The notes beneath the pieces are model-generated. The model worked only from the letters and a program-made list of their open reading frames with translations. It was not told where the DNA came from and did no database searches. The translations under genes were made by a program, and so were the position numbers. Shown piece after piece: positions 1 to 64,000 of a DNA stretch of 64,000 nt. Source of the DNA: Woeseiaceae bacterium (GTDB lineage Bacteria; Pseudomonadota; Gammaproteobacteria; Steroidobacterales; Woeseiaceae); the NCBI GenBank assembly GCA_021773095.1, contig JAJFKR010000029.1, positions 62,001 through 126,000 of the forward strand. The letters are read 5' to 3'. The stretch's first letter is position 1; each line of letters begins with the position of its first letter.

Positions 1-3000
1 GTCGCGAGATATTGGCGATGTCCCGTGGATGTTGACCTCTTCGCCGTCAAACAGTCCGTCGCCGTCGCTATCCGCCACGAGAATGTCCGAGCCCGCCGCA
101 AATTCGCCTGCGTTATCCAGTCCGTCAGCATCTGGATCAAGTGTCGCGTCCGCAGCATTGAGCGGGTCGAGCGCATTGTCGACCTCCCAGCCGTCTCCCA
201 TACTGTCATTGTCGGTGTCGGGGTCGAGCGGATCGGACGAGTGCAGTCGCACTTCTTCCCGGTCGGTCAGGCCATCGTTGTCGGTGTCGCGAACCGACGG
301 ATCGGTGCCGAACGTGAGTGCTTCCTCGCCATCCGAAAGGCCGTCGAAATCGGTGTCGTACGCCAGCGGATCCGAAAAGTGGATCGCAAGTTCCGCGTTG
401 TCAGTCAGCCCATCGAAATCACTGTCTGCAAGCAGCGGATGTGTGTCGAGACCGAATTCCTCGAGGGCGGTGAAGCCGTCACCGTCCTCGTCAATTGCCG
501 AATCGGCCGCGTTTCGCTCGCTCAATCCATGACTGCGCTCCCACCAGTCCGGGATACCGTCGCCGTCCCGGTCCGTGCCACCGCGGCTTACGGCATCGGG
601 TATTGTTTCGGAAAAATTCGTAAAAAAATCGAACTCGAGGAAATCAAATCCCGACAGGTCCGTCGATGACAGCCCGACCGTCCTGATCGAGCTGGCGCAG
701 GAGCAGTCGGTGCCGATCCAGAGTTGCCCGGCATCGCCGAGCGAAATGCTCGTGAGCGCATCACCGGAAAACACCTGCAGCGATCCGAGCAACGTACCGC
801 CGGCGTCGTGCTTGAAAAGCGTCCTGTTACTGCCGACAGAGTAGACGACACCGACAGCGTCGACCGCAATGGCCCGGGCGTCCGGGGAAATATTGAATGA
901 GGAGACGACCGAATAATCGGCGGCCTGAATCTTGTCGACCTGGCCCCCGGTTGCCTGCAATCCGTAGAGGAAGCTGTCCTTTCCTTCTTCCAGGTCGATG
1001 TATTGCCGGCCGCGCAACACCGTGTCGACGTAGCGGCCACGAGGCTCATAAATCGCCACACCATGGTCGCTGACCGCGTCGGTAACCAGGAACTGACTGC
1101 CAAATGGTGTCGCGACAGGTCTTTGAAGGCCCGCATGGATAACGGTGTCTGTTTCGTTCGTAAGCGGGTCGAACGAGCGGATGCGCGGGCCCTGCACGAT
1201 GACGACTTTATTATCGTTCGCTTGCCTGAGGTCGAACGACCAGCTACCTGACTCTTCATCCAGCAACAGCCGGGATTCGAGTCCAACCGGGTCTGTCTCC
1301 CACATTTTTGCGCCGTTGAAGACCACGGCATTGGCGTCGTTGCCTGCGGCGGGGCGTGGGACGTGATAGCGCAGGTTGTCGATGAGGGCATGCGCGGATG
1401 GAACGTTCTGGCGCAGGATGAATGAGAAGGATATGACATGTTCGCCGGGCGGGACGGGGACGAGAATTTCGCGCCATTCGGTACCGGTATAGGACGATCC
1501 GAGTTGCAGTTCGCCATCGATGCGTACGGAAATCTGCCCGACAATGCCCGGAAAGTCTTCGACGACCCTGGCATCGAACACCAGCTCGCCGGCGACAAAA
1601 TCACCGGCCCACTCGATGAGAGCCTCGCGAAAGACGGCGACAGGATCCGACCGGAGTGCATGGGAGCCCTCCGTGGCCTCGCCGGCAACTGCAGACCATT
1701 GGGCCAGTGTATTCTCCGATGCGCGCCAGCCTGCCGGCAGCCCGAATTCGAAGGATTCGTAGTAGTTACGAGTAGCAGTGCCAGAGTCCGACGGATCTGC
1801 GGGATTCGAGAAATACCGGTCGACTTCGTCGCGATCACGCACACCATCGCCATCAGAATCAGCGCTGAGGGGGTGGCTGCCATGCGTAAGCAATTCCTCA
1901 CCGTCACCCAGTCCGTCATCGTCGGTATCGAAGAGCGCAGGGTCGGTGAAATAGACATTGAGCTCGTCGGCGTCGCGAATCTCGTCGCCGTCGGTGTCGA
2001 CGGAAAACGGATTTGTGAAACTGTGGAACTCGTCGAGATTCGACAAGCTGTCCTGGTCGGGGTCCTCAGTTGCATCGGTAGCGTCGGCATGCCGGAGCTT
2101 ATTTTGCCGCTCCCAGTAGTCGGACATGCCGTCGCCGTCCAGATCACCGCTGACGTCAATTGCGGCGATCATACGGGAATTCGTCTCCCGAACGATCAGG
2201 ACACCATCAGATGACAGCGCAAGTTCGCCCCGGGCGGAGATTGACCAGACCTCCTGTCCGCTCACCAGGTTGATCGCCGATGTGCCAACCTCTGTTCCCG
2301 TGAAAACGTGTGTTTTCGTGGACACAACCGTATGTATTAGAGCGCGCTCTGCCCAGACCCACACGATTTGTCCCGTGACGCGGTCTATCGCAACGAGTTC
2401 GTCGCGGTCATTCGTGGCGAGAACAAAATCTTCGCCAATACTGGCGCTGATCCATCGATGCCGCAGCACCGTCCAGTTGGCCTGGCCTGTAGTCACGTTA
2501 ATACTGAACAGGCAATCGCCGTCGCTGACGAAAGCGGTCTCACTGCCGGCAAGCGCGATGACTTTACCTGTTCCGACCCCACTGGGGCATCCGCCGGTAC
2601 TGAAATCAAAGTTCATTAACCCGGTTTGCCGGTCGTAGCCTTCGACCACGGAATTCTGTGCGAGAAGGACGTGGGTATCGTTTACCGTCGGGTGGGTGAG
2701 GTTGAAGCCCGCGGGATCTGTCAGCGTAGTGCGCCAGACCTCATTGCCCGACGATATGTCCAGTCGCACCAGGTCGGATTGGGTCGTCGTGAATATAGAT
2801 CCACTTTGGACCGTGTAGTAACCGGGCGTACTTACATCGTTTGCCGATGTGGCGACGCGAACGAATGCGCCCGTCTCCGCATCAAACACACCAAACACAT
2901 TGGAGCCGGTGCCGTCGGCATTACCTTCGACCACAACGTGGCCATCGCTGATTGCAGGTTCGCTGACTCTGGACGAACCCGGCAAATCGGCCCGCCATGT

Positions 3001-5343
3001 TTCGAGGCCATCCGCGACGCGACGCGCGACGACTTGTTCGGGGTGCGCGCCGTCATCGAATTCGAAAAACAGATCGCGCAGAACGGCGCGGTATCGTCCG
3101 CTGCGGTAAGGAGTTTCCTGCTGCCAGACCGGGCGGAAATCGGCACCAACGCTGGAGATCGGGACAAAGGCGGTCTGCGCGCCGTTGCCCGACACGCCCG
3201 ACCATGGTTGACCCACAGGTACGGACGTGGCGTCATTCGGGTCTGTGCCTGCCTCGAACTCTTCCAGGTTGGTAGCCCCGTCGCCATCCGGGTCCTGGGT
3301 GGCATCGTCCGCGAGCAGCGGGTCGAGCCCGTTCGCAATCTCCCAGCCGTCGTTCATGCCGTCGGTGTCCGAGTCCGCGGATGCCGGATCTGTCAAGTGA
3401 ATATCACGCTCATCGCCGTCGGCCAGACCGTCCTCGTCACTGTCGACGCGACCAGGATGCGTGCCGAGACCGAATTCATCGCCGTTGCTTATGCCGTCGC
3501 CATCGGCGTCGCCTGCAGCGTCCGGAGATCGCGGATCCAGCCCGTTGGCTTCCTCCCAGCCGTCGGGCATGCCGTCGTTATCGGAATCTGCATTCAGTGG
3601 ATCGGTATTCGATATCGCGACTTCATGACCATCGGAAAGTCCGTCCGCATCGGAGTCCGGGTCGAGCGGATTCGTAAGGTGCACCGACACCTCGGCGTTG
3701 TCTGTCAAACCGTCGTCATCAGTATCGGCGCGGATCGGGTCAGTGCCGTACACGTGAACCTCATCGCCGTCGTTGAGGCCGTCGGCATCCGTATCCGGCA
3801 TTGACGGATCGGACAGCGACAAGAACTCGTCGACATTCGTAAGGCCATCGGAATCCAGGTCGAGGAAGGCGTCCGCCGGGTTGTTGCGGTCTAGCCCGAA
3901 TCTGTCCTCCCAGAAGTCCGGCATGCCGTCCGAGTCCGTGTCGAGCGCGACAAAATCCGCACGCAGGCGCATGCCGTTCGCCACCTTGCCTTGTAATTCG
4001 GCCGACGACACGCCCGAAGAAAGGATCTCCTGCCGAATATCGGTCATGCTCAAGACCGGGCTTTGCGCCTTCAACAGGCCTGCGACACCCGTGACGAAAG
4101 GCGCCGCCATAGAGGTGCCACTCACGAATGCGATCTGGTTGCCGCGGCTCGTTGTGACGATGTCGACGCCCGGGGCGGCGATGTCGACGGATTGCGCGCC
4201 AAAATTCGAAAACGCTGCCAGGCTGCCGTTCCTGTCAATCGCAGCGACGGCAATGATGTTGTTACCGGGATACGATGCGGGATACGTTGGGTTGAAATCG
4301 TTGCTTTGCGAATCGTTGCCTGCCGCGGCAACGAACAGGATATCGCGTGTGTCGTGGGCGTTTATCGCCACTTGCAGAAGCGTTGAAAATTGGTGATTAC
4401 CCCAGGAGTTGTTTGTAGCAACGATGTTGACGCCCGCATCCTTCAAGTCCCGGAAGTACTCGATGCATTGCAGGGCGTCGTCGAGCGTGCCGCTCCCAAA
4501 CTGATTCAGGAACTTGCATGACGCGATCGATACGTCCCACATGACGCCGGCGACCGCGCGGGAGTTATTACCGCGGGCGCCGATGATGCCTGCAACCTGG
4601 GTTCCGTGCCCGTCATCGTCCAACACCTCTGCATTCTCGAGAATCGTGTTGATGCCGTAAATATCGTCGACCCATCCGTTGCCGTCGTCATCCAACCCGT
4701 TTCCGGGGATTTCGCCCGGGTTCCGCCACAAGTTGCCCTGGAGGTCGAAATCAAGCGTGCTGATGCCTGTGTCGATCACACCGATCACGATGTCTTTGTC
4801 ACCGGTCGTGAATTGCCAGGCTTCGGGTGCATTGATGTCGACATCCGGCGTTCCGAAGTTTCGGCCGGTATTGTGAAGCCCCCATTGATCGGGGAAGTGC
4901 GGGTCGTCCGGAATCGTCGCCGCCCGGTAGATAAAGTTTGGTTCGGTGTGGCTGATCCCAGCGTTTTCGGCTAATGTCTCTGCCGCTTGCGCCACCGTAA
5001 TTCCAGCCGGCAATCTTACGAGTAGCGTCGCAGTTCCGAAGCGAAACCGCGAAATGACGGTAGCGCCGAAATCCTCGACAGTCCTACCGATATCTTCGTC
5101 GGGCGTGCCATCGACAAAAGTGACAAACAGCTCCGTTGGGACAAAATCGTCTTTTTCCGAATACCGGGGTTCGACGGTTTCCAGAGCGTCGCTTGAGTCC
5201 AGGTCGGTCTCGCCAGCGGCTATCGTGCCAGGTGTCCCGGCAAGGTCGCCCTCCTCAACAGCCGTGTCGTGCAGCGACCCCGTCGCGGAAAGGAGGCCGA
5301 AGCCGATCATGGCAAGTAGTTTTCGCTTGGCCGATTGCCTCAT
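1..5343 (-). CDS. Giant secreted subtilisin-like (S8) protease with TSP3-type calcium repeats and two beta-propeller regions, partial
   Basis: The open frame runs from an ATG at 5341-5343 to the left edge with no stop, so at least 1,780 residues are present and the C-terminus lies outside. A short hydrophobic leader after basic MRQSAKRK suggests export. A propeptide-like segment with the DPHFPDQWGLHNTG motif precedes an S8 domain (about 180-440): Asp191 in VIDTGI, His246 in DGHGT, Ser411 in SGTSMAAP, all intact. DxDxDG-type repeats resembling thrombospondin type 3 fill about 460-705, 1065-1190 and 1588 to the edge. A PQQ-like propeller with repeated G..VW strands (about 705-1060), a jelly-roll-like stretch (about 1191-1325) and a second propeller-like region (about 1330-1580) lie between them. 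The likely role is calcium-stabilised extracellular or surface proteolysis. The S8 call is firm; the later domains are read by eye. Confidence 0.93.
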   Translation of the reverse strand, partial: MRQSAKRKLLAMIGFGLLSATGSLHDTAVEEGDLAGTPGTIAAGETDLDSSDALETVEPRYSEKDDFVPTELFVTFVDGTPDEDIGRTVEDFGATVISRFRFGTATLLVRLPAGITVAQAAETLAENAGISHTEPNFIYRAATIPDDPHFPDQWGLHNTGRNFGTPDVDINAPEAWQFTTGDKDIVIGVIDTGISTLDFDLQGNLWRNPGEIPGNGLDDDGNGWVDDIYGINTILENAEVLDDDGHGTQVAGIIGARGNNSRAVAGVMWDVSIASCKFLNQFGSGTLDDALQCIEYFRDLKDAGVNIVATNNSWGNHQFSTLLQVAINAHDTRDILFVAAAGNDSQSNDFNPTYPASYPGNNIIAVAAIDRNGSLAAFSNFGAQSVDIAAPGVDIVTTSRGNQIAFVSGTSMAAPFVTGVAGLLKAQSPVLSMTDIRQEILSSGVSSAELQGKVANGMRLRADFVALDTDSDGMPDFWEDRFGLDRNNPADAFLDLDSDGLTNVDEFLSLSDPSMPDTDADGLNDGDEVHVYGTDPIRADTDDDGLTDNAEVSVHLTNPLDPDSDADGLSDGHEVAISNTDPLNADSDNDGMPDGWEEANGLDPRSPDAAGDADGDGISNGDEFGLGTHPGRVDSDEDGLADGDERDIHLTDPASADSDTDGMNDGWEIANGLDPLLADDATQDPDGDGATNLEEFEAGTDPNDATSVPVGQPWSGVSGNGAQTAFVPISSVGADFRPVWQQETPYRSGRYRAVLRDLFFEFDDGAHPEQVVARRVADGLETWRADLPGSSRVSEPAISDGHVVVEGNADGTGSNVFGVFDAETGAFVRVATSANDVSTPGYYTVQSGSIFTTTQSDLVRLDISSGNEVWRTTLTDPAGFNLTHPTVNDTHVLLAQNSVVEGYDRQTGLMNFDFSTGGCPSGVGTGKVIALAGSETAFVSDGDCLFSINVTTGQANWTVLRHRWISASIGEDFVLATNDRDELVAIDRVTGQIVWVWAERALIHTVVSTKTHVFTGTEVGTSAINLVSGQEVWSISARGELALSSDGVLIVRETNSRMIAAIDVSGDLDGDGMSDYWERQNKLRHADATDATEDPDQDSLSNLDEFHSFTNPFSVDTDGDEIRDADELNVYFTDPALFDTDDDGLGDGEELLTHGSHPLSADSDGDGVRDRDEVDRYFSNPADPSDSGTATRNYYESFEFGLPAGWRASENTLAQWSAVAGEATEGSHALRSDPVAVFREALIEWAGDFVAGELVFDARVVEDFPGIVGQISVRIDGELQLGSSYTGTEWREILVPVPPGEHVISFSFILRQNVPSAHALIDNLRYHVPRPAAGNDANAVVFNGAKMWETDPVGLESRLLLDEESGSWSFDLRQANDNKVVIVQGPRIRSFDPLTNETDTVIHAGLQRPVATPFGSQFLVTDAVSDHGVAIYEPRGRYVDTVLRGRQYIDLEEGKDSFLYGLQATGGQVDKIQAADYSVVSSFNISPDARAIAVDAVGVVYSVGSNRTLFKHDAGGTLLGSLQVFSGDALTSISLGDAGQLWIGTDCSCASSIRTVGLSSTDLSGFDFLEFDFFTNFSETIPDAVSRGGTDRDGDGIPDWWERSHGLSERNAADSAIDEDGDGFTALEEFGLDTHPLLADSDFDGLTDNAELAIHFSDPLAYDTDFDGLSDGEEALTFGTDPSVRDTDNDGLTDREEVRLHSSDPLDPDTDNDSMGDGWEVDNALDPLNAADATLDPDADGLDNAGEFAAGSDILVADSDGDGLFDGEEVNIHGTSPISRD

Positions 5344-5423
5344 GCGTGCGCCGTCTCATTCGAGTTCTTATTTTGGTTGGAAATATTAGCATTGCCGGCC
5401 AGCCCCTACAAAAACGTGCGGCC

Positions 5424-5453
5424 ATGTAACTTGTAGAAAGATTGGTGTGTCAA
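5424..5453 (-). promoter_or_regulatory. Candidate sigma-70 promoter for the S8 protease
   Basis: A perfect TTGACA -35 box (minus strand, 5448-5453) lies about 105 bases upstream of the protease ATG. The best -10 at 18-base spacing is TTACAT (5424-5429), a weak match. The 137-base gap between the amidohydrolase stop and the protease start holds no other feature I can name. Confidence 0.35.
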
Positions 5454-5480
5454 TACGAAAGTTATAGCTAGCAGTTGAAC

Positions 5481-7217
5481 CTACCGCACGATCTCGCCGT
5501 CTCGATAACGGATCCGGCCACCGACAATCGTCATTACGATTTCGGTGTCAAGCAATGTCTCGTCCGAAACAGTCAACAGGTTTTGCGACAACACTGTGAT
5601 ATCGGCCAGCTTGCCGGGCGTTATCGAGCCCTTTATATCCTCTTCAAACGCCGCAATCGCGTTACCCATTGTGTACGAATAAAGCGCGCGATCGCGAGAA
5701 TACACTTCCTGCGGCTGGAACAATGTGCCGTCGGGCAGTCGGCGCGTCACCGAGCAATGAAAACTGCCGATCGGGCTGATCTCGTCGACGGGCGGGTCTG
5801 TCCCGTTCGTCGGCACCAGGCCGGCTTCAGCAAGCGTGTTAAAAATGTAACTCCGCTCGTGCGTGCGTTCCTGGCCAAGGCGTTCCTCTACCCAGGGCCC
5901 ATCTGAGCAGGCAAATATCCCCTGCACAGCCGGGATGACACTGGCCTCGACCGTCCGCTGGACATCATCCGGGTGTATCACCTGTGCATGCTCTATACGC
6001 CATCGCAAATCGGTTTTGTCGGGATGCTTCGCAAACGCTGCTTCGTAGATATTAAGGAGTTCGCGGTACGCCCGGTCGCCGATACCCTGGATTGCCATTT
6101 GGTAGTCGTGTTCGATCGCGAGCTTCGCGGATGCTTCGATCTCTTCGATTGGGACAACATTCAGGCCGTAGCTACGTGGCATATCGGAGTAGGGTTCCAG
6201 CAGCCAGCCGCCGTGTGTGCCCAGCGCACCATCGAGGACCTTTTCGCCGATGCTGCGAACTGTCAGGAAATTGTCGCCGTAGCCGACCATGCGATATTCA
6301 TCGAGGCGGCCCGCCATGTCCGCGGCCTGTTCTTCGAATGCCATGTACAGGCGCACAGGCAGATTGCCTTCGTCGGCCATGGTCTTCAGCAAATCGACCT
6401 CAGCGAATGTTGTACCGAGATCCTGGAAAGACGTCAGGCCGTTACGCAGTGCCTCTTCACCGGCGAGCGTCACCATGCGCCGCAGCTCTGACTCAGCAAG
6501 CCCGGCCGGGCGGCGTCCCTGATGGCCGGAATAGGCGATACGAAAAATGTCCTGCGCCGCTTCGCGCATCATGCCCGTGGCCCGGCCGTTCGCGTCGCGT
6601 ACGATCTCGCCGCCCTCGGGTGGCTCGGTACTCCCGTCGACTTCTACGAGTGTCATGGCACGCTGGTTCACGAACACGGCGTGGCCGCTGGTATGAATGA
6701 GCATCACAGGATGATCGGGCGTAGCGTTGCTCAGTGAGTCGTGAACCGGTAAACCCTCAACGAGCACGTCCTCCCGGGTTTCCCATTTGTCCTGGTGCCA
6801 GCCGCGCCCGATGATCCACTCACCCGCCTTTGTGTTGGCTGCCTCATCCACAACCATCGACACAATCTCCGAGAAACCCTTCGCGTTACGGAAATCCAGG
6901 ATCATCAGTGATCCGCCGAAACTCGTGTAGTGCCCGTGGCCTTCGATGAAGCCGGGTATCACCATTTGGCCATGTAAGTCGATGAGCTCGGTATCGTCGC
7001 CCCGATACTTTGAGATTTCTTCAGTCGTGCCCACTGCGAGAATACGATCGCTTTCGATCGCGACTGCTTCGGCAAAAGGTAACGCTGCATCGACCGTTAC
7101 CACGTCGGCATTAACGAGAAGCAGGTCGGCGACGGCGTGAACCTCTCGCGAGTTGGGGCTGTCGCAAGCACCGAGCAACGCAACCGCAAGTGGGAATAGC
7201 ACCCGAATTGTTTTCAT
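5481..7217 (-). CDS. Amidohydrolase family 3 (YtcJ-like) lipoprotein
   Basis: A 578-residue metal-dependent hydrolase of the amidohydrolase superfamily. A lipobox (LLGAC, Cys18) suggests attachment to the periplasmic side of a membrane. The frame then shows LLLVNADVVTVDAALPFAEA, typical of the small beta-domain of imidazolonepropionase/YtcJ proteins, and GFIEGHGHY, the HxH metal motif. DLRWRIEHAQ and the late ITVLSQNLLTV segment also fit family 3. It starts one base after the stop of the M28 peptidase gene, so the two are probably co-transcribed. The substrate is unknown: YtcJ relatives act on amides, formamides or cyclic ureides, and this cannot be settled from sequence. Length is normal for the family. 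Confidence 0.85.
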   Translation of the reverse strand: MKTIRVLFPLAVALLGACDSPNSREVHAVADLLLVNADVVTVDAALPFAEAVAIESDRILAVGTTEEISKYRGDDTELIDLHGQMVIPGFIEGHGHYTSFGGSLMILDFRNAKGFSEIVSMVVDEAANTKAGEWIIGRGWHQDKWETREDVLVEGLPVHDSLSNATPDHPVMLIHTSGHAVFVNQRAMTLVEVDGSTEPPEGGEIVRDANGRATGMMREAAQDIFRIAYSGHQGRRPAGLAESELRRMVTLAGEEALRNGLTSFQDLGTTFAEVDLLKTMADEGNLPVRLYMAFEEQAADMAGRLDEYRMVGYGDNFLTVRSIGEKVLDGALGTHGGWLLEPYSDMPRSYGLNVVPIEEIEASAKLAIEHDYQMAIQGIGDRAYRELLNIYEAAFAKHPDKTDLRWRIEHAQVIHPDDVQRTVEASVIPAVQGIFACSDGPWVEERLGQERTHERSYIFNTLAEAGLVPTNGTDPPVDEISPIGSFHCSVTRRLPDGTLFQPQEVYSRDRALYSYTMGNAIAAFEEDIKGSITPGKLADITVLSQNLLTVSDETLLDTEIVMTIVGGRIRYRDGEIVR

Positions 7218-7218
7218 C

Positions 7219-8745
7219 TTACTGAATCGCCAAGGGGCCCATGAAGCTTGTGTCTTTGTCTCTCAAAACGAAGTCCCTGTTGACCCGGACACTGTCAATA
7301 TCGGATGTGTCCATAGCGTACTTCATGGCGGCATACGCGACGACATCTGAGTTCACTTCCAGTGACTTGAGGCTAATGTTATCGAACGTATCACACTCGC
7401 GATGATAACAGGGGTCATACTGCTCCCCGGCCGTGCCACCCCACAAACCGGCTTCGTTGACTGTCTTGATACCCTCTGCACCGGTAAACAACCCGCCCGA
7501 AGGGATGCCAACCTCAATGAATGGACCGTAGTCCGAACGGCCAGAGAAATCGGTGCCCTTGAATGGTTCGCCCAGCATCGAGTAATACGTTTCGAAGGTT
7601 TGCTCAATTTGTGCGGAGCCGCTTGGGCCCGGACCAGCGCCGATCCCGTCGGAATCGTCACCGTCATATATTGAAAAGACGTAGTTTGGGGAGCCGATCA
7701 TGTCAAAGTTGAGATAAAGCGTTATCTGGCCCAGTTCCTGCGGCGACAGGTTGCTCACGTAATACCTGGAACCGACGAGGCCAGATTCCTCCGCCCCCCA
7801 CCAGGCAAAGCGCACCCTGTTGAGCGGGGTGACAAGAGCCATTTGCACGGCCGTCTCAAGGATAGCTGCACTGCCCGAGCCGTTGTCCTGGATACCCGGA
7901 CCCTGATTCACGGAGTCGAGGTGCGCTCCGACCACAATCGTATTGTTCGGATCACCGCTTATCGTATCGGCAAGCACGTTGTAACTTGTCGCCAGACCAC
8001 GGAAGACATCCACGACCATGTGAAATTCAAGTCCAGCCATCATCGACCATTGCTCACCGAGACTATAGGTGGAAAACAACACCGGTATTCCTCCGGCGTA
8101 GCCGGCCCCGAGGGAGGCGCTGTCCAGGCCGAGTCGATCGTTCGTATTGCCCTGGTTGAATATGATGGCGCCGACGGCACCGGCAGCGGCCGCATTCTCG
8201 GCCTTCTGTCGATACGTACAGGTGCCTCGCTGAATCAGTGCGATGTGACCGACGGGAAAAGTCGCAAAGTCCGCCACTTCACAGCCGCTGGTTGATGTGT
8301 TGTCCGGCCCCAGCTGCAGGTCGACGGCGGTGACCTGCGCCGTTACATCTCCCGGGTCGGTTTGCGATATAAGCTCGTGATCAATCCCGTCTATATAAAT
8401 AGTCGGCACAGGCGACTGCTGCTCAAGAACAGACGGTCCGAGCCTTATGAATGCAGGGTACTGAAATTCTTGCACGATCACGATGTACCCTGCGGCTTCC
8501 AGCTGAGATGCGACGTACTCAGCTGACTCGTTATAACCCGGTGTACCCGATACCCGAGTACCGTTGTTGGCATCAGCAATGCTCTGCAATACTGATTGGT
8601 GGGCACGCACGCCGTCTATCGTCACCAGTTCAACAAGGTCGAGAGGTGTACTGACCACGGGTGGATCACTGCTGTGCTTCTCGGAACAAGCGACTCCCAG
8701 CAGTGATACGAGAAGCACGGCTATTGAGGTGATCTTTCTGCGCAT
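7219..8745 (-). CDS. M28-family zinc aminopeptidase with PA domain, lipoprotein
   Basis: A 508-residue exported peptidase. I start at MRRKITS (8743-8745) and not 10 codons upstream, because this places a proper signal peptide with lipobox LLGVAC (Cys20). A protease-associated (PA) insert lies at about 120-235. The M28 catalytic domain follows with GAHLDSV (His275, Asp277), IQDNGSG (Asp287), WWGAEESG (Glu319/Glu320), NFDMIGS (Asp348) and a distal CYHRECDT histidine, which together form the usual co-catalytic two-zinc site. It would trim amino acids from peptides in the periplasm or at the cell surface, which fits the nearby S8 protease. It is immediately followed by the amidohydrolase gene. 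A few M28 members act on other amides, but aminopeptidase is the most probable role. Confidence 0.92.
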   Translation of the reverse strand: MRRKITSIAVLLVSLLGVACSEKHSSDPPVVSTPLDLVELVTIDGVRAHQSVLQSIADANNGTRVSGTPGYNESAEYVASQLEAAGYIVIVQEFQYPAFIRLGPSVLEQQSPVPTIYIDGIDHELISQTDPGDVTAQVTAVDLQLGPDNTSTSGCEVADFATFPVGHIALIQRGTCTYRQKAENAAAAGAVGAIIFNQGNTNDRLGLDSASLGAGYAGGIPVLFSTYSLGEQWSMMAGLEFHMVVDVFRGLATSYNVLADTISGDPNNTIVVGAHLDSVNQGPGIQDNGSGSAAILETAVQMALVTPLNRVRFAWWGAEESGLVGSRYYVSNLSPQELGQITLYLNFDMIGSPNYVFSIYDGDDSDGIGAGPGPSGSAQIEQTFETYYSMLGEPFKGTDFSGRSDYGPFIEVGIPSGGLFTGAEGIKTVNEAGLWGGTAGEQYDPCYHRECDTFDNISLKSLEVNSDVVAYAAMKYAMDTSDIDSVRVNRDFVLRDKDTSFMGPLAIQ

Positions 8746-8863
8746 GGGATTCACGCCTTCGGTCTTGGTAAGCACCGGTCTTCCGGCAACAGGACGTTGC
8801 TGAATCTACCATTGAACGTACCGGTCTGTGGATCCGTACCTACCGCAGTTCTCGGACGGAAAG

Positions 8864-10507
8864 TCAGAACTCCGCAACAGCTATGGAGCGCGGCGGAAGC
8901 ACAAATGTGGCGTTTGACGTTGGCACGATTGGCAGGCTGTTCGCGGGATTTGAGCTGGCATCAAAAACGAACAATTGCGTTGGCGTTGCCGCCGCACCGC
9001 CCAGCGCTATTCGGGTCGTTCTGGAACTCGCGCTGCGATTCACCAATAGCACTCGCACGGTGCCACTCTGCGCGTCCTGTGCTGCAAGCACCGCGCCCAT
9101 GCCAGCGTCCAGCCGGCCATCCGCAAGACCGGTTATTTCCAGCCGCCCGGCGTTGCCGACAGTGAGCTTGGCCATTAACTCGTACGCGCGATAAAGTGGC
9201 CGTGGAGTCCCGCCGTTATCGATCAGGCCAAGCGCGACCACAGGAAAAAAGTCGTAAAAGATTGCGTTGTGCGAGCGAGCGAGTCCGAGTGATGCACCAA
9301 GCGCCACGACTGTTGTTGCATGCAGTGCCGGATCCATCGTGGCAGCGTATTGCTGGTCGCCGGCACGTGTTGCGAGGTCCGGCCCCCATTCCGCAAGCAC
9401 CAGTTCGACTCCCTGGTAGTTTGCCGAATTCTGCACAGCCGTGGCTGTTTGTGCGATCGCATCGACAATGACCAGTGGATCGTCGTTGTAACCGTGGAAG
9501 GAGATAAAGTCGATCGGAATGTTCGCCGGATCAAAACCCTGAATCGTTGCGACGGCACTGTTCGCGCTGACGAAACTTCCGAGCCCGATCTTTATAGCCT
9601 GTCCGTTTGCATCCACAGTTGTGCTTCGGTACGCATCAAGCTCGAGCAAGGTGGCGACGGCCATGTTGAAGAATGAATCCGGATCTGCGCCCAGCGTTGG
9701 TTCCCAGAAGATATCCAGCTCAGGTTCGTTCCAGACCTCCCAGTACTGCACCGCGCTCGGCCGTTCCGTACCCGTTTTCGCTCCGGTACCCTCGACTACG
9801 CGCTGCACCAGGCCTGCCACGGCCTCGGCAAAGACCGCCGGGTTGGCCGGCTGATTGTTGGAAACACTGTTGGCAAACGTTGTTGAGCAATCGAGACGGT
9901 TCGGCGATTGATTGACGGACAATGCCCTGGGCATGAGATCAATGGACATATACGGCGTGGCGCCGAATGTTGCCGCTGCATCGATAACTGAACGCGCGTA
10001 GCCCAGTGCATAACGACTGTCGACGATGTCAGCACTGCCAACGGGTGCGCCGTCCGTGTAGGTAAACCAGTCCCGACTCGCTAACAGCTCGAGGTCGGTT
10101 GCAAATGAGGACAGGTTCTCCGCCGTGGCATTGTTGCACAACGTGCTGTCTGTCAATGTACCGAGTATTTCTGTGGAGATTTCCCAGCGACCGAGGCCAA
10201 TTCGCCAGTCGGCACCGGCAGCTCCTGGCGCCGCGAAACCTGCCTGGCTCATGTTAGCGATCAGACCGGGGACGTTTTCATAGTCGAATGAGACGCCCGA
10301 AAGATCGTAGTGTCCGACCAGTGCAGGACTCAGCGGCGACACGACATTGCTCGTCTCCACGACAAGATCCCAGTCCACCGTGACTGGTGGCGGCAATGGT
10401 GGTGGCGGACTGCCCGAGCCCCCGGACCCGCCACAGCCGTAGCTAATCACAGCACATAGCGTGGCTAGCGCGAGCGAGCGGCAAGCAGATCGTCGAATCG
10501 TCATCAT
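8864..10507 (-). CDS. Clan GH-A glycoside hydrolase (GH39-like), exported
   Basis: A 547-residue protein. Start chosen at the MMTIRR methionine pair (10505-10507 or 10502-10504), which gives a clean signal peptide ending near CGGSGGSG, followed by a Pro-rich linker; a possible lipobox Cys25 is imperfect. The body looks like a TIM barrel. YWEVWNEPE carries the predicted acid/base Glu261 and LVLAEWGPD the predicted nucleophile Glu373, the NEP/E pair of clan GH-A retaining enzymes. The C-terminal ~120 residues look like a beta-sandwich (VRVLLVNRS...). The layout recalls GH39 beta-xylosidases and related families, but the exact family and sugar are not resolved. The gene diverges from the antiporter and lies 118 bases upstream of the M28 gene. 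Confidence 0.75.
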   Translation of the reverse strand: MMTIRRSACRSLALATLCAVISYGCGGSGGSGSPPPPLPPPVTVDWDLVVETSNVVSPLSPALVGHYDLSGVSFDYENVPGLIANMSQAGFAAPGAAGADWRIGLGRWEISTEILGTLTDSTLCNNATAENLSSFATDLELLASRDWFTYTDGAPVGSADIVDSRYALGYARSVIDAAATFGATPYMSIDLMPRALSVNQSPNRLDCSTTFANSVSNNQPANPAVFAEAVAGLVQRVVEGTGAKTGTERPSAVQYWEVWNEPELDIFWEPTLGADPDSFFNMAVATLLELDAYRSTTVDANGQAIKIGLGSFVSANSAVATIQGFDPANIPIDFISFHGYNDDPLVIVDAIAQTATAVQNSANYQGVELVLAEWGPDLATRAGDQQYAATMDPALHATTVVALGASLGLARSHNAIFYDFFPVVALGLIDNGGTPRPLYRAYELMAKLTVGNAGRLEITGLADGRLDAGMGAVLAAQDAQSGTVRVLLVNRSASSRTTRIALGGAAATPTQLFVFDASSNPANSLPIVPTSNATFVLPPRSIAVAEF

Positions 10508-10633
10508 TGCAATGAACCCCGTTGCTCGTTGCGGCTGTGTTCTAATGTAACTGCAATCAGGGAACAAGAACAACGAGCCTCATGCGCCCGACAACAAAAA
10601 GGCAATTCCTGTGACACACCGCGGATCCAGTTA

Positions 10634-12046
10634 ATGACCGACCCGACCTGGTACTCAGTATTGCCGCCGCTGCTGGCGATCGTGCTCGCAATCTGGAGCA
10701 AACAGGTCATCCCGTCGTTGTTTGCCGGTATCTGGATCGGACATACGCTACTGACTCAGTTCAATCCGCTCACCGGGCTTGGCGCGGGGCTGGACGGCAT
10801 GATCAATGTGTTCACGGATCCGGGCGATGCCCGCGTCCTCGTATTCACGTTGTTGATCGGCCCCTTGATCGCGACGATAGAGCGCTCCGGCGGCGTTAGG
10901 GGTTTTGTGCATTACCTTGAAGCCCGGCACTGGGTTCACAATGGTTTTCGGGCGCAGATACTGGCGTGGGGGATCGGGCTGATCATTTTTGTCGAGTCGA
11001 GCATCACGTTGCTGGTTGCCGGTTCCGTCAGCCGCCCGCTATTCGATCGATACAAGGTCTCTCGGGAGAAGCTCGCCTACCTGATCGATGCCACCTCGGC
11101 ACCCGTCTGCGTCATGATTCCGCTAAACGCGTGGGGGGCATTCATCATCAGCCTCGTCGCGTCGACGGGCGTGGAAAATCCATTGCAGGTTTTTGTCGCT
11201 GCGGTGCCGCTTAATTTGTATGCGATCACCGCCATTCTTTTGGCGGGCGTCGTTGTATGGAAGAACATCAACATCGGCCCCATGAAGAAGGCGGAGGAGC
11301 GCGCCCGGCGCGGCGAGGTTCTTTGGCCCGACTCGACGCCACTCATCGACGTCTCTGCCGAGCACGAGGTGAATGACGAGCAAGGCATTCCGTCTGCGTG
11401 GCTGATGGTGCTGCCGATTCTTGCGATGGTCCTCATGATGCCGGTCTCTCTGTACATCACCGGCGACGGCGACATCATCAAGGGTTCCGGCTCTGTTGCA
11501 GTGCTTTGGTCGGTTTGTTTCGCAATTTTTGTTGCCTGGACGATGACGCTGCTCAAAGGAGACAGCTCGGTCGGTGAACTAATGCAGGTTTTCATGAAAG
11601 GTGCGGGTGACTTGCTACCAATCGCGATTATTTTGTTGCTTGCACTCACGCTTGGCGATGTCGCGAACGCGCTCGGCACCGGCGTCTACGTGGCCAACCT
11701 GGTCAGCGGCAATATCTCGCCGGTCTTCCTTGCGCCACTGGTGTTTCTCGTCTCGGCATTTATCGCGTTCTCCGTCGGTTCCAGCTGGGGCACGTTCGCG
11801 ATCATGATTCCAATCGCAATACCTATTGCGATGACGCTCGGCATTCCGGTGCCCCTAATGCTGGGTGCGGCGATTTCCGGCGCTATATTCGGTGACCATG
11901 CCTCACCGATTAGCGACACGACCGTGCTCGCGTCCATGGCGTCGGCATCGGACCACATTGATCATGTTCGTACGCAACTTCCCTACGCGCTGCTTGCGGC
12001 TGCTATTGCAACCGTCGGCTTTCTGGTGATCGGTTTGGTCCAGTAA
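10634..12046 (+). CDS. nhaC: NhaC-family Na+/H+ antiporter
   Basis: A 470-residue polytopic inner-membrane protein with around 11-12 hydrophobic segments. Start taken at MTDPTWYSVLPPLLAI (10634). An upstream in-frame extension lacks hydrophobic character and is rejected. Motifs typical of the NhaC/ion transporter superfamily include GLIIFVESSITLLV, VGSSWGTFAIMIPIAIPI and the conserved end GDHASPISDTTVLASMAS, followed by a cytoplasmic DHIDHVRTQLPYAL stretch. It probably exchanges sodium, or a coupled organic substrate, for protons. The stop overlaps the next start as TAATG, which implies translational coupling to the PH-domain genes. A mutated copy of its 3' end lies at 14126-14224. Confidence 0.88.
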   Translation: MTDPTWYSVLPPLLAIVLAIWSKQVIPSLFAGIWIGHTLLTQFNPLTGLGAGLDGMINVFTDPGDARVLVFTLLIGPLIATIERSGGVRGFVHYLEARHWVHNGFRAQILAWGIGLIIFVESSITLLVAGSVSRPLFDRYKVSREKLAYLIDATSAPVCVMIPLNAWGAFIISLVASTGVENPLQVFVAAVPLNLYAITAILLAGVVVWKNINIGPMKKAEERARRGEVLWPDSTPLIDVSAEHEVNDEQGIPSAWLMVLPILAMVLMMPVSLYITGDGDIIKGSGSVAVLWSVCFAIFVAWTMTLLKGDSSVGELMQVFMKGAGDLLPIAIILLLALTLGDVANALGTGVYVANLVSGNISPVFLAPLVFLVSAFIAFSVGSSWGTFAIMIPIAIPIAMTLGIPVPLMLGAAISGAIFGDHASPISDTTVLASMASASDHIDHVRTQLPYALLAAAIATVGFLVIGLVQ

Positions 12047-12564
12047 TGTTCCGGAACCCGGAAATAGCGCTCGATGAAATGCCCGATACTGATGATGTTC
12101 AGTGGCAGGAATTGGATCCGGCGTACAAGAGACTACGGCGATTGCAGAACTCCATTGGTATTCTCGCTGTTGCTGCGCCAATTGCGACCGTTACAGCGCT
12201 AGCAAATTTTCCTCTTTTGACCGCAGCAATGCTTTGGGCGGGTTGGCTGGTATTTGCTGCGTTTTTGCTTGTCTGGCCCGGAATTTCGCTTCCGAAGCGC
12301 GGCTTCGTATTGCGTGATAAAGACATCCTGTTTCGCAAAGGGGTTGTCTGGAGATCGATAACCGCCATTCCATTTAACCGCATACAGCACGTTGAAACGA
12401 GCAGCACACCATTCGATCGAAAATTCGACCTCGCAACGCTGAAATTGTTTACAGCGGGCGGCTCGAGCGGTGATCTGAAGATCGACGGACTCAACGCGGC
12501 CACCGCCGAGCAGCTAAGAATATTCATTCTCGAGAAAGCCGGGGCGAGTATTGAAAACGCCTGA
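12046..12564 (+). CDS. Bacterial PH-domain (DUF304/bPH2) membrane protein, YdbS-like
   Basis: A 172-residue protein with two hydrophobic helices at about 48-90 and then a bacterial pleckstrin-homology domain. The domain shows the usual signature RGFVLRDKDILFRKGVVWRS followed by IPFNRIQHVET and FDLATLKLFTAGG. The pairing of a short YdbS-type and a long YdbT-type protein is common, and both are inner-membrane proteins of unknown biochemical role. The start overlaps the antiporter stop by one base, and the 3' end overlaps the next gene by 14 bases, so the three genes form one coupled unit. A function linked to envelope or ion homeostasis is inference from neighbours only. Confidence 0.85.
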   Translation: MFRNPEIALDEMPDTDDVQWQELDPAYKRLRRLQNSIGILAVAAPIATVTALANFPLLTAAMLWAGWLVFAAFLLVWPGISLPKRGFVLRDKDILFRKGVVWRSITAIPFNRIQHVETSSTPFDRKFDLATLKLFTAGGSSGDLKIDGLNAATAEQLRIFILEKAGASIENA

Positions 12565-14053
12565 CACCGGCGCGTGGAGCCGCACTTCGCCGTTTGCGAT
12601 CCTGTTTTTTTTCGGCAGGATCATCCGCTTGATCACAAAGAACGCATGGCAATCTTTCGCACCCCTGTTTGCTTTTATGGTCGCCTACAAAGGTGACCTC
12701 GTTAGCAAATTGATTCTCGGCGGCGGTGCGCTGGCGCTCGTCGTAGCGACCGGCTCCGTGTTGAGCTGGTTGTTCTTCCGTTACCAGATTCGCGGCGACT
12801 CAATTCTCATTCGTTCGGGTGTCATTAAGAAGAAGCAGATCGACATCAAATTCGATCGCATACAGGGAGTAAATACGGCGCAGAATCCGGTATACCGGGT
12901 TCTCGGCCTGGTAACCGTTTCTTTCGACACGGCGGGGTCCTCCGGAAGCGAGGGAAATCTTCCGGTCGTGCCCCGGGAGTTCGCAAATACACTGCGTGAA
13001 AACATCGGTGCGCAGAAGACAGAACGGACAGACGATACACAACCCGCGAAGGTATCCAAAGCTCTGCTCAAGCTTGATTGGCGAGACATGATTCGCATCG
13101 GAGTCGCCGATCGTCGAGCGCTGATAATCGTCGCGTTCATCGGCCCGTTGATGGAGAGAGTGGGTGAAAATTCCGAACAGGTTATCCAGGATGTTTTGTT
13201 GTCGGTAAACGTCGACTCGCACCAGCTTGATGTCGGGACGGGAGCCTTGCTTGTGGCGGGCGTCGTCGTCGTGGCCGTGTTGTTACTAGTCACGTTCTCC
13301 ATCGCGGCCGCATTCTTACGCTATCATAATTTCGAACTATTTCTAGATGGCCGGACCTTGCGGTCACACGGTGGCTTGCTAACCCGCCACGAGCATTCGA
13401 TGGATCTTGAGAAGATCCAGACAATTCGCTTGCAGCAAGGTGTTGTACAGAGCTGGCTTCGACGCCACAAAATGACTGCCAGGCAGGCTATAAGCGGCCG
13501 CAAGCAACGCAGCCAGAAGATGTTTACCATTCCCGTCGTGACCGCGGAGCAGGCCGATACATTGCGATCGTTGTTTCTCGCGCCAGAAGCTGGACGGTTG
13601 TCTCAAGAGCCGGGAAGCGACTTGTTTCGACCTGTCTCGCGGTATTACTTACGCTCCCGCATTCTGTTCGCCGGGCTTGTGCCGGCCGCCATCATGACCG
13701 CCGTACTGGTAAACGAAGCTGGCATTGTCGGTCTGGTCGCATTGACCTGGCTCCCGTTGGTCGCTCTCATAGCGTGGCGCAACTGGAAACGAGCGGGCTA
13801 CCTGCACGATGATAACGAAATCGTCCGTCGTTCGGGGCTGCTGGGGTATCGAACGGTTGGCCTGCTGTTTCGAAAAGTTCAACGTGTCACGATTACTCAG
13901 TCGCGTTACCAACGCCGCAAAAATCTCGCCAGCCTGCGCATGCACATGGCCTCAGGCAGCGTTCGCGTTCCTTATATCGAGCACGAGAAGGCGAAGCAAT
14001 TGCGTGATTATATTCTGTATAAAGTGGAGTCGAATCAGCAGGCCTGGCATTGA
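12551..14053 (+). CDS. Bacterial PH-domain (DUF304/bPH2) membrane protein, YdbT-like
   Basis: A 500-residue partner of the preceding gene, with an inferred TTG start at 12551 overlapping it by 14 bases. It holds repeated units of membrane helices plus bPH2 domain. The first PH unit reads YQIRGDSILIRSGVIKKKQ then IKFDRIQGVNTAQNPVYRVLG (about 75-150). The second begins near LFLDGRTLRSHGGLLTRHEH (about 260-345). The third begins near HDDNEIVRRSGLLGYR with KVQRVTITQSRYQRR (about 415-490). Three hydrophobic blocks (about 20-75, 190-255, 360-410) separate them. This matches YdbT-type architecture. No enzymatic motif is visible and the biochemical role is unknown. Confidence 0.85.
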   Translation: MKTPDTGAWSRTSPFAILFFFGRIIRLITKNAWQSFAPLFAFMVAYKGDLVSKLILGGGALALVVATGSVLSWLFFRYQIRGDSILIRSGVIKKKQIDIKFDRIQGVNTAQNPVYRVLGLVTVSFDTAGSSGSEGNLPVVPREFANTLRENIGAQKTERTDDTQPAKVSKALLKLDWRDMIRIGVADRRALIIVAFIGPLMERVGENSEQVIQDVLLSVNVDSHQLDVGTGALLVAGVVVVAVLLLVTFSIAAAFLRYHNFELFLDGRTLRSHGGLLTRHEHSMDLEKIQTIRLQQGVVQSWLRRHKMTARQAISGRKQRSQKMFTIPVVTAEQADTLRSLFLAPEAGRLSQEPGSDLFRPVSRYYLRSRILFAGLVPAAIMTAVLVNEAGIVGLVALTWLPLVALIAWRNWKRAGYLHDDNEIVRRSGLLGYRTVGLLFRKVQRVTITQSRYQRRKNLASLRMHMASGSVRVPYIEHEKAKQLRDYILYKVESNQQAWH

Positions 14054-14125
14054 CGATGCACGAATTCATTGGATGGACTCCACCGACCGTTAGCGCTGTT
14101 CCTCGGGTGGTATGACATAGGCGTC

Positions 14126-14224
14126 TGTCCGGACCACATTGATCACGTTCGTACGCAGCTTCCCCACGCGCTGCTTGGCGCCGCTATGCTTCGGCTCGGT
14201 CGTATGCGCATCGCAGGCGCCTGA
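14126..14224 (+). pseudogene. Relic of a second nhaC 3' end
   Basis: This stretch encodes PDHIDHVRTQLPHALLGAA and ends in TGA, paralleling the last ~30 codons of the antiporter above (SDHIDHVRTQLPYALLAAA). Between 14131 and 14177 the DNA matches 11950-11996 at 44 of 47 positions by my hand alignment; two of the three differences are silent. After that the reading diverges, and upstream there is no antiporter coding sequence. It is therefore a leftover of a duplicated or formerly tandem nhaC gene. The rest of 14054-14376 holds nothing else I recognise. Confidence 0.75.
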
Positions 14225-14376
14225 TATGATGATCTGCCATCCTTGCCGGTTGTTAGAGAGTGAACCCCGGTAAATCCTTCGAATGAAACGCGACGCCGCT
14301 CCCGGTTGCTGTTACGTTGTCAGTACCACCCCAAGCGACAATTCGCCGTCAATTACAGCTATAGAACAGGGCCACA

Positions 14377-15066
14377 ATGAGTCGAAAAACCCGAGACAAT
14401 CGAGTGAACACAGACAACCGCTACAGTCGAAACAGTCTCGCCGCGGTCGCCGTCGGAGTCGTGGTGCTTGCCGTTGTCGCGGCCACGTTCCTGTACGAGA
14501 GTGATGATACGCAGTCTTCGCAAGTTGAGGCCACAGCGCGCCAGGCAGCACTCTCGAGCGAGCATTCGCCAACACTCGGCGCCCCGGGCGCCAAAGTGCA
14601 TATTGTCGAATTTCTCGATCCTGCATGCGGCACCTGTGCTCTCTTTTTTCCAATGGTCAAACAGTGGATAGCCGAGGTGCCGGGCGATATCCGCTTGTCG
14701 GTTCGCCATGTTGCATTCCACACCGGCGCTGACTACGCAGTCAGAATTCTGGAAGCGAGTCGAAAGCAGGATAAGTACTGGCAGACCCTTGAAGCTCTGC
14801 TGGCGTCACAAAATCAGTGGGTACAGAACCATGTTGTCCAGCCCGATAGAGTCGCAGCAGCCATTGCAGCGGTGGGTTTGAACATGGAGCAGCTGACGGC
14901 CGACATGAATACAGTGGAAGTAATGCTGCGCATTGAACAGGACAAAAAGGACTCGATATTTCTTAAGGTTAGTGCGACGCCGGAGTACTTCGTCAACGGC
15001 CGGCCGCTGCCCACTTTTGGCCAGCAGCAATTGGCGGACCTGGTTCGCGAAGAGTTAGGAAAATGA
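14377..15066 (+). CDS. DsbA/DsbG-like membrane-anchored thioredoxin-fold protein
   Basis: A 229-residue protein with one N-terminal membrane anchor (about 20-40), so the thioredoxin fold (about 65-229) faces the periplasm. The active site is DPACGTCA (Cys84, Cys87), and SATPEYFVNG near the end supplies the expected cis-proline loop. This matches DSBA-like or Dsb-type proteins that oxidise or isomerise disulfides, or thioredoxin-domain proteins that feed electrons to periplasmic partners. The last codons overlap the start of the START-domain gene (ATGA), so the two are translationally coupled. Partner proteins are not evident. The upstream 323-base gap contains the nhaC relic. Confidence 0.85.
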   Translation: MSRKTRDNRVNTDNRYSRNSLAAVAVGVVVLAVVAATFLYESDDTQSSQVEATARQAALSSEHSPTLGAPGAKVHIVEFLDPACGTCALFFPMVKQWIAEVPGDIRLSVRHVAFHTGADYAVRILEASRKQDKYWQTLEALLASQNQWVQNHVVQPDRVAAAIAAVGLNMEQLTADMNTVEVMLRIEQDKKDSIFLKVSATPEYFVNGRPLPTFGQQQLADLVREELGK

Positions 15067-15719
15067 AGCAAGCGATTTTGTTGCTTGCTATCTGTTGGTG
15101 CGCAGCACCATTTGCAGCTGAACCGGCTGAGGACTGGAAGCTGCGTCGTGATCGCGAAAGCATTCAGGTCTATACATCCGCGGTAGAAGGTTCCCGTTAT
15201 GATGCAGTGTTATCCCGAACGATCATGCACGATGTACGCCTTTCTGCGCTGGTTGGCTTACTAAAGGATTCCGAGGCGTGTCCACGCTGGGCTGACAAAT
15301 GCGCGGAGTCTTATGTCTACGAAAAAATAAGTGACACTGAATTATTAGTGTACACACACAACAATCTGCCCTTTCCGATAAAAGATCGGGACATTCTGTC
15401 TCATGTGACCTGGCATCAGGACCCGGAAACCCTTGACGTAATCATGAATAGCGAGGCTACCGTAGACATTTTGCCGAGAAAAAAGGGAAAACTCAGACTG
15501 CTGTCGGCGAGTGTGTCGTGGCAATTCAATCCATTGCCCGACGGTTTTGTTGAGGTGATAAACCAGGCTCACATCAATCCCGGATCGAGGCTGCCAGGCT
15601 GGATTACGAACAGGCTTTTGGTTGACACTCCGTACGAGACCATGAAGTCGTTTGTCGCAGAGGTCAGAAAACCGAAATACCGGGATGCCGATGTCAGTTT
15701 TATCAATGAGCCTCACTGA
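15063..15719 (+). CDS. START-domain lipid-binding protein, exported
   Basis: A 218-residue protein with a signal peptide (MKQAILLLAICWCAAPFAA). The rest matches a bacterial START domain: WKLRRDRESIQVYTSAVEGS at the N-terminus, then the mid segment THNNLPFPIKDRDILSHV, and a C-terminal helix with RLPGWITNRLLVDTPYETM. START folds bind a hydrophobic ligand in a deep cavity. Bacterial members are usually periplasmic and of unknown ligand. It overlaps the DsbA-like gene by four bases and lies 25 bases upstream of the DmpA peptidase gene. Lipid or sterol-like ligand handling is inference from the fold. Confidence 0.85.
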   Translation: MKQAILLLAICWCAAPFAAEPAEDWKLRRDRESIQVYTSAVEGSRYDAVLSRTIMHDVRLSALVGLLKDSEACPRWADKCAESYVYEKISDTELLVYTHNNLPFPIKDRDILSHVTWHQDPETLDVIMNSEATVDILPRKKGKLRLLSASVSWQFNPLPDGFVEVINQAHINPGSRLPGWITNRLLVDTPYETMKSFVAEVRKPKYRDADVSFINEPH

Positions 15720-15744
15720 TGTGGGCTGAAGAAGGGGTGCGCTT

Positions 15745-16950
15745 ATGTCACGGATACCAACATTTGTCTTACTGATACTGGCTGTCTTCGGGGTAACCAA
15801 CGCAGCAGATGAAGAGCGACCGCGAGCTCGGGATATCGGACTTGTCGTAGGTATTCTTCCAACCGGTACTCACAACGCAATTACGGATGTCGACGGTGTT
15901 CGGGTCGGTCACACGACGATTATTGAAGGTGACAATATCCGTTCCGGTGTTACGGCGATCATCCCGGCGCCGGGCAATCTCTATACAAACCCGCTGCCCG
16001 CTCGAATCCATATTGGTAACGGCTACGGCAAACTGGTTGGTGCGACGCAGGTACATGAATTCGGTGAGTTGGAATCACCCATTCTGCTCACCTGCACATT
16101 GTGCGTCTGGAAAGCGGCTGATGCTCTCAGAGAGTGGACCTATCAGCAGCCGGGAATGGGCGAGCACACGATCAACCCAGTCGTTGGTGAGATCAACGAT
16201 GCAGTAGTCAACAATATGTGGGCTCAACCGGTTCGACAAGAACACGTATTCGCGGCACTGGAAAGTGCATCCGGTGGCCCGGTTGCCGAGGGTAGCGTTG
16301 GCGGTGGCACCGGCTCGCAGACCTACCATTGGAAGGGTGGCATTGGCACCAGCTCCCGGGTTCTTCCCAAAGCGCTCGGCGGGTACACGGTCGGCGTTCT
16401 TGTACAAAGCAATCTGCTTGCCGGCGCGACACTAACAATGAACGGTGCGCCTGTCGGGCGCGAGTTGAATAGCTATGCCTACAAGGATGCCTTCGAATCC
16501 AGTACCGAAAATGCTGAGTCAAAACGCGATGGCTCAATCATGATGGTAGTGGCAACGGATGCGCCCCTGGATACCAGGACGCTCGATCGAATCGCAGCGC
16601 GTGCGATGATGGGTATCGCACGTACCGGAGCCGTAGCCGAAAATGGTTCCGGCGACTATGTGATCGCGTTCTCGACGCATCCGGATGTAAGGAGGGTAAG
16701 AGAGAGCGACCAACCATACATTACACCGACACTACTGCATGCCTCCATGGATCCGTTATTTACAGCAACGATCGAAGCGACGGAGGAGGCCGTGTACAAC
16801 GCGCTGCTCAAAGCAACGACCGTTGAGAGTTCACGTGGCCGGCTTACTGCTCTGCCCATTGATGCGGTCAAAGAAATTCTTCAGAAATACCGCGTATTGG
16901 ACTGGGACGACACGCTGCCGCCCCGACGAGCGGAGCGTCGGATCGATTAG
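15745..16950 (+). CDS. P1/DmpA-family aminopeptidase (L-aminopeptidase/D-esterase type), exported
   Basis: A 401-residue Ntn-like hydrolase with a signal peptide (cleavage after about VTNA, residue 20). Family hallmarks are ITDVDGVRVGHTTI near the N-terminus, GGGTGSQTYHWKGGIGTSSR in the middle, and KRDGSIMMVVATDAPL. The Gly263-Ser264 bond in the last is the predicted self-cleavage site that exposes the Ser nucleophile, as in DmpA. Members release N-terminal D- or L- or beta-amino acids from peptides and amides. A good Shine-Dalgarno (AAGGGG) precedes the ATG. The stop overlaps the stop of the opposing CBS gene by four bases. Confidence 0.92.
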   Translation: MSRIPTFVLLILAVFGVTNAADEERPRARDIGLVVGILPTGTHNAITDVDGVRVGHTTIIEGDNIRSGVTAIIPAPGNLYTNPLPARIHIGNGYGKLVGATQVHEFGELESPILLTCTLCVWKAADALREWTYQQPGMGEHTINPVVGEINDAVVNNMWAQPVRQEHVFAALESASGGPVAEGSVGGGTGSQTYHWKGGIGTSSRVLPKALGGYTVGVLVQSNLLAGATLTMNGAPVGRELNSYAYKDAFESSTENAESKRDGSIMMVVATDAPLDTRTLDRIAARAMMGIARTGAVAENGSGDYVIAFSTHPDVRRVRESDQPYITPTLLHASMDPLFTATIEATEEAVYNALLKATTVESSRGRLTALPIDAVKEILQKYRVLDWDDTLPPRRAERRID

Positions 16951-17354
16951 TCGAGATCCGGCATGATGCCGTGCAGCACGAGGAGATAAAAGCTGACGAT
17001 GCCGACGACCTTGCCATCCTCGATAACGGGTGCATGACTGATGCCGAAATTCTCGAAAAGGCGAGCACAGTAGCGCACTTCCATATCGGGCCTTACAGAT
17101 AACACCGGTTTCGCCATGACCTCATAAACATTCACGCGTTCCGGCGCCCGGTCTTTGGCGATGACATATCTCGCGATATCAGCGAACGTCAAAAAACCGT
17201 ACTCGTCATCTTCGTCGCGGCGTTTGACGATCAGGCTGGTCGCCCCGACTTCTTTCATGACCTTTAGCGCCGATAGCACATCGAGTTTTCCATCGACCTC
17301 GGTAACTTCTCTGCGCATACAGTCGCGCACTTTCCCCCAATTTCGCTTGCTCAT
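16947..17354 (-). CDS. CBS-domain pair regulatory protein
   Basis: A 135-residue soluble protein with two CBS motifs. The first covers about 10-70 (VRDCMRREV...ATSLIVKRRDEDDEYGFLTFADIARYV) and the second about 75-130 (VYEVMAKPVLSVRPDM...ISHAPVIEDGKVVGIVS). CBS pairs bind adenosyl ligands such as AMP, ATP or SAM and gate enzymes or transporters. The gene overlaps the upstream PII-like gene by four bases and is the last of a four-gene minus-strand unit with two DUF1538 membrane proteins, so its likely role is nucleotide-dependent control of that membrane complex. No other domain is present. Confidence 0.88.
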   Translation of the reverse strand: MSKRNWGKVRDCMRREVTEVDGKLDVLSALKVMKEVGATSLIVKRRDEDDEYGFLTFADIARYVIAKDRAPERVNVYEVMAKPVLSVRPDMEVRYCARLFENFGISHAPVIEDGKVVGIVSFYLLVLHGIMPDLD

Positions 17355-17701
17355 AGTTCTTCCTCCACAACGTCACCGAGCTCTTCTGCCTGATGCATTA
17401 CGCCTACAGCATCTTCAACGTCGATAACGACGGCAATACCGGTGCCGGGTTTCGCGTCAAATTCGCCTACCTCCCCGATATGCTCGAGAATATTGCGGCT
17501 CAGGTGTTGTTCAACCAGCAACAGGACTACATCTCGTTGCGTCGAAAGTGTCAGTCCAAAAAAGGTCTTGTTTTCTTTGATACCTTCGCCGCGAGCATTA
17601 TTGATGACCGTACAGCCGGTCGCGCCGGCTTCTCGCGCCGCGTCCATAATGGCATCCGTTTTGTTGTCTTCAACAAAAGCAATGATCAGTTTAAAGTGCA
17701 T
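17351..17701 (-). CDS. PII-like signalling protein
   Basis: A 116-residue protein beginning at MHFKLIIAFVEDNKTD (17699-17701); a longer upstream frame starts in basic, non-homologous sequence and is rejected. The ferredoxin-like PII fold is visible: beta1 MHFKLIIAFV, helix DAIMDAAREAGATGCTVI, a short T-loop region NARGEGIKENKTFFGL, then QRDVVLLLVEQHLSRNILEHI and the GTGIAVVIDVEDAVG C-terminal part. The GlnB uridylylation loop motif is absent, so this is PII-like and not GlnB or GlnK. It lies one base after the DUF1538 stop and overlaps the CBS gene, so it probably regulates that membrane pair by ligand binding. Confidence 0.85.
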   Translation of the reverse strand: MHFKLIIAFVEDNKTDAIMDAAREAGATGCTVINNARGEGIKENKTFFGLTLSTQRDVVLLLVEQHLSRNILEHIGEVGEFDAKPGTGIAVVIDVEDAVGVMHQAEELGDVVEEEL

Positions 17702-17702
17702 T

Positions 17703-18509
17703 TTACTCTTCCTTCTCAGGGTTTTGCGTATCCGGCTCCAAAACCGAAACACGATCTTTCAAAACAGCCAGTTGACCGTACGCGAGCACCGAGATAATCG
17801 GAAACAGACTCGCGAACGCTACCAGACCAAATCCGTCAAGTAACGCGCTGCGGCCAGGAACGGCTTCAGACAGGCCGAGACCGAGTGCGGTGATTAAAGG
17901 CACGGTCACGGTCGATGTAGTTACGCCGCCGGAGTCATAGGCCAGCGGTACGATGAGTTTTGGGGCGAAAATCGTCTGGATAATCACCAGGAAATACCCG
18001 GCCGCAACAAAGTAATGCAGTGGATATCCGGTAATAATGCGATAGCACCCGAGACTAACGCCAATGCCAACGCCAATAGCGACCGCGACCCGAAGCCCCC
18101 AGACACCGACTGCTCCAGCCGACACTGTATTGGCCTTCATCGAAACGGCAATCAGAGCCGGTTCCGCCAGGGTTGTGCTAAAGCCGATCGCAAGTGCGAA
18201 CAGATAAACCCAGTAGTAATCCTGCCAATCCAGATTCGCCGCTACCTTGCCAGCCGTCTTGTGCAGGAACGCCGGATCCGTTAGTTGCTGAGCCATCAAC
18301 TTGCCCAGCGGAAACAGGGTTTGTTCCAGCCCAACCAGAAACAAGCCGAGACCGAGAACAACAAAAATAAATCCGGCTACAATCTGCTTGCTGTTCGCCA
18401 GTGGCTTACCGATAACGAGTCGTTGAAAAGCGAACAGGAAAATCGCGATCGGCATCACATCGACAGCGCTGTCGATAATAAAACGAAGGCTGCTGATGAT
18501 TAAGTCCAT
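17703..18509 (-). CDS. DUF1538 membrane protein (second subunit)
   Basis: A 268-residue polytopic protein with about 7 hydrophobic segments. The two family signatures are present: [16 protein letters not shown] in the first half and [18 protein letters not shown] in the second, followed by [20 protein letters not shown]. These motifs are shared almost word for word with the upstream neighbour, so the two arose by duplication and probably form a heteromeric membrane complex. Transporter function is commonly supposed for DUF1538 but not known to me as proven. The start overlaps the previous gene by 10 bases. The basic/acidic C-terminal tail ([19 protein letters not shown]) is cytoplasmic-like. 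Confidence 0.82.
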
Positions 18510-19243
18510 TGCAGTATCGTTCCGTAGGCGAGAACAAACAAAATCGGAGCAAGTGAGGCGAAAGCGATCAGCCCAAACCCGTCGGTCATGGTATTTCTGC
18601 CTTTGACTGAACTCGCCAAACCCACACCGAGTGCGGTAACCAGCGGTACCGTCACTGTCGACGTCGTCACGCCTCCCGAATCATAGGCCACGCCAACAAT
18701 CTCCGGTGGCGCGATCGAAGTTAGCAACACGACCAGACAGTAGCCGCCGATAATCATCAAAGGCAGTGACCAGTTGGCCAGAATGCGAATCACACCAATG
18801 ACGATCGCAACGCCAACAGCGAGCGCTACAGTCATGCGCAATCCGAGCGCATAGCCGTCTTTTGCCTCGTCGGATAAGCCGATAGCGCCGGCCCCGGCTG
18901 CGACCTCCGCAGCCTCGGCAGCGATGGCTATGAGCGCGGGCTCGGCGATGGTTGTCCCGAAACCAAGCGCGAAAGCAAAGATGACCAGCCAGAACACGCT
19001 GCCCTTGCGAGCCAGTGAGTACGCGAGCCCCTCGCCAATCGGGAATAGTGCGAGACGCAAACCGAAAATAAAAAATGTGAGGCCCGCGATCACCAGTAGC
19101 GCGCCGGCGAGCATGGAGGAAAGTGCCGCAGCGGACTCGCGAAACACAAAGATCTGAAAAACACTGATAACAAGCGCGATTGGCAGCAGGTCGCGCAGGC
19201 TGCCCAGAGCGTCCTTCGTTAACGCAATCAGCGAGTCTTTCAA
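18500..19243 (-). CDS. DUF1538 membrane protein (first subunit)
   Basis: A 247-residue polytopic inner-membrane protein. Signatures are [18 protein letters not shown] (about 80-100) and [18 protein letters not shown] (about 190-205) with [20 protein letters not shown] at the end. The two motifs lie at matching places in the two halves and are rich in small and polar residues inside otherwise hydrophobic helices, which suggests re-entrant or substrate-lining segments. It heads the four-gene unit with the second DUF1538, PII-like and CBS genes. The role is unknown; an ion or small-molecule channel or transporter under PII/CBS control is the reasonable guess. Confidence 0.82.
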
Positions 19244-19313
19244 GCGGTCGCAATCCTATGAGAAACCTGTTCGGTTAGCGCTGCCTAGCTTAACTAAAAA
19301 CCAGCAGCGCCGC

Positions 19314-19342
19314 TTGGGTACAGATGCGAGTGACACTATACT
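19314..19342 (+). promoter_or_regulatory. Candidate sigma-70 promoter for the DPP-IV gene
   Basis: TTGGGT (19314-19319) and TATACT (19337-19342) are separated by 17 bases and lie 31 bases before the ATG. The -10 box is a 5/6 match; the -35 box is weak. Confidence 0.4.
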
Positions 19343-19373
19343 TACCGGCGACATGGGCGTACTGGAGTGACGA

Positions 19374-21614
19374 ATGGCAACCCCGCTAAAAATAATCTTG
19401 CTCATATTTCTTGCGACTTCCCTGAATGCGTACGCGGACGAACTCAGCATTGAACGATTATTCGCAAGTCCCGATATCAGCGGTATTCGCCCGGTCGGGC
19501 TCAGGTTTTCACCGGATGGCACGCGCGTCACCTACCTGCGCGGCAAGGAGGAGGATTCACGACAACAGGACCTGTGGGAGTACCACATCAGCGATGGCAT
19601 CAACCGGATGCTGGTGGACTCCAAAGTGCTCGTTCCCCAGGAGGAGCAGCTCGACGATGTGGAAAAGGCGCGGCGCGAGCGCATGCGCATTGGTGGCAAG
19701 GGCATCATCGAATACGTCTGGGCACCGGATGGCAAATCCATTTTGTTTCCGCTGGCGGGCGATTTGTACCTCTATATTCTCGACGCGACATCCGAAAACC
19801 GCGTTCGTCGATTGACCGAAACAAAAGCATTCGAAACTGACGCCAAGGTGTCTGAAGCGGGCCGCTATGTGTCGTTTATTCGTAATCATAATCTTTTTGC
19901 CATCGATCTTGAAACCGGTGGGGAACAGCAACTGACAAAAGACGGTGGCGACACGATTCGAAACGGCATGGCGGAATTCATTGCCATGGAAGAAATGGAT
20001 CGGGATACCGGTTACTGGTGGTCGCCGGATGATCGTTACCTGGCGTTCGCGCGAGTGGACGAGTCTCCGGTACGGCTCGCAAAGCGTTACCAGATTTTCG
20101 AAAACAGTTTCAAAGTCACCGAGGAGCGATATCCGTTTTCGGGCGCGGACAACGTACGCATCAGGCTGGCCGTGCTGGAGGTGGCGACCGGCAAACAGGT
20201 ATGGGTAGACATGGGGGACGAGGAGAACATCTACCTGGCCCGGGTGAACTGGACACTCGACTCATCGACCATCATTTTCCAGCGGCAGTCGAGGGATCAA
20301 AAGCGACTGGACCTGATGGCGGCTAGTCCTGCGACCGGCGAGAGTCACATTGTCCTAACGGAAACCAGTGACACCTGGATCAACCTGCACAGCAATCTCA
20401 AATTCCTGAAAGATTCTCCGCGTGAGTTCATCTGGGCGTCGGAGCGATCCGGGTTTCAGCATTTGTATCGCTACGATCTGAATGGTCGGCTGCGGGCACA
20501 GCTCACGTCCGGAGACTGGGCGGTGGGCAAACTGCATGCGGTTGATGAGGAACGCGGCGTGCTGATGTTTGACGGTTTCGCCGATTCGGTGCTTGAGAAA
20601 CACCTGTATGAAGCACCGTTACTGGGTGATGGAGAGGTCCGTAAGGTAACAGCAAGACCCGGTTGGCATTCCGTGGTGATGCCGGAGACCGGTGGCGCGT
20701 ACATCGACAGTTTTTCCAGCAGGAAGGCCCCACTCAAAGTGAGCCTGCATTCCGACGATGGCACTCAGCTGACCTGGCTGGTGGAAAACCCGCTGGACGA
20801 AAATCACCCGTATTCTCCCTATTTCGATCGGCACCAGGTTCCGGAGATTGGTACGTTGGAGGCCGAGGACGGACAAACGCTTTATTATTCTTTGTTAAAG
20901 CCTGTCGATTTCGATCCGGATAAACGCTACCCGGTCATCGTGTACGTCTACGGCGGGCCCGGTGTGCAGGTCGTCAATGCGCAGTGGGGCCGGGACTTTG
21001 TTTTTCATCAGTACTTGCAGCAGCAGGGTTACATCGTCTTTTCGCTGGACAATCGCGGTAGCGCAAATCGCGGTACGGCGTTTGAGTTTCCCATTCATGA
21101 ACAGATGTCCCGAGTTGAATCGCGCGACCAGGAACGGGGCGCCGAATTCCTCAGGACCCTGCCATTTGTGGATCCGGATCGAATGGGAATTTACGGCTGG
21201 TCGTATGGTGGCTACATGACCCTGATGGCCATGATGCAGGCTCCCGGCCAATTCAAAGCGGGGGTGTCCGGGGCTCCGGTAACGGACTGGCGTTTGTATG
21301 ACACACATTACACCGAGCGCTATATGTCGACACCGTCCGCAAATCCGGACGGCTATGACGGGTCTAACGTGTTGAGTTACGTGGATCAGCTGCGGGGAGC
21401 ATTATTGATCATTCATGGCATGGCGGATGACAATGTACTGTTGAATCACAGCACACTTTTGTTCCGTGAAATGCAAAAGAAGGGGATTCAGTTCGAGAGC
21501 ATGATGTATCCGGGCGAGACTCACAGTTTCAGAGATCCCGATATAAACGCGCATCGTACACAGCTGATGATGAACTTTTTCAATCGACATCTGAAGGCCG
21601 GCAGATCGCCGTAA
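19374..21614 (+). CDS. Dipeptidyl peptidase IV (S9B prolyl oligopeptidase family)
   Basis: A 746-residue exported serine peptidase that removes Xaa-Pro dipeptides. A signal peptide (ILLIFLATSLNAYA) precedes an N-terminal eight-bladed propeller (about 40-480). Its region PSVxx-like EFIAMEEMDRDTGYWWSPDD carries the Glu pair (AMEEMDR) that anchors the substrate amino terminus in DPP-IV enzymes. The alpha/beta-hydrolase domain has Ser610 in GWSYGGY, Asp686 in GMADDNV and His717 in GETHSF, with spacing like human DPP-IV. The gene is single, with its own candidate promoter, divergent from the DUF1538 unit and 84 bases before the sigma factor gene. It fits the peptide-scavenging theme of the window. 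Confidence 0.94.
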   Translation: MATPLKIILLIFLATSLNAYADELSIERLFASPDISGIRPVGLRFSPDGTRVTYLRGKEEDSRQQDLWEYHISDGINRMLVDSKVLVPQEEQLDDVEKARRERMRIGGKGIIEYVWAPDGKSILFPLAGDLYLYILDATSENRVRRLTETKAFETDAKVSEAGRYVSFIRNHNLFAIDLETGGEQQLTKDGGDTIRNGMAEFIAMEEMDRDTGYWWSPDDRYLAFARVDESPVRLAKRYQIFENSFKVTEERYPFSGADNVRIRLAVLEVATGKQVWVDMGDEENIYLARVNWTLDSSTIIFQRQSRDQKRLDLMAASPATGESHIVLTETSDTWINLHSNLKFLKDSPREFIWASERSGFQHLYRYDLNGRLRAQLTSGDWAVGKLHAVDEERGVLMFDGFADSVLEKHLYEAPLLGDGEVRKVTARPGWHSVVMPETGGAYIDSFSSRKAPLKVSLHSDDGTQLTWLVENPLDENHPYSPYFDRHQVPEIGTLEAEDGQTLYYSLLKPVDFDPDKRYPVIVYVYGGPGVQVVNAQWGRDFVFHQYLQQQGYIVFSLDNRGSANRGTAFEFPIHEQMSRVESRDQERGAEFLRTLPFVDPDRMGIYGWSYGGYMTLMAMMQAPGQFKAGVSGAPVTDWRLYDTHYTERYMSTPSANPDGYDGSNVLSYVDQLRGALLIIHGMADDNVLLNHSTLLFREMQKKGIQFESMMYPGETHSFRDPDINAHRTQLMMNFFNRHLKAGRSP

Positions 21615-21646
21615 CGGCCGCGCCGGGACGCATTTTCCGTGAATTA

Positions 21647-21673
21647 TTCCCAAAAACGGCCGGTTTGTCGTCT
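21647..21673 (+). promoter_or_regulatory. ECF sigma promoter A (before sigma factor gene)
   Basis: TTCCCA (21647-21652), 16-base spacer, CGTCT (21669-21673), 25 bases before the sigma factor ATG. The surrounding 33 bases match promoter B at 25 positions with identical spacing. The pattern suggests autoregulation by the adjacent ECF factor. Confidence 0.65.
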
Positions 21674-21698
21674 ATATTGACTAAACGGCGATAACACT

Positions 21699-22313
21699 AT
21701 GCGAAAAATGTCCTCCCAACCGGTGCCACCGAATCAGCCCGTCGAAAGACACGGGGAGGCGGAACCGGGGCCATATGCTTCGGCAGAGCAGGATTCGCCG
21801 GGCAACGAAGTCATTGGGCGCGCATTCCAGAAGTACAACGAGTCGCTGGTGAGATACCTCAGTGTACGACTGTGCTCCAGAAGGGACGCTGAAGAAGTCG
21901 CGCAGGAAGCCTATGCGCGCATGCTGAAGCTGGATGAATCGGACACGATTAGCCACATGCAGGCCTATCTGTTCAAAATCGCATCGAACATTGCGATTGA
22001 TCGCATGCGGAGTCAGGGCCGGCAGCCGCAGCATCTGTCGTTTGACGGAGTGAGCGATGGCATTCCGGCACCGGCCGTCGCAGTCGAAAGAATAGTGGGG
22101 GCGCAACAACAACTCGCATTGATAAAAGAGATTGTTGCCGAACTACCCCCCAAGTGCCGCAAGGCATTCTTGTTGTACAAATTCAAGGATCATTCTTACC
22201 GTGAGATTGCAGTTGAGATGCAATTGACGGAAAGCATGATTCGAAAATACGTATTAAGGGCGATCGTCTATTGTCGATCACGCCTTGATGATGAAAATCT
22301 TGGCGGCCAGTGA
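21699..22313 (+). CDS. ECF RNA polymerase sigma factor, FecI-like
   Basis: A 204-residue sigma-70-family factor. Region 2 (about 45-115) has YNESLVRYLSVRLCSRRDAE, EEVAQEAYARML and NIAIDRMRSQGR. Region 4 (about 140-200) has LPPKCRKAFLLYKFKDHSYR followed by the helix-turn-helix EMQLTESMIRKYVLRAI. The ~35-residue N-terminal extension is hydrophilic and unconserved; a start at the second Met (21708) is also possible. It is followed 31 bases later by a FecR gene and then by a TonB receptor with an STN domain, the standard cell-surface signalling triad. The near-identical promoters before this gene and the receptor indicate the regulon. Confidence 0.92.
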   Translation: MRKMSSQPVPPNQPVERHGEAEPGPYASAEQDSPGNEVIGRAFQKYNESLVRYLSVRLCSRRDAEEVAQEAYARMLKLDESDTISHMQAYLFKIASNIAIDRMRSQGRQPQHLSFDGVSDGIPAPAVAVERIVGAQQQLALIKEIVAELPPKCRKAFLLYKFKDHSYREIAVEMQLTESMIRKYVLRAIVYCRSRLDDENLGGQ

Positions 22314-22344
22314 CGGCACGCCTGAAGTTTGAGGAAAACTGTAG

Positions 22345-23403
22345 ATGGATCGAAGCAAACATGAATTGTCCAGTGAAGCGATCACGCAAGAGGCCGCATC
22401 CTGGTTCTTGAAGATCCAGGACGGATTCTCGCAATCGGATTTTCGCGAGTGGCGTCGCTGGATTGCAGCAGACGATGCCAACGCAGCCGCGTTTGATGCT
22501 GTGCGAGAGTTTTGGCAGAGGTCCGATCAGGTCGACGACCTGCCGTGGCCAGGCAATGATGAATTAAAGGCCGATACCTACGACGGACAACGGGTCTTAC
22601 CACTGCCGGCGAAATCGCAGCAGCGAGCACGAGGAAGCGGCAATAACGGGCGAGTCTGGCTGGCCGCCGCGTCAATTGTTGCCGCTTGCCTGATTGGGTT
22701 GGGATTAATGCGCGACGCCGACCAAGGTTTCGATAGTTACGAGACGGCAACAGCGGAGCATCGACTAATTTATCTGGAGGATGGTTCCAGCGTGACGTTG
22801 GGTGCCGAGTCGGATGTGCGAATAGCCTACGATAGACGTGAGCGCCGCATTGAATTGCGTAGCGGAGAGGCGTATTTCAAAGTGGCGAAAGACGCCGACC
22901 GCCCTTTCACTGTCGCGGCCGGAAACCACACCGTTCGCGCGATCGGTACGGAGTTTGATGTCAATATCGGCGTGCGCGACATCAAGGTTGCCGTTATTGA
23001 AGGCAAGGTGAGAGTCGATGGTCTACCGGCCGCAACCGCTAAATCAGGAAGTGCCAGCGGTTTGGGTGCTGCGGTGAATCTCGAGTCGGGCGATGTGCTG
23101 GATTTCAACGTGACCGGCGGCATCGGTATTGTCAGCCAGGTAGATCCGATGCTCAGCACGTCCTGGTTGGCAGGGCGGCTTGCCTACGATGGCGCATCGT
23201 TCGAATCGGTGGTTGCCGATGTCAATCGGTATTCCGATGTCGAGTTGATAATCGGTGATGATTTTACGAACCAGCGGATATTTACCGGCACGATATTCTC
23301 AGACAGCATCGATGAATGGTTAGACGGTATCGAGCATGCGTTCCCTGTACGTGTTGTTCGCCTTGAAGGGCACGGAATCCTTCTGATCCATGACGAGCGT
23401 TGA
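22345..23403 (+). CDS. FecR-family anti-sigma/signal transducer
   Basis: A 352-residue single-pass inner-membrane protein. The cytoplasmic N-terminus (about 1-90) is the DUF4880-type sigma-binding region (ITQEAASWFLKIQDGFSQSD and FREWRRWIAADDANAAAFDA). One membrane helix lies at about 108-127 (WLAAASIVAACLIGLGL). The periplasmic FecR domain follows (about 140-235: EDGSSVTLGAESDVRIAYD and GEAYFKVAKDADRPFTVAAG), and then a C-terminal STN/secretin-like piece (GRLAYDGASFESVVADVNRY). It would hold the ECF factor inactive until the TonB receptor signals ligand binding through its STN domain. The gene is complete. Confidence 0.92.
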   Translation: MDRSKHELSSEAITQEAASWFLKIQDGFSQSDFREWRRWIAADDANAAAFDAVREFWQRSDQVDDLPWPGNDELKADTYDGQRVLPLPAKSQQRARGSGNNGRVWLAAASIVAACLIGLGLMRDADQGFDSYETATAEHRLIYLEDGSSVTLGAESDVRIAYDRRERRIELRSGEAYFKVAKDADRPFTVAAGNHTVRAIGTEFDVNIGVRDIKVAVIEGKVRVDGLPAATAKSGSASGLGAAVNLESGDVLDFNVTGGIGIVSQVDPMLSTSWLAGRLAYDGASFESVVADVNRYSDVELIIGDDFTNQRIFTGTIFSDSIDEWLDGIEHAFPVRVVRLEGHGILLIHDER

Positions 23404-23444
23404 TCGCCAAACTCGCGAGGTACAGTCACCCGCAGTTTGAAAAA

Positions 23445-23471
23445 TTCCCAAAATCGGCCAACTCATCGTCT
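23445..23471 (+). promoter_or_regulatory. ECF sigma promoter B (before TonB receptor operon)
   Basis: TTCCCA (23445-23450), 16-base spacer, CGTCT (23467-23471), in the 124-base gap between fecR and the receptor gene, 56 bases before its ATG. The shared block with promoter A includes ATTCCCAAAA and CGGCC. A strong Shine-Dalgarno AAGGAGG lies at 23511-23517. Confidence 0.65.
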
Positions 23472-23527
23472 TAAGACTGAGCGTTGTTTGTGCGCTCCGT
23501 CATGTTTTCGAAGGAGGACATACTGAT

Positions 23528-26041
23528 ATGAGTGATGAAAATCCCAGAAAAAGTACCAGTACCAACGCCAGGCGAAGTTTATGGCGGAATTCCGTGCTGG
23601 CTGTTACTGCTGTTGTTTGGTCAGGTTTCGCTTTGGCACAGCAGACCGTCGATGCTATCGACTTTGATATACCACAACAGGCAGTCGCGTCAGCGTTGTT
23701 GAGTTTCTCGGAACAATCGAACCTGCAGGTTATCGTGGACGCATCCGTCGTCGATGGCCTCAGCAGCGCCGCAGTTTCCGGCTCAATGCAGCCCAACGAT
23801 GCGCTGGATGCCTTGTTGGCGCAATCAGGTCTGAGCTACCAGGTTTCAGGGACGCGCACGATAACGGTTTTGCCGGCTGGCGGCGACAAGACCGATGACT
23901 CCGGTTATGAAGAAAGCGATAGCGGCAATGCAGAGGATGCGGATGCCAGCGACGTAGACAGCGGCGATGACTCTCCTTCGTCAAGTACCCAGTCAACCGA
24001 ATCAGGGTGGGCGCTGGAGGAGATTATCGTCACTGCTCAGAAGCGCAGTGAAAGTTTGCAGGATGTGCCGTTATCGATCGCGGCCTATACATCGGAGCAG
24101 CTGGATAATTCCGTCATCCAGGATATCTACGACATTGGACTTCAGACGCCGGGCATGATCGTTAACAAAGAGATCGTCGGCAAGATTTACATTCGCGGAA
24201 TCGGTGCGGAAAACCTGACGATCGGTGGTGACCCGGGCGTCGCTGTGCATACTGATGGTGCTTATATCGCGCGGACCTCGGCGGCGATGTTCGACCTTTA
24301 CGATGTCGAGCGCGTGGAAGTATTGCGCGGCCCGCAAGGCACGCTTTATGGGCGCAACGCGACCGGAGGCATCGTCAATATCGTCTCCAAGGCTCCTACC
24401 GAAGAATTCGAGGGCAATGTCTCGGCCGAGTTTGGCGACTTCGATTACGTTCGGCTGGGCGCAGTTTTCAGCGGCCCTCTCGTGGACGACAAGGTCCTTG
24501 CGCGAGTCGCTATCGTCAAGAGTGACAGGGACGGATTCACTCCCAATCTGTTCACGGGCGAGGACCTTTTTGACGAAGACCTGTTAATGGGTCGAATTCG
24601 CCTTCGATTCTTGCCAAGAGAGGACCTGACTATCGATCTGATCGCGGACTTTTCGCAGGATGACAGTAGTCCGGCTCCATTCAAGCAGCTTGAGTTTTCG
24701 GACTTGTTCGAAGGTGCCCTGGGTGCAAATGACCCACCAGGTTTGCGCAACGTTTCGCAGGAGTCGCCGGTTACAGAGATGCAGGACCAGTTTGGCGTTA
24801 CAGCGGTCATAAACTGGGATACCGGGAACACCACATTCACATCGGTAACTTCGTATCGAGATACCGAATTCGAAGCAGTTTTCGATGGCGATGCCGTCGA
24901 CATTACGTTTCAGAACTTCGAAGATCACGATGACACGCAACAATTCTCGCAGGAGTTTCGTCTGGCATCTGATGCCGCTGAAAACTGGGACTGGATAATC
25001 GGTGCCTTCTATTTTAATGATGACGGCAATACCGAAATTTTCATTCCCATTCCAGGGTTCGGGTTCGATATTTTGCACCAGGCCTCGATGTCGACTGACG
25101 CATTTGCGGTGTTCGGACAGGCAACCTACATCGCATCGGAGCGCCTGTCGCTGACAGCGGGTCTAAGATACAACTCGGAGGAAAAAGAGGCAACGCAGCT
25201 TTCAGAGTTTATCGGCCTGTTTCCACCGTTCCCGCCGGCTTTACTGGAGACGGATTCGGATGAATTCACGCCCAAATTCGGTATCGAGTACGCGATTAAT
25301 GACGATGTCATGTGGTACGCAACGGCAACGCGCGGTTTCAAGAGCGGCGGATTCACGTTTAACGGTATCCAGCCCGACTTCAAACCAGAATTCGTGTGGG
25401 CCTATGAAACGGGATTCAAGTCCAGGCTCGCCGAGGGCTCTGTCATTCTTAACGGCTCAGCGTTTTTCTACGATTACACCGATCTTCAGGTCTCGAAACT
25501 GGAGAACAATGCCGGCGTAATAACGAACGCGGCGGACGCGACGATTTTCGGGGCAGAGCTTGAATTACTCGCACAAGCCACGGAACAATGGCGCTTCAAT
25601 CTGGGCTTGTCGTTTCTGAGTGCAGAGTTCGATAGCTTTCTGACAGAGGACCCGAGTAATCCACAGCTCGGCACGATCGACCTTGACGGTAACAATTTGC
25701 CGAGATCACCTGACTTCACGGCGAATCTTGGTACCGACTACACCGTTCCGGTTGGCAATAGCGGTGACCTGAACTTTCGCCTGGATTACCAGTATCAGGA
25801 CAAGAGCTTTTTCACGACGTTTAATCGCGATCTCTCGGCCCAGGATTCGTTCAGTCTTCTCAATGCTCGCGTCAGTTACACGCACGCCGATAGCAACTGG
25901 GTGGTCGCGGCCTTTGTGAGGAACGCATTCGATGAGGATTATTTCCTGAATATTCTGGAGTCAGGTGTCGAAGCTGGCAAGCCGGAGGGCTTCCTCGCAG
26001 CACCTCGGACCTACGGCATACAGCTGCGTTATTCCTTTTGA
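23528..26041 (+). CDS. TonB-dependent receptor with STN signalling domain
   Basis: An 837-residue outer-membrane transporter. A signal peptide ends near FALAQQ (about 38). The STN domain (about 45-115: FDIPQQAVASALLSFSEQSN then LSYQVSGTRTITVLPAG) contacts FecR. A long acidic Ser/Asp/Glu linker (about 118-155) precedes the plug, which opens with LEEIIVTAQKRSESLQDVPL and contains VEVLRGPQGTLYGRNATGG. The 22-strand barrel ends with YGIQLRYSF, a good BamA signal with terminal Phe. It is the first gene of an operon with alcohol dehydrogenase, HSL esterase and alpha/beta hydrolase. The ligand is therefore more likely an organic ester or alcohol than an iron siderophore; this is inference. Confidence 0.95.
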   Translation: MSDENPRKSTSTNARRSLWRNSVLAVTAVVWSGFALAQQTVDAIDFDIPQQAVASALLSFSEQSNLQVIVDASVVDGLSSAAVSGSMQPNDALDALLAQSGLSYQVSGTRTITVLPAGGDKTDDSGYEESDSGNAEDADASDVDSGDDSPSSSTQSTESGWALEEIIVTAQKRSESLQDVPLSIAAYTSEQLDNSVIQDIYDIGLQTPGMIVNKEIVGKIYIRGIGAENLTIGGDPGVAVHTDGAYIARTSAAMFDLYDVERVEVLRGPQGTLYGRNATGGIVNIVSKAPTEEFEGNVSAEFGDFDYVRLGAVFSGPLVDDKVLARVAIVKSDRDGFTPNLFTGEDLFDEDLLMGRIRLRFLPREDLTIDLIADFSQDDSSPAPFKQLEFSDLFEGALGANDPPGLRNVSQESPVTEMQDQFGVTAVINWDTGNTTFTSVTSYRDTEFEAVFDGDAVDITFQNFEDHDDTQQFSQEFRLASDAAENWDWIIGAFYFNDDGNTEIFIPIPGFGFDILHQASMSTDAFAVFGQATYIASERLSLTAGLRYNSEEKEATQLSEFIGLFPPFPPALLETDSDEFTPKFGIEYAINDDVMWYATATRGFKSGGFTFNGIQPDFKPEFVWAYETGFKSRLAEGSVILNGSAFFYDYTDLQVSKLENNAGVITNAADATIFGAELELLAQATEQWRFNLGLSFLSAEFDSFLTEDPSNPQLGTIDLDGNNLPRSPDFTANLGTDYTVPVGNSGDLNFRLDYQYQDKSFFTTFNRDLSAQDSFSLLNARVSYTHADSNWVVAAFVRNAFDEDYFLNILESGVEAGKPEGFLAAPRTYGIQLRYSF

Positions 26042-26050
26042 GGAGAGTCA

Positions 26051-27205
26051 TTGACGTCGGGGGATAGTGTGAGAATCATAAAGGCGGCCGTTCTGGAGAA
26101 CGTTGGCGCGGCCCAGCCCTATGAAACCAGCAAGCCGCTTAAGATAGAGTCTTTCGAGCTGTCACCGCCAGCGCGTGACGAAGTGCTGGTCAAGATTCGT
26201 GCGGCTGGACTTTGCCATTCGGACCTGTCGGTAATCAATGGATCGCGAGTGCGTCCGACGCCAATGGTCCTGGGCCACGAAGCGGCAGGCATCATCGTCG
26301 AGACGGGTCCCGGCGTAGAGGAGTTCGCGCCGGGAGATCACGTCGTTCTCGTGTTTGTCCCAAGTTGTGGACATTGTGTGCCATGTGCAGAGGGCCGGCC
26401 GGCTCTTTGCGAGCCCGCAGCCGTTGCTAACAACGACGGCACCCTGATATCCGGAGCGCGTCGGCTCCATCGGGACAACGTTCCTGTGAATCACCACCTC
26501 GGTGTATCGGCGTTTGCGGAATATGCAGTCGTCAGTAAAAACTCGGTCGTGAAAATCGATCGAAGTCTACCATTTGACGAGGCCGCGCTGTTCGGTTGCG
26601 CTGTGATCACCGGTGCGGGTGCTGTACTCAATACTGCGAAGGTCAAGGCCGGTTCGACAGTCGCCGTGGTCGGACTTGGTGGCGTCGGACTGAACTCGAT
26701 ATTGGGTGCCAGACTCGCGGGCGCCAAACAGATTATTGCGATCGACCTGAAAGATACGAAATTGTCGTTGAGCAAGGAGCTGGGAGCCACCGACACCGTC
26801 AGGGCCGACGATCCGGATTGCGCCGAAGCTGTGCGGCGCATTAGTGATGGCGGCGTCGACTACGCGTTCGAGATGGCGGGCTCTACAGCGGCGCTTGAGT
26901 TAGCCTGGGCGGTGACTCGTCGTGGTGGACAAACGGTCACGGCAGGACTGCCACACCCGGATGCCAGGTTGTCCTTACCTGCTTTACAAATAGTCGGTGA
27001 GGAACGAACACTTCGTGGTAGTTATCTCGGCAGTTGTGTGCCGATAAGAGACATTCCCACCTACATCGAGCTTTATCAAAAGGGTCTTATGCCCGTTGAC
27101 AAATTAATGGGCGAAAAGCTGTCACTGTCAGAGATCAATACCGCATTTGATCGCCTTGCGGCCGGTGAGTCCACGCGGCAAATCATTCTGTTCGATGACG
27201 ACTAG
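26051..27205 (+). CDS. Zinc-dependent alcohol dehydrogenase (MDR family)
   Basis: A 384-residue medium-chain dehydrogenase. The catalytic zinc ligands are in LCHSDLSV and GHEAAG, with four structural-zinc cysteines in CGHCVPCAEGRPALC. The Rossmann motif is VVGLGGVGLNS. The TTG at 26051 follows GAGGAGAG at good spacing; a GTG at 26069 (giving MRIIKAAVLE) is an alternative start and fits family alignments equally well. It lies 9 bases after the receptor stop and overlaps the esterase gene, so it belongs to the ECF-controlled operon. It probably oxidises the alcohol released by the two downstream hydrolases; the actual alcohol is unknown. Confidence 0.92.
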   Translation: MTSGDSVRIIKAAVLENVGAAQPYETSKPLKIESFELSPPARDEVLVKIRAAGLCHSDLSVINGSRVRPTPMVLGHEAAGIIVETGPGVEEFAPGDHVVLVFVPSCGHCVPCAEGRPALCEPAAVANNDGTLISGARRLHRDNVPVNHHLGVSAFAEYAVVSKNSVVKIDRSLPFDEAALFGCAVITGAGAVLNTAKVKAGSTVAVVGLGGVGLNSILGARLAGAKQIIAIDLKDTKLSLSKELGATDTVRADDPDCAEAVRRISDGGVDYAFEMAGSTAALELAWAVTRRGGQTVTAGLPHPDARLSLPALQIVGEERTLRGSYLGSCVPIRDIPTYIELYQKGLMPVDKLMGEKLSLSEINTAFDRLAAGESTRQIILFDDD

Positions 27206-28151
27206 AAAACTCGACTCACAACTTGTCGAACTTCTGCAAAAGCTGGAGGATTCGGACGCACCGAAACTACAGTCGTTGCAACCGGTAGAAGCACGTCAGG
27301 TGTTCTCGAAAGGCATTGAGTTACTGGCACCAAAAGGGCCGGATGTTTCGAGGGTGGTCGACAGCAGAATCAATACGAATAACGGCAGTCTCCCCGTTCG
27401 AATTTACTATCCGGACCATGACGATGACTTGCCACCACCGCTCATCGTGTATTTTCACGGCGGCGGCTGGAGCTTTGGTAACATTGGCACGCATGACAGC
27501 GTATGCCGAACGATCTGTGCCGGTGCGTCCTGCATCGTGGCTTCCATCGAATACAGTCTTGCGCCGGAACACAAATTTCCACGGGCGGTCATAGACGCTA
27601 TCGAAGCAAGCAACTGGGCGCGAGGCAGCGCCCAGGAAATTGGTGCTGATCCGGCGCGAATTGTCCTCGCCGGTGACAGCGCCGGCGCGAACCTGGCGAC
27701 GGTGGCGGCACTTGCGGCACGCGATCAGGGCTACACTGATATTGTTTGCCAATTGCTGATCTACCCGGCCACAGATCAGTCGATGTCCTTCCCGTCTCAC
27801 AAGACATTCGGGGACGGCTACAGGCTGACCCGGCCACTGATGGTCTGGTCCAGTACCAATTACTTACGCGACGGTCCCGATATCATGGACCCAAGAGCCT
27901 CCCCCTTGTTTGCAACCGATCATTCCGGATTGCCACCGGCAATAATAATCACCGCCGGATTCGACCCGTTACGAGACGAAGGCGAGGCCTACGCGGCGAA
28001 ACTCAGGGAAGCCGGTGTCGACGTCGAATATCGTTGTTTTGATAATTTGATTCATGGATTTGTTACCTTGACCGGAGTCGTCGACGCGGCCGCGACCGCA
28101 CTCGATGAGATCGTGCTAATGCTAAAAGGACAACTCGAATGCCATTCCTAG
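27195..28151 (+). CDS. HSL-family (GDSAG) carboxylesterase
   Basis: A 318-residue alpha/beta hydrolase of the bacterial hormone-sensitive-lipase type. Start set at MTTRKLDSQL (27195), overlapping the dehydrogenase gene by 11 bases; the longer upstream frame duplicates dehydrogenase coding sequence and is rejected. The oxyanion motif is FHGGGWSFG (about 88-95). The triad is Ser162 in GDSAGAN, Asp257 in GFDPLRDEG and His287 in LIHGFV. No signal peptide is seen, so it acts in the cytoplasm on short-chain or small esters after import. It is third in the TonB receptor operon and overlaps the next hydrolase gene by 13 bases. Confidence 0.93.
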   Translation: MTTRKLDSQLVELLQKLEDSDAPKLQSLQPVEARQVFSKGIELLAPKGPDVSRVVDSRINTNNGSLPVRIYYPDHDDDLPPPLIVYFHGGGWSFGNIGTHDSVCRTICAGASCIVASIEYSLAPEHKFPRAVIDAIEASNWARGSAQEIGADPARIVLAGDSAGANLATVAALAARDQGYTDIVCQLLIYPATDQSMSFPSHKTFGDGYRLTRPLMVWSSTNYLRDGPDIMDPRASPLFATDHSGLPPAIIITAGFDPLRDEGEAYAAKLREAGVDVEYRCFDNLIHGFVTLTGVVDAAATALDEIVLMLKGQLECHS

Positions 28152-28939
28152 ATCTGGACAGCGGAATCCAAATACATTATCGGGACGGTGGGACCGGAAA
28201 ACCGCTTCTTTTCATGCCCGGTATCGCCGCGACACTGGATAGCTGGAACTATCAGGTATTGAGTTTGCAGGATAGCTACCGCTGCATAACGGTTGACATG
28301 CGTGGCCACGGAGATTCGGATAAACCGTATAGCGGCTACAGTTACAGTGAGATGTGCAACGATATTCACTCTGTGCTGCTTGCGCTCGACCTCTGCGATG
28401 TCACGCTCGTTGGCTGGTCGATGGGAGCCGGTGTTGGCCTCAATTACGTTGTTGACTTCAATGCGGACAGCCGGGTTTCGAAACTGGCAATGGTCGCACC
28501 GGCAACACCGCGCCTGTTGGCAACGGACACAGAAACCTTTGGCCTGGACGCCGACGCAGCCGAGGCGACGCTCGAAGGCATGCGCGTGGCGCTGCCGGAG
28601 ACTATGGCCGCTTTTTCCGGTGCAAACTTTCATCGCGAAGACATGCAGGCGACCACCGCCTGGTTTTTGTCCATGTGGCTCAAAATGCCCGCTTATGTTG
28701 GCTATCAGTGTTTCAAGACATTGCTCACGGAAGATCTTCGAGACAAGCTGAAGCTGGTCGATGTGCCGACACTGATATGTCACGGCCGTCACGACGTGGT
28801 CGCGCCTCCGGGCTGGTCAGACTACATGGCTACCCGCATACCACAATGTAAGCTGACGTGGTTTGAAAACAGCGGCCATGCCCTGATGGTCGAAGAGCCG
28901 GACCGGTTGTCAGAGCAGATATCGAGATTCGTCGGCTGA
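28139..28939 (+). CDS. Alpha/beta-fold hydrolase
   Basis: A 266-residue hydrolase of the epoxide hydrolase/haloperoxidase/lactonase type. Motifs include the oxyanion loop LLFMPGIAATLDSW, the turn DMRGHGDSDKP, nucleophile Ser94 in VGWSMGAG, acid in CHGRHDVVAP and His in NSGHALMVEEPDRL. A four-helix-like cap occupies about 120-205. It has no signal peptide. As last gene of the receptor/dehydrogenase/esterase operon it may cleave a second ester, lactone or C-C bond of the imported compound. The specific reaction cannot be deduced. It converges with the LysR gene with a 10-base gap. Confidence 0.9.
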   Translation: MPFLDLDSGIQIHYRDGGTGKPLLFMPGIAATLDSWNYQVLSLQDSYRCITVDMRGHGDSDKPYSGYSYSEMCNDIHSVLLALDLCDVTLVGWSMGAGVGLNYVVDFNADSRVSKLAMVAPATPRLLATDTETFGLDADAAEATLEGMRVALPETMAAFSGANFHREDMQATTAWFLSMWLKMPAYVGYQCFKTLLTEDLRDKLKLVDVPTLICHGRHDVVAPPGWSDYMATRIPQCKLTWFENSGHALMVEEPDRLSEQISRFVG

Positions 28940-28949
28940 TCGAACACCA

Positions 28950-29927
28950 TCAAATGACGGGTAGTTCGTTAACCGTGTACGCTTGTTCGTCAAACCACGG
29001 GGCGAGCTTGGTGAGTTTTGGGACCAGGTCCGTTGTGTAAATATCCTGACAGATCGTTGCCACCTTTTCCGGCAGATTCCCGAGCTCGCCGCTATGACAG
29101 AGCAACGAAAGGTAGCGAGCATTGGTGCCCTCAACCAGCGGCATAACCTTCGTTCCCCGCAGTAACTCCGGGTGCCGAATAAGGCACAGGCCGGTGAGCA
29201 TTGCCCAGCCGTGGCCGGCCTGCACGAAGCGTAATAAAGTCTGGGTACTGTCGAGCTCGTAATGGGTCATCAATTTGATGTCCAGTCTGCGGGCGATGAG
29301 GTCGATGAGTATCCCAATACGGTTTTGTCTTGCGTAGTGCACAAACGGAACGTTCTTCGCGAGCCATTCCGGCGTCACGTCGTGTCCACGACAATGGGCC
29401 TCCGGGACAATCATGATAAAAGGATCGCGCAGTATCGGATAGCGGTACAGCTCGGGATGATCTTCCAGCGGTTCGCTGGTGACAAGAATGTCCAGCTCAC
29501 GATTAAGAAGAGCGTTTGTTAGCGATCCGGAAACTCCCGTGCGAATAGACAACCGGGATGCAAAAGGCTTGATTCGTTCCGTTATCTGTCGACTGGCAAC
29601 CTCGCCAAACGAATCGATCATGCCAACGTTTAGCTTCGGAACGCTACTATTGGAAGACATCTGAATATCCGACAATACCTGCTGCGTATTGTCCAGAGTT
29701 CGCAGCACGTATTCTCTGAATATCTTGCCACTGGCCGTCAACTTGACCGGTCTGGATCGTCTGATGACCAATTCGGACCCGGTCTGTGTTTCAAGTTGCT
29801 TGACGGCCTGTGAGACCGCAGATTGAGTAATTCCCAGGTGCTCAGCGGCCTGTGTGAGGGTTTCGGATTCGGCCACCGCAGCAAATACTCGCAGTGCACG
29901 AAAGTCTATGTGCTTGTCGTTCTTCAC
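28950..29927 (-). CDS. LysR-family transcriptional regulator
   Basis: A 325-residue regulator. The winged HTH (about 9-68) reads FRALRVFAAVAESETLTQAA and GITQSAVSQAVKQLETQTGS; the effector-binding domain (about 95-310) starts near PKLNVGMIDSFGEVASRQI. The gene lies 69 bases downstream of the sarcosine-oxidase-linked FAD oxidoreductase and points the same way, so it may be read through from that operon or have its own start. It is a candidate regulator of the sox genes. A LysR-type dyad (T-N11-A form) is present in the sox/TonB receptor divergent region. Confidence 0.9.
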   Translation of the reverse strand: MKNDKHIDFRALRVFAAVAESETLTQAAEHLGITQSAVSQAVKQLETQTGSELVIRRSRPVKLTASGKIFREYVLRTLDNTQQVLSDIQMSSNSSVPKLNVGMIDSFGEVASRQITERIKPFASRLSIRTGVSGSLTNALLNRELDILVTSEPLEDHPELYRYPILRDPFIMIVPEAHCRGHDVTPEWLAKNVPFVHYARQNRIGILIDLIARRLDIKLMTHYELDSTQTLLRFVQAGHGWAMLTGLCLIRHPELLRGTKVMPLVEGTNARYLSLLCHSGELGNLPEKVATICQDIYTTDLVPKLTKLAPWFDEQAYTVNELPVI

Positions 29928-29996
29928 GCCTGAACCCGGTGGAGATAATCGTCAGGCAATTGTACTGCTCTCCTGACGCGCTGTCCCGCCAGTTCC

Positions 29997-31340
29997 TCAG
30001 CTCCAGGGAAACGGACTGTTGGAGACCGGGTGTAATTTCCCTTCTGCAAACCGGGAATATCGATGCGGTTCCAGCAGACTCGAACGGGTACCGCAAATCT
30101 CCTCGGCAACCAGTTTGCCAACGCCCAACATTTTGTAGCCATGATTCGAGTCGGCGATCAAATAGCAGTTTTGCCGAAACACATCGAATACTGGAAAGCT
30201 GTCAGGGGTGAACGCGCCAATTCCGCCGGAAGGTTCGCGCTTGAATTTCGATAACGATCCTGAGAAACGCTTTTGGCAATGAGACAAGGCAGAAACCCAC
30301 ATATGAGCAAATTCCGGACCGACGATAAACTCGGGCGATTCGGGCCCGTAGGGGTCGATCGCCACATTGTCCGGATCGGTTTCAACCTTGTAGGGCGCAG
30401 CGCCTCCCTGAATGCCACCAAAGTGAGTGTCGGGCTTGTAGTAAATGCCCCATGGCTCGTCCGTAATCAGGGAGCCGTCTTCGTCCGATAACAATGGAGC
30501 ATCCGTGTCGACGTGAATCACCGGCGGTGCCTTGCCATCATTGGTCTTTTGGATGTCAGGATCGATACCCAACGTTCCTTCTTCCAGACACCAGTACACC
30601 CACATAGGGACATCTGTGATCATGTGACCATTCGAAGGGTCCTTGATGCTGATGGTCTTTGGTAAATTCAACATCTCCCAAAACTGCTTGACCCACGGTC
30701 CGGCGCCGATGACGACGTATTCGCAATCGATCGAACCTTTGTTGGTTTGCACCGATTTGATTGCGCCCTGGCTGTCCTCTGTAAAGCCGGTTACTTCAAC
30801 ACCTGTCATGATGCGAACACCTTCGTGCTCCGCTTTGCCTGCGAGTCCGTACATGGACTTGGTATTGTTTGCGAAGCCGCCGCGCTTCTCGTGCAGGACC
30901 GATGTGATGTTCTGCGCACGCCAGTCATGGAAAATTTCCCGCATGTAGTTCATGCAGTCACGCTCTCCCTCAATCAACGCCGAGCGATAGCCTATGGCAT
31001 GCTGTTGTTCATAGATGGACCGAATGTCTTCATGCATGCTTTCGCAGCTGATTTGCATATAGCCGACCGGGTGATAGCTGTACGTTTGTGCATCGCTTTC
31101 CCAAACGTCGACGCTGTGAGCCATGAGTTCACGCATGGCAGGCTGAAAATAGTTGTTGCGAATAACACCGCAAGCGATTCCGGTTGCACCGGCGCTGATG
31201 CCGGATTTATCAAGCACGATAATGTCTTCACCGCTGCCCTTGCCCTTGGCTTTGAGTTCCACCGCCAGGTGATATGCGGTACTCAGTCCGTGAATTCCGG
31301 CACCGATGATGACGTAGGGTGATTTTGTTGGAAAAGCCAT
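29997..31340 (-). CDS. FAD-dependent oxidoreductase (DAO family), sarcosine/dimethylglycine-type
   Basis: A 447-residue flavoprotein with a GxGxxG site right at the N-terminus (YVIIGAGIHGLSTAYHLA) and DAO-family features: the mid motif GACGVIR-like ATGIACGVIRNNYFQPAM and the C-terminal ADSNHGYKMLGVGKLVAEE. It follows the soxG gene by 18 bases and would be the fifth member of the sarcosine oxidase operon. It is not the canonical beta subunit, which is encoded at 35318. It may oxidise a related N-methyl amine such as dimethylglycine or N-methylproline; that is inference. There is no signal peptide. Confidence 0.85.
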   Translation of the reverse strand: MAFPTKSPYVIIGAGIHGLSTAYHLAVELKAKGKGSGEDIIVLDKSGISAGATGIACGVIRNNYFQPAMRELMAHSVDVWESDAQTYSYHPVGYMQISCESMHEDIRSIYEQQHAIGYRSALIEGERDCMNYMREIFHDWRAQNITSVLHEKRGGFANNTKSMYGLAGKAEHEGVRIMTGVEVTGFTEDSQGAIKSVQTNKGSIDCEYVVIGAGPWVKQFWEMLNLPKTISIKDPSNGHMITDVPMWVYWCLEEGTLGIDPDIQKTNDGKAPPVIHVDTDAPLLSDEDGSLITDEPWGIYYKPDTHFGGIQGGAAPYKVETDPDNVAIDPYGPESPEFIVGPEFAHMWVSALSHCQKRFSGSLSKFKREPSGGIGAFTPDSFPVFDVFRQNCYLIADSNHGYKMLGVGKLVAEEICGTRSSLLEPHRYSRFAEGKLHPVSNSPFPWS

Positions 31341-31358
31341 TTCGTCTACCTTTGTAAT

Positions 31359-32090
31359 TCAGTTTGTCGTCAATGTTCTGAGTGCCACCATGCCCACCGC
31401 GTCACCCTGGAACTCCAGCATCGCATCCATTAATGCATCCCACAGATACTCCGCTGAACTCACATCGCTGAGAATGAGAAAGCAGGGCGTTGTCGCCAGG
31501 TCATCGCGCAAGATGATGGCACTGACTCGCGCCAGTGAGGTTTGAGCAACCTCAGATTTGGAAAACCTGTGAGTATGGAAATCGATGCCACAAATTTTCG
31601 CAAGCGCTGTGGGGGCATGGACGCCGGTAAGCGCAAACCAGCAATGACTGTCTGCGCGGGGCAGTGGGTAGACTCCCTTAGTCGATTGAAAGCTCCAACT
31701 GTCCCATAACCTCGCTGTGAATGTAGAATCTGAGGTCAGGTCACAAAGGAACAGGAATTCATCAGTCGAAAGACGGACAATCAGGCTACCGTCCCCTTGA
31801 CGCCTGGCCCGGTTTGGGGAGTCTGGCAACCGCGCACCCTGTTCCTCAAGCCAGTCGGGAGCACCCGCACCTTTGAAGCCAACTCTGGATAGCGTGGACA
31901 GGTCGACGAGCGCCAGTTTGGCTGCTTGTTGGGCCTCGTCAGTCTTGTCGATATATTCGGCCACGACAACCGAGCCCGCGACCTCTTCGAACCGTGCTCC
32001 GGCAATAACGTGCTGCCGATAAAGCTGGCTACGGCGCGGGTAGTGTGTTGGCGCGAGGGCCCCCGCTTCGGGTGTCGTATTCACCTTCAT
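31359..32090 (-). CDS. soxG: Sarcosine oxidase gamma subunit
   Basis: A 243-residue protein in the position of soxG, overlapping the soxA stop by four bases. The sequence is weakly conserved, as is normal for gamma subunits, but shows the GcvT-like pattern VDLSTLSRVGFKGAGAPDWL, LSTDEFLFLCD, CWFALTGVHAPTALAKICGI and SDVSSAEYLWDALMDAMLEF. The subunit packs against alpha in the heterotetramer. Operon position and partial homology make the call reliable. Confidence 0.85.
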   Translation of the reverse strand: MKVNTTPEAGALAPTHYPRRSQLYRQHVIAGARFEEVAGSVVVAEYIDKTDEAQQAAKLALVDLSTLSRVGFKGAGAPDWLEEQGARLPDSPNRARRQGDGSLIVRLSTDEFLFLCDLTSDSTFTARLWDSWSFQSTKGVYPLPRADSHCWFALTGVHAPTALAKICGIDFHTHRFSKSEVAQTSLARVSAIILRDDLATTPCFLILSDVSSAEYLWDALMDAMLEFQGDAVGMVALRTLTTN

Positions 32091-35005
32091 AGCTGCTGGC
32101 GCCGGTTGTCCGGGTCGTAGAAGGGGAGATCAACTATGTCCGCCGGGACTCTCGTGCCGCCGGTTGACTTAATTACTATTTTGCTGCCGGACTCAGTTTT
32201 CGACGGTTGTGCGTAAGCCAGCCCGACCGGCTTGTCGAGAGTGGGTGAGTACTCGCAGGACGTGACCCGGCCAACCATTTCTTCTCCGTCGAGTACCAGA
32301 TGACTCTCGAGCGGGATCGGTGCGTTTGGGTCGTTGATGACAAACCCTACGAGCCTCCGCTTCTGCTGCTTTTTTTCGAGCTCGGCAATGGTCCGCTTGC
32401 CCACGAAGAACGGCTTCTTATGCGATACGGCCCATCCCATTTGTACTTCCATTGGATGGGACATAGCGTCGGTATCCTGGCCAATGATGATGTGGCCTTT
32501 CTCCAGTCGCAGGACGCGCTGCGCCTCGATACCAAAAGGCGCTATTTTGTGTTCACTACCCGCTGTCAAAAGCGCGTCCCAGAGAGCCTCGCCAAAGTGC
32601 TGGGGGACATGAATTTCATAACCGAGTTCGCCGACGAAGCCGACACGAATCAGGCGGGCGGGCAGGCCGGCAACGCTGCCTTCGCGAACGCCCATGTAGG
32701 GGAACGCTGCTGCGCTCAGATCGACGTCAGGGCAAAGCGCCTCCAGCACCCGGCGTGCTTTCGGTCCGGCGATATTGACGCCGCACAATGCAGAAGAAAC
32801 GTTGGCGATATCAACATCGAGACGCCATTGGGCATTCCACTTGAGCATGCTTTGATAGACACGATCGACGCCGCCTGTCGTTGCCGTGACATAGTAATGG
32901 TGCTCGTGAATCCTGCAGGCAACGCCGTCATCAATGACGGTGCCGGCCTCGTTCGTCAGCAGTGCATAACGAGCGCGACCGACCGGTTGCTTTGCAAAAT
33001 TGAAGGTATAAATTCTGTTCAGGAACTCGCCGGCGTCCGCGCCGCGAACCTCGATGCCACCGAGAGTCGAAACATCAACCAGGCCGACGTTATTACGAAC
33101 GTTGCTGACTTCGCTTCGGATTGCATCGACTCTTGATTCTTTGGGACCGTAGTAGGCTGGCCTGTACCAGGCGCCCGCATGCAGCATCTGGGCGCCTGCT
33201 TCCAGATGGCGGTAGTGCATATTGCTGCGGCGCGCCGGGTAAAAGCTGCGACCGGCGCTATGAGCGAGGCGCTCGGCCACGAAGGGCGGTCGGGCTGTAG
33301 ACACTCCTGTACTGGCGATGGTCTTGTTGGTGGCTCTGGCAACAAGCCGCGCCGTCGCGAGCGCCGAGTGGCGTCCTTGAGACGGCCCCATCCCGGAGGT
33401 GCTGTAACGCTTCACAAGCTGCAGGTGTTCGTAACCGTCGCCGACAGCATTGAGGATATCGGCAATCTGCAAATCTTCGTCAAAGTCTACAAACTCCTTG
33501 CCGTCAGGATGCGGGAATATTGGCCATGGCAAATTGACGTTGTCAGCGTCGTTTTCTGGCTGTTCGAGAGAAATGTGCTGTTGCACAGCGCCCGTTGCAT
33601 TACCGGCGACAGTGCCGGCGTGTCCGGCCTCGGCGATTACGCTGTCTATACTCCATGTACCGGTTACCGAACCGGCTATTTGGCAGGAGACTGGTAGCTT
33701 GGTCAGTGTGAAACTCGACTTATCATCGTCATAATCGAGTTGGCCACCGGCCTGACAGATCAGCTGGTAGGTCGGCGTATAGCCCGCCGCCATACAGAGC
33801 AAGTCGCACTCGATAATTTCGCCCTTCCCGCCACAGACGCCATCCGATACGATCTTACGAATGTCAACGCTGCCGAGGTGCCCGGTCTTCGGATCAGGCA
33901 GTGCGGCGTACACCGCATGGCCGTCTGTAACGGCAATATTCCGCGCTATAACAGAGCGTGCGATGTCGTCGTAGTGTGGATCCTCCCGAAGATCGACAAT
34001 TCGTTTTACGTCGACACCGGCGTCCAGTAGATCGAGCGCGACACCGTACGCATCATTGTTGCCGGCGAGTACTACAGCTGCTCTTCCGGGTCGAACGGCG
34101 TACAGGTGCATCAGGCGTTGCGCGGCACTGCTCATCATGATCCCCGGCAGATCATTGTTACGAAACACCGCGTGTTGTTCCATGGAACCCACACACAGGA
34201 TGGTTTCCCTGGCCCGGACTTTATAAAGTCGTCGACCCCGAATGAGCGGTAGCCAGTTGTCAGCAAACCAGCCGTTGCATACGGTATCCACCATGACGTC
34301 GATACGGCTATTCGCTTCGACGTCTGCAATCATGGTTGTCCGGAGGTTGCGAGCGCGCTGTCCCTCGACATCCAGTCGTGCATAATTCAGCGAACCACCC
34401 AGTACAGGGTTCTCATCCAGCAACAACACCTCGCAGCCGGAATCTGCAGCCCGTAGCGCCGCCTCCATTCCGGCGGGACCAGCGCCGACCACCACAACAT
34501 CGTAGAACAGGTATTGCTTGTCGAAGTAGTCGGGTTCGTGGCTCTGATCCACAACTCCCAACCCGGCTTTCTGACGAATCAGGCGAGCCCACATCTCCCA
34601 GATGCCACGAGGTCTGAAAAACGCTTTGTAATAAAAACCGACCGGCAGGAATTTCGAGAAACGCTCTATCAACGCATCGCGGTCTCTGTCCAGACTGCCG
34701 CTGTAGTTTTGACCGCGTACCTCCATGTCGGTCACGACAGGTTCGCGGTCGGCCAGCACGTTAGGGTCTGCCGGCAGTTGCACCAGGGTGTTTGCATCCT
34801 GTCCGGCCATAGTCAGAATGCTGCGCGGACGATGATATTTGAAGGAACGGCTCAGCAGCCAACGGTCATTCGCGGCCAGCGCACTGGCGATGCTGTCGCC
34901 GGCAATGCCTTGGTAACGCTTGTTCTCAAAGCTGAACGCAATGGGGTTGTCGCGGTCCAGCAGAAGCCCGTAAGGCGCAGGGAGACGATTCGTTGAGGGC
35001 ATCAT
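32087..35005 (-). CDS. soxA: Sarcosine oxidase alpha subunit
   Basis: A 972-residue subunit, usual length for the heterotetrameric enzyme. N-terminal Fer2-like region (about 15-110: FSFENKRYQGIAGDSIASAL and RSFKYHRPRS). Then a dinucleotide-binding domain (YDVVVVGAGPAGMEAALRAA, about 165-190) for NAD+ and FAD, and a C-terminal aminomethyltransferase (GcvT-like) domain (about 600-950: RPAYYGPKESRVDAIRSEV to GLAYAQPS) that binds tetrahydrofolate. The enzyme demethylates sarcosine to glycine, giving 5,10-methylene-THF and H2O2. Its start overlaps the soxD stop (ATGA). Confidence 0.95.
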   Translation of the reverse strand: MMPSTNRLPAPYGLLLDRDNPIAFSFENKRYQGIAGDSIASALAANDRWLLSRSFKYHRPRSILTMAGQDANTLVQLPADPNVLADREPVVTDMEVRGQNYSGSLDRDRDALIERFSKFLPVGFYYKAFFRPRGIWEMWARLIRQKAGLGVVDQSHEPDYFDKQYLFYDVVVVGAGPAGMEAALRAADSGCEVLLLDENPVLGGSLNYARLDVEGQRARNLRTTMIADVEANSRIDVMVDTVCNGWFADNWLPLIRGRRLYKVRARETILCVGSMEQHAVFRNNDLPGIMMSSAAQRLMHLYAVRPGRAAVVLAGNNDAYGVALDLLDAGVDVKRIVDLREDPHYDDIARSVIARNIAVTDGHAVYAALPDPKTGHLGSVDIRKIVSDGVCGGKGEIIECDLLCMAAGYTPTYQLICQAGGQLDYDDDKSSFTLTKLPVSCQIAGSVTGTWSIDSVIAEAGHAGTVAGNATGAVQQHISLEQPENDADNVNLPWPIFPHPDGKEFVDFDEDLQIADILNAVGDGYEHLQLVKRYSTSGMGPSQGRHSALATARLVARATNKTIASTGVSTARPPFVAERLAHSAGRSFYPARRSNMHYRHLEAGAQMLHAGAWYRPAYYGPKESRVDAIRSEVSNVRNNVGLVDVSTLGGIEVRGADAGEFLNRIYTFNFAKQPVGRARYALLTNEAGTVIDDGVACRIHEHHYYVTATTGGVDRVYQSMLKWNAQWRLDVDIANVSSALCGVNIAGPKARRVLEALCPDVDLSAAAFPYMGVREGSVAGLPARLIRVGFVGELGYEIHVPQHFGEALWDALLTAGSEHKIAPFGIEAQRVLRLEKGHIIIGQDTDAMSHPMEVQMGWAVSHKKPFFVGKRTIAELEKKQQKRRLVGFVINDPNAPIPLESHLVLDGEEMVGRVTSCEYSPTLDKPVGLAYAQPSKTESGSKIVIKSTGGTRVPADIVDLPFYDPDNRRQQL

Positions 35006-35304
35006 TTGGTCCCCGAACCGGTATCGTCACCGAAGTCAACGCGGTCGCTGAATATGTCGCTGGCGGGGAATGTTCGAATGATCTCGTCGGTAATGGTGTT
35101 GCGTTCCGCCAGGAACCAGTAAGAGGTCGCATTGTGATACCACCACTCGGTCACAATGCCTGCCTCGTTATCATGGAAGAAGACGTACTCGGCCCACGAC
35201 GCCGACTCGCAATTTGACGGCTCGGGCATGCGGTGGAATTCACCGCCGTAGGAAAACTCCGCAATGTTTCGCTCGCCATTCAACGGACAGTTCAGAATTC
35301 TCAT
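35002..35304 (-). CDS. soxD: Sarcosine oxidase delta subunit
   Basis: A 100-residue subunit starting at MRILNCPLNGERNIAEFSYG (35302-35304); a longer upstream frame runs through soxB in the wrong phase and is rejected. Conserved features are CPLNGERN..EF.YGGE, WAEYVFFHDNEAGIVTEWWY and HNATSYWFLAERNTITDEI. In family members this subunit carries a zinc site built from Cys/His; only one N-terminal Cys (CPLNG) plus a second Cys (Cys near residue 30) are visible here. Thirteen bases separate it from soxB. Confidence 0.92.
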   Translation of the reverse strand: MRILNCPLNGERNIAEFSYGGEFHRMPEPSNCESASWAEYVFFHDNEAGIVTEWWYHNATSYWFLAERNTITDEIIRTFPASDIFSDRVDFGDDTGSGTK

Positions 35305-35317
35305 CGGTGAATCCGCA

Positions 35318-36562
35318 TCAGTGGCTCGCCGCGGTCGCGCCGGCTTCATTGATTTGTTCGAAGCGGTAGAAACGCTCCAGTTCGAACGGCTGGATGATTT
35401 CGGGAACACGCCCGGTCGCCACCAGTTCTGCCATCGTCTTGCCACATATTGGCGTTGCCTTGAATCCCCAGGTTCCCCAGCCGGCATCGAGGTAATAATT
35501 CTCGACCGGGCTCAAACCCATAACCGGGCTGTAGTCAGGTGTCATGTCAGTGGTACCGGCCCATTGGCGCATAACACGTACCTGAGACAAGAACGGGAAA
35601 AGTTCCAACGAGGCCGCAGCAAGGGATTCTCTCTGCTCCAGTGTGGCGCGCGTGCTATACAGCGGATAAGGGTCCGAGCCACCGCCGATCACGAATTCAC
35701 CGCGTGACGTCTGATGCAGATAGACATGGAATTGCGGCGAACTGACGTGCGGCGTTAGCAGTGGCTTGTAAGCCTGGGTAACCATTGCCTGCAGTGGATA
35801 GGAATGAATGGGCAGTCGTATTCCGGCTTTTATTCCGACCAGCGAGCTGTGGCCGGCCACCGCCTGCACCACGCAGCCGCACTCGACGTGACCACGGTTG
35901 GTAGTGACGGCAGTGACGCTGCCGCCGGTGACTTCGATATCCTGAACTTCAGTTAACTGGTGTAGTTCGACGCCGCGCTCGCAGGCACCCCTGGCATAGC
36001 CCCAGGCAACCGCGTCGTGTCGGGCGGTTGCTCCGTCCGCGTGCCACAGTCCCGCAACGATCGGATACCGTACGTCTTCCGACATATTTAGATTGGGTAC
36101 GAGCTCCTTAATTGTTTTACGGTCCACGAGTTCGGACCGCACGCCCAGGTGTTGATTGACCTCAGCCCGCCAGCGAAAGCTGCGAATGGTGGCGTCATTG
36201 TGAGCGAGGGTGAGTTGGCCCCGGTTTTCCATCATGATGTTAAATCCGAATTCGTTACTCATGTCCTGAAAGAGCTTGACCGATTCGCGATAAAACGTGA
36301 CGCCCTCTTCGGTCAGGTAGTTGGAGCGAATCACGGCGGTGTTGCGGGTCGTGCCGCCGCCACCCAGGTAGCCCTTATCCAGTACGGCGACATTCGTTAC
36401 GCCGTGATATTTCGCCAGATAGTAGGCGATGCTGGTACCGTGGCCGCCGGCACCGATAATGACCACGTCATAACGTTTCTTTAGCTCCGTCGCCGCCTGC
36501 GTAAAGTGATGTTTTGCAGGATAGGTTTTGGTCAGGCCATACTTGAGCAGTCCAAAAGGCAT
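35318..36562 (-). CDS. soxB: Sarcosine oxidase beta subunit
   Basis: A 414-residue flavoprotein. Start taken at MPFGLLKYGLTKTYPAKHHF (36560-36562); upstream in-frame codons do not resemble the family. The FAD-binding motif is YDVVIIGAGGHGTSIAYYLA, and the conserved GGGTTRNTAVIRSNYLTEEG and GWGTWGFKATPICGKTMAEL segments match SoxB. The beta subunit binds FAD and covalently held FMN in the alpha-beta-gamma-delta enzyme. It is first in the minus-strand operon soxB-D-A-G plus the extra FAD oxidoreductase, and diverges from a TonB receptor gene across a 441-base gap. Confidence 0.95.
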   Translation of the reverse strand: MPFGLLKYGLTKTYPAKHHFTQAATELKKRYDVVIIGAGGHGTSIAYYLAKYHGVTNVAVLDKGYLGGGGTTRNTAVIRSNYLTEEGVTFYRESVKLFQDMSNEFGFNIMMENRGQLTLAHNDATIRSFRWRAEVNQHLGVRSELVDRKTIKELVPNLNMSEDVRYPIVAGLWHADGATARHDAVAWGYARGACERGVELHQLTEVQDIEVTGGSVTAVTTNRGHVECGCVVQAVAGHSSLVGIKAGIRLPIHSYPLQAMVTQAYKPLLTPHVSSPQFHVYLHQTSRGEFVIGGGSDPYPLYSTRATLEQRESLAAASLELFPFLSQVRVMRQWAGTTDMTPDYSPVMGLSPVENYYLDAGWGTWGFKATPICGKTMAELVATGRVPEIIQPFELERFYRFEQINEAGATAASH

Positions 36563-37003
36563 ACTGAATCCTGGGAGACGGTTGAATCGTGCATCGCAAC
36601 GAAACGAGACGAAACGCAGAATATTGATCAGCGAAGCGCTTGGAAGCAATTCAAATGAGGCGATATCAGAAAGACTAATGCGAGCCTGAAAATCTGCTAA
36701 TACTCAGCGAGTGACGCAATAGAGCAGCGGCAAAAGGCGGTTTTGATAATCGCACGTCGTGGCTCTGGACAACTGTGATTATATTCTTGGTCGGTCTGCT
36801 TATGTACCCAATCAGTTTCACTAATGTTGTTGACTTGCAGCGTCAATATTGTTCATTTGTGTGACATCTTGCGCTGGAAACGACACAGCCTGTAGGAATA
36901 CAGAGTCTGTTCAGAATTCGTGTAAACGGCGCCATAGATGTCAACTGACGGTCGTGCTGGAGAGCAGTTACGCTCATCCGACTGCACGGCGGGGAGAGAC
37001 TGC
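36563..37003. promoter_or_regulatory. Divergent control region between soxB and TonB receptor, with a dyad at 36830-36846
   Basis: A 441-base non-coding interval, A+T-richer than the flanking genes. It contains TTGAC-N7-GTCAA at 36830-36846, a 17-bp perfect-arm dyad in which TTGACT could also serve as a -35 box for the receptor gene. GGGGAGAG (36991-36998) is the receptor's Shine-Dalgarno. I see no open reading frame or RNA-like fold with support in the remainder. Confidence 0.45.
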
Positions 37004-39463
37004 ATGTACAGAAAAAGTAGATTGAGTCAGGCGATCGCATTGGCGATCGCATCGGGTGCCGTGGGTGTTGCGGGTAATGCGGTGGCGCAGGATGAGGGCG
37101 CACGCACAATTGAAGAGATAACCGTTACGGCAACCAAGCGTTCCGAGAGCATGCAGGACATTCCGGTCGCAGTGCAGGCGATTGGAGCTGAAGATCTGGA
37201 CAGTTTTGATATCAACAGTTTTGCCGATTACGTCAAGCAATTGCCAAACGTTGCTTTTGCCGGCCGTGGGCCGGGTCAGAACGACGTTTATATTCGCGGT
37301 ATCAGCACCAGTAAAGGCAGTCTGTTCCAGTCTGGCGGTATTGGGGCCGGGCCAACGGTGGCGATGTACATAGACGAAGCACCGATTACGGCTGCTGGTC
37401 GTAACCTTGATGTGTACGTGACCGATATGGAGCGTCTGGAAGTGCTGCCGGGTCCACAAGGCACCTTGTACGGTGGTAGTTCGCAGGCGGGTACGGTGCG
37501 CATGATCACCAACAAGCCCAATCCCAGTGAGTATGGTGCTGGTATCGAGCTCATGGTTGGTACAACCAAAGACGGCGACACCAGCACCGGCCTGGAAGGC
37601 TATCTCAACATACCGATTATTGAAGACAAGTTTGCCGTCCGTATCGCTGCCTACGACGTTACCTACGGTGGCTATATTGACAATGTTCAGGGCACTATCT
37701 CATTCGCGGAAAGCAGTCGGATCATCAATCAGGATGCGACCGATATCTACGGTGTGGCAGACAATTCAGCTCGTGTTGAAGAGGATTTTAACGAGTCCAG
37801 CTACAGCGGCGCCCGCGTTACTGCCGTGCTGGATATCAACGAAGACTGGAGCGTGCAAGTGGGTTATATGACCCAGGAGCTCGAGTCAGATGGTGTATTC
37901 GACTATTCACCCTCAGTCGGCGACCTGCAAGTGCAACGCTTTTCGGCGGACAAACTGGTCGATGAGTTTGATCAGATCAACTGGACCCTGACAGGGCGTC
38001 TCGGCAAGCTGGACGTAGTCTATGCCGGCTCATTCCTGCAGCGCGAGGTGGACCAGCGAATTGACTATGTGGGCTATACGCTCGGTGGCGGATTCCAGCC
38101 TTATTACAACTGCACCTACATATTTGTTCCTGGAACCCTACCTGATGGCACCACTAATCCTAGTGGTACTTTCGTCGCACTGGAATATGATATTTTCGAA
38201 TGTGCTGCACCGGAACAGCGCTACCACGGCATCCAGGACTCTGAGGACTCGCAACATGAGCTGCGCTTCTCTGGCGACATAGGCGAATCGATGAATTTCG
38301 TTGCCGGTGTCTACATTGACGATTCCGAAGGCGGCGTTTCCCAGGAGTGGGAATACCATACAATCGGCGGCGTCCCGCCGGGCAATCAGTTATTTGCCCC
38401 GAACGCCCCGCACTCACAGGCAAACGCTTTTTTTAATCCCAATGCACGAAATCCCGAAGTTGCGTTCTTTAACGACCTGGTACCCAAGACTGATCAGGTG
38501 GCGTTTTTCGGTGAATTCACCTGGGACTTCAGCGAGAGCTGGAGTGCGACGGTCGGTCTCAGAAATTATGATATCGACCTGGAAGTAGCGGGTTCATTTA
38601 ACTTTGTTAGTGGTTTTACAACAGTCGATGGAGATGCGGGTGGCACACTGAATGCCATTGCGCCTGAGAACGCGAGCGACACGATTACGAAGTTCACCCT
38701 CAACTACACGCCCAATAATGACATCCTGCTGTTCGGTACTTTTTCCGAAGGATTCCGTCGCGGAGGATTTAATCGCCAGGGCGACATTATCCATCGCACT
38801 ACCGGGGAATTTGTGTTTCCGGCGTTTTATGATACTGACACGATCGACAACTTTGAGTTTGGCTGGAAAACGACCTTGGCAGACGGTCGCCTGAGACTTA
38901 ACGGTTCGGTCTATTTTATCGACTGGACCGATGTCCAGATCGACATTTTCGACCAGACTGTCAACCGACTTTTATATACAGCCAATGCGGGAGAAGCTGA
39001 AGTTACGGGCCTTGAGGCCGATTTCACTTACCTTGCAAGCGACTACTGGACACTGTCGGGTGCGTTCTCCTTTAACGATACGGAGTTGACTGATCGCCCG
39101 GCTGGTGCCACCAATCTGTTGGCTCCGGGGAGTGATCTTGCATTAACGCCGTCGTTTCAGGGCAACTTCAATTTACGCTACGACTTTGAGGTGGCCGGCA
39201 TGGCGGCTTACACGATGCTGGGTATTCAGCACCGTGGCAGTACGCATACCAGTGTTGTCATCAATGAAGACTTTCCTCTCGATAGCTACACCACGGCGGA
39301 TCTCTCCTTTGGTCTGATCAGGGATAACTGGAATGTGAATTTGTTTATCAATAACCTGACCGACGAGCGTGCCGAGTTGTTCATCAGTAATCAGGATGAT
39401 ATTCCAAGGACCGTTGTCAATCGGCCTCTAAACGTCAATTTGAAGGTTTCGTACAACTTCTAA
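37004..39463 (+). CDS. TonB-dependent receptor
   Basis: An 819-residue outer-membrane transporter; ATG at 37004 gives signal peptide MYRKSRLSQAIALAIASGAV ending after NAVAQ. There is no STN domain. The TonB box/plug begins IEEITVTATKRSESMQDIPV and includes MERLEVLPGPQGTLYGGSSQ. The barrel closes with NVNLKVSYNF (terminal Phe). The gene diverges from soxB and ends in a clear terminator. The shared control region hints at a role in uptake of a compound feeding the sarcosine pathway, but such small amines do not normally need TonB receptors, so a larger N-methylated ligand or an unrelated substrate is possible. Confidence 0.93.
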   Translation: MYRKSRLSQAIALAIASGAVGVAGNAVAQDEGARTIEEITVTATKRSESMQDIPVAVQAIGAEDLDSFDINSFADYVKQLPNVAFAGRGPGQNDVYIRGISTSKGSLFQSGGIGAGPTVAMYIDEAPITAAGRNLDVYVTDMERLEVLPGPQGTLYGGSSQAGTVRMITNKPNPSEYGAGIELMVGTTKDGDTSTGLEGYLNIPIIEDKFAVRIAAYDVTYGGYIDNVQGTISFAESSRIINQDATDIYGVADNSARVEEDFNESSYSGARVTAVLDINEDWSVQVGYMTQELESDGVFDYSPSVGDLQVQRFSADKLVDEFDQINWTLTGRLGKLDVVYAGSFLQREVDQRIDYVGYTLGGGFQPYYNCTYIFVPGTLPDGTTNPSGTFVALEYDIFECAAPEQRYHGIQDSEDSQHELRFSGDIGESMNFVAGVYIDDSEGGVSQEWEYHTIGGVPPGNQLFAPNAPHSQANAFFNPNARNPEVAFFNDLVPKTDQVAFFGEFTWDFSESWSATVGLRNYDIDLEVAGSFNFVSGFTTVDGDAGGTLNAIAPENASDTITKFTLNYTPNNDILLFGTFSEGFRRGGFNRQGDIIHRTTGEFVFPAFYDTDTIDNFEFGWKTTLADGRLRLNGSVYFIDWTDVQIDIFDQTVNRLLYTANAGEAEVTGLEADFTYLASDYWTLSGAFSFNDTELTDRPAGATNLLAPGSDLALTPSFQGNFNLRYDFEVAGMAAYTMLGIQHRGSTHTSVVINEDFPLDSYTTADLSFGLIRDNWNVNLFINNLTDERAELFISNQDDIPRTVVNRPLNVNLKVSYNF

Positions 39464-39489
39464 TTCTGCAACGGATAGCTCTTTCTGAG

Positions 39490-39519
39490 CGGCCGGAGTA
39501 TCGTTCGATACTCTGGCCG
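39490..39519 (+). terminator. Rho-independent terminator after TonB receptor
   Basis: Arms CGGCCGGAGTATCG (39490-39503) and CGATACTCTGGCCG (39506-39519) pair along 14 positions with one G-T, followed by TATTGTTT. It begins 27 bases after the receptor stop. Confidence 0.75.
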
Positions 39520-39555
39520 TATTGTTTCTGGCCTGCCGATTTGAGGTGATATGAG

Positions 39556-41547
39556 TTGACCGAAACAGCTGAACCCGCTGACTCCGATGTCACCAAAACA
39601 ATTATGGCGGCAAAGGCGCTGTTACAGAAAGGAGATTTCAAAAGTGCGATTGTCCAACTACAGGGAATGCTGGATCAGGATCCTGAAAATCAGGAGGCAC
39701 TGTATGTTCTCGCTGTCTGCCACCGCTACAACGGCAATTTGGAGTTGGCGCTAACCGTACTGGATACGCTTCTTGAGCACTATCCGGACCATGCCAGGGC
39801 GTACCAGGAGCGTGGTCATATCTACCGCAAAAACGCGAGGTCGGAAGAAGCGCTGCAGGCCTATGAGCAGGCCGTAGCATTGAATCCGGCCCTGCTGGCG
39901 AGTTGGCAGAATCTCACGAAGTTACATCGCGCCAGTGGTGAGCAGGAACGCAGCGGGATTTGCGCGAAGCACGCAGAACGATTGTCGAAGCTGCCGCCCG
40001 AATTGCTCTCCGTCGACAGCATGATTCACGAGCGCAAATTCTACGAGGCCGAACAACTCTGCCGCGCGTTTGTGCAAAAGAATCGCCAGCATGTGGAAGG
40101 CATGCGGTTACTCGCAAAAATCGCAACTGAATTGGGAATTCTCGATGATGCCGACTTTCTCCTTGAAAGCTGTCTGGAATTCAAACCGGATTTTCACGCT
40201 GCGCGTTACGATTACGCCCAGGTATTGTTCAAACGCCAGCGATTCCAGAAATCAATGGAGCAGTCAGCATTGCTGCTGGAGCATAAACCCGCTATGCCGG
40301 CTTTTCGTCTGCTCCATGCCAATGCGGCTGTGCCCGTCGGCGAGTTTGACAGGGCTCTGCAACACTATGACCAGCTAATTAAAGAGAGTCCGAACAAGCT
40401 CCACTATCACATGCTCAAAGGGCATGCGCTAAAAACACTCGGGGAACGGCAGCACGCCATAGACGCTTATCACAGGGCAACGAAAATCAAGCCCGATCAC
40501 GGGGATGCCTGGTGGAGCCTGGCCAATGTCAAGACCTACCACTTCAAGGAAGCCGAAATCGCGCAGATGGAAAGTGCCGAGGCGGATGCAGCCACGCAGC
40601 CTGTTGATCGCTATCGACTCTGCTTTGCGCTCGGCAAAAGTTATGAGGACAGCGACAATTATGCGGTGGCCTTCGAGTATTACGCCCGCGGCAATCAACT
40701 CAAACTGGCCGAATTGCGCTACCGGGCTGAGCGAACGGAAAAGGAGTTCGCGCAACAACAAGTGACTTGTACGCAGCAGTTTTTCGATGACAGGGAAGGC
40801 TTTGGGATTCAGAGTGATGAACCGATTTTCATTGTCGGCATGCCGAGGGCGGGTTCTACACTCCTGGAGCAAATCCTGGCCTCTCACCCGATGGTCGACG
40901 GCACGATCGAATTGCCCGATGTCCTATCCCTGGCGCAGAAGCTGGGCGGTCAACACAGAATTGATGAGGAGTCGCGGTATCCGGCGATACTCGAGTCTCT
41001 GGACGGGCGACAGTTCGAACGTTTCGGTGAGCAGTACCTGAAATCGACCCGGGTCTATCGAAAGGACGGCAACTACTTCACTGACAAGATGCCGAACAAT
41101 TTCCGCCACATTGGCTTGATTCAACTAATGTTTCCTGGTTGCAAAATTGTTGATGCACGACGTCACCCGATGGCGTGCTGTTTCAGCAATTTCAAGCAGC
41201 TGTTTGGCGAGGGGCAGGAGTTCAGTTACGGGCTGGAAGAACTAGGGCGCTATTACAGTGGCTATGTGGAATTGATGGACCACTGGGAGAATGTACTGCC
41301 AGGTAAAATATTGCGCGTTCAATATGAAGACGTCGTAGAGGACCTGGAACCGCAGGTTCGGCGCCTGCTTGATTTCCTCGGGTTGCCGTTTGATCAGCGC
41401 TGTATCGAATTCCACAAGACCGAGCGAGCCGTGCACACGCCGAGTGCAGAACAGGTCAGGCAGCCGTTGTACAAAAGCGGGCTTGAGCAGTGGAAAAACT
41501 TTGAGCCATTTCTGGACCCGTTGATAGAAAGTTTGCTTTTTTCCTGA
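39556..41547 (+). CDS. TPR-repeat sulfotransferase fusion
   Basis: A 663-residue cytosolic-type protein. TTG at 39556 follows GAGGTGA at good spacing; ATG at 39604 is the next candidate, and an ATG at 39551 is followed at once by a stop. TPR repeats fill about 15-350 (ALLQKGDFKSAIVQLQGMLD, EALYVLAVCHRYNGNLELAL, HARAYQERGHIYRKNARSEE). The sulfotransferase domain (about 415-650) has the 5'-phosphosulfate loop IVGMPRAGSTLLEQILASHP and the 3'-phosphate motif DARRHPMACCFSNFKQLF. It would transfer sulfate from PAPS to an unknown peptide, sugar or lipid acceptor, with the TPR region presenting it. It follows the terminator and converges on the metF remnant. Confidence 0.88.
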   Translation: MTETAEPADSDVTKTIMAAKALLQKGDFKSAIVQLQGMLDQDPENQEALYVLAVCHRYNGNLELALTVLDTLLEHYPDHARAYQERGHIYRKNARSEEALQAYEQAVALNPALLASWQNLTKLHRASGEQERSGICAKHAERLSKLPPELLSVDSMIHERKFYEAEQLCRAFVQKNRQHVEGMRLLAKIATELGILDDADFLLESCLEFKPDFHAARYDYAQVLFKRQRFQKSMEQSALLLEHKPAMPAFRLLHANAAVPVGEFDRALQHYDQLIKESPNKLHYHMLKGHALKTLGERQHAIDAYHRATKIKPDHGDAWWSLANVKTYHFKEAEIAQMESAEADAATQPVDRYRLCFALGKSYEDSDNYAVAFEYYARGNQLKLAELRYRAERTEKEFAQQQVTCTQQFFDDREGFGIQSDEPIFIVGMPRAGSTLLEQILASHPMVDGTIELPDVLSLAQKLGGQHRIDEESRYPAILESLDGRQFERFGEQYLKSTRVYRKDGNYFTDKMPNNFRHIGLIQLMFPGCKIVDARRHPMACCFSNFKQLFGEGQEFSYGLEELGRYYSGYVELMDHWENVLPGKILRVQYEDVVEDLEPQVRRLLDFLGLPFDQRCIEFHKTERAVHTPSAEQVRQPLYKSGLEQWKNFEPFLDPLIESLLFS

Positions 41548-41572
41548 GTGACGCTCGTGGTGCCGTAACTCC

Positions 41573-41881
41573 TTAATTTGTCTGGCGGAGCGCAGGCTCA
41601 ATATCGTGCGCGATGCCCGGATGCCAAAGCTCGCGGCCCCGCAGCACATTGGATCGTTCGACGATTTCCGCAACCCGATGTTCCTGGCGAAACGCCATGA
41701 TGTGTACACCGTTAACACCATCGATCTCTCCCAGTTGATTGATCATGTCGATGCAGATGTTGACGCCTTCTTCTTTCTGGTTTGCTGCGCCCTTAAGGCG
41801 CCTGATGATGTGGTCTGGAATATGAACGCCGGGTACATTCGCGCGAATCCACTCTGCGGACTTCGCAGATGCCAGTAAGAT
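41573..41881 (-). pseudogene. metF: Truncated methylenetetrahydrofolate reductase (metF) C-terminal remnant
   Basis: This frame reads ILLASAKSAEWIRANVPGVH, then PDHIIRRLKGAANQKEEGVN, then GEIDGVNGVHIMAFRQEHR and a natural stop (TAA, 41573-41575). That is the C-terminal third of an MTHFR. It is preceded at once by TGA (41882-41884), has no start codon at its head, and the N-terminal ~190 residues of the enzyme appear nowhere nearby in any frame. The upstream MTHFR-C gene runs into it out of phase. A deletion has probably removed the 5' part of metF. The lost enzyme would have oxidised methyl-THF from the adjacent corrinoid system. Confidence 0.78.
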
Positions 41882-42360
41882 TCATTGCCAGCCAAACCCT
41901 GCGGGCTGGCCCGATACCCCCCTCGCCGTAGCTCGTGCAACCACGCGGACTTACCGATTGTCTGGTGATTAACTGGCGGCTGCAGGATCTGAATCGGGTA
42001 TCCGTCTCCGCCAAGCCGCTTGTTACCTTCCCACGCCAGTACCCATACGCAGGGCATGTCTGGATCCACCTCGCACGCACCGTTGCCGCGTACACCGCCG
42101 CACGGTCCATTACGGATTTTCTTCGGGCAGTTCATCGGGCAGGACATCCCGGTAAAGCCGACGATGCACTGACCGCATTGTTTCGAGTCCAGCAGAAAAC
42201 CCTTTGTAAGTTTTTCAACAGCCACGAAAGGCCGGTCGAGGCGCTCGTGGCCGATGCGGCGCAGCAGGGGATTGAACGCTCTCAGGACGATTTCTACTGC
42301 ACTGTAGAGGGCCTTAAGCCAACGAGCGTTTCGCACCGACCATGCCCGCATCCGGTGCAT
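41743..42360 (-). CDS. Methylenetetrahydrofolate reductase C-terminal-type Cys-rich protein, with aberrant tail
   Basis: Residues 1 to about 147 match the stand-alone MTHFR_C (DUF5981-type) family: CGQCIVGFTGMSCPMNCPKK, then IRNGPCGGVRGNGACEVDP, CVWVLAW and the closing IGKSAWLHELR. Seven cysteines (62, 65, 74, 78, 87, 96, 104) probably bind metal or Fe-S clusters. Such proteins accompany MTHFR in methyl-transfer pathways. The last ~55 residues, from about GGYRASPQG, are not family-like; they are read out of frame through the metF remnant, so the native stop has been lost. It lies 36 bases after the corrinoid protein gene in the same operon. Whether the product is functional is uncertain. Confidence 0.82.
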   Translation of the reverse strand: MHRMRAWSVRNARWLKALYSAVEIVLRAFNPLLRRIGHERLDRPFVAVEKLTKGFLLDSKQCGQCIVGFTGMSCPMNCPKKIRNGPCGGVRGNGACEVDPDMPCVWVLAWEGNKRLGGDGYPIQILQPPVNHQTIGKSAWLHELRRGGYRASPQGLAGNESYWHLRSPQSGFARMYPAFIFQTTSSGALRAQQTRKKKASTSAST

Positions 42361-42396
42361 GGCTAAGGTTTGCCCAAACCGGAGACAAGAGCCTGT

Positions 42397-43101
42397 TCAG
42401 GCACAGTTGGCTACCTCGCGTCGTTCCCTGATCAGCTGCGGCCCCATTTCTGCTGCCTGCGCCGCATCGCGACAGTAGCCATCGGCTCCCACTGCCTCAC
42501 CGAACTCGGCGTTTAGCGGCGCGCCGCCGACCAGCACGATATAGTCGTCACGAATACCCGTTGCAATCATTTCGTCGATAACGATCTTCATGTACGGCAT
42601 GGTTGTGGTCAGCAGCGCCGACATACCGAGGATATCCGGCTTGTGTTTTTCAAGGGCCGCGAAGTAATCCTCGACCGATTGGTTGATACCAATGTCGATC
42701 ACCTCGAAGCCCGCACCCTCCATCATCATTGCAACGAGGTTCTTGCCAATATCGTGGATATCGCCCTTGACCGTTCCGATGACTATTTTTCCAATCGGCT
42801 CAATGCCTGATTCGGCCAGCAGTGGCTGCAAAATAGCCATGCCGCCTTTCATGGCATTGGCCGAGAGCAGAACTTCCGGCACGAACAGGATGCCGTCACG
42901 AAAATCGATTCCGACAATGCGCATGCCCTCGACGAGAGCGTCGTTGAGTATCTTGTCCGCGCTCCAGTTACGGCTCAGTAGAATGTTGGTGCTCTCCGCG
43001 ACTTCGTCTTGCAGGCCGTCGTACAGGTCATCGTGCACCTGCTCGATCAATTCGTCGTCTGACAGCTCGGATAAGACGACTTCATCGCTGTTCTCGGTCA
43101 T
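42397..43101 (-). CDS. Corrinoid-binding methyltransferase protein (MtbC/MttC/MtgC-like)
   Basis: A 234-residue two-domain protein. The helical cap (about 1-95) includes ALVEGMRIVGIDFRDGILFV and PEVLLSANAMKGGMAI. The Rossmann-like B12 domain (about 102-225) carries the cobalt-ligating signature GDIHDIGKNL (Asp114, His116, Gly119), followed by GFEVIDIGINQSVEDY and VGGAPLNAEFGEAVGADGYC. It would accept a methyl group from the MttB-family enzyme encoded across the divergent regulator, then pass it to tetrahydrofolate. The gene heads the minus-strand unit with MTHFR_C and the metF remnant. No reactivase (RamA type) gene is in the window. Confidence 0.93.
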   Translation of the reverse strand: MTENSDEVVLSELSDDELIEQVHDDLYDGLQDEVAESTNILLSRNWSADKILNDALVEGMRIVGIDFRDGILFVPEVLLSANAMKGGMAILQPLLAESGIEPIGKIVIGTVKGDIHDIGKNLVAMMMEGAGFEVIDIGINQSVEDYFAALEKHKPDILGMSALLTTTMPYMKIVIDEMIATGIRDDYIVLVGGAPLNAEFGEAVGADGYCRDAAQAAEMGPQLIRERREVANCA

Positions 43102-43208
43102 GTGAACCTCTTCCAGTGTTAGCTACCGGCCAGCTGCTATTTTCTGGAATCCCAAACACCGAATCTTTCAAAAAATGGACAGTATTTGTTATTTATGGGA
43201 AGAACTGC

Positions 43209-44174
43209 CTAACACTGCCTCTCGTGATTTCGGCGGTGTTCCGCGGGCGTAATGTCGAAGTGTTTTTTGTAAGAACTGGTCAGGTGAGACTGTGAGCAAA
43301 ATCCAACGGCACTGGATATCACCACGATCGGCAAATGGGAATGCAGCACAAGCGACCGAGCTCTTTCGAGGCGGCGTTGCATCAATATCTGCCCCGGAGT
43401 CTTGCCGGTTTCACGACGAAAAAGACGTAATAGCTGGCGCCGGCTGAGTCCGACCCGCTCAGCGAGCTGCGTCACATTCATTCGCTGCTCGACTCCGGGA
43501 TCAATCAGGCTGAGTGCACGCTGTACTCTGAAGGAAAACCGGTGGCTGCCGTCCAGTACTGACTCCGATTCAAGCTGGCCAGGTTCGAGCTGATCCTGCA
43601 GCAGCAACTGCCGGGAAACGGTCAATGACAAGTCGCCGCCAAGATCCCTGCGCACGATTTCGATGAACAAATCCAGTGTCGACGTTCCGCCGGAGCAGGT
43701 CACTCGGTCGCGATCGAATAGATACCGCTGGTAGCGCGGCGTGACCCCTGGATACAGAACACAAAAACTCGCAAAGTCCTCCCAGTGTACCGTTGCGGCG
43801 AAGCCCTCCAGCAGATTGGCCTGCGCCAGCAGGAAGCCGCCGTTGGATATGCCGCCGATAAGGCATCCGGCGGACGCTCGCTCGCGCAGCCACGTACTCA
43901 TTTTCGGTGTTCTTATTTTGGTCGGATCAAAACCGGCCACGACAAATGCGGTGTCGCACGGAACCGCGTCGGCAATGGTCGTGCTGGGACTCAGCCAGAG
44001 ACCATTACTGTCCTGAATCGGTTCGTCGTCTTCGCAAAGCAATGACCAGGTATAAAATTGTCGATCGGCAAAGCGGTTCGCATGACGCAAAACCTCTAAT
44101 GCCGAAGCAACACAAAACAGCGGAAACCCCGGGCAGAGGCACAACGTAATATGACGGCCGTGCTGGCTGGGCAT
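43209..44174 (-). CDS. GlxA/GbdR-type AraC-family regulator with DJ-1/PfpI domain
   Basis: A 321-residue regulator. The N-terminal class I glutamine amidotransferase-like (DJ-1/PfpI) ligand domain (about 8-185) has LCPGFPLFCVASALEVLRHA and GGISNGGFLLAQANLLEGF. The C-terminal AraC HTH (about 220-318) includes VTQLAERVGLSRRQLLRLFR and SSAVGFCSQSHLTSSYKKHF. Regulators of this class (GbdR, CdhR, SouR) control glycine betaine, carnitine and sarcosine catabolism in Pseudomonas. The location between a corrinoid protein gene and a betaine-type methyltransferase gene strongly suits that role. It diverges from the methyltransferase gene with a dyad in the gap. Confidence 0.9.
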   Translation of the reverse strand: MPSQHGRHITLCLCPGFPLFCVASALEVLRHANRFADRQFYTWSLLCEDDEPIQDSNGLWLSPSTTIADAVPCDTAFVVAGFDPTKIRTPKMSTWLRERASAGCLIGGISNGGFLLAQANLLEGFAATVHWEDFASFCVLYPGVTPRYQRYLFDRDRVTCSGGTSTLDLFIEIVRRDLGGDLSLTVSRQLLLQDQLEPGQLESESVLDGSHRFSFRVQRALSLIDPGVEQRMNVTQLAERVGLSRRQLLRLFRRETGKTPGQILMQRRLERARSLVLHSHLPIVVISSAVGFCSQSHLTSSYKKHFDITPAEHRRNHERQC

Positions 44175-44260
44175 GACAGAGCTACTGGGTGAGCGGTTCT
44201 CAAATATAACAAGAAATGTCCCAATAATAAAAGTAACAGCAAGGGCAATTGGCTAGTGTG

Positions 44261-44278
44261 GTGCAACGAAAACTGCAC
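44261..44278. promoter_or_regulatory. Candidate operator GTGCA-N8-TGCAC before the MttB-family gene
   Basis: A perfect 5-bp dyad with 8-base spacer, 17 bases upstream of the methyltransferase ATG, in the 121-base divergent interval with the AraC-type regulator. It could be the regulator's site or overlap the promoter. Found by eye. Confidence 0.35.
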
Positions 44279-44295
44279 AATAATCGGAGCATTTG

Positions 44296-45849
44296 ATGGG
44301 GAGGACTAGCAGGCGCCGCCGCGATCGCGGAAATATCGACGCTGCCGCGACGGTTATTCACCAGGTTGACAAGCGAGTGTTGCGAAATCGCATGGCGCCG
44401 CTCGCGCCGCTCAACGAAGAGCAACTCGAATCCATCCACGACTTGTCGCTGCAGATACTCGAAGAGCAGGGCATCGAAGTCATGGGAGAGCAGGCGCTGA
44501 ACCTGTTTCGGGAGGCCGGCGCATCGGTCGATGGACAGGGCGTCGTTCGTATCGACAGGGCGCTGCTGATCGATACCGTCGCACAGGCGCCCGAACGCTT
44601 CACAGTCACGCCCCGAAATGCGGACCAGGCGTTGCACATCGGAGATGATGTCATCAATTTCGGACTGGTATCCGGCCCGCCCAGTGTTCATGACAATATC
44701 AATGGCCGTCGCGCCGGGAACATCGAAGACTACAAGAAGTTGATCAGTTTCGGTCAGTACTTCAACGTGCTGACCTTCTTCGGCAATCAGGCCACGCCAC
44801 CGACAGACCTGGCCGTCAACTCGCGACATCTGGATACGACTTTTGTCAATTTGACACTATCGGACAAGGCCTTTTTCACCACGGGAATCGGCGCAGGCCG
44901 CTCTCGGGATGCGATAGAAATGTCGGCGATAGCCCGCGGCCTCACGCTCGAAGAGATGAAAAGCAGCCCCAGCGTGATGACCAATATCAATATCAACTCG
45001 CCACGAAAGCTGGACGATTCGATGGCCTACGGCGCGATGCAAATGGCGAAGTTCGGACAAGCGGTGGCTGTCACTCCGTTTACGCTGATGGGAGCGATGA
45101 CACCCGCCACTATGGCGGGTGCGCTGGCACAGCAAAATGCCGAAGCATTGTTCGGAATTGCATTACTGCAACTCACGCGCCCCGGGACTCCCGCGATTTA
45201 CGGGGCGTTTACCTCGAATGTCGATATGCGCTCGGGTTCGCCGGCTTTCGGAACCCCGGAAAACAGTATCGCGAATATCGCCGGCGGGCAGCTGGCAAGG
45301 CGATACAAGCTGCCCTATCGAACCAGCGCGTGCAATGCATCGAACACGGTCGACGCCCAGGCAACTTACGAAACGCAAATGGCGCTGTGGAGTGCGGTAA
45401 TGGGTCACGGCAATCTTATCTATCATGCGGCTGGCTGGCTGGAAGGCGGGTTGGTCGCATCGTTCGAAAAATTGCTGATTGACTGTGAGATGCTACAGCA
45501 GATGAGCGCGATGCTGCAGCCACTCAAGATCGATTTGCAGGAGGCGGGCCTCGAAGCCATGGAGGAAGTTGGCCCCGGGGGCCACTTCTTCGGCTGCGAG
45601 CACACCCGGGAACGTTATAAGACGGCATTTTACGATCCGTTCCTCAGCGACTGGCAAAATAACGAAAACTGGGTGCTTGCCGGCTCTAAAGACGCTACGG
45701 TAAGAGCAACCGAGCTGTGGCCGAAGATTTTGGCGGAGTTCAGTCCGCCGCCGATTGATGTTGCGGTACGAGAAGAACTTGAAGCGTATGTGGCGCAGCG
45801 CAAAGAAGCGCTGGGAAAAGAAGAGCCGATGCTGGAGCCGAGTATTTAG
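44296..45849 (+). CDS. MttB-family (non-pyrrolysine) trimethylamine/betaine:corrinoid methyltransferase
   Basis: A 517-residue TIM-barrel methyltransferase. ATG at 44296 is preferred over the TTG one codon earlier. Family features are LAPLNEEQLESIHDLSLQIL, IEVMGEQALNLFREAGASVD, the mid block VTPFTLMGAMTPATMAGALA, and VDAQATYETQMALWSAVMGH leading to NLIYHAAGWLEGGLVASFEK. There is no in-frame amber codon, so it is not a pyrrolysine enzyme. Characterised non-Pyl relatives demethylate glycine betaine (MtgB), proline betaine (MtpB), carnitine (MtcB) or butyrobetaine. It would methylate the corrinoid protein encoded opposite. The substrate is not set by sequence alone; the GbdR-like regulator favours a betaine. 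Confidence 0.9.
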   Translation: MGRTSRRRRDRGNIDAAATVIHQVDKRVLRNRMAPLAPLNEEQLESIHDLSLQILEEQGIEVMGEQALNLFREAGASVDGQGVVRIDRALLIDTVAQAPERFTVTPRNADQALHIGDDVINFGLVSGPPSVHDNINGRRAGNIEDYKKLISFGQYFNVLTFFGNQATPPTDLAVNSRHLDTTFVNLTLSDKAFFTTGIGAGRSRDAIEMSAIARGLTLEEMKSSPSVMTNININSPRKLDDSMAYGAMQMAKFGQAVAVTPFTLMGAMTPATMAGALAQQNAEALFGIALLQLTRPGTPAIYGAFTSNVDMRSGSPAFGTPENSIANIAGGQLARRYKLPYRTSACNASNTVDAQATYETQMALWSAVMGHGNLIYHAAGWLEGGLVASFEKLLIDCEMLQQMSAMLQPLKIDLQEAGLEAMEEVGPGGHFFGCEHTRERYKTAFYDPFLSDWQNNENWVLAGSKDATVRATELWPKILAEFSPPPIDVAVREELEAYVAQRKEALGKEEPMLEPSI

Positions 45850-45935
45850 ACGCCACAGGACTTTATCGCCGGCCTGGCGCAAGGGAGCATAAGACCATTT
45901 CCAATTCATCGCAAAAACTACATCGCTTTCTGTTC

Positions 45936-47201
45936 ATGCTGGGCCTCATATTGGCGGGCGAGGCAATATTTGCATTGCCGTTTCACGTCGCGCGCTTCTT
46001 TCGCCCAACCGTTCTTGAGGTATTTTCGATCTCGGCCACGGAACTCGGCGCCGCTCAGGGCCTGTACGGAATCCTGGCGATGCTTGCCTATTTTCCGGGC
46101 GGGCCTCTAGCGGACCGATTTTCGGCGCGCAAGTTACTCGCAATGTCGTTGTGGATAACGGCGGCCGGTGGGCTCTACATGGCGACATTCCCGGATTATC
46201 GCGGCGCATTGCTACTCTGGGCGTTTTTTGGCGTCAGCACTATCATGCTGTTTTGGGCGGCGCTGATACGTGCGACTCGGGACTGGGGCGGTCATGATGA
46301 TCAGGGTCGCGCTTACGGTCTGCTGGATGGTGGTCGTGGCATCCTGGCGGCAGGGATGGCATCCATAGGCGTGATGATGTTTGGCTTTGCATTTCCCGAG
46401 GGTTACGGAGTCGCTACCCTGGCAGAGAAGGAAGCTGCCTTACGGCTGATTATCTATGGCTACACAGCCGTGACGGTTTTCGCGGGCGTGTTCGTGTGGT
46501 TTGTTCTGAGCGACGGCCATCCCTCTGGCGAGCCCGGCCCCGAAGAGTGGGATCCGCATCAACAGAGTGTCTGGACACACATTATACAAGTGCTGAGAAT
46601 TCCGGCTGTGTGGCTACAGGCGGTCATCATCATATGTGCATACGTTGCCTACAAAGGTTTCGACAATTATTCATTGTTTGCTGTGCAAGCCTACGGTCTC
46701 GATGAGGTTGAGGCAGCGCGAGTTGTCGCCATAGGCTCGTGGATGCGACCTGTTGCGGCTCTCGGTGCCGGCTTGCTCGGCGATCGCTTCAACATCTCGC
46801 GGATGACCATGCTCGCGTTTGTCTTGTTGCTCTTCTCGGATCTGTTCTTTGCGATGACGACACCGATACCAGGTGCCGTCTGGATATTGTTGGGCAACAT
46901 CATACTGGGGGCGACAGCTTTCTTCGGCCTCAGAGGCCTGTACTTCGCGCTGTTCGAGGAAGCAAAAGTACCGTTCGTTTTGACTGGCACGGCAGTCGGT
47001 TTCGTCTCAGTTGTTGGGTATACACCCGATATTTTCGTTAGCTTTGTTGCAGGAGTGCTCATCGATAGCTCACCCGGCGTCGTGGGACACCAGCACTTCT
47101 TCTGGTTCCTGTCGACCTTTGCCCTGATCGGTGTGATCGCAAGTTTCGCATTGATGCGGCTGCTTCACCCAGCCGAACCTCAAGTGAGTGACAAACAGTG
47201 A
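45936..47201 (+). CDS. Major facilitator superfamily transporter
   Basis: A 421-residue inner-membrane carrier with 12 predicted helices. The loop 2-3 motif reads FPGGPLADRFSARKLLAMSL, a clear MFS motif A. A charged central loop (SDGHPSGEPGPEEWDPHQQS) separates the halves. As called from the ATG at 45936, the protein begins directly in helix 1 with no cytoplasmic lead and no Shine-Dalgarno. An in-frame ATT at 45897, nine bases after AAGGGAG, would add SNSSQKLHRFLF, a typical basic lead. The gene sits 86 bases after the methyltransferase and overlaps the nitrilase, so it probably imports the methylated substrate or exports its product. Confidence 0.88.
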   Translation: MLGLILAGEAIFALPFHVARFFRPTVLEVFSISATELGAAQGLYGILAMLAYFPGGPLADRFSARKLLAMSLWITAAGGLYMATFPDYRGALLLWAFFGVSTIMLFWAALIRATRDWGGHDDQGRAYGLLDGGRGILAAGMASIGVMMFGFAFPEGYGVATLAEKEAALRLIIYGYTAVTVFAGVFVWFVLSDGHPSGEPGPEEWDPHQQSVWTHIIQVLRIPAVWLQAVIIICAYVAYKGFDNYSLFAVQAYGLDEVEAARVVAIGSWMRPVAALGAGLLGDRFNISRMTMLAFVLLLFSDLFFAMTTPIPGAVWILLGNIILGATAFFGLRGLYFALFEEAKVPFVLTGTAVGFVSVVGYTPDIFVSFVAGVLIDSSPGVVGHQHFFWFLSTFALIGVIASFALMRLLHPAEPQVSDKQ

Positions 47202-48061
47202 AAATCGGTGCTGCACAGTTTGCGAGTGAATCGGGCGACATCGATGCCAACTTTGAAATTCACCACGACTGGATTGCACGAGGCCACGCTGAAAAACTCG
47301 ATCTGCTTGTAATGCCCGAATTGTCGTTGGCAGGATATTACGGTACCGACCGGCTCTTACAAACTACGATGACGTGTTCGGATCCAAGACTGATTCGCCT
47401 GGCCGAGGCCGCGCGCGACATGGTTGTGGTCGTTGGATTTATCGAGGAAGGGCTGGCCGCGCAGTTCTATAACACTGCGGCGATGTTGAAGAATGGCCGG
47501 GTCGTGCATTTGCACCGCAAGGTCAACCTGGCCAATTACGGCAATCTCGATGAAGGCAAGCACTTTGCAACCGGCCGGTTTGTGGAGACGTATTCACTGG
47601 ACAAGGACTGGGTTACAGGCTTGCTGATCTGCGCGGACCTTTGGAATCCTGCGCTGACCCATCTTGCTTTTCTACGTGGCGCAACGCTCATGATCACACC
47701 AGTCAGCTCCGGAATTGAAGCCGTCGGCCCGGGGTTTGATAACCCGGGTGGTTGGGCGCTGGCGATGCGCTTCTACTCGATGATCTATGGTGCGCCATCC
47801 ATCATGGTCAACCGCTGCGGTGTGGAAAAGGATTCCACGTTCTGGGGTGGCTCGCGAATTATCGACCCGTTCGGCACTGAAATTGCGGTTGCCGGGAGCG
47901 ACGAGGAATTGATTTCGGCGGAGCTGAACTTCGATCAGGTTCGTAAAGCGCGTTACCAGCTACCGACCGTACGCGACAGCAATATAGCCCTTGTTCATCT
48001 CGAAACCAGCAGGCTGATCGAAAATCTCGGTATTCCTGACTTCATCGACGAACACAGGTAA
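47198..48061 (+). CDS. Nitrilase-superfamily carbon-nitrogen hydrolase
   Basis: A 287-residue hydrolase with GTG start overlapping the transporter stop by four bases. The catalytic residues are Glu41 in MPELSLAGYYG, Lys108 in HLHRKVNLANYG and Cys145 in GLLICADLWNP. It has the usual alpha-beta-beta-alpha length with no fused domain. Members hydrolyse nitriles, amides or N-carbamoyl compounds. In this cluster it may release an amide group from a methylated amine or betaine derivative; that is inference from the operon. It converges on the tannase-like gene with an 11-base gap. Confidence 0.9.
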   Translation: MKIGAAQFASESGDIDANFEIHHDWIARGHAEKLDLLVMPELSLAGYYGTDRLLQTTMTCSDPRLIRLAEAARDMVVVVGFIEEGLAAQFYNTAAMLKNGRVVHLHRKVNLANYGNLDEGKHFATGRFVETYSLDKDWVTGLLICADLWNPALTHLAFLRGATLMITPVSSGIEAVGPGFDNPGGWALAMRFYSMIYGAPSIMVNRCGVEKDSTFWGGSRIIDPFGTEIAVAGSDEELISAELNFDQVRKARYQLPTVRDSNIALVHLETSRLIENLGIPDFIDEHR

Positions 48062-48072
48062 GACTCTGGCAA

Positions 48073-49683
48073 TCACTCCGATAGCGAGCACTCGAAGCTG
48101 GACGACTCCTCGATGCTGCCCTCACCCTTGTACTTTGCGATAGCGGGATAAGCGCAAAGCGGACGAGACCGTGCCGTGCCGGTCGTGGGATTATTTCTGA
48201 CAGCCTCAATACGCTCCGGCGCAATCCCGTGTTCAACCCAATTCTCGAGTTCTGCAATCGGATCAAAAGTGTTCGGCGAAACCTCAGGAGGTTCCCAACA
48301 ATGGCCGGCGCCCGGAATCAGGAAGAGTCTGGCGAATTTGTCAGTCTCGGCCTGACCGCCCATTTCCTCCCGAACATCTTCGTAGTAGCCGATTGTGGCG
48401 CCGGGAATCGCGGCCGGGTCCGCGAGACCCTGATAAAAAATCACCTTGCCGTCAGACGCTCTGAACGAACTGAGGTCAGGATTATCGGCCCGATAGAATT
48501 GCCGCATGTAATCGAGTTGTGCAGGGTATCGATCCAGGTTGAGATCGACCGGTGAGTAATCGGGACCGGGGTCCTTCTCATACACAAGGTATTTGTGCAG
48601 GCCGTCGCCAAACAGATAAATCCCGCCGGGATGGCCGGGTGGTGGCGTGAGCCATGCTGGCCAGTAAGTTTCCGACCCGAACGGCACCTTGTACGACCAG
48701 TCGGCGCCGTAAGTATTCGGCAGGCCGCCATACCATTTGTTGACGACATCGACTTCCGTGGCAGTCAGGCAGTCAGTATCCCCGCTACCATCGGGACACT
48801 GAAGAGTTTCCGGCTCGAAATCGCACTTGCGAGGGTCATCGATCTGGCCGTCTTTAAGTCCGTCCTTAATATCGCAGTGAGCCATGACCGCATCGCCGAG
48901 TAGCGCCGTCTTGCGGTGGTCGAACATCAGTTTGCCGTCCTCGCCGGTATTGGCCTTGACCAGCCACGACGAAAACATCGACAGTGTCCGCCAGTCGAGC
49001 GCCGGTGAACCGATCAGAACTCCGTCAAACAGATCCGGATATCGCTGGATCGCCATCGCGCCCATGCGCCCGCCATTCGAGCATCCGGAAAAATAGGAAT
49101 ACTGCTCGGGGCGACCGTAGAATCCTCGTACGATTGCCTTGGCCACACGCGAGACCTCGGGAATGACGCGATAAGAGTAATCGAGTTCGGCGCTGCGGTT
49201 GTTGTAGGCCCAGACACCATCTGCAGCGTGCGTACCCCAATGGCCGGCATCCGTCGTAACTGCCGCGTACCCGCGGACCACAGCGACATTAATGGCGTTG
49301 GAATAACCCTCCTTGTCGGCCATCACTCTGCCGCAGAAGCCACCACAGCCAGCCATGTAGAACTTGCCGTTCCAGTCATCGAGCGGCAGGCGTATTTCAA
49401 AGTTGATCTGTGGCCGTACTGCACCTTGTACACGGCAGTAGTCCGGCATATCGACCTTGCCGCCTGCCGTGTCGATTGCTGGCCGTTCATTTTCGCGGAA
49501 TCGCATCGCGGAAGCGGACAGGGGACTGGTGTTTGACAAGGACAAGTCCTGCAAAGCGGCGCACGCAGCGCTCGATTGATCGTCGCTTGCAGCCTCCGAA
49601 CAGCCGACCGATATGCCTGCGATGCAACAAGCCAGGGCGATACTCATACTGTAACGAAGTCGCTTGATACCCAGTTGCTTCAT
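48073..49683 (-). CDS. Tannase/feruloyl-esterase family protein, exported
   Basis: A 536-residue alpha/beta hydrolase with a signal peptide (SIALACCIAGISVGCSEA) and possible lipid anchor at Cys28. The family-specific CS-D-HC arrangement is present: Cys201-Ser202 in SGCSNGGRMG, Asp in GLADPAAIPG and His-Cys in PGAGHCWEPP, where a disulfide joins the residues next to Ser and His. Other cysteines (GCGGFCG) fit an extracytoplasmic fold. It would hydrolyse aromatic esters such as feruloyl, galloyl or phthalate-type esters. The start lies 24 bases after the penicillin-acylase gene stop, in one operon with the TonB receptor. Confidence 0.92.
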   Translation of the reverse strand: MKQLGIKRLRYSMSIALACCIAGISVGCSEAASDDQSSAACAALQDLSLSNTSPLSASAMRFRENERPAIDTAGGKVDMPDYCRVQGAVRPQINFEIRLPLDDWNGKFYMAGCGGFCGRVMADKEGYSNAINVAVVRGYAAVTTDAGHWGTHAADGVWAYNNRSAELDYSYRVIPEVSRVAKAIVRGFYGRPEQYSYFSGCSNGGRMGAMAIQRYPDLFDGVLIGSPALDWRTLSMFSSWLVKANTGEDGKLMFDHRKTALLGDAVMAHCDIKDGLKDGQIDDPRKCDFEPETLQCPDGSGDTDCLTATEVDVVNKWYGGLPNTYGADWSYKVPFGSETYWPAWLTPPPGHPGGIYLFGDGLHKYLVYEKDPGPDYSPVDLNLDRYPAQLDYMRQFYRADNPDLSSFRASDGKVIFYQGLADPAAIPGATIGYYEDVREEMGGQAETDKFARLFLIPGAGHCWEPPEVSPNTFDPIAELENWVEHGIAPERIEAVRNNPTTGTARSRPLCAYPAIAKYKGEGSIEESSSFECSLSE

Positions 49684-49707
49684 TGCGATGTTCTCCTCAA
49701 ATGTCCG

Positions 49708-52131
49708 TCAGGGAACCAGAGTCAGTTCGCTCTCGGTGTGATCTTCGATGGCCCGGTCACTAAACCACCAGTAGCGTTGCTGTCCGCTGATGAAATCATC
49801 AAGCTGATCGTCGCGGTGCGAATCGAACAAGCGACCGGACTGACCACCGGGCAGGACAGCCAGAATTTTCTCGTCATCGGCCATGTCAGCCACCATGCGC
49901 AATGATGCGGATATGGTCGTGTCAAATGGCGCTGAAAAACTGTAAATCCCACGGTGCAGGGTTTCGCCGGAACCTGGAAACGGGTGTGAGCCGGCACCGA
50001 GCAGTCCTTTGCCAGGGCCGCGTCTTCGCAGTGGGCTGGTGAACTCGATCTGATGGACGTCGCCCCAGCGCCAATCCGCGGGATTCGCACCCAGCGGCCC
50101 GCTCAGATTATCGACTGTCAGTGCCGCCGCTCGACGCAATAGGCCTGCAAGATCTTCGCTGACGGCTTCTGTATCGGTGTCGTCGAACCAGGCCGACTGT
50201 CCCGAGAGAATCATTCGCCCCAGCCGCTCCTGCCAAAAGTAGGGATTGCCCAACAGCGCTGTGGTCAGTTCGGCTCCCAGCTCGTCTTCGAAAACGAGCC
50301 TCGCAAACTCGCCGTACACACTGTGAAAAATGAGCGGCGCGGCCAGCTCCGTATCGTCCTCGAAATTCCAGTTGGCAAGAATCTGGCCGAGCTGTTCGCT
50401 GTCGGAATGACCGAGCAAGACACGGGCCATTACCGGCACGATGGAAGCCGCCAGCAGGTTCCGTGTATCGCGCTGAAACTGCCAGTGATCGTCAACGCCT
50501 TTTACAGACGGGGTTCCCAACAGCTCGCGCATTCTCCGGTAGCGGTATGAGTGGGAAAAATACGAGGAGTAGTAATAGGGATAGCCGTCATCAACAACTT
50601 TGTGATTGGCACTGCCAACCCAGCCTCGTGACGGATTGTAGCTGTGCGGCATCTCCTCAAACGGGATCCAGCCGGTCCAGTTGTCCGTACTATTCTGCAC
50701 CGGATAGGGCAGAGTGCTGTCTCCCTGTGAGCGGATTGGCAGCCTGCCGCTGGCGTGAAAGCCGATATTGTCCTCGACATCTGCGAACGACCAGTTGCCG
50801 GATATCATCGTCCAGTTTTTCAGCACCGCTTTGACGTCGTCAACTGATTTTGCGAACAGCAACCCGTCCAGCCGAAGCGTCGGCCGCATGCTCTCGGCCA
50901 TTGCCCAGCGCAAGGACAGAACGCGATCTGTGTCCAGACCTTTGAGAACGCCGCTGACGACCGGGCCGCGCTTCGTAAGGCGAATGCTGATCGTTTCATA
51001 GCGAAAACCATTCGCCGCTTGCTTATCCTTGACCTTCAGCGTTTCTTCGATGACTTCAAACGCGATTGAATCCACACCTTCCAGGTAGTTCTCCGGGTTC
51101 TCCGGGTCCAGCGACTCGATGTAAAGGTCCTGACTGTCACCATAGCCATTGGTTACTGCAGTCGCGACATACTCGTTGCGGCCGATAAGCAGCGCCGGCA
51201 TACCCGCGATGGAGGAACTCACGACCCGGTATTGCGGGGTAATAATGCCCATCGGGTAGATTGGCCCCGGAAGCGTGCGGGCATCCAGGTGTGGATCGCC
51301 GGCAAGAATGGGTCGCCCGCCAGCCGACAGACTGGAGTTGACTGCCCAGTTGTTACTTCCCAGCGCTAGCTGGTCGTTATGGAGATAGGAGTCGAGGCGG
51401 CGATCTGCCAGTAAATTAACCGGTCTGTTTTCATCGCCGAGGCGCAAGAATGCGGTCGCCGGCGAAGGACTGCCGTCATTGGACCCGGCGGCCACCTCAT
51501 CCGGATTGATATTAATCGGAAATATTTCTGCCGCCTTATCCGGCCCAAGCGCGTCGACCAATGATTGCGCTAGAATTTCGGAGCGCAGGTTGGCTGCGCC
51601 GGACCAGCCCACAAGGTAGAAAATAGCCAGTGAGTCGGCCGGCGTCCACGGGTCAAGTTGCATGCCGGTCAACCGGATCTTGAGCGGGTATTCGTCTTCG
51701 CGAGTTTCGATATAGGCGTTAATGCCGTCAACGTAACTTTGCAGATATTGTTTTTCGTCTGCGGGAAGTAACTCGAAGTGGCGGTTGGCGGCGCGATGAA
51801 TGCCGATCGTCCGGTTGCGGATGTCGGATGCCATAACTCCCTCACCAAAAATTTCGGCGAGGCGCCCCGCCACCGATCGTCTGGCGAGTTCCATCTGGAA
51901 CAGGCGATCCTGAGCAGCAATAAAGCCCTGTGCCAGAGTGGCATCAAGATGGTTCTGCGCGTAGATAAAAGGCATGCCTTTTTCATCGCGTACCACGCGG
52001 ACGGGTTCAGTCAGACCGGCGAGTTGAAGTTGCCCGTCACTTTGATAATGGTTCAATGACGAGTAGGCAATGATCCCGGCAATTAAAATGACGGCGACTG
52101 CCAGCAGCACCCACTTTTTTCTCATACCCAA
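49708..52131 (-). CDS. Penicillin acylase-family Ntn hydrolase, membrane-anchored
   Basis: An 807-residue precursor with an N-terminal signal-anchor (about 7-25). The A chain (about 30-255) includes VVRDEKGMPFIYAQNHLDAT and AQGFIAAQDRLFQMELARR. The predicted self-cleavage site is before Ser259 in ALGSNNWAVN, the B-chain nucleophile, followed by PILAGDPHLDA. A late AxN-type Asn is expected in the B chain. The family includes penicillin G acylase, acyl-homoserine-lactone acylases and cyclic lipopeptide acylases. It lies 35 bases after the TonB receptor stop. Amide deacylation of a long-chain or aromatic N-acyl compound is the likely reaction; quorum quenching is possible but unproven. Confidence 0.93.
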   Translation of the reverse strand: MGMRKKWVLLAVAVILIAGIIAYSSLNHYQSDGQLQLAGLTEPVRVVRDEKGMPFIYAQNHLDATLAQGFIAAQDRLFQMELARRSVAGRLAEIFGEGVMASDIRNRTIGIHRAANRHFELLPADEKQYLQSYVDGINAYIETREDEYPLKIRLTGMQLDPWTPADSLAIFYLVGWSGAANLRSEILAQSLVDALGPDKAAEIFPININPDEVAAGSNDGSPSPATAFLRLGDENRPVNLLADRRLDSYLHNDQLALGSNNWAVNSSLSAGGRPILAGDPHLDARTLPGPIYPMGIITPQYRVVSSSIAGMPALLIGRNEYVATAVTNGYGDSQDLYIESLDPENPENYLEGVDSIAFEVIEETLKVKDKQAANGFRYETISIRLTKRGPVVSGVLKGLDTDRVLSLRWAMAESMRPTLRLDGLLFAKSVDDVKAVLKNWTMISGNWSFADVEDNIGFHASGRLPIRSQGDSTLPYPVQNSTDNWTGWIPFEEMPHSYNPSRGWVGSANHKVVDDGYPYYYSSYFSHSYRYRRMRELLGTPSVKGVDDHWQFQRDTRNLLAASIVPVMARVLLGHSDSEQLGQILANWNFEDDTELAAPLIFHSVYGEFARLVFEDELGAELTTALLGNPYFWQERLGRMILSGQSAWFDDTDTEAVSEDLAGLLRRAAALTVDNLSGPLGANPADWRWGDVHQIEFTSPLRRRGPGKGLLGAGSHPFPGSGETLHRGIYSFSAPFDTTISASLRMVADMADDEKILAVLPGGQSGRLFDSHRDDQLDDFISGQQRYWWFSDRAIEDHTESELTLVP

Positions 52132-52166
52132 TCCCTGCCAGCCGCTTTTTTCTTATGTTTGCAGGC

Positions 52167-54383
52167 TCACTCGTAGCGCCAGCTAACGGTCACGCCGTAG
52201 GTTCTGGGCGGTGCGAACAGGGCGAAACCACCGCCCGCCACAGAAAACGCCTGTATGCGATAGGTTTCATCGGCCAGGTTTTTGCCCCAAACGGCAACCT
52301 CGAAGCCTTTTTCCAGGTTGCTGTATGCGATACGCGCGTCGATCACTTCGTGACTCGGAATGAATGTGCTTGGATCGTCGGTATTGCCGTCCGCGAGATC
52401 GTCCTGGTAACTGTAGGACGCCCGCGCCGTAATTTCGCTGTTCGCACCAACCGGATAATTCAGTTCGGTACCGAAAGAAAACTTGTTCTCCGGTGCGTTT
52501 TGCATCTTTGAGCCGATCACTGCCGTATCCACGGCTTCTGTGACCTCAGTATCGAGATAGGCATACATGCCGTACAGGGACACGGCCTCACTCAATTGCC
52601 ATGTCCATTCGACTTCGAGCCCCTTGATTTCCGCTGCACCGGCATTCGATGTAATGAGTGACCCGACTGGATTGGTCGGTGTGGATACCAGTGTTGTGAC
52701 CTGGATATCGTCGTAGTCCATGAAGAAAACATTGGCATTCAACAAGAAGCGATTGTCCGCCCACATCGACTTGATGCCGGCTTCATAACTTAGGTTGAAC
52801 TCGGGATCAAAGGGTGTACTCGCCGCTTCGGCTGTATCAGGTTGCCCCGGAAAGCCGCCACTCTTGAAGCCGCGCGCTACGCTGCCGAACACCATTATGT
52901 CATCGTTGACAGTGTAGTCCACGGCGATGCGTCCGGTAACCGCGTCCCATGATTCGGTAGCATTTATGGTGAACAACTCCTGTTGCAGGCTTCCCGGGAG
53001 AGGGGCTGGAATGGCTCCTCCGAGTAGCGGACCGATAAAGCTGTCTGCGCTGCTGTGTGTGTAGTTCTTTTCTTCATCGGTATAACGCAAACCGATGTTG
53101 AGATTCCATTGATCGCTCAGAAAAAACGTCAGGTCCCCGAAAATTGCAAAACTATCTGTTTCATTGGCCTGGTCGAATATGTTCACCGATCGAATGGGGA
53201 GCGGTGTTAATGGTGGCAGCAATTCCGGATCAATCGTCTCAATGCGCTTGGCATCTTCATTCAGATAATAAAAACCGGTTACCCAGCGCAGGGTGTCCGT
53301 TTCGTTGGTCAGGCGAAACTCCTGAGAAAATTGCTCGGAGGTTTCTTCTTCCCCGTCAATACCTTCGATGAAAAACATCGCCGGATTCATACCCAGGGGA
53401 TCGGCAAGATGGCTGAATTCTGCTTCGCGATAGGCCGTAATCGAGGTGAGATCACCGATGCCGGCTGACCACTGGATGTTTGCGCTCAGTCCCCAGACGT
53501 CGCGATCCGAAAAACCCGGATTATCCGCCAGCGACACGCGAGGATTGTTTTCGCCACCGCCAGCAGCGTTCGCTATTGGCCCGGCAGCTCCGCCGATCGG
53601 AATGCGTGCATCACCGGCGAGGTCATTGGTCGTAAAATCGGCGCCGAACAGTATCTCCAAAGTATCACTGGGCACGAACAGGAGCTTTGCGCGGGCACTG
53701 GTGGCGTCTTCGTTCATCATCTCTTCGCCGGTCAACTGGTTCGTCGTATGTCCGTCGCGTTCACGATGGCTGAAAGAGATGCTGCCGTAAGTCGACTCAC
53801 CCACGGCCCCACTGACCAGTCCTTTGACTTCGGCGCGGCCAAGGTTGCCGGCAGTTGCCTCAATCGAGGCGCGGAAATTTTCGTCCGGGCGGCGTGTGAC
53901 AATGCTGACAGCACCGGCGGTCGCGTTCTTGCCCCAAAGCGTTCCCTGCGGACCACGCAGAACCTCGATGCGCTCGAGATCGTACAAATCGGTCAACTGC
54001 GACGATCCCCGGGCGAGATAGACACCATCGAGGAATACCGCAACCGAATTATCGCCGGCCGCACCGTCCTCGTTCGAGACAATGCCACGAATGGACAGGC
54101 CCGGCTGGCCGAGACTGTACTCGGTAACACTGAAATTCGGTGTACGCATTGCGACGTCAGCCACGCCGGTAATGCGGGCCTCACGCAATTGCGCAGCGCC
54201 AATCGCGGTGACTGCGAGCGGTACTTCCTGAAGGCTTTGCTCGCGTTTCTGTGCGGTTACGATGATCTCCTCAATCGCAAAGCCAGAGTCGTCATTGGTC
54301 TGTGCAGCCGCCATTTGCATGCCGAAAGCGACAGGCAGCGCCAAAATTGAATGGATAATCGTCCTGGATGTCTTGCAAGTCAT
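52167..54383 (-). CDS. TonB-dependent receptor
   Basis: A 738-residue outer-membrane transporter. The signal peptide (ILALPVAFGMQMAAAQ) is followed by a short linker and plug starting IEEIIVTAQKREQSLQEVPL, with LERIEVLRGPQGTLWGKNAT. The barrel ends in YGVTVSWRYE, whose last residue is Glu and not the usual Phe or Trp, though the penultimate W-R-Y fits an outer-membrane terminal strand. No STN domain. It is first of a minus-strand operon with penicillin-acylase-like and tannase-like genes, so it probably takes up the substrate that these hydrolases cut or a product of them. Confidence 0.93.
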   Translation of the reverse strand: MTCKTSRTIIHSILALPVAFGMQMAAAQTNDDSGFAIEEIIVTAQKREQSLQEVPLAVTAIGAAQLREARITGVADVAMRTPNFSVTEYSLGQPGLSIRGIVSNEDGAAGDNSVAVFLDGVYLARGSSQLTDLYDLERIEVLRGPQGTLWGKNATAGAVSIVTRRPDENFRASIEATAGNLGRAEVKGLVSGAVGESTYGSISFSHRERDGHTTNQLTGEEMMNEDATSARAKLLFVPSDTLEILFGADFTTNDLAGDARIPIGGAAGPIANAAGGGENNPRVSLADNPGFSDRDVWGLSANIQWSAGIGDLTSITAYREAEFSHLADPLGMNPAMFFIEGIDGEEETSEQFSQEFRLTNETDTLRWVTGFYYLNEDAKRIETIDPELLPPLTPLPIRSVNIFDQANETDSFAIFGDLTFFLSDQWNLNIGLRYTDEEKNYTHSSADSFIGPLLGGAIPAPLPGSLQQELFTINATESWDAVTGRIAVDYTVNDDIMVFGSVARGFKSGGFPGQPDTAEAASTPFDPEFNLSYEAGIKSMWADNRFLLNANVFFMDYDDIQVTTLVSTPTNPVGSLITSNAGAAEIKGLEVEWTWQLSEAVSLYGMYAYLDTEVTEAVDTAVIGSKMQNAPENKFSFGTELNYPVGANSEITARASYSYQDDLADGNTDDPSTFIPSHEVIDARIAYSNLEKGFEVAVWGKNLADETYRIQAFSVAGGGFALFAPPRTYGVTVSWRYE

Positions 54384-54432
54384 GGGTGTCCCCGCCTCAG
54401 TTGAACGTGCTTTGGATGCACTTGTACAGCAA

Positions 54433-54459
54433 ATTAGTAAAGTATTGGTTGATTGTCAA
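54433..54459 (-). promoter_or_regulatory. Candidate sigma-70 promoter for the TonB receptor/acylase operon
   Basis: A perfect TTGACA (minus strand, 54454-54459) with ACTAAT (54433-54438) at 15-base spacing, 49 bases before the receptor ATG. The -10 box and spacing are suboptimal. Confidence 0.45.
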
Positions 54460-54464
54460 GTGAC

Positions 54465-54481
54465 ACTCAGAAATATTGAGT
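54465..54481. promoter_or_regulatory. Candidate operator ACTCA-N7-TGAGT upstream of the receptor promoter
   Basis: A 17-bp dyad immediately upstream of the -35 box, in the 162-base gap between the acyl-CoA synthetase stop and the receptor gene. No regulator gene is adjacent. Found by eye. Confidence 0.3.
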
Positions 54482-54545
54482 TTACTCAAAACGTGGCCGT
54501 GGAACCATGCGTCGGGCGGACGGTTTACCGCTTTATTGATCCAGG

Positions 54546-56108
54546 CTAGCTGACGCTGCGGCCCTTATCCTGCCAGTACGGTTTTCTGAGTTCCGTCTTG
54601 AGTATCTTGCCCGCCGGACTGACCGGCAGTGGCGTCTCGCGAAAATCGATACTGCGTGGGCATTTGTAACCGGCAATTAGCTCCCGACAGTGAGTCATCA
54701 ACTGGTTTGCATCGAGTTCGACCGTCTCCCGCAAACGCACGATTGCGTGCACGCTCTCGCCCCATTTCTCGTGCGGTATGCCAATGACCGCACACTCGGC
54801 GACGTCCGGATGCATTGCAATCGCGTTTTCGACTTCGGCGGGGTATACGTTCTCGCCACCGCTGACGATCATGTCCTTCATGCGATCGACGATGAACAGA
54901 TAACCGTCCTCATCGAGGTAGCCACCGTCGCCCGTGTGCAGCCAGCCGCCCTTCATGGCGACCTCTGTCAGCTCGGCCTGTTGCCAGTAGCCGAGCATAA
55001 CGTTCTCGCCACGGGCGCATATTTCACCGACCGTTCCGTTTGCGACCGGTTGGTCGTTGTCGTCTACAATACGCAGCTCGACTCCCGGAATCGGTTGCCC
55101 GGCGGCCCGTAGTTTGCCGGACAGAGGTCCGTCCAACACATGCCGGTCGGGGCTGAGGGTCGCAAGAATCGGCGAGGTTTCGGTCTGTCCGTAAGATTGC
55201 ACGAAGTCCACGTCCGGCAGCATCGTAAGGGCCTGTCGGACGAGTGCCTCGGGCATCGGTGATGCTCCGTAAATAATGCAACGCAGGCTGCTGAGGTCGT
55301 AGTCCGGGAATGCCGGATCGTTGAGTACCATATTCAACATTGTCGGGGCCAGGAACAGGCGCGTGACCCGGCTCTGCTGGATCGCCGCAAGCGTCGCCAC
55401 CGGCGAAAAAGCCGGAATGAAGACGTTCGTGCCGGCAAGTATGGCTGTAGAAATACACATGAATCCACCGGCAACATGGAACAGCGGGGCCGCCTGCAGT
55501 ATGACATCGCCCATGCGGGCCTGAACCCCAAGCAGGGTCTGCAATACGTTGAGCAGCAGATTGCGGTGGCTCAGCATTACACCTTTGGAGACGCCCGTCG
55601 TACCACCCGTATAAAAAAGCGCGGCGAGATCGTCGCCCGCTCGCGCGGAAGCCGCTACGGCCTCCGCGTCCTCCAGCAGTGACTGCAATGACAGCTCGCC
55701 GGCAGCTGCTTCGTCACCGCCGAGATAAATGACTGTCGGTTGTTCGGACAGTTCCTCGAGCGCCGCCGGCAGCATCGCGGCCATTGCTTCGTCCACGAGG
55801 ACGACAGTGCTGCCCGAATCGGACAGCCAGTACACCAGTTCGGCCGGGGCGAGCCGCGTGTTGATGGGCACAATCACGCCGCCGGCCCAGGAGATGCCGA
55901 ACAGGGACAGGTAATACAGATCGCTGTTTTGCGAAAGGATCGCAACCCGGTCGCCGGGCTCAACGCCGAGCTTTTGCAGTCCGCCCGCCAACAGGGCGAC
56001 TTCGGCCACCAATTCCTTCCAGCTGCGAACCCGCTCCTGCATGATAGTGGCGGGTGAGTTGCTGTTTACCTGCAACGCGCGTTTGATGGCACCGGACAAA
56101 GACAGCAT
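54546..56108 (-). CDS. AMP-forming acyl-CoA synthetase/ligase
   Basis: A 520-residue ANL-superfamily enzyme. Start set at MLSLSGAIKRALQVNSNSPA (56106-56108); the longer upstream frame overlaps the divergent PlsB gene and is not family-like. Motifs in order are the P-loop LFYTGGTTGVSKGVMLSH (about 165-182), YGQTETSPI, HTGDGGYLDEDGYLFIVDR, KDMIVSGGENVYPAEVE and the C-terminal lysine motif SPAGKILKTELR. It activates a fatty or aromatic acid to the CoA thioester. It lies upstream of the TonB receptor/acylase/esterase operon on the same strand and may take acids released there, and it diverges from the phospholipid genes. Confidence 0.93.
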   Translation of the reverse strand: MLSLSGAIKRALQVNSNSPATIMQERVRSWKELVAEVALLAGGLQKLGVEPGDRVAILSQNSDLYYLSLFGISWAGGVIVPINTRLAPAELVYWLSDSGSTVVLVDEAMAAMLPAALEELSEQPTVIYLGGDEAAAGELSLQSLLEDAEAVAASARAGDDLAALFYTGGTTGVSKGVMLSHRNLLLNVLQTLLGVQARMGDVILQAAPLFHVAGGFMCISTAILAGTNVFIPAFSPVATLAAIQQSRVTRLFLAPTMLNMVLNDPAFPDYDLSSLRCIIYGASPMPEALVRQALTMLPDVDFVQSYGQTETSPILATLSPDRHVLDGPLSGKLRAAGQPIPGVELRIVDDNDQPVANGTVGEICARGENVMLGYWQQAELTEVAMKGGWLHTGDGGYLDEDGYLFIVDRMKDMIVSGGENVYPAEVENAIAMHPDVAECAVIGIPHEKWGESVHAIVRLRETVELDANQLMTHCRELIAGYKCPRSIDFRETPLPVSPAGKILKTELRKPYWQDKGRSVS

Positions 56109-56253
56109 AGATTTGCTCCAGTCTAAAGTGGCTCGACCGAGACGGTCGGCCTCGGAAACTCGTTTGAGTATTACAAACTTCGAGCTGCATTCAATAACAA
56201 AGTGATACTCTGGAGAATAATAATGCAACCTGCCATGGGGGTCCAACCGGACA

Positions 56254-58632
56254 ATGAGCGAGACCGGCACAGATGAAACAAAGCACAGTGGGCCATCACC
56301 GTGGCCGGCGGCTGACGGACGTCGTGTTTTGTTCTTGGTCGATGTCCGCAACGATTTTGAACGCTCGCTGGTCCGCGAGTGGATTCACGAATCGAGACCA
56401 AACTCTGGAACATCGGTCAGTAGGGCCTGGCATGTCCTGGCAATCCAGAGGAATCGCCGCGGTACGAGGGCGGTACCACAGGAATTACCAGAGTACCTGG
56501 GTGACGGCGAGGATACGTGGCTGGCACCCGTTCGCATCGCCTGGTTTTCCACATCCGGTGGGCAAAGAAAGGGTGTAAGAATGGCGGACCTGGTGCACGG
56601 TGATCCCAGTGAGCCTGGATGGATTCGGCAACGCTGGTTGCACGCGAAGAACGATAAGCGATGGTGCTTTGTCCTCGCAGATCCCGATACAACCCGGGTA
56701 CTGGAAGGGCGCTACGCGTGTTCGAACCAGTCGAAACAGGCAAATTTTCCGGATTACGTCGTGCGTTTGGCGGTGCTGGCGCTGGAGCGGGCCGAACGCC
56801 GTACGAGAGGTACGCGCTACAAGGTGCCGAGGCTGGTGGATGAGGATATTCTGGCACGCTCGTCGTTCCAACAGGAGCTGGCGGATCTTGCCGCGAAGCA
56901 GGGCAAACAAGCGGCCGACGTTATTCGCGAAGCCAAATCCTATCTGCGGGAGATGGCCGCCGCCCACCGCACGATTTTTATCGATCTTTTCGCACGCTTT
57001 AGCCACTTCATGTACACGCGCGGGTTCGACGACAAGCTGGATTACGACGATGAGGAACTGAAGAAAATCCGGGACATCACATTGCAGCGTCCGGTCGTGT
57101 TCCTTTTCACCCACAAATCCTACCTCGACGTGCCGGTTCTCATTCACCTGTTCTATGACAACGATTTTCCGCCAGCGCACTTGTTCGGCGGCATCAATAT
57201 GAATATCTTTGGCCTCGGCGCACTGATGCGTGGTGCCGGCCTGGTGTTCATACGCAGAAGCTTTCAGGACAATGCGATCTATAAGCTCGTGTTCCAGCAC
57301 TACGTCGATTACCTGATCGAAAAACGCTTCCCGCTGATGTGGTCTATCGAAGGGACGCGCTCGCGGTCCGGAAAGTTGATGGCGCCGCGGCTCGGTCTGT
57401 TGAGCTACGTCGTTGAAGCATGCCGCCGAACCGACGCCGGCAATATGATGCTTGTGCCCGTGTCCATAGCCTTCGACCAGATTCCCGAAGTCGGTGAGTT
57501 CAGCGCCGAGCAACGAGGTGGCTCGAAGAAAGCGGAGGACGTAAATTGGCTGATGAGTTATCTAACTGGTCTGAAGCACCCTTTCGGTCGCATATTCGTT
57601 CGCTTCGGTGAGCCGCTGCAGCTAACAGACGGCGAAACATCGGTCATTCCCGCCAAGGCGGAGGACAAGAAAGGCCATCACAGGCTGGTGCAAAAAACCG
57701 CATTTGAGATTTCTGACCGGATCAATCGTGTGACCCCGATTACGGCAACGGCATTGGTCACCTTGTCCTTGCTGGGAGCAGGACAGCGTGCGCTTACTTT
57801 GCGCGAGCTCGGTGAAGAGATCGCAGAGATTCAACGTTGGGTCGGCATCAGGAAATTGCCGACGACCGGGGAGCTTGGCCTCGACGATCTCGAGAATGTC
57901 GAGCGCACACTTCTGGCCCTTGAGACGAACGGTGTCGTTGCCTGCTACCAGGGTGGTCCGGATGTGGTTTATTCAATCGGACCGGAGCAGAGCCTGTGTG
58001 CGGCCTACTACCGCAATACGATAATTCACTTTTTTATCAACGATGCACTGGGCGAACTTGGCATCTTGTTGTGCAATGGTGACGGTGAGACGGATCCGCA
58101 AGCCGCGTTCCGCGAAGAGGTTTTGGAGTTGCGAGATTTGTTCAAATTTGAATTCTTCTACGCCCCAAAAGAGGCGTTCTTCGATCAGGTGAGCATGTCA
58201 CTGGCACTAAGGGACCCCGACTGGCTCGCTTGGCTGGGCCAGAACCAGGATCAGAAGCGCCAGCGTCTGGCACAAATGCGGCCGTTGCTGGCGCAACCGG
58301 TGTTACGCAGCCTCGTGGATGCCTATGTTGTGGTCGCCAACGTACTGTTGGCGTATGACAGCCACCCGGCTGATGACGAACAGGAGTTTCTGGGAAAGTG
58401 TCTGGCCCTTGGTGGGCAAATGTACCGGCAACGACGAATTGCAAGTGAGGAGTCAATTGCGAAAGAACAATACAAAGGAGGCTGGCAGCTTGTCCGCAAT
58501 CGTGGCCTGACCGCAGCCGCGGATATCGACCTCGCCGCAGCACGCACAGGCTTTGCGCTGCAATTGCGACGACTGAGTCACCATCTCGATGTCATTCAAT
58601 CCATTGCGGTTAGCCGCATGTCAGGGGAATAG
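56254..58632 (+). CDS. plsB: Glycerol-3-phosphate 1-O-acyltransferase (PlsB-like)
   Basis: A 792-residue acyltransferase. The conserved blocks are FTHKSYLDVPVLIHLFYDND (HX4D, about 285-305), GAGLVFIRRSFQDNAIYKL, WSIEGTRSRSGKLMAPRLGL (EGTRSRSGK) and LVPVSIAFDQIPEVGEF. The N-terminal ~200 residues are the helical regulatory region, and the C-terminal ~300 match PlsB. It adds the first acyl chain to sn-glycerol-3-phosphate at the inner membrane. The overall style is closer to actinobacterial and marine PlsB than to E. coli PlsB, in my judgement. It is three bases before the HAD-PlsC gene, so the two are co-translated. Confidence 0.92.
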   Translation: MSETGTDETKHSGPSPWPAADGRRVLFLVDVRNDFERSLVREWIHESRPNSGTSVSRAWHVLAIQRNRRGTRAVPQELPEYLGDGEDTWLAPVRIAWFSTSGGQRKGVRMADLVHGDPSEPGWIRQRWLHAKNDKRWCFVLADPDTTRVLEGRYACSNQSKQANFPDYVVRLAVLALERAERRTRGTRYKVPRLVDEDILARSSFQQELADLAAKQGKQAADVIREAKSYLREMAAAHRTIFIDLFARFSHFMYTRGFDDKLDYDDEELKKIRDITLQRPVVFLFTHKSYLDVPVLIHLFYDNDFPPAHLFGGINMNIFGLGALMRGAGLVFIRRSFQDNAIYKLVFQHYVDYLIEKRFPLMWSIEGTRSRSGKLMAPRLGLLSYVVEACRRTDAGNMMLVPVSIAFDQIPEVGEFSAEQRGGSKKAEDVNWLMSYLTGLKHPFGRIFVRFGEPLQLTDGETSVIPAKAEDKKGHHRLVQKTAFEISDRINRVTPITATALVTLSLLGAGQRALTLRELGEEIAEIQRWVGIRKLPTTGELGLDDLENVERTLLALETNGVVACYQGGPDVVYSIGPEQSLCAAYYRNTIIHFFINDALGELGILLCNGDGETDPQAAFREEVLELRDLFKFEFFYAPKEAFFDQVSMSLALRDPDWLAWLGQNQDQKRQRLAQMRPLLAQPVLRSLVDAYVVVANVLLAYDSHPADDEQEFLGKCLALGGQMYRQRRIASEESIAKEQYKGGWQLVRNRGLTAAADIDLAAARTGFALQLRRLSHHLDVIQSIAVSRMSGE

Positions 58633-58635
58633 CGC

Positions 58636-60111
58636 ATGCGGGATTTGCACGACACTTTGAGCAACGAAATTTCCTGCGGCGAAGAGGGGCAGCACGTCGG
58701 CGCTTTCTTCGATCTTGATCGAACCTTGCTGGCAGGGTTTTCTGCCCAGTCTTTCATGCTTGAACGACTCCTGAGCGGCGGCATGTCGCCTCGGGAACTC
58801 ATCGAACAGTTTCTGGCCGCCGTCAATTTCGGTCTTGGAAAAAGCGGATTTTCAGGGCTGATTGGGACCACCGCGAGGGCGCTGCGGGGCGTACCCGAAA
58901 GCATGCTGATCGAGCTGGGTGAGGAAGTATTCAGAAAGCACCTGGCGGCCGACATTTATCCGGAGTCGCGCGCGCTGGTTGAGGCCCATGCAAAAAAGGG
59001 ACACTGCATTGCAATCGTGTCGTCAGCGACGGTGTATCAGATTCAACCGGTCGCCGATTCGCTCGGCATCGAGCATGTCCTTTGCACCCGGCTCGAAGTT
59101 AAAGACAAGCTCCTTACCGGTGAGGTGGTCAAGCCGACTTGCTATGGGGAGGGCAAGCTCACCGCAGTCAATCAACTCAGCAGTGAGCACGGGCTGGATC
59201 TCGAAAAGTCATACTTCTATACGGATTCTCATGAAGACCTGCCTTTGCTCGAGGCTGTTGGCAAACCACGTCCCATCAATCCGAATGATCGATTGCGAAC
59301 CCTGGCTACGGAACGCAACTGGCCCAGCCGCCGTTACACAAGCCGTGGTCAGCCCGGCGCGATGGCCTATGTCCGCACTGGTATGGCCTGGGGCTCCATG
59401 GTCGGATCGTTGTTATTCGCAGGGCTTCCGGCGTGGCTGATGAGCGGCTCGCGGCGGCAGGCAGCCAACGTGACGATGTCAACCTGGGGCGATCTTGCGG
59501 CCGCATTTACACAGCTGAATTTTCGCGTCAAAGGCGAGGGAAACCTGTGGTCCCATCGGCCGGCCGTTTTCATGTTCAATCACCAGAGTGGCGTCGATGC
59601 CATTATTGCCTCGAAGCTGATTCGCCGTGACATGACGGCAATTGCAAAAAAGGAAACAAAAAATAATCCGATTCTCGGCGCATTTCTCAGCGCGGCGGGC
59701 GTGATATTTATCGATCGATTCAATCGCGAAGATGCCATCAAGGCGTTGCAACCTGCGGTGCAGGCAATGCGTGATGGCGTATCCATCGCTATCGCGCCGG
59801 AAGGAACACGCAGCGCCGACAGGACACTTGGCGCGTTCAAGAAGGGTGGTTTTCACCTGGCGATGCAGGCGGGAGTACCCATCGTTCCGATGGTTATCAT
59901 GAACGCCACAGATTCCATGCCGAAGAGCTCCCACCTGATACGGCCGGCAACCATCGATATCGAGGTGTTGCCACCGGTCGTGACCGATGACTGGAGCCGC
60001 GAAAATCTGGACGAGCATATCGCCGGGGTCCGGAGTCTTTTTCTGGATGCCCTTGGGCAAGAGGAAGATACGGTGTCCGGCGAGTCAGCAGAACTGGAAA
60101 AACGGGAGTAG
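58636..60111 (+). CDS. HAD-IB phosphatase/1-acylglycerol-3-phosphate acyltransferase fusion
   Basis: A 491-residue two-domain protein. The N-terminal HAD-IB domain (about 20-235) has FFDLDRTLLAG (nucleophile Asp), IVSSATVYQIQPVADSLGI and YTDSHEDLPLLEAVG (acidic motif 4). The C-terminal PlsC domain (about 285-470) has FNHQSGVDAI (HX4D) and APEGTRSADRTLGAFKKGGF. It would make phosphatidate from lysophosphatidate; the HAD part may dephosphorylate a lipid phosphate or other substrate. The gene lies between plsB and gpsA with gaps of three and four bases. Confidence 0.92.
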   Translation: MRDLHDTLSNEISCGEEGQHVGAFFDLDRTLLAGFSAQSFMLERLLSGGMSPRELIEQFLAAVNFGLGKSGFSGLIGTTARALRGVPESMLIELGEEVFRKHLAADIYPESRALVEAHAKKGHCIAIVSSATVYQIQPVADSLGIEHVLCTRLEVKDKLLTGEVVKPTCYGEGKLTAVNQLSSEHGLDLEKSYFYTDSHEDLPLLEAVGKPRPINPNDRLRTLATERNWPSRRYTSRGQPGAMAYVRTGMAWGSMVGSLLFAGLPAWLMSGSRRQAANVTMSTWGDLAAAFTQLNFRVKGEGNLWSHRPAVFMFNHQSGVDAIIASKLIRRDMTAIAKKETKNNPILGAFLSAAGVIFIDRFNREDAIKALQPAVQAMRDGVSIAIAPEGTRSADRTLGAFKKGGFHLAMQAGVPIVPMVIMNATDSMPKSSHLIRPATIDIEVLPPVVTDDWSRENLDEHIAGVRSLFLDALGQEEDTVSGESAELEKRE

Positions 60112-60115
60112 GCAA

Positions 60116-61129
60116 ATGGCCAGAACAGCGAAACTGAAAGTGGGACTTCTTGGCGGTGGTTCCTGGGGTACAACGGTGGCCACGCTGGTATCACGCAATG
60201 CACCGATAATGCTGTGGGCGCGCGACCCTGCGACAGTTCACGAAATCAATGAACAGCACAGCAATGAAAAATATCTGCCTGGCCGGCAATTACCCGAGCA
60301 ACTGCGTGCGTGCGGATCGATTGCGGAAGCGGTGGACGGTGCAGACGTGCTCATCATGGGCGTCCCGTCACACGGTTTTCGCGAAGTGGCAACCGAAGCC
60401 GTGCAACATATCAGGCCCTGGGTGCCTGTCATCAGTCTCGCCAAGGGGCTTGAGCAGGGCAGTCACCTGCGCATGACACAAGTCATCGATGAGGTGATGC
60501 CCGGCCACCCGGCCGGCGTATTGACCGGCCCTAATCTGGCGCGCGAAATTCATGGCGGCTATGCAGCGGCGGCGGTTATCGCGATGGAGGACGAGACTAT
60601 TGTCAGGTCCCTGCAACAGGTTTTTCATTCGGGACTTTTTCGCGTGTACACGAATACCGATGTCATTGGATGCGAGTTGGGTGGCGCCCTCAAGAACATC
60701 GTCGCGATCGCTTGCGGCATGGGAGACGGTCTCGGCGCTGGTGAGAATACGCGTTCCGCACTGATTACGCGCGGGCTCGCAGAGTTAACGCGCCTCGGTA
60801 CCGCAATGGGCGGCCGGCCGGAGACCTTTGCCGGTCTGGCAGGTCTTGGCGACCTGATCGCTACCTGCACCAGCCCGCAAAGCCGCAACCGCCATGTGGG
60901 CGATGAACTCGGACAAGGTAAGAAACTCGATGACATCATTGCGGCGATGAACATGGTGGCCGAAGGGGTCAAGACATCGGGTGTCGTGATGGAATTGGCT
61001 CGGCAGTTCGGCGTCGATATGCCGATCGCACGAGAGGTGTATCAGGTGATTGAAGGTAGCAGCACACCGACGAGGGCCTTCAAGGGGCTTTTGAGCCAGC
61101 GTGTGGGTTCCGAGTCCGATCCGGGTTGA
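60116..61129 (+). CDS. gpsA: NAD(P)H-dependent glycerol-3-phosphate dehydrogenase
   Basis: A 337-residue enzyme reducing DHAP to sn-glycerol-3-phosphate. Start at MARTAKLKVGLLGGGSWGTT (60116) after GGGAG. Motifs are the nucleotide-binding GGGSWGTTVATL, the SLAKGLE catalytic-lysine region, TGPNLAREI, and the strongly conserved ALKNIVAIACGMGDGLGAGENTR run (about 195-217). It supplies the PlsB substrate from the same operon. It ends 31 bases before the convergent SDR gene. Confidence 0.96.
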   Translation: MARTAKLKVGLLGGGSWGTTVATLVSRNAPIMLWARDPATVHEINEQHSNEKYLPGRQLPEQLRACGSIAEAVDGADVLIMGVPSHGFREVATEAVQHIRPWVPVISLAKGLEQGSHLRMTQVIDEVMPGHPAGVLTGPNLAREIHGGYAAAAVIAMEDETIVRSLQQVFHSGLFRVYTNTDVIGCELGGALKNIVAIACGMGDGLGAGENTRSALITRGLAELTRLGTAMGGRPETFAGLAGLGDLIATCTSPQSRNRHVGDELGQGKKLDDIIAAMNMVAEGVKTSGVVMELARQFGVDMPIAREVYQVIEGSSTPTRAFKGLLSQRVGSESDPG

Positions 61130-61160
61130 CTTGTTAACAGCCAAACCGCAAGGACCATTT

Positions 61161-61955
61161 TCATGCCGATACGTATTGCGGTGGCCCGGCAAGTGAGCGT
61201 CCACCATCGCAGGGAATGATTGCGCCGCTCAAATATTGTGCGGCATCGGAACACAGAAAAACCGCCAGCGAAGCGATCTCATCGATGCGCCCGTAGCGGC
61301 CCATCGGAATGGCCTGTTCCACTCGCTTGCGGTCTTCCTCAGTAGGTGCCAGGCGAGCCATTCCTTCCGTTCCCTCGATCGGCCCGGGCGCGATTGCATT
61401 GACCCGTACGCCGGCAGGCCCCCACTCCAGCGCCAACGTTTTCGTTAGCATATCCACACCGGATTTTGCGGCGCAGACATGCGCCTGTGCCGGATACGGC
61501 AACGAGCCCTGCGGAGCCGAAATGTTGATGATCGATGCGCCCGGTTTGTGCAAATGCTCATACGACGAACGCAGTACATTGAAGGTTCCGAGAAGGTCGA
61601 TATCGACGACAGCTTTGAAACCATTGGAGGAGAGTTCTGCCGCGGGTGCAACGAAGTTGCCAGCGGCACCGGACACGACGATATCGAGTTGGCCCAGCGT
61701 ATTGGCGACTTTGCCGACAGCATCCGCTACCGCATCGAAGTCACGTACGTCGGCTGCCATTCCGACCGACCTGACGCCTGTCGCCTCGATCTCGGCGACT
61801 GCGGCTTCTACCTTGTCCTGAGACCGGCTCAATACAGCAACGTCGGCACCAAAAGCGGCCAGAGCTTTTGCAATGCCAAGATTGATGCCGCTGGTGCCGC
61901 CGGCTACAAACGCAACTTGGCCTGACAGAATATCGGGCGCGAAGGCATCACTCAT
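61161..61955 (-). CDS. Short-chain dehydrogenase, 2,4-dienoyl-CoA reductase (DECR2)-like
   Basis: A 264-residue SDR. The cofactor motif is VAGGTSGINLGIA and the NNAG-like strand is DIVVSGAAGNFVAPAAELSS. The active-site region is SLPYPAQAHVCAAKSGVDML, in which the Lys is not in a classical YxxxK setting. The pattern plus the PG motif APGPIEGTEGMARLAP resembles peroxisomal-type DECR2 and its bacterial relatives. Such enzymes reduce 2,4-dienoyl-CoA during beta-oxidation of unsaturated fatty acids. Start is preceded by AGGAGT. The upstream fatty-acid hydroxylase fragments suggest a lipid context. A different SDR substrate cannot be excluded. Confidence 0.82.
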   Translation of the reverse strand: MSDAFAPDILSGQVAFVAGGTSGINLGIAKALAAFGADVAVLSRSQDKVEAAVAEIEATGVRSVGMAADVRDFDAVADAVGKVANTLGQLDIVVSGAAGNFVAPAAELSSNGFKAVVDIDLLGTFNVLRSSYEHLHKPGASIINISAPQGSLPYPAQAHVCAAKSGVDMLTKTLALEWGPAGVRVNAIAPGPIEGTEGMARLAPTEEDRKRVEQAIPMGRYGRIDEIASLAVFLCSDAAQYLSGAIIPCDGGRSLAGPPQYVSA

Positions 61956-61983
61956 TTAATTACTCCTGTTGGTGGTTTGTAAT

Positions 61984-62163
61984 TCAGCATAAGTTAATCC
62001 ATTCCATCTTTATAAACGGTAGCCGGCCAACCCGGGACGCCGGATCCATGTGGTAGGCGAAATGCAGTAACTCGTAATTCAGGAAATACAGCATTGCCGT
62101 GATCACGAACAGCAAAGCAATATTCAACGACAACAGGAAATACAATAATGCGGCGACCGGCAA
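61984..62163 (-). pseudogene. Fatty-acid hydroxylase/sterol-desaturase family gene, 3' fragment (split by insertion)
   Basis: The frame from 62163 reads LPVAALLYFLLSLNIALLFV then ITAMLYFLNYELLHFAYHMD, the mid membrane part of a fatty-acid-hydroxylase-like protein, then RLPFIKMEWINLC and a stop (61984-61986). The N-terminal part is at 63476-63775. The expected C-terminal histidine motifs are absent: sequence ends 28 bases before the SDR start. So the gene carries two lesions, an insertion and a 3' truncation. Confidence 0.75.
62159..62163. repeat. Left copy of 5-bp direct repeat GGCAA (possible target-site duplication)
   Basis: GGCAA sits directly outside the left inverted repeat; an identical GGCAA is at 63476-63480. 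A five-base match can arise by chance. Confidence 0.45.
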
Positions 62164-62179
62164 CCCAAAGCGGACAGTT
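62164..62179. repeat. Left terminal inverted repeat of the cassette
   Basis: CCCAAAGCGGACAGTT matches the reverse complement of 63462-63477 (CCAAAAGCGGACATTT) at 14 of 16 positions. It lies seven bases outside the stop of the enclosed oxidoreductase gene. Confidence 0.65.
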
Positions 62180-62185
62180 ATCGTC

Positions 62186-63388
62186 CTAGTGAGAAAATGC
62201 CTTTTGCCACTGTAGGCATCGCTGTGCATCACGCTCATCGTATTCTTGAACAGCCGACGGAAGGTCAAGTTCAAAACTACTTTCACGATCAATTCCCAGC
62301 GCTGTAAGTCGCATCGTGAACCAAGCAGTTACTCCGCCTGGGACCGTAGAACTGAATCGCGGAAACTGGGGGTCTTCACCGCTTCCGGTTAGCCAATGAT
62401 TCGGAAGTTCGGTATCGAGCGCCATAGCGCGGGCTAAACCGACAATATCCGCCGCTCCTGTTGCTAAAGCATCAACCGCTTGATCGCGTTTCTTGAACCC
62501 CCCCGTCACCATAATCGGTACATTTGAAACCTCCTTTGCACGGCGGGAGAAACCTACAAAGTAAGGTCCACTACTTGCGCCGTCCGAGCTTGCTTTGGCT
62601 CCCGGGAAGTATGTTCCTCCACTGATGTCGATGAGATCAACTGAGGTCGCGTTCAGGAGCCGTATTGCCTCCAAAGAATCAGTCTCAGTCAGTCCGCCTT
62701 CCAGTTGATCCGTTGAGTTGATTCTGATTCCAATTGGAAACAGCGACCCTACCGCATCACGTACCTTGGCAATTACTTCGAGAACAATGCGGCAACGCGC
62801 TTCAATCGAACCGCCATATCCGTCAGCTCGGTGATTAAACAAGGGCGAAAGAAACTGGCTGAGCAAGAAACCATGACCCGCGTGAATCTGAACTCCTGTG
62901 AAGCCCACAGATTTTGCGTGCAGCGCGGCTTTAGCATACATATCAGGTAGGTCTTTGATTTCGGCAGGGGATAACTCTGCACATTGAAGACCCTCCAAAC
63001 TTAGGGAAGATGGGCCTTTCGGGCGACTTATTGGCGGATGCGAAAGCGCACCAGCATGACCAAGTTGCGGCCAAATATGAGCATCACCAACCGTTGCTCG
63101 GCTTGCTAATTTCCGCAATAAGTCATCGTTAGAATGTGGTCCGAGTACCAAGTTGCCCGGTTTCTCGGGGAATCGATAATCTCCTTGCACTTCACCTATC
63201 AATGACAACGCAACCCCGCCCTCTGCCCACTTCTCGTAAAGGCGAGCTTGCGCTCCCGTTGGGTTGCCTTCTCCATCGGCCAATGAATCGGACATTGGGG
63301 ATTTGGCAAGTCGATTCTTAAGAATCTTGCCGCACGGAAGTTCCAGTGGTGTTCGGAGGGCTTCCAAGTGTCCTTTATCGTCGTTCAA
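62186..63388 (-). CDS. NADH:flavin oxidoreductase (Old Yellow Enzyme family)
   Basis: A 400-residue FMN-dependent TIM-barrel enzyme with inferred TTG start (63386-63388), nine bases after AAAAGGA. Features are LRTPLELPCGKILKNRLAKS, GVQIHAGHGFLLSQFLSPLF (substrate-binding His pair), HRADGYGGSIEARCR, FPIGIRINSTDQLEGGLTE, IDISGGTYFPG, VTGGFKKRDQAVDAL and DIVGLARAMALD (phosphate binding of FMN). There is no C-terminal Fe-S/FAD extension, so it is a single-domain ene-reductase type. It is the sole gene of an inverted-repeat cassette inside a hydroxylase gene. Probable reaction: NAD(P)H-dependent reduction of activated C=C bonds. Confidence 0.92.
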   Translation of the reverse strand: MNDDKGHLEALRTPLELPCGKILKNRLAKSPMSDSLADGEGNPTGAQARLYEKWAEGGVALSLIGEVQGDYRFPEKPGNLVLGPHSNDDLLRKLASRATVGDAHIWPQLGHAGALSHPPISRPKGPSSLSLEGLQCAELSPAEIKDLPDMYAKAALHAKSVGFTGVQIHAGHGFLLSQFLSPLFNHRADGYGGSIEARCRIVLEVIAKVRDAVGSLFPIGIRINSTDQLEGGLTETDSLEAIRLLNATSVDLIDISGGTYFPGAKASSDGASSGPYFVGFSRRAKEVSNVPIMVTGGFKKRDQAVDALATGAADIVGLARAMALDTELPNHWLTGSGEDPQFPRFSSTVPGGVTAWFTMRLTALGIDRESSFELDLPSAVQEYDERDAQRCLQWQKAFSH

Positions 63389-63461
63389 ATATGACGTTCC
63401 TTTTCCCTGTTCCGAAACTGTCTAGCTGCACGCACATGATAACTCGACTGAATAGCGAACC

Positions 63462-63477
63462 AAATGTCCGCTTTTGG
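63462..63477. repeat. Right terminal inverted repeat of the cassette
   Basis: AAATGTCCGCTTTTGG, the inverse of the left repeat at 14 of 16 positions. It overlaps the right GGCAA (63476-63480) by two bases. Confidence 0.65.
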
Positions 63478-63480
63478 CAA
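63476..63480. repeat. Right copy of 5-bp direct repeat GGCAA
   Basis: Partner of 62159-62163. It lies where hydroxylase homology ends in the 5' fragment. Confidence 0.45.
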
Positions 63481-63775
63481 AGCAGCCATTGAAGAACAAC
63501 AGCATGATTGGTGGAAACAATACGGCCTTGTAATCCTGCGAAGTATCGAACGTCGCAGCCTCGTCGGTGAAAAACGCATGGTGTTCGATCGTATGGCGCT
63601 CAAAAATCAGGCCGAGAAAGCGTGTTCGGTGGTGCATTGGTCCTTTGTGACCCAGGTACTCACTCAGCAGACAGACGGCAGTCGTAGTGGCGAGATGCAG
63701 CGGGCCGGAGTATTTGTTCGAAATATGTCGCCCACGAAACTCGGCCCGGGCTTTTTCAACTGATTCTATAGTCAT
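63476..63775 (-). pseudogene. Fatty-acid hydroxylase/sterol-desaturase family gene, 5' fragment (split by insertion)
   Basis: From ATG at 63773-63775 the frame gives ~100 family-like residues: RFLGLIFERHTIEHHAFFTD, the HxxxHH motif, then YKAVLFPPIMLLFFNGCFA, where homology stops at the cassette. Another 17 codons of cassette sequence follow before a stop (63422). The 3' half at 61984-62163 continues the membrane pattern in a frame shifted by one base, so even precise excision with one GGCAA copy would not restore the frame without a further change. The original protein would have been a di-iron membrane hydroxylase or desaturase. Confidence 0.75.
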
Positions 63776-63798
63776 TGATGTTGTCCGCTAATTATTGA

Positions 63799-64000
63799 CT
63801 AGTCGAGAAAAAAACCGTCCGGATCGAACAGGCGTAATAAGGTGAGTTCGTCCACTGTGGGTAGCGCCATGCACGTCACATCCGTGTGCTCGTCCGGTGT
63901 GCCAAAAAAATCCGGCTTGTCGATCTCGGTGTCCGCGTCGTCGTCATCCGCGGACCGATAAACGCTGCTGATCGTGAACGCATCGTCATCGCGGGTCATC
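63799..64000 (-). CDS. Acidic protein C-terminus, partial, unknown function
   Basis: An open frame from the right edge ends at 63799-63801. About 66 residues are visible, rich in Asp/Glu (SADDDDADTEIDKPDFFGTP) and closing with LPTVDELTLLRLFDPDGFFLD. An ATG occurs at 63997-63999 but the frame may begin beyond the window. No domain is recognisable. It lies 23 bases upstream of the hydroxylase 5' fragment on the same strand and may have been co-transcribed with it. Confidence 0.45.
   Translation of the reverse strand, partial: MTRDDDAFTISSVYRSADDDDADTEIDKPDFFGTPDEHTDVTCMALPTVDELTLLRLFDPDGFFLD

Follow-up and report, generated by a model that had tools for sequence, protein, structure and literature searches.

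How can a single metabolic gene, with no enzyme of its own for moving DNA, come to lie within the coding sequence of another gene? The question is raised by a locus in a 64-kb stretch of DNA from a Woeseiaceae bacterium (hereafter, the window), for which the original prediction proposed a minimal mobile unit without a transposase, carrying one metabolic gene and possibly belonging to a family that uses a transposase in trans. Integrons are the textbook platform for capturing genes one at a time. From the comparisons described below, we consider that the insert is probably (at roughly 0.7) a single-gene cassette of an integron-like system, with a short tyrosine recombinase as its enzyme. Leaving the enzyme aside, it appears very likely that the insert is a cassette of the family of dyad arrays found in related genomes.

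The insertion site

The two pieces flanking the insert match no Pfam or NCBIfam family at 1e-3, and the name fatty-acid-hydroxylase-like is that of the original prediction. That they are pieces of one gene, as was claimed, is confirmed by homologs, since 45 fetched contig loci match both pieces in tblastn searches, the two matches mostly meeting with an overlap of one codon. In the 44 junctions read from these 45 loci (L051 was dropped by a filter), a proline stands at the same offset in all 44, and Ala-X-Pro, as in the joined pieces, is present in 27. The ancestral joint is GCC|TTG, with zero bases gained or lost. The homolog codons therefore place the ends of the insert where Table 1 gives them, to within about 1 base per side, because the final base of the Ala codon and the initial one of the Leu codon are unassignable, and the ancestral gene would have read ...GGC TGC TTT GC(N) (N)TG CCG.... 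Judged from the sequence, the insertion is real, its junctions are codon-exact and there is no target duplication. In addition to being split, the gene is damaged in comparison with a homolog, as about 29 residues are gone inside the N-terminal part and the end of the protein is lost.

The sequence GGCAA, noted in the original prediction, is indeed present on both sides of the insert. Such a repeat, together with an imperfect inverted repeat at the ends (see below), might be expected of a non-autonomous transposon with short terminal inverted repeats, a transposase acting in trans and a 5-bp duplication of GGCAA. However, a duplication is ruled out by the reading frame: if GGCAA is counted only once, the ancestral gene loses 5 bases and is frameshifted exactly at the site, and GGCAA is therefore taken as native hydroxylase sequence. 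Similarly, although the G+C content of the insert is lower than that of its surroundings, as had been proposed (0.513, compared with a mean of 0.557 and an sd of 0.022 in the window, where 1.9% of equal windows are as low), this carries no weight as evidence, because the hydroxylase pieces are lower still (0.498).

No uninterrupted hydroxylase locus with the same neighbours was found in a close sister. Neither the SDR gene, GpsA nor the gene beyond the hydroxylase lies near the intact hydroxylases of 18 short, partly overlapping loci, and, of 40 further genomes belonging to the genus, 7 contain a hydroxylase match. The present case is the only documented insertion into a gene; as the interrupted gene fixes both junctions to the codon, it shows the position at which such a cassette is cut.

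Table 1. Features of the insert and the interrupted gene, in window coordinates
Feature	Position	Strand	Length	Remarks
Insert	62164..63475		1312 bp	One cassette body plus a half-dyad at each end; from junction homology with hydroxylase homologs
N-terminal hydroxylase piece	63476..63775	-	100 codons	About 29 internal residues missing
C-terminal hydroxylase piece	61984..62163	-		End truncated
GGCAA	62159..62163	+		Native hydroxylase sequence, not a target duplication, by the frame argument from homologs; likewise 63476-63480
Left half-dyad CCCAAAGCGGACAG	62164..62177	+		Equivalent to the right half of H4; aligned with the G361 cassette end
Right half-dyad ATGTCCGCTTTT	63464..63475	+		Equivalent to the left half of H1
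Complete dyad at the right junction	63464..63489	.		Insert half plus hydroxylase half AAAGCAGCCAT (63479-63489)
OYE-family (NADH:flavin oxidoreductase) gene	62186..63388	-	400 aa	TTG start; the single gene of the cassette; PF00724

Dyads at the ends of the insert and in relatives

The ends of the insert are the two halves of one dyad (ATGTCCGCTTT / AAAGCGGACAT). The imperfect inverted repeat to which the original prediction drew attention (62164-62179 and 63462-63477) is present, with 14/16 matches, but it is one of 20 inverted pairs in 2.5 kb, two of which rank above it, and alone it is unremarkable. Its weight comes from the agreement of its ends with junctions that were fixed independently by the homologs. 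In the genome of origin, the exact 16-mer has no copies besides the two insert ends, and 81 copies are found with up to three mismatches, compared with 87 in a backward control; two other sites with the core AAAGCGGACA (L060 and L065) are not dyads. Thus, the search for the repeats around other genes of the same genome, which had been suggested as a check, gave nothing. By contrast, the dyad does occur in relatives, so the repeats are not confined to this locus.

Among 274 genomes of the class, the palindrome expected from joining the two ends, TGTCCGCTTT-N(0-12)-AAAGCGGACA, occurs in one genome, at two sites (G011), and the backward control also gave one genome. One of the G011 sites reads TGTCCGCTTTTGACCCAAAGCGGACA, which equals the joined window ends provided that both ambiguous boundary bases are counted as part of the insert. 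A looser form of the dyad is present in 8 of 59 genomes of the same order, compared with 1 of 59 in the backward control. Additionally, 28 stretches of IMG/VR contigs (L085-L112) hold the dyad, many of them with two copies about 46 bases apart that have two different centres; some of these may be chance matches, and several of the contigs stop near the dyad, as if the repeat had broken the assembly.

In G281, and in G327 from the same genus as the window, single genes are separated by a conserved multi-dyad element, H1-H2-H3-H4. The element consists of up to four dyads with arms GTCCGCT/AGCGGAC, which are near-palindromic and have variable centres. A model of its second half, R1, covers 77 positions and was built from 19 elements (G327, G281 and G011), with no sequence from the window. 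At E <= 1e-4, R1 elements were found in at least 26 of 117 genomes of the order and at least 9 of 12 of the genus, counts that are lower bounds, with soft absences, because at most 40 first-look candidates were scored per genome under stricter filters. The genome of origin is one of the three of 12 without an R1 element at this threshold, 40 of its 761 first-look candidates having been scored. A blastn search of two elements against plasmids gave no match for one of them and 12 short partial matches for the other.

Could these elements act as RNA? Against this reading, a scan of five stretches gave no Rfam match that covers the element, there is none at E <= 1 in 61500-64000 of the window, and covariation in the pair counts does not exceed that of shuffled sequences. 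The dyads are therefore read as paired DNA binding sites, and the dyad looks like a recombination site.

When R1 was run with cmsearch on both strands of the window and L206 (72.8 kb), its best match was the right junction of the insert, 63454-63489 (E 0.0087), the arms of the match being formed by the hydroxylase letters ATGGCTGCTTTGC and the insert letters AAAAGCGGACATT. On 77.4 kb of other stretches (21 loci from the genome of origin and 2 from plasmids), R1 found only the same junction, in L317. In agreement with this, the loose pattern GNCYGCT-N(4-13)-AGCRGNC has a single match in the window, which is the right-junction dyad. From these two matches it follows that the target carried a near-half-site by chance, as coding sequence. 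The left flank of the target shows no half-site resemblance. The insert is without H2 and H3, which calls for either their loss by deletion or a simpler site made of one dyad.

These observations also bear on the transposon explanation. In relatives, the repeats are whole dyads or multi-dyad elements lying between genes, not transposon ends, and the target resembles the half-site that is missing from the insert. Consequently, although the proposal of a family that relies on an enzyme encoded elsewhere is supported, a transposon with a 5-bp duplication is highly improbable, the ends being halves of dyads.

Arrays of single genes

In the fetched loci, which were chosen for holding elements and whose statistics describe arrays and not a random sample, 85 elements remained after merging, forming 49 neighbouring pairs within 3 kb with a median gap of 783 bp. 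The two elements of a pair are co-oriented in 45 of 49 cases (binomial p 8e-10). One ORF is enclosed by 36 of the pairs, two by 8, none by 4 and three by 1; of the 49 ORFs inside co-oriented pairs, 43 point the same way as the elements. The six contigs of G361 contain at least 27 elements, scattered over the chromosome and often paired at distances of about 500-1400 bases. No array was found among the candidates scored in the genome of origin, whose assembly is 89% complete.

Some of the array genes scanned have matches among enzymes, peptidases or TPR proteins, many have no Pfam family, and loci of different genomes have array genes in common (60% amino acid identity between L138 and L181, and 69% between L181 and L286). 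Two elements of G327, flanked by unrelated genes, share 98.4% identity along 187 bp that begin within H1 and finish within H4, and several less similar pairs of G327 elements also end near the right arm of H4. The breakpoints of the G327 elements thus fall in the same two dyads, H1 and H4, as the cuts of the insert in the window.

Two minor observations concern the content of the arrays. Six c-di-GMP-I riboswitches (RF03167 and RF01051) lie inside the arrays of L136, L137, L138 and L127, among five stretches scanned; several are upstream of single cassette genes, and cassettes may therefore carry their own switch. In a G281 array, a MerB-like gene (alkylmercury lyase family; L125 2695-3444) adjoins a dyad cluster.

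The passenger gene

The gene between the hydroxylase pieces belongs to the OYE family, as had been proposed, its protein matching PF00724 with an E value of 4.5e-44 (151.6 bits, above the gathering cut-off of 27). Besides this reading frame, the insert has only short overlapping frames, with no recombinase or transposase gene among them, which supports the view of a minimal mobile unit that carries one metabolic gene and no enzyme of its own.

In a search of 117 genomes from the order, the OYE protein has its closest relative in G361, a member of another genus (72% amino acid identity), and the next best match reaches 43%. In G361, the ortholog stands alone between an R1 element (L255 5962-6033) and dyads at about 7320-7400, which by eye are H1- and H2-like. 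Its orientation relative to H4 and H1 is the same as in the window, as predicted, and the two cassette bodies align out to the right half of H4. Over 400 aligned codons, the two genes have a dN of 0.20 and a dS of about 2.4, which is saturated, and the gene has therefore been kept by selection. The OYE relatives found on plasmids of Pseudoalteromonas and Vibrio (at most 63% identity) are neighbours of LysR regulators, and neither a dyad nor an R1 match accompanies them.

An alternative is that REP/BIME-like palindromes flank genes by chance and served as the places where the OYE gene came in, through illegitimate or homologous recombination. BIMEs are mosaics of related palindromes in intergenic DNA, a description that also fits the elements, and no array was seen in the genome of origin. 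Nevertheless, the clustering of the elements, their co-orientation and their one-gene spacing are unexpected of scattered palindromes; the joint is codon-exact with both ends in dyad centres, and the OYE gene recurs in another genus with its orientation kept. For these reasons, we regard the REP/BIME explanation as decidedly unlikely and retain that of a cassette.

Proposed movement of the cassette

The precise insertion, the dyad halves at both of its ends, the dyad completed by the target, the family of arrays and the same cassette gene in another genus are all read from the sequences themselves. From them, we infer site-specific conservative recombination with movement in circular form and exchange in the centre of the dyad. 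The recombination site would be the dyad ATGTCCGCTTT-(about 6-7 bases)-AAAGCGGACAT, and the cassette body between the centre of H4 and that of the next H1 would be released as in integron excision. Cassettes would move as circles whose junction consists of two dyad halves, for instance ...GTCCGCTTTTG/ACCCAAAGCGGAC.... A recombinase that reads half-sites would then join the body to a stretch of the hydroxylase gene that resembles a half-site by chance, GGCAAAGCAGCCAT, in a single conservative exchange that leaves no target duplication. Since neither a copy of the candidate recombinase nor an array was found in the genome of origin, the enzyme would have acted elsewhere or earlier, either in a donor, on a plasmid passing through, or in this genome until it was lost.

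In comparison with insertion sequences and MITEs, the insert differs in its lack of a target-site duplication, with a codon-exact joint deduced from 44 homologs. Strand-biased circularizing integrative elements (SEs) are closer, as they also have imperfect inverted ends that form a dyad in the circle and insert into coding sequences. However, the SEs described in PMC10214605 carry intA-tfp-intB-srap, a set that is missing from the insert, which has one OYE gene and short overlapping frames.

Candidate recombinases

In L137 of G327, L126 of G281 and L286 of G349, a short tyrosine recombinase of about 210 aa, which matches PF00589 only and no NCBIfam model over its cut-off, adjoins an element and diverges from the closest cassette genes, although in L286 one gene further in has the opposite orientation. 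Of the 117 genomes of the order, 7 encode it (G167 as a fragment only), and elements are present in 6 of these 7 compared with 20 of the 110 others (Fisher p 4e-4). In all seven aligned sequences, R59, K87, H156, R159, H182 and Y191, which we take to be the tyrosine recombinase catalytic set, are invariant. Other loci show different arrangements: in G383 an element lies downstream of the gene, in G327 there is an element on both sides, so that this recombinase may itself be a passenger, and no R1 element lies near either of the two G343 copies or near one of the two in G326, the second G326 copy having only a weak R1 match (E 0.025). Moreover, the short recombinase was not found in the genome of origin or in 20 of the 26 element-bearing genomes, including G361 with its 27 elements. 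On the basis of these correlations, it is a tentative candidate for the cassette enzyme, for which the odds fall a little short of even.

Relatives of this recombinase occur on plasmids, with about 70-73% identity over 94-96% of the sequence among the 15 listed of 1458 matching records, in Cupriavidus, Paraburkholderia, Thauera and Pseudomonas. They differ from the array enzyme in that their annotation is generic ('tyrosine-type recombinase/integrase') and that no R1 element lies near the four copies fetched from those 1458 records (L302, L303, L304 and L305). These four are 70-72% identical, and decayed dyad-like sequence was seen by eye beside some of them.

The best rival for the enzyme is a dif-type reaction of XerCD, in which host XerC/XerD would move the cassettes as they move the dif modules of Acinetobacter plasmids, the dyad being a 28-base dif-like site (11-6-11). 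Dyad and dif are alike in size and half-site layout, and G361 and G292, which have elements and no short recombinase, each encode at least two Xer-sized tyrosine recombinases; in the genome of origin, the Xer matches on C6 and C34 are XerC-/XerD-like by neighbourhood, and a third match lies on C22. Nonetheless, XerCD is near universal, yet 91 of the 117 genomes of the order gave no element (soft absences). In addition, the dyads are near-palindromic with variable centres, multi-dyad and chromosomal, unlike the asymmetric XerC/XerD sites. The plasmid modules share with the cassettes small gene units and 28-base sites with two arms and a 6-base centre, pdif sites being described in PMC13141974 as 28 bp with a 6-bp spacer. 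According to the same account, however, standard pdif modules are bounded by asymmetric sites in inverse orientation, whereas the elements are co-oriented in 45 of 49 pairs. We thus consider the participation of XerCD unlikely.

A true integron integrase is also encoded by the genome of origin, on contig C40 (above the TIGR02249 cut-off, E 2.1e-120), and, as integron integrases have published off-target activity (PMC10127599), it could have placed an ordinary gene cassette at a secondary site. The gene (L206 7012-8004) is located at the end of the contig, with a cassette-like ORF upstream. By eye, however, no attC or G|TT joint was recognised in the insert, and the sequence of the host's own integron, GCCTAAC, is unlike the dyads. 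TIGR02249 over its cut-off was found in none of the eight genomes examined out of 10 element-bearing ones of the family (G167, G292, G306, G327, G343, G349, G361 and G372, the last with a partial match; G380, G384 and G281 were left out). As regards the sites, an attC consensus (R''...R') was found in 0 of 39 elements compared with 0.58 in shuffled sequences, in a test whose positive control hardly exceeded its shuffles, and attC pairs numbered 6 in the dyad-array loci compared with 9.1 after shuffling, the positive-control loci giving only 2 compared with 1.2. Insertion of an ordinary cassette by this integrase appears very unlikely, and a cassette from the dyad arrays remains the preferred source of the insert.

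The dyad arrays nevertheless resemble integrons in several respects. Single-gene arrays are split by co-oriented conserved elements whose orientation most genes follow, insertion leaves no duplication, and in three loci a tyrosine recombinase is divergent from the nearest cassette genes with the site between them, a layout that is not seen in G383 and G343, while G361 has no such recombinase. Arrays of mostly single, co-oriented genes are found in the relatives and not in the genome of origin. By contrast, the elements have up to four dyads, the arrays and lone cassettes of G361 are scattered over the chromosome, and the candidate recombinase, of about 210 aa, matches PF00589 only. Because no integrase over the cut-off was found in the eight array genomes examined, the dyad arrays are not classed as integrons; by analogy, the system would work like one, with circles and capture as predictions.

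It is possible, although we hold this with less than even confidence, that the arrays represent a second system of the integron type, one that does without IntI and attC and combines a short tyrosine recombinase with multi-dyad sites. If so, the system would assemble single-gene cassettes and scatter them over chromosomes in Woeseiaceae-like gammaproteobacteria as well as in their relatives, and the cassettes could also settle at half-sites away from arrays, which is what the OYE cassette would have done here. Such a parallel system, with sites of its own and probably a different enzyme, would mean that single-gene storage and shuffling originated or diversified repeatedly. It could account for single-gene islands of environmental genomes, for which integron searches are not designed, and would also provide a recombinase that acts on short palindromic sites. 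No description of such arrays was found among the papers listed in the literature searched, which excluded preprints and most subscription journals.

The first enzyme considered was a FimB/FimE-like recombinase next to a G281 array (L125), a candidate that was abandoned, its close relatives being found, among 22 genomes, only in G281 and G294 and as a fragment in G343. It is a second short tyrosine recombinase, closest to models of FimB/FimE-type invertases (L125 3735-4382 in G281 and L288 5481-6119 in G294), and in L125 it is divergent to the array, with a dyad between.
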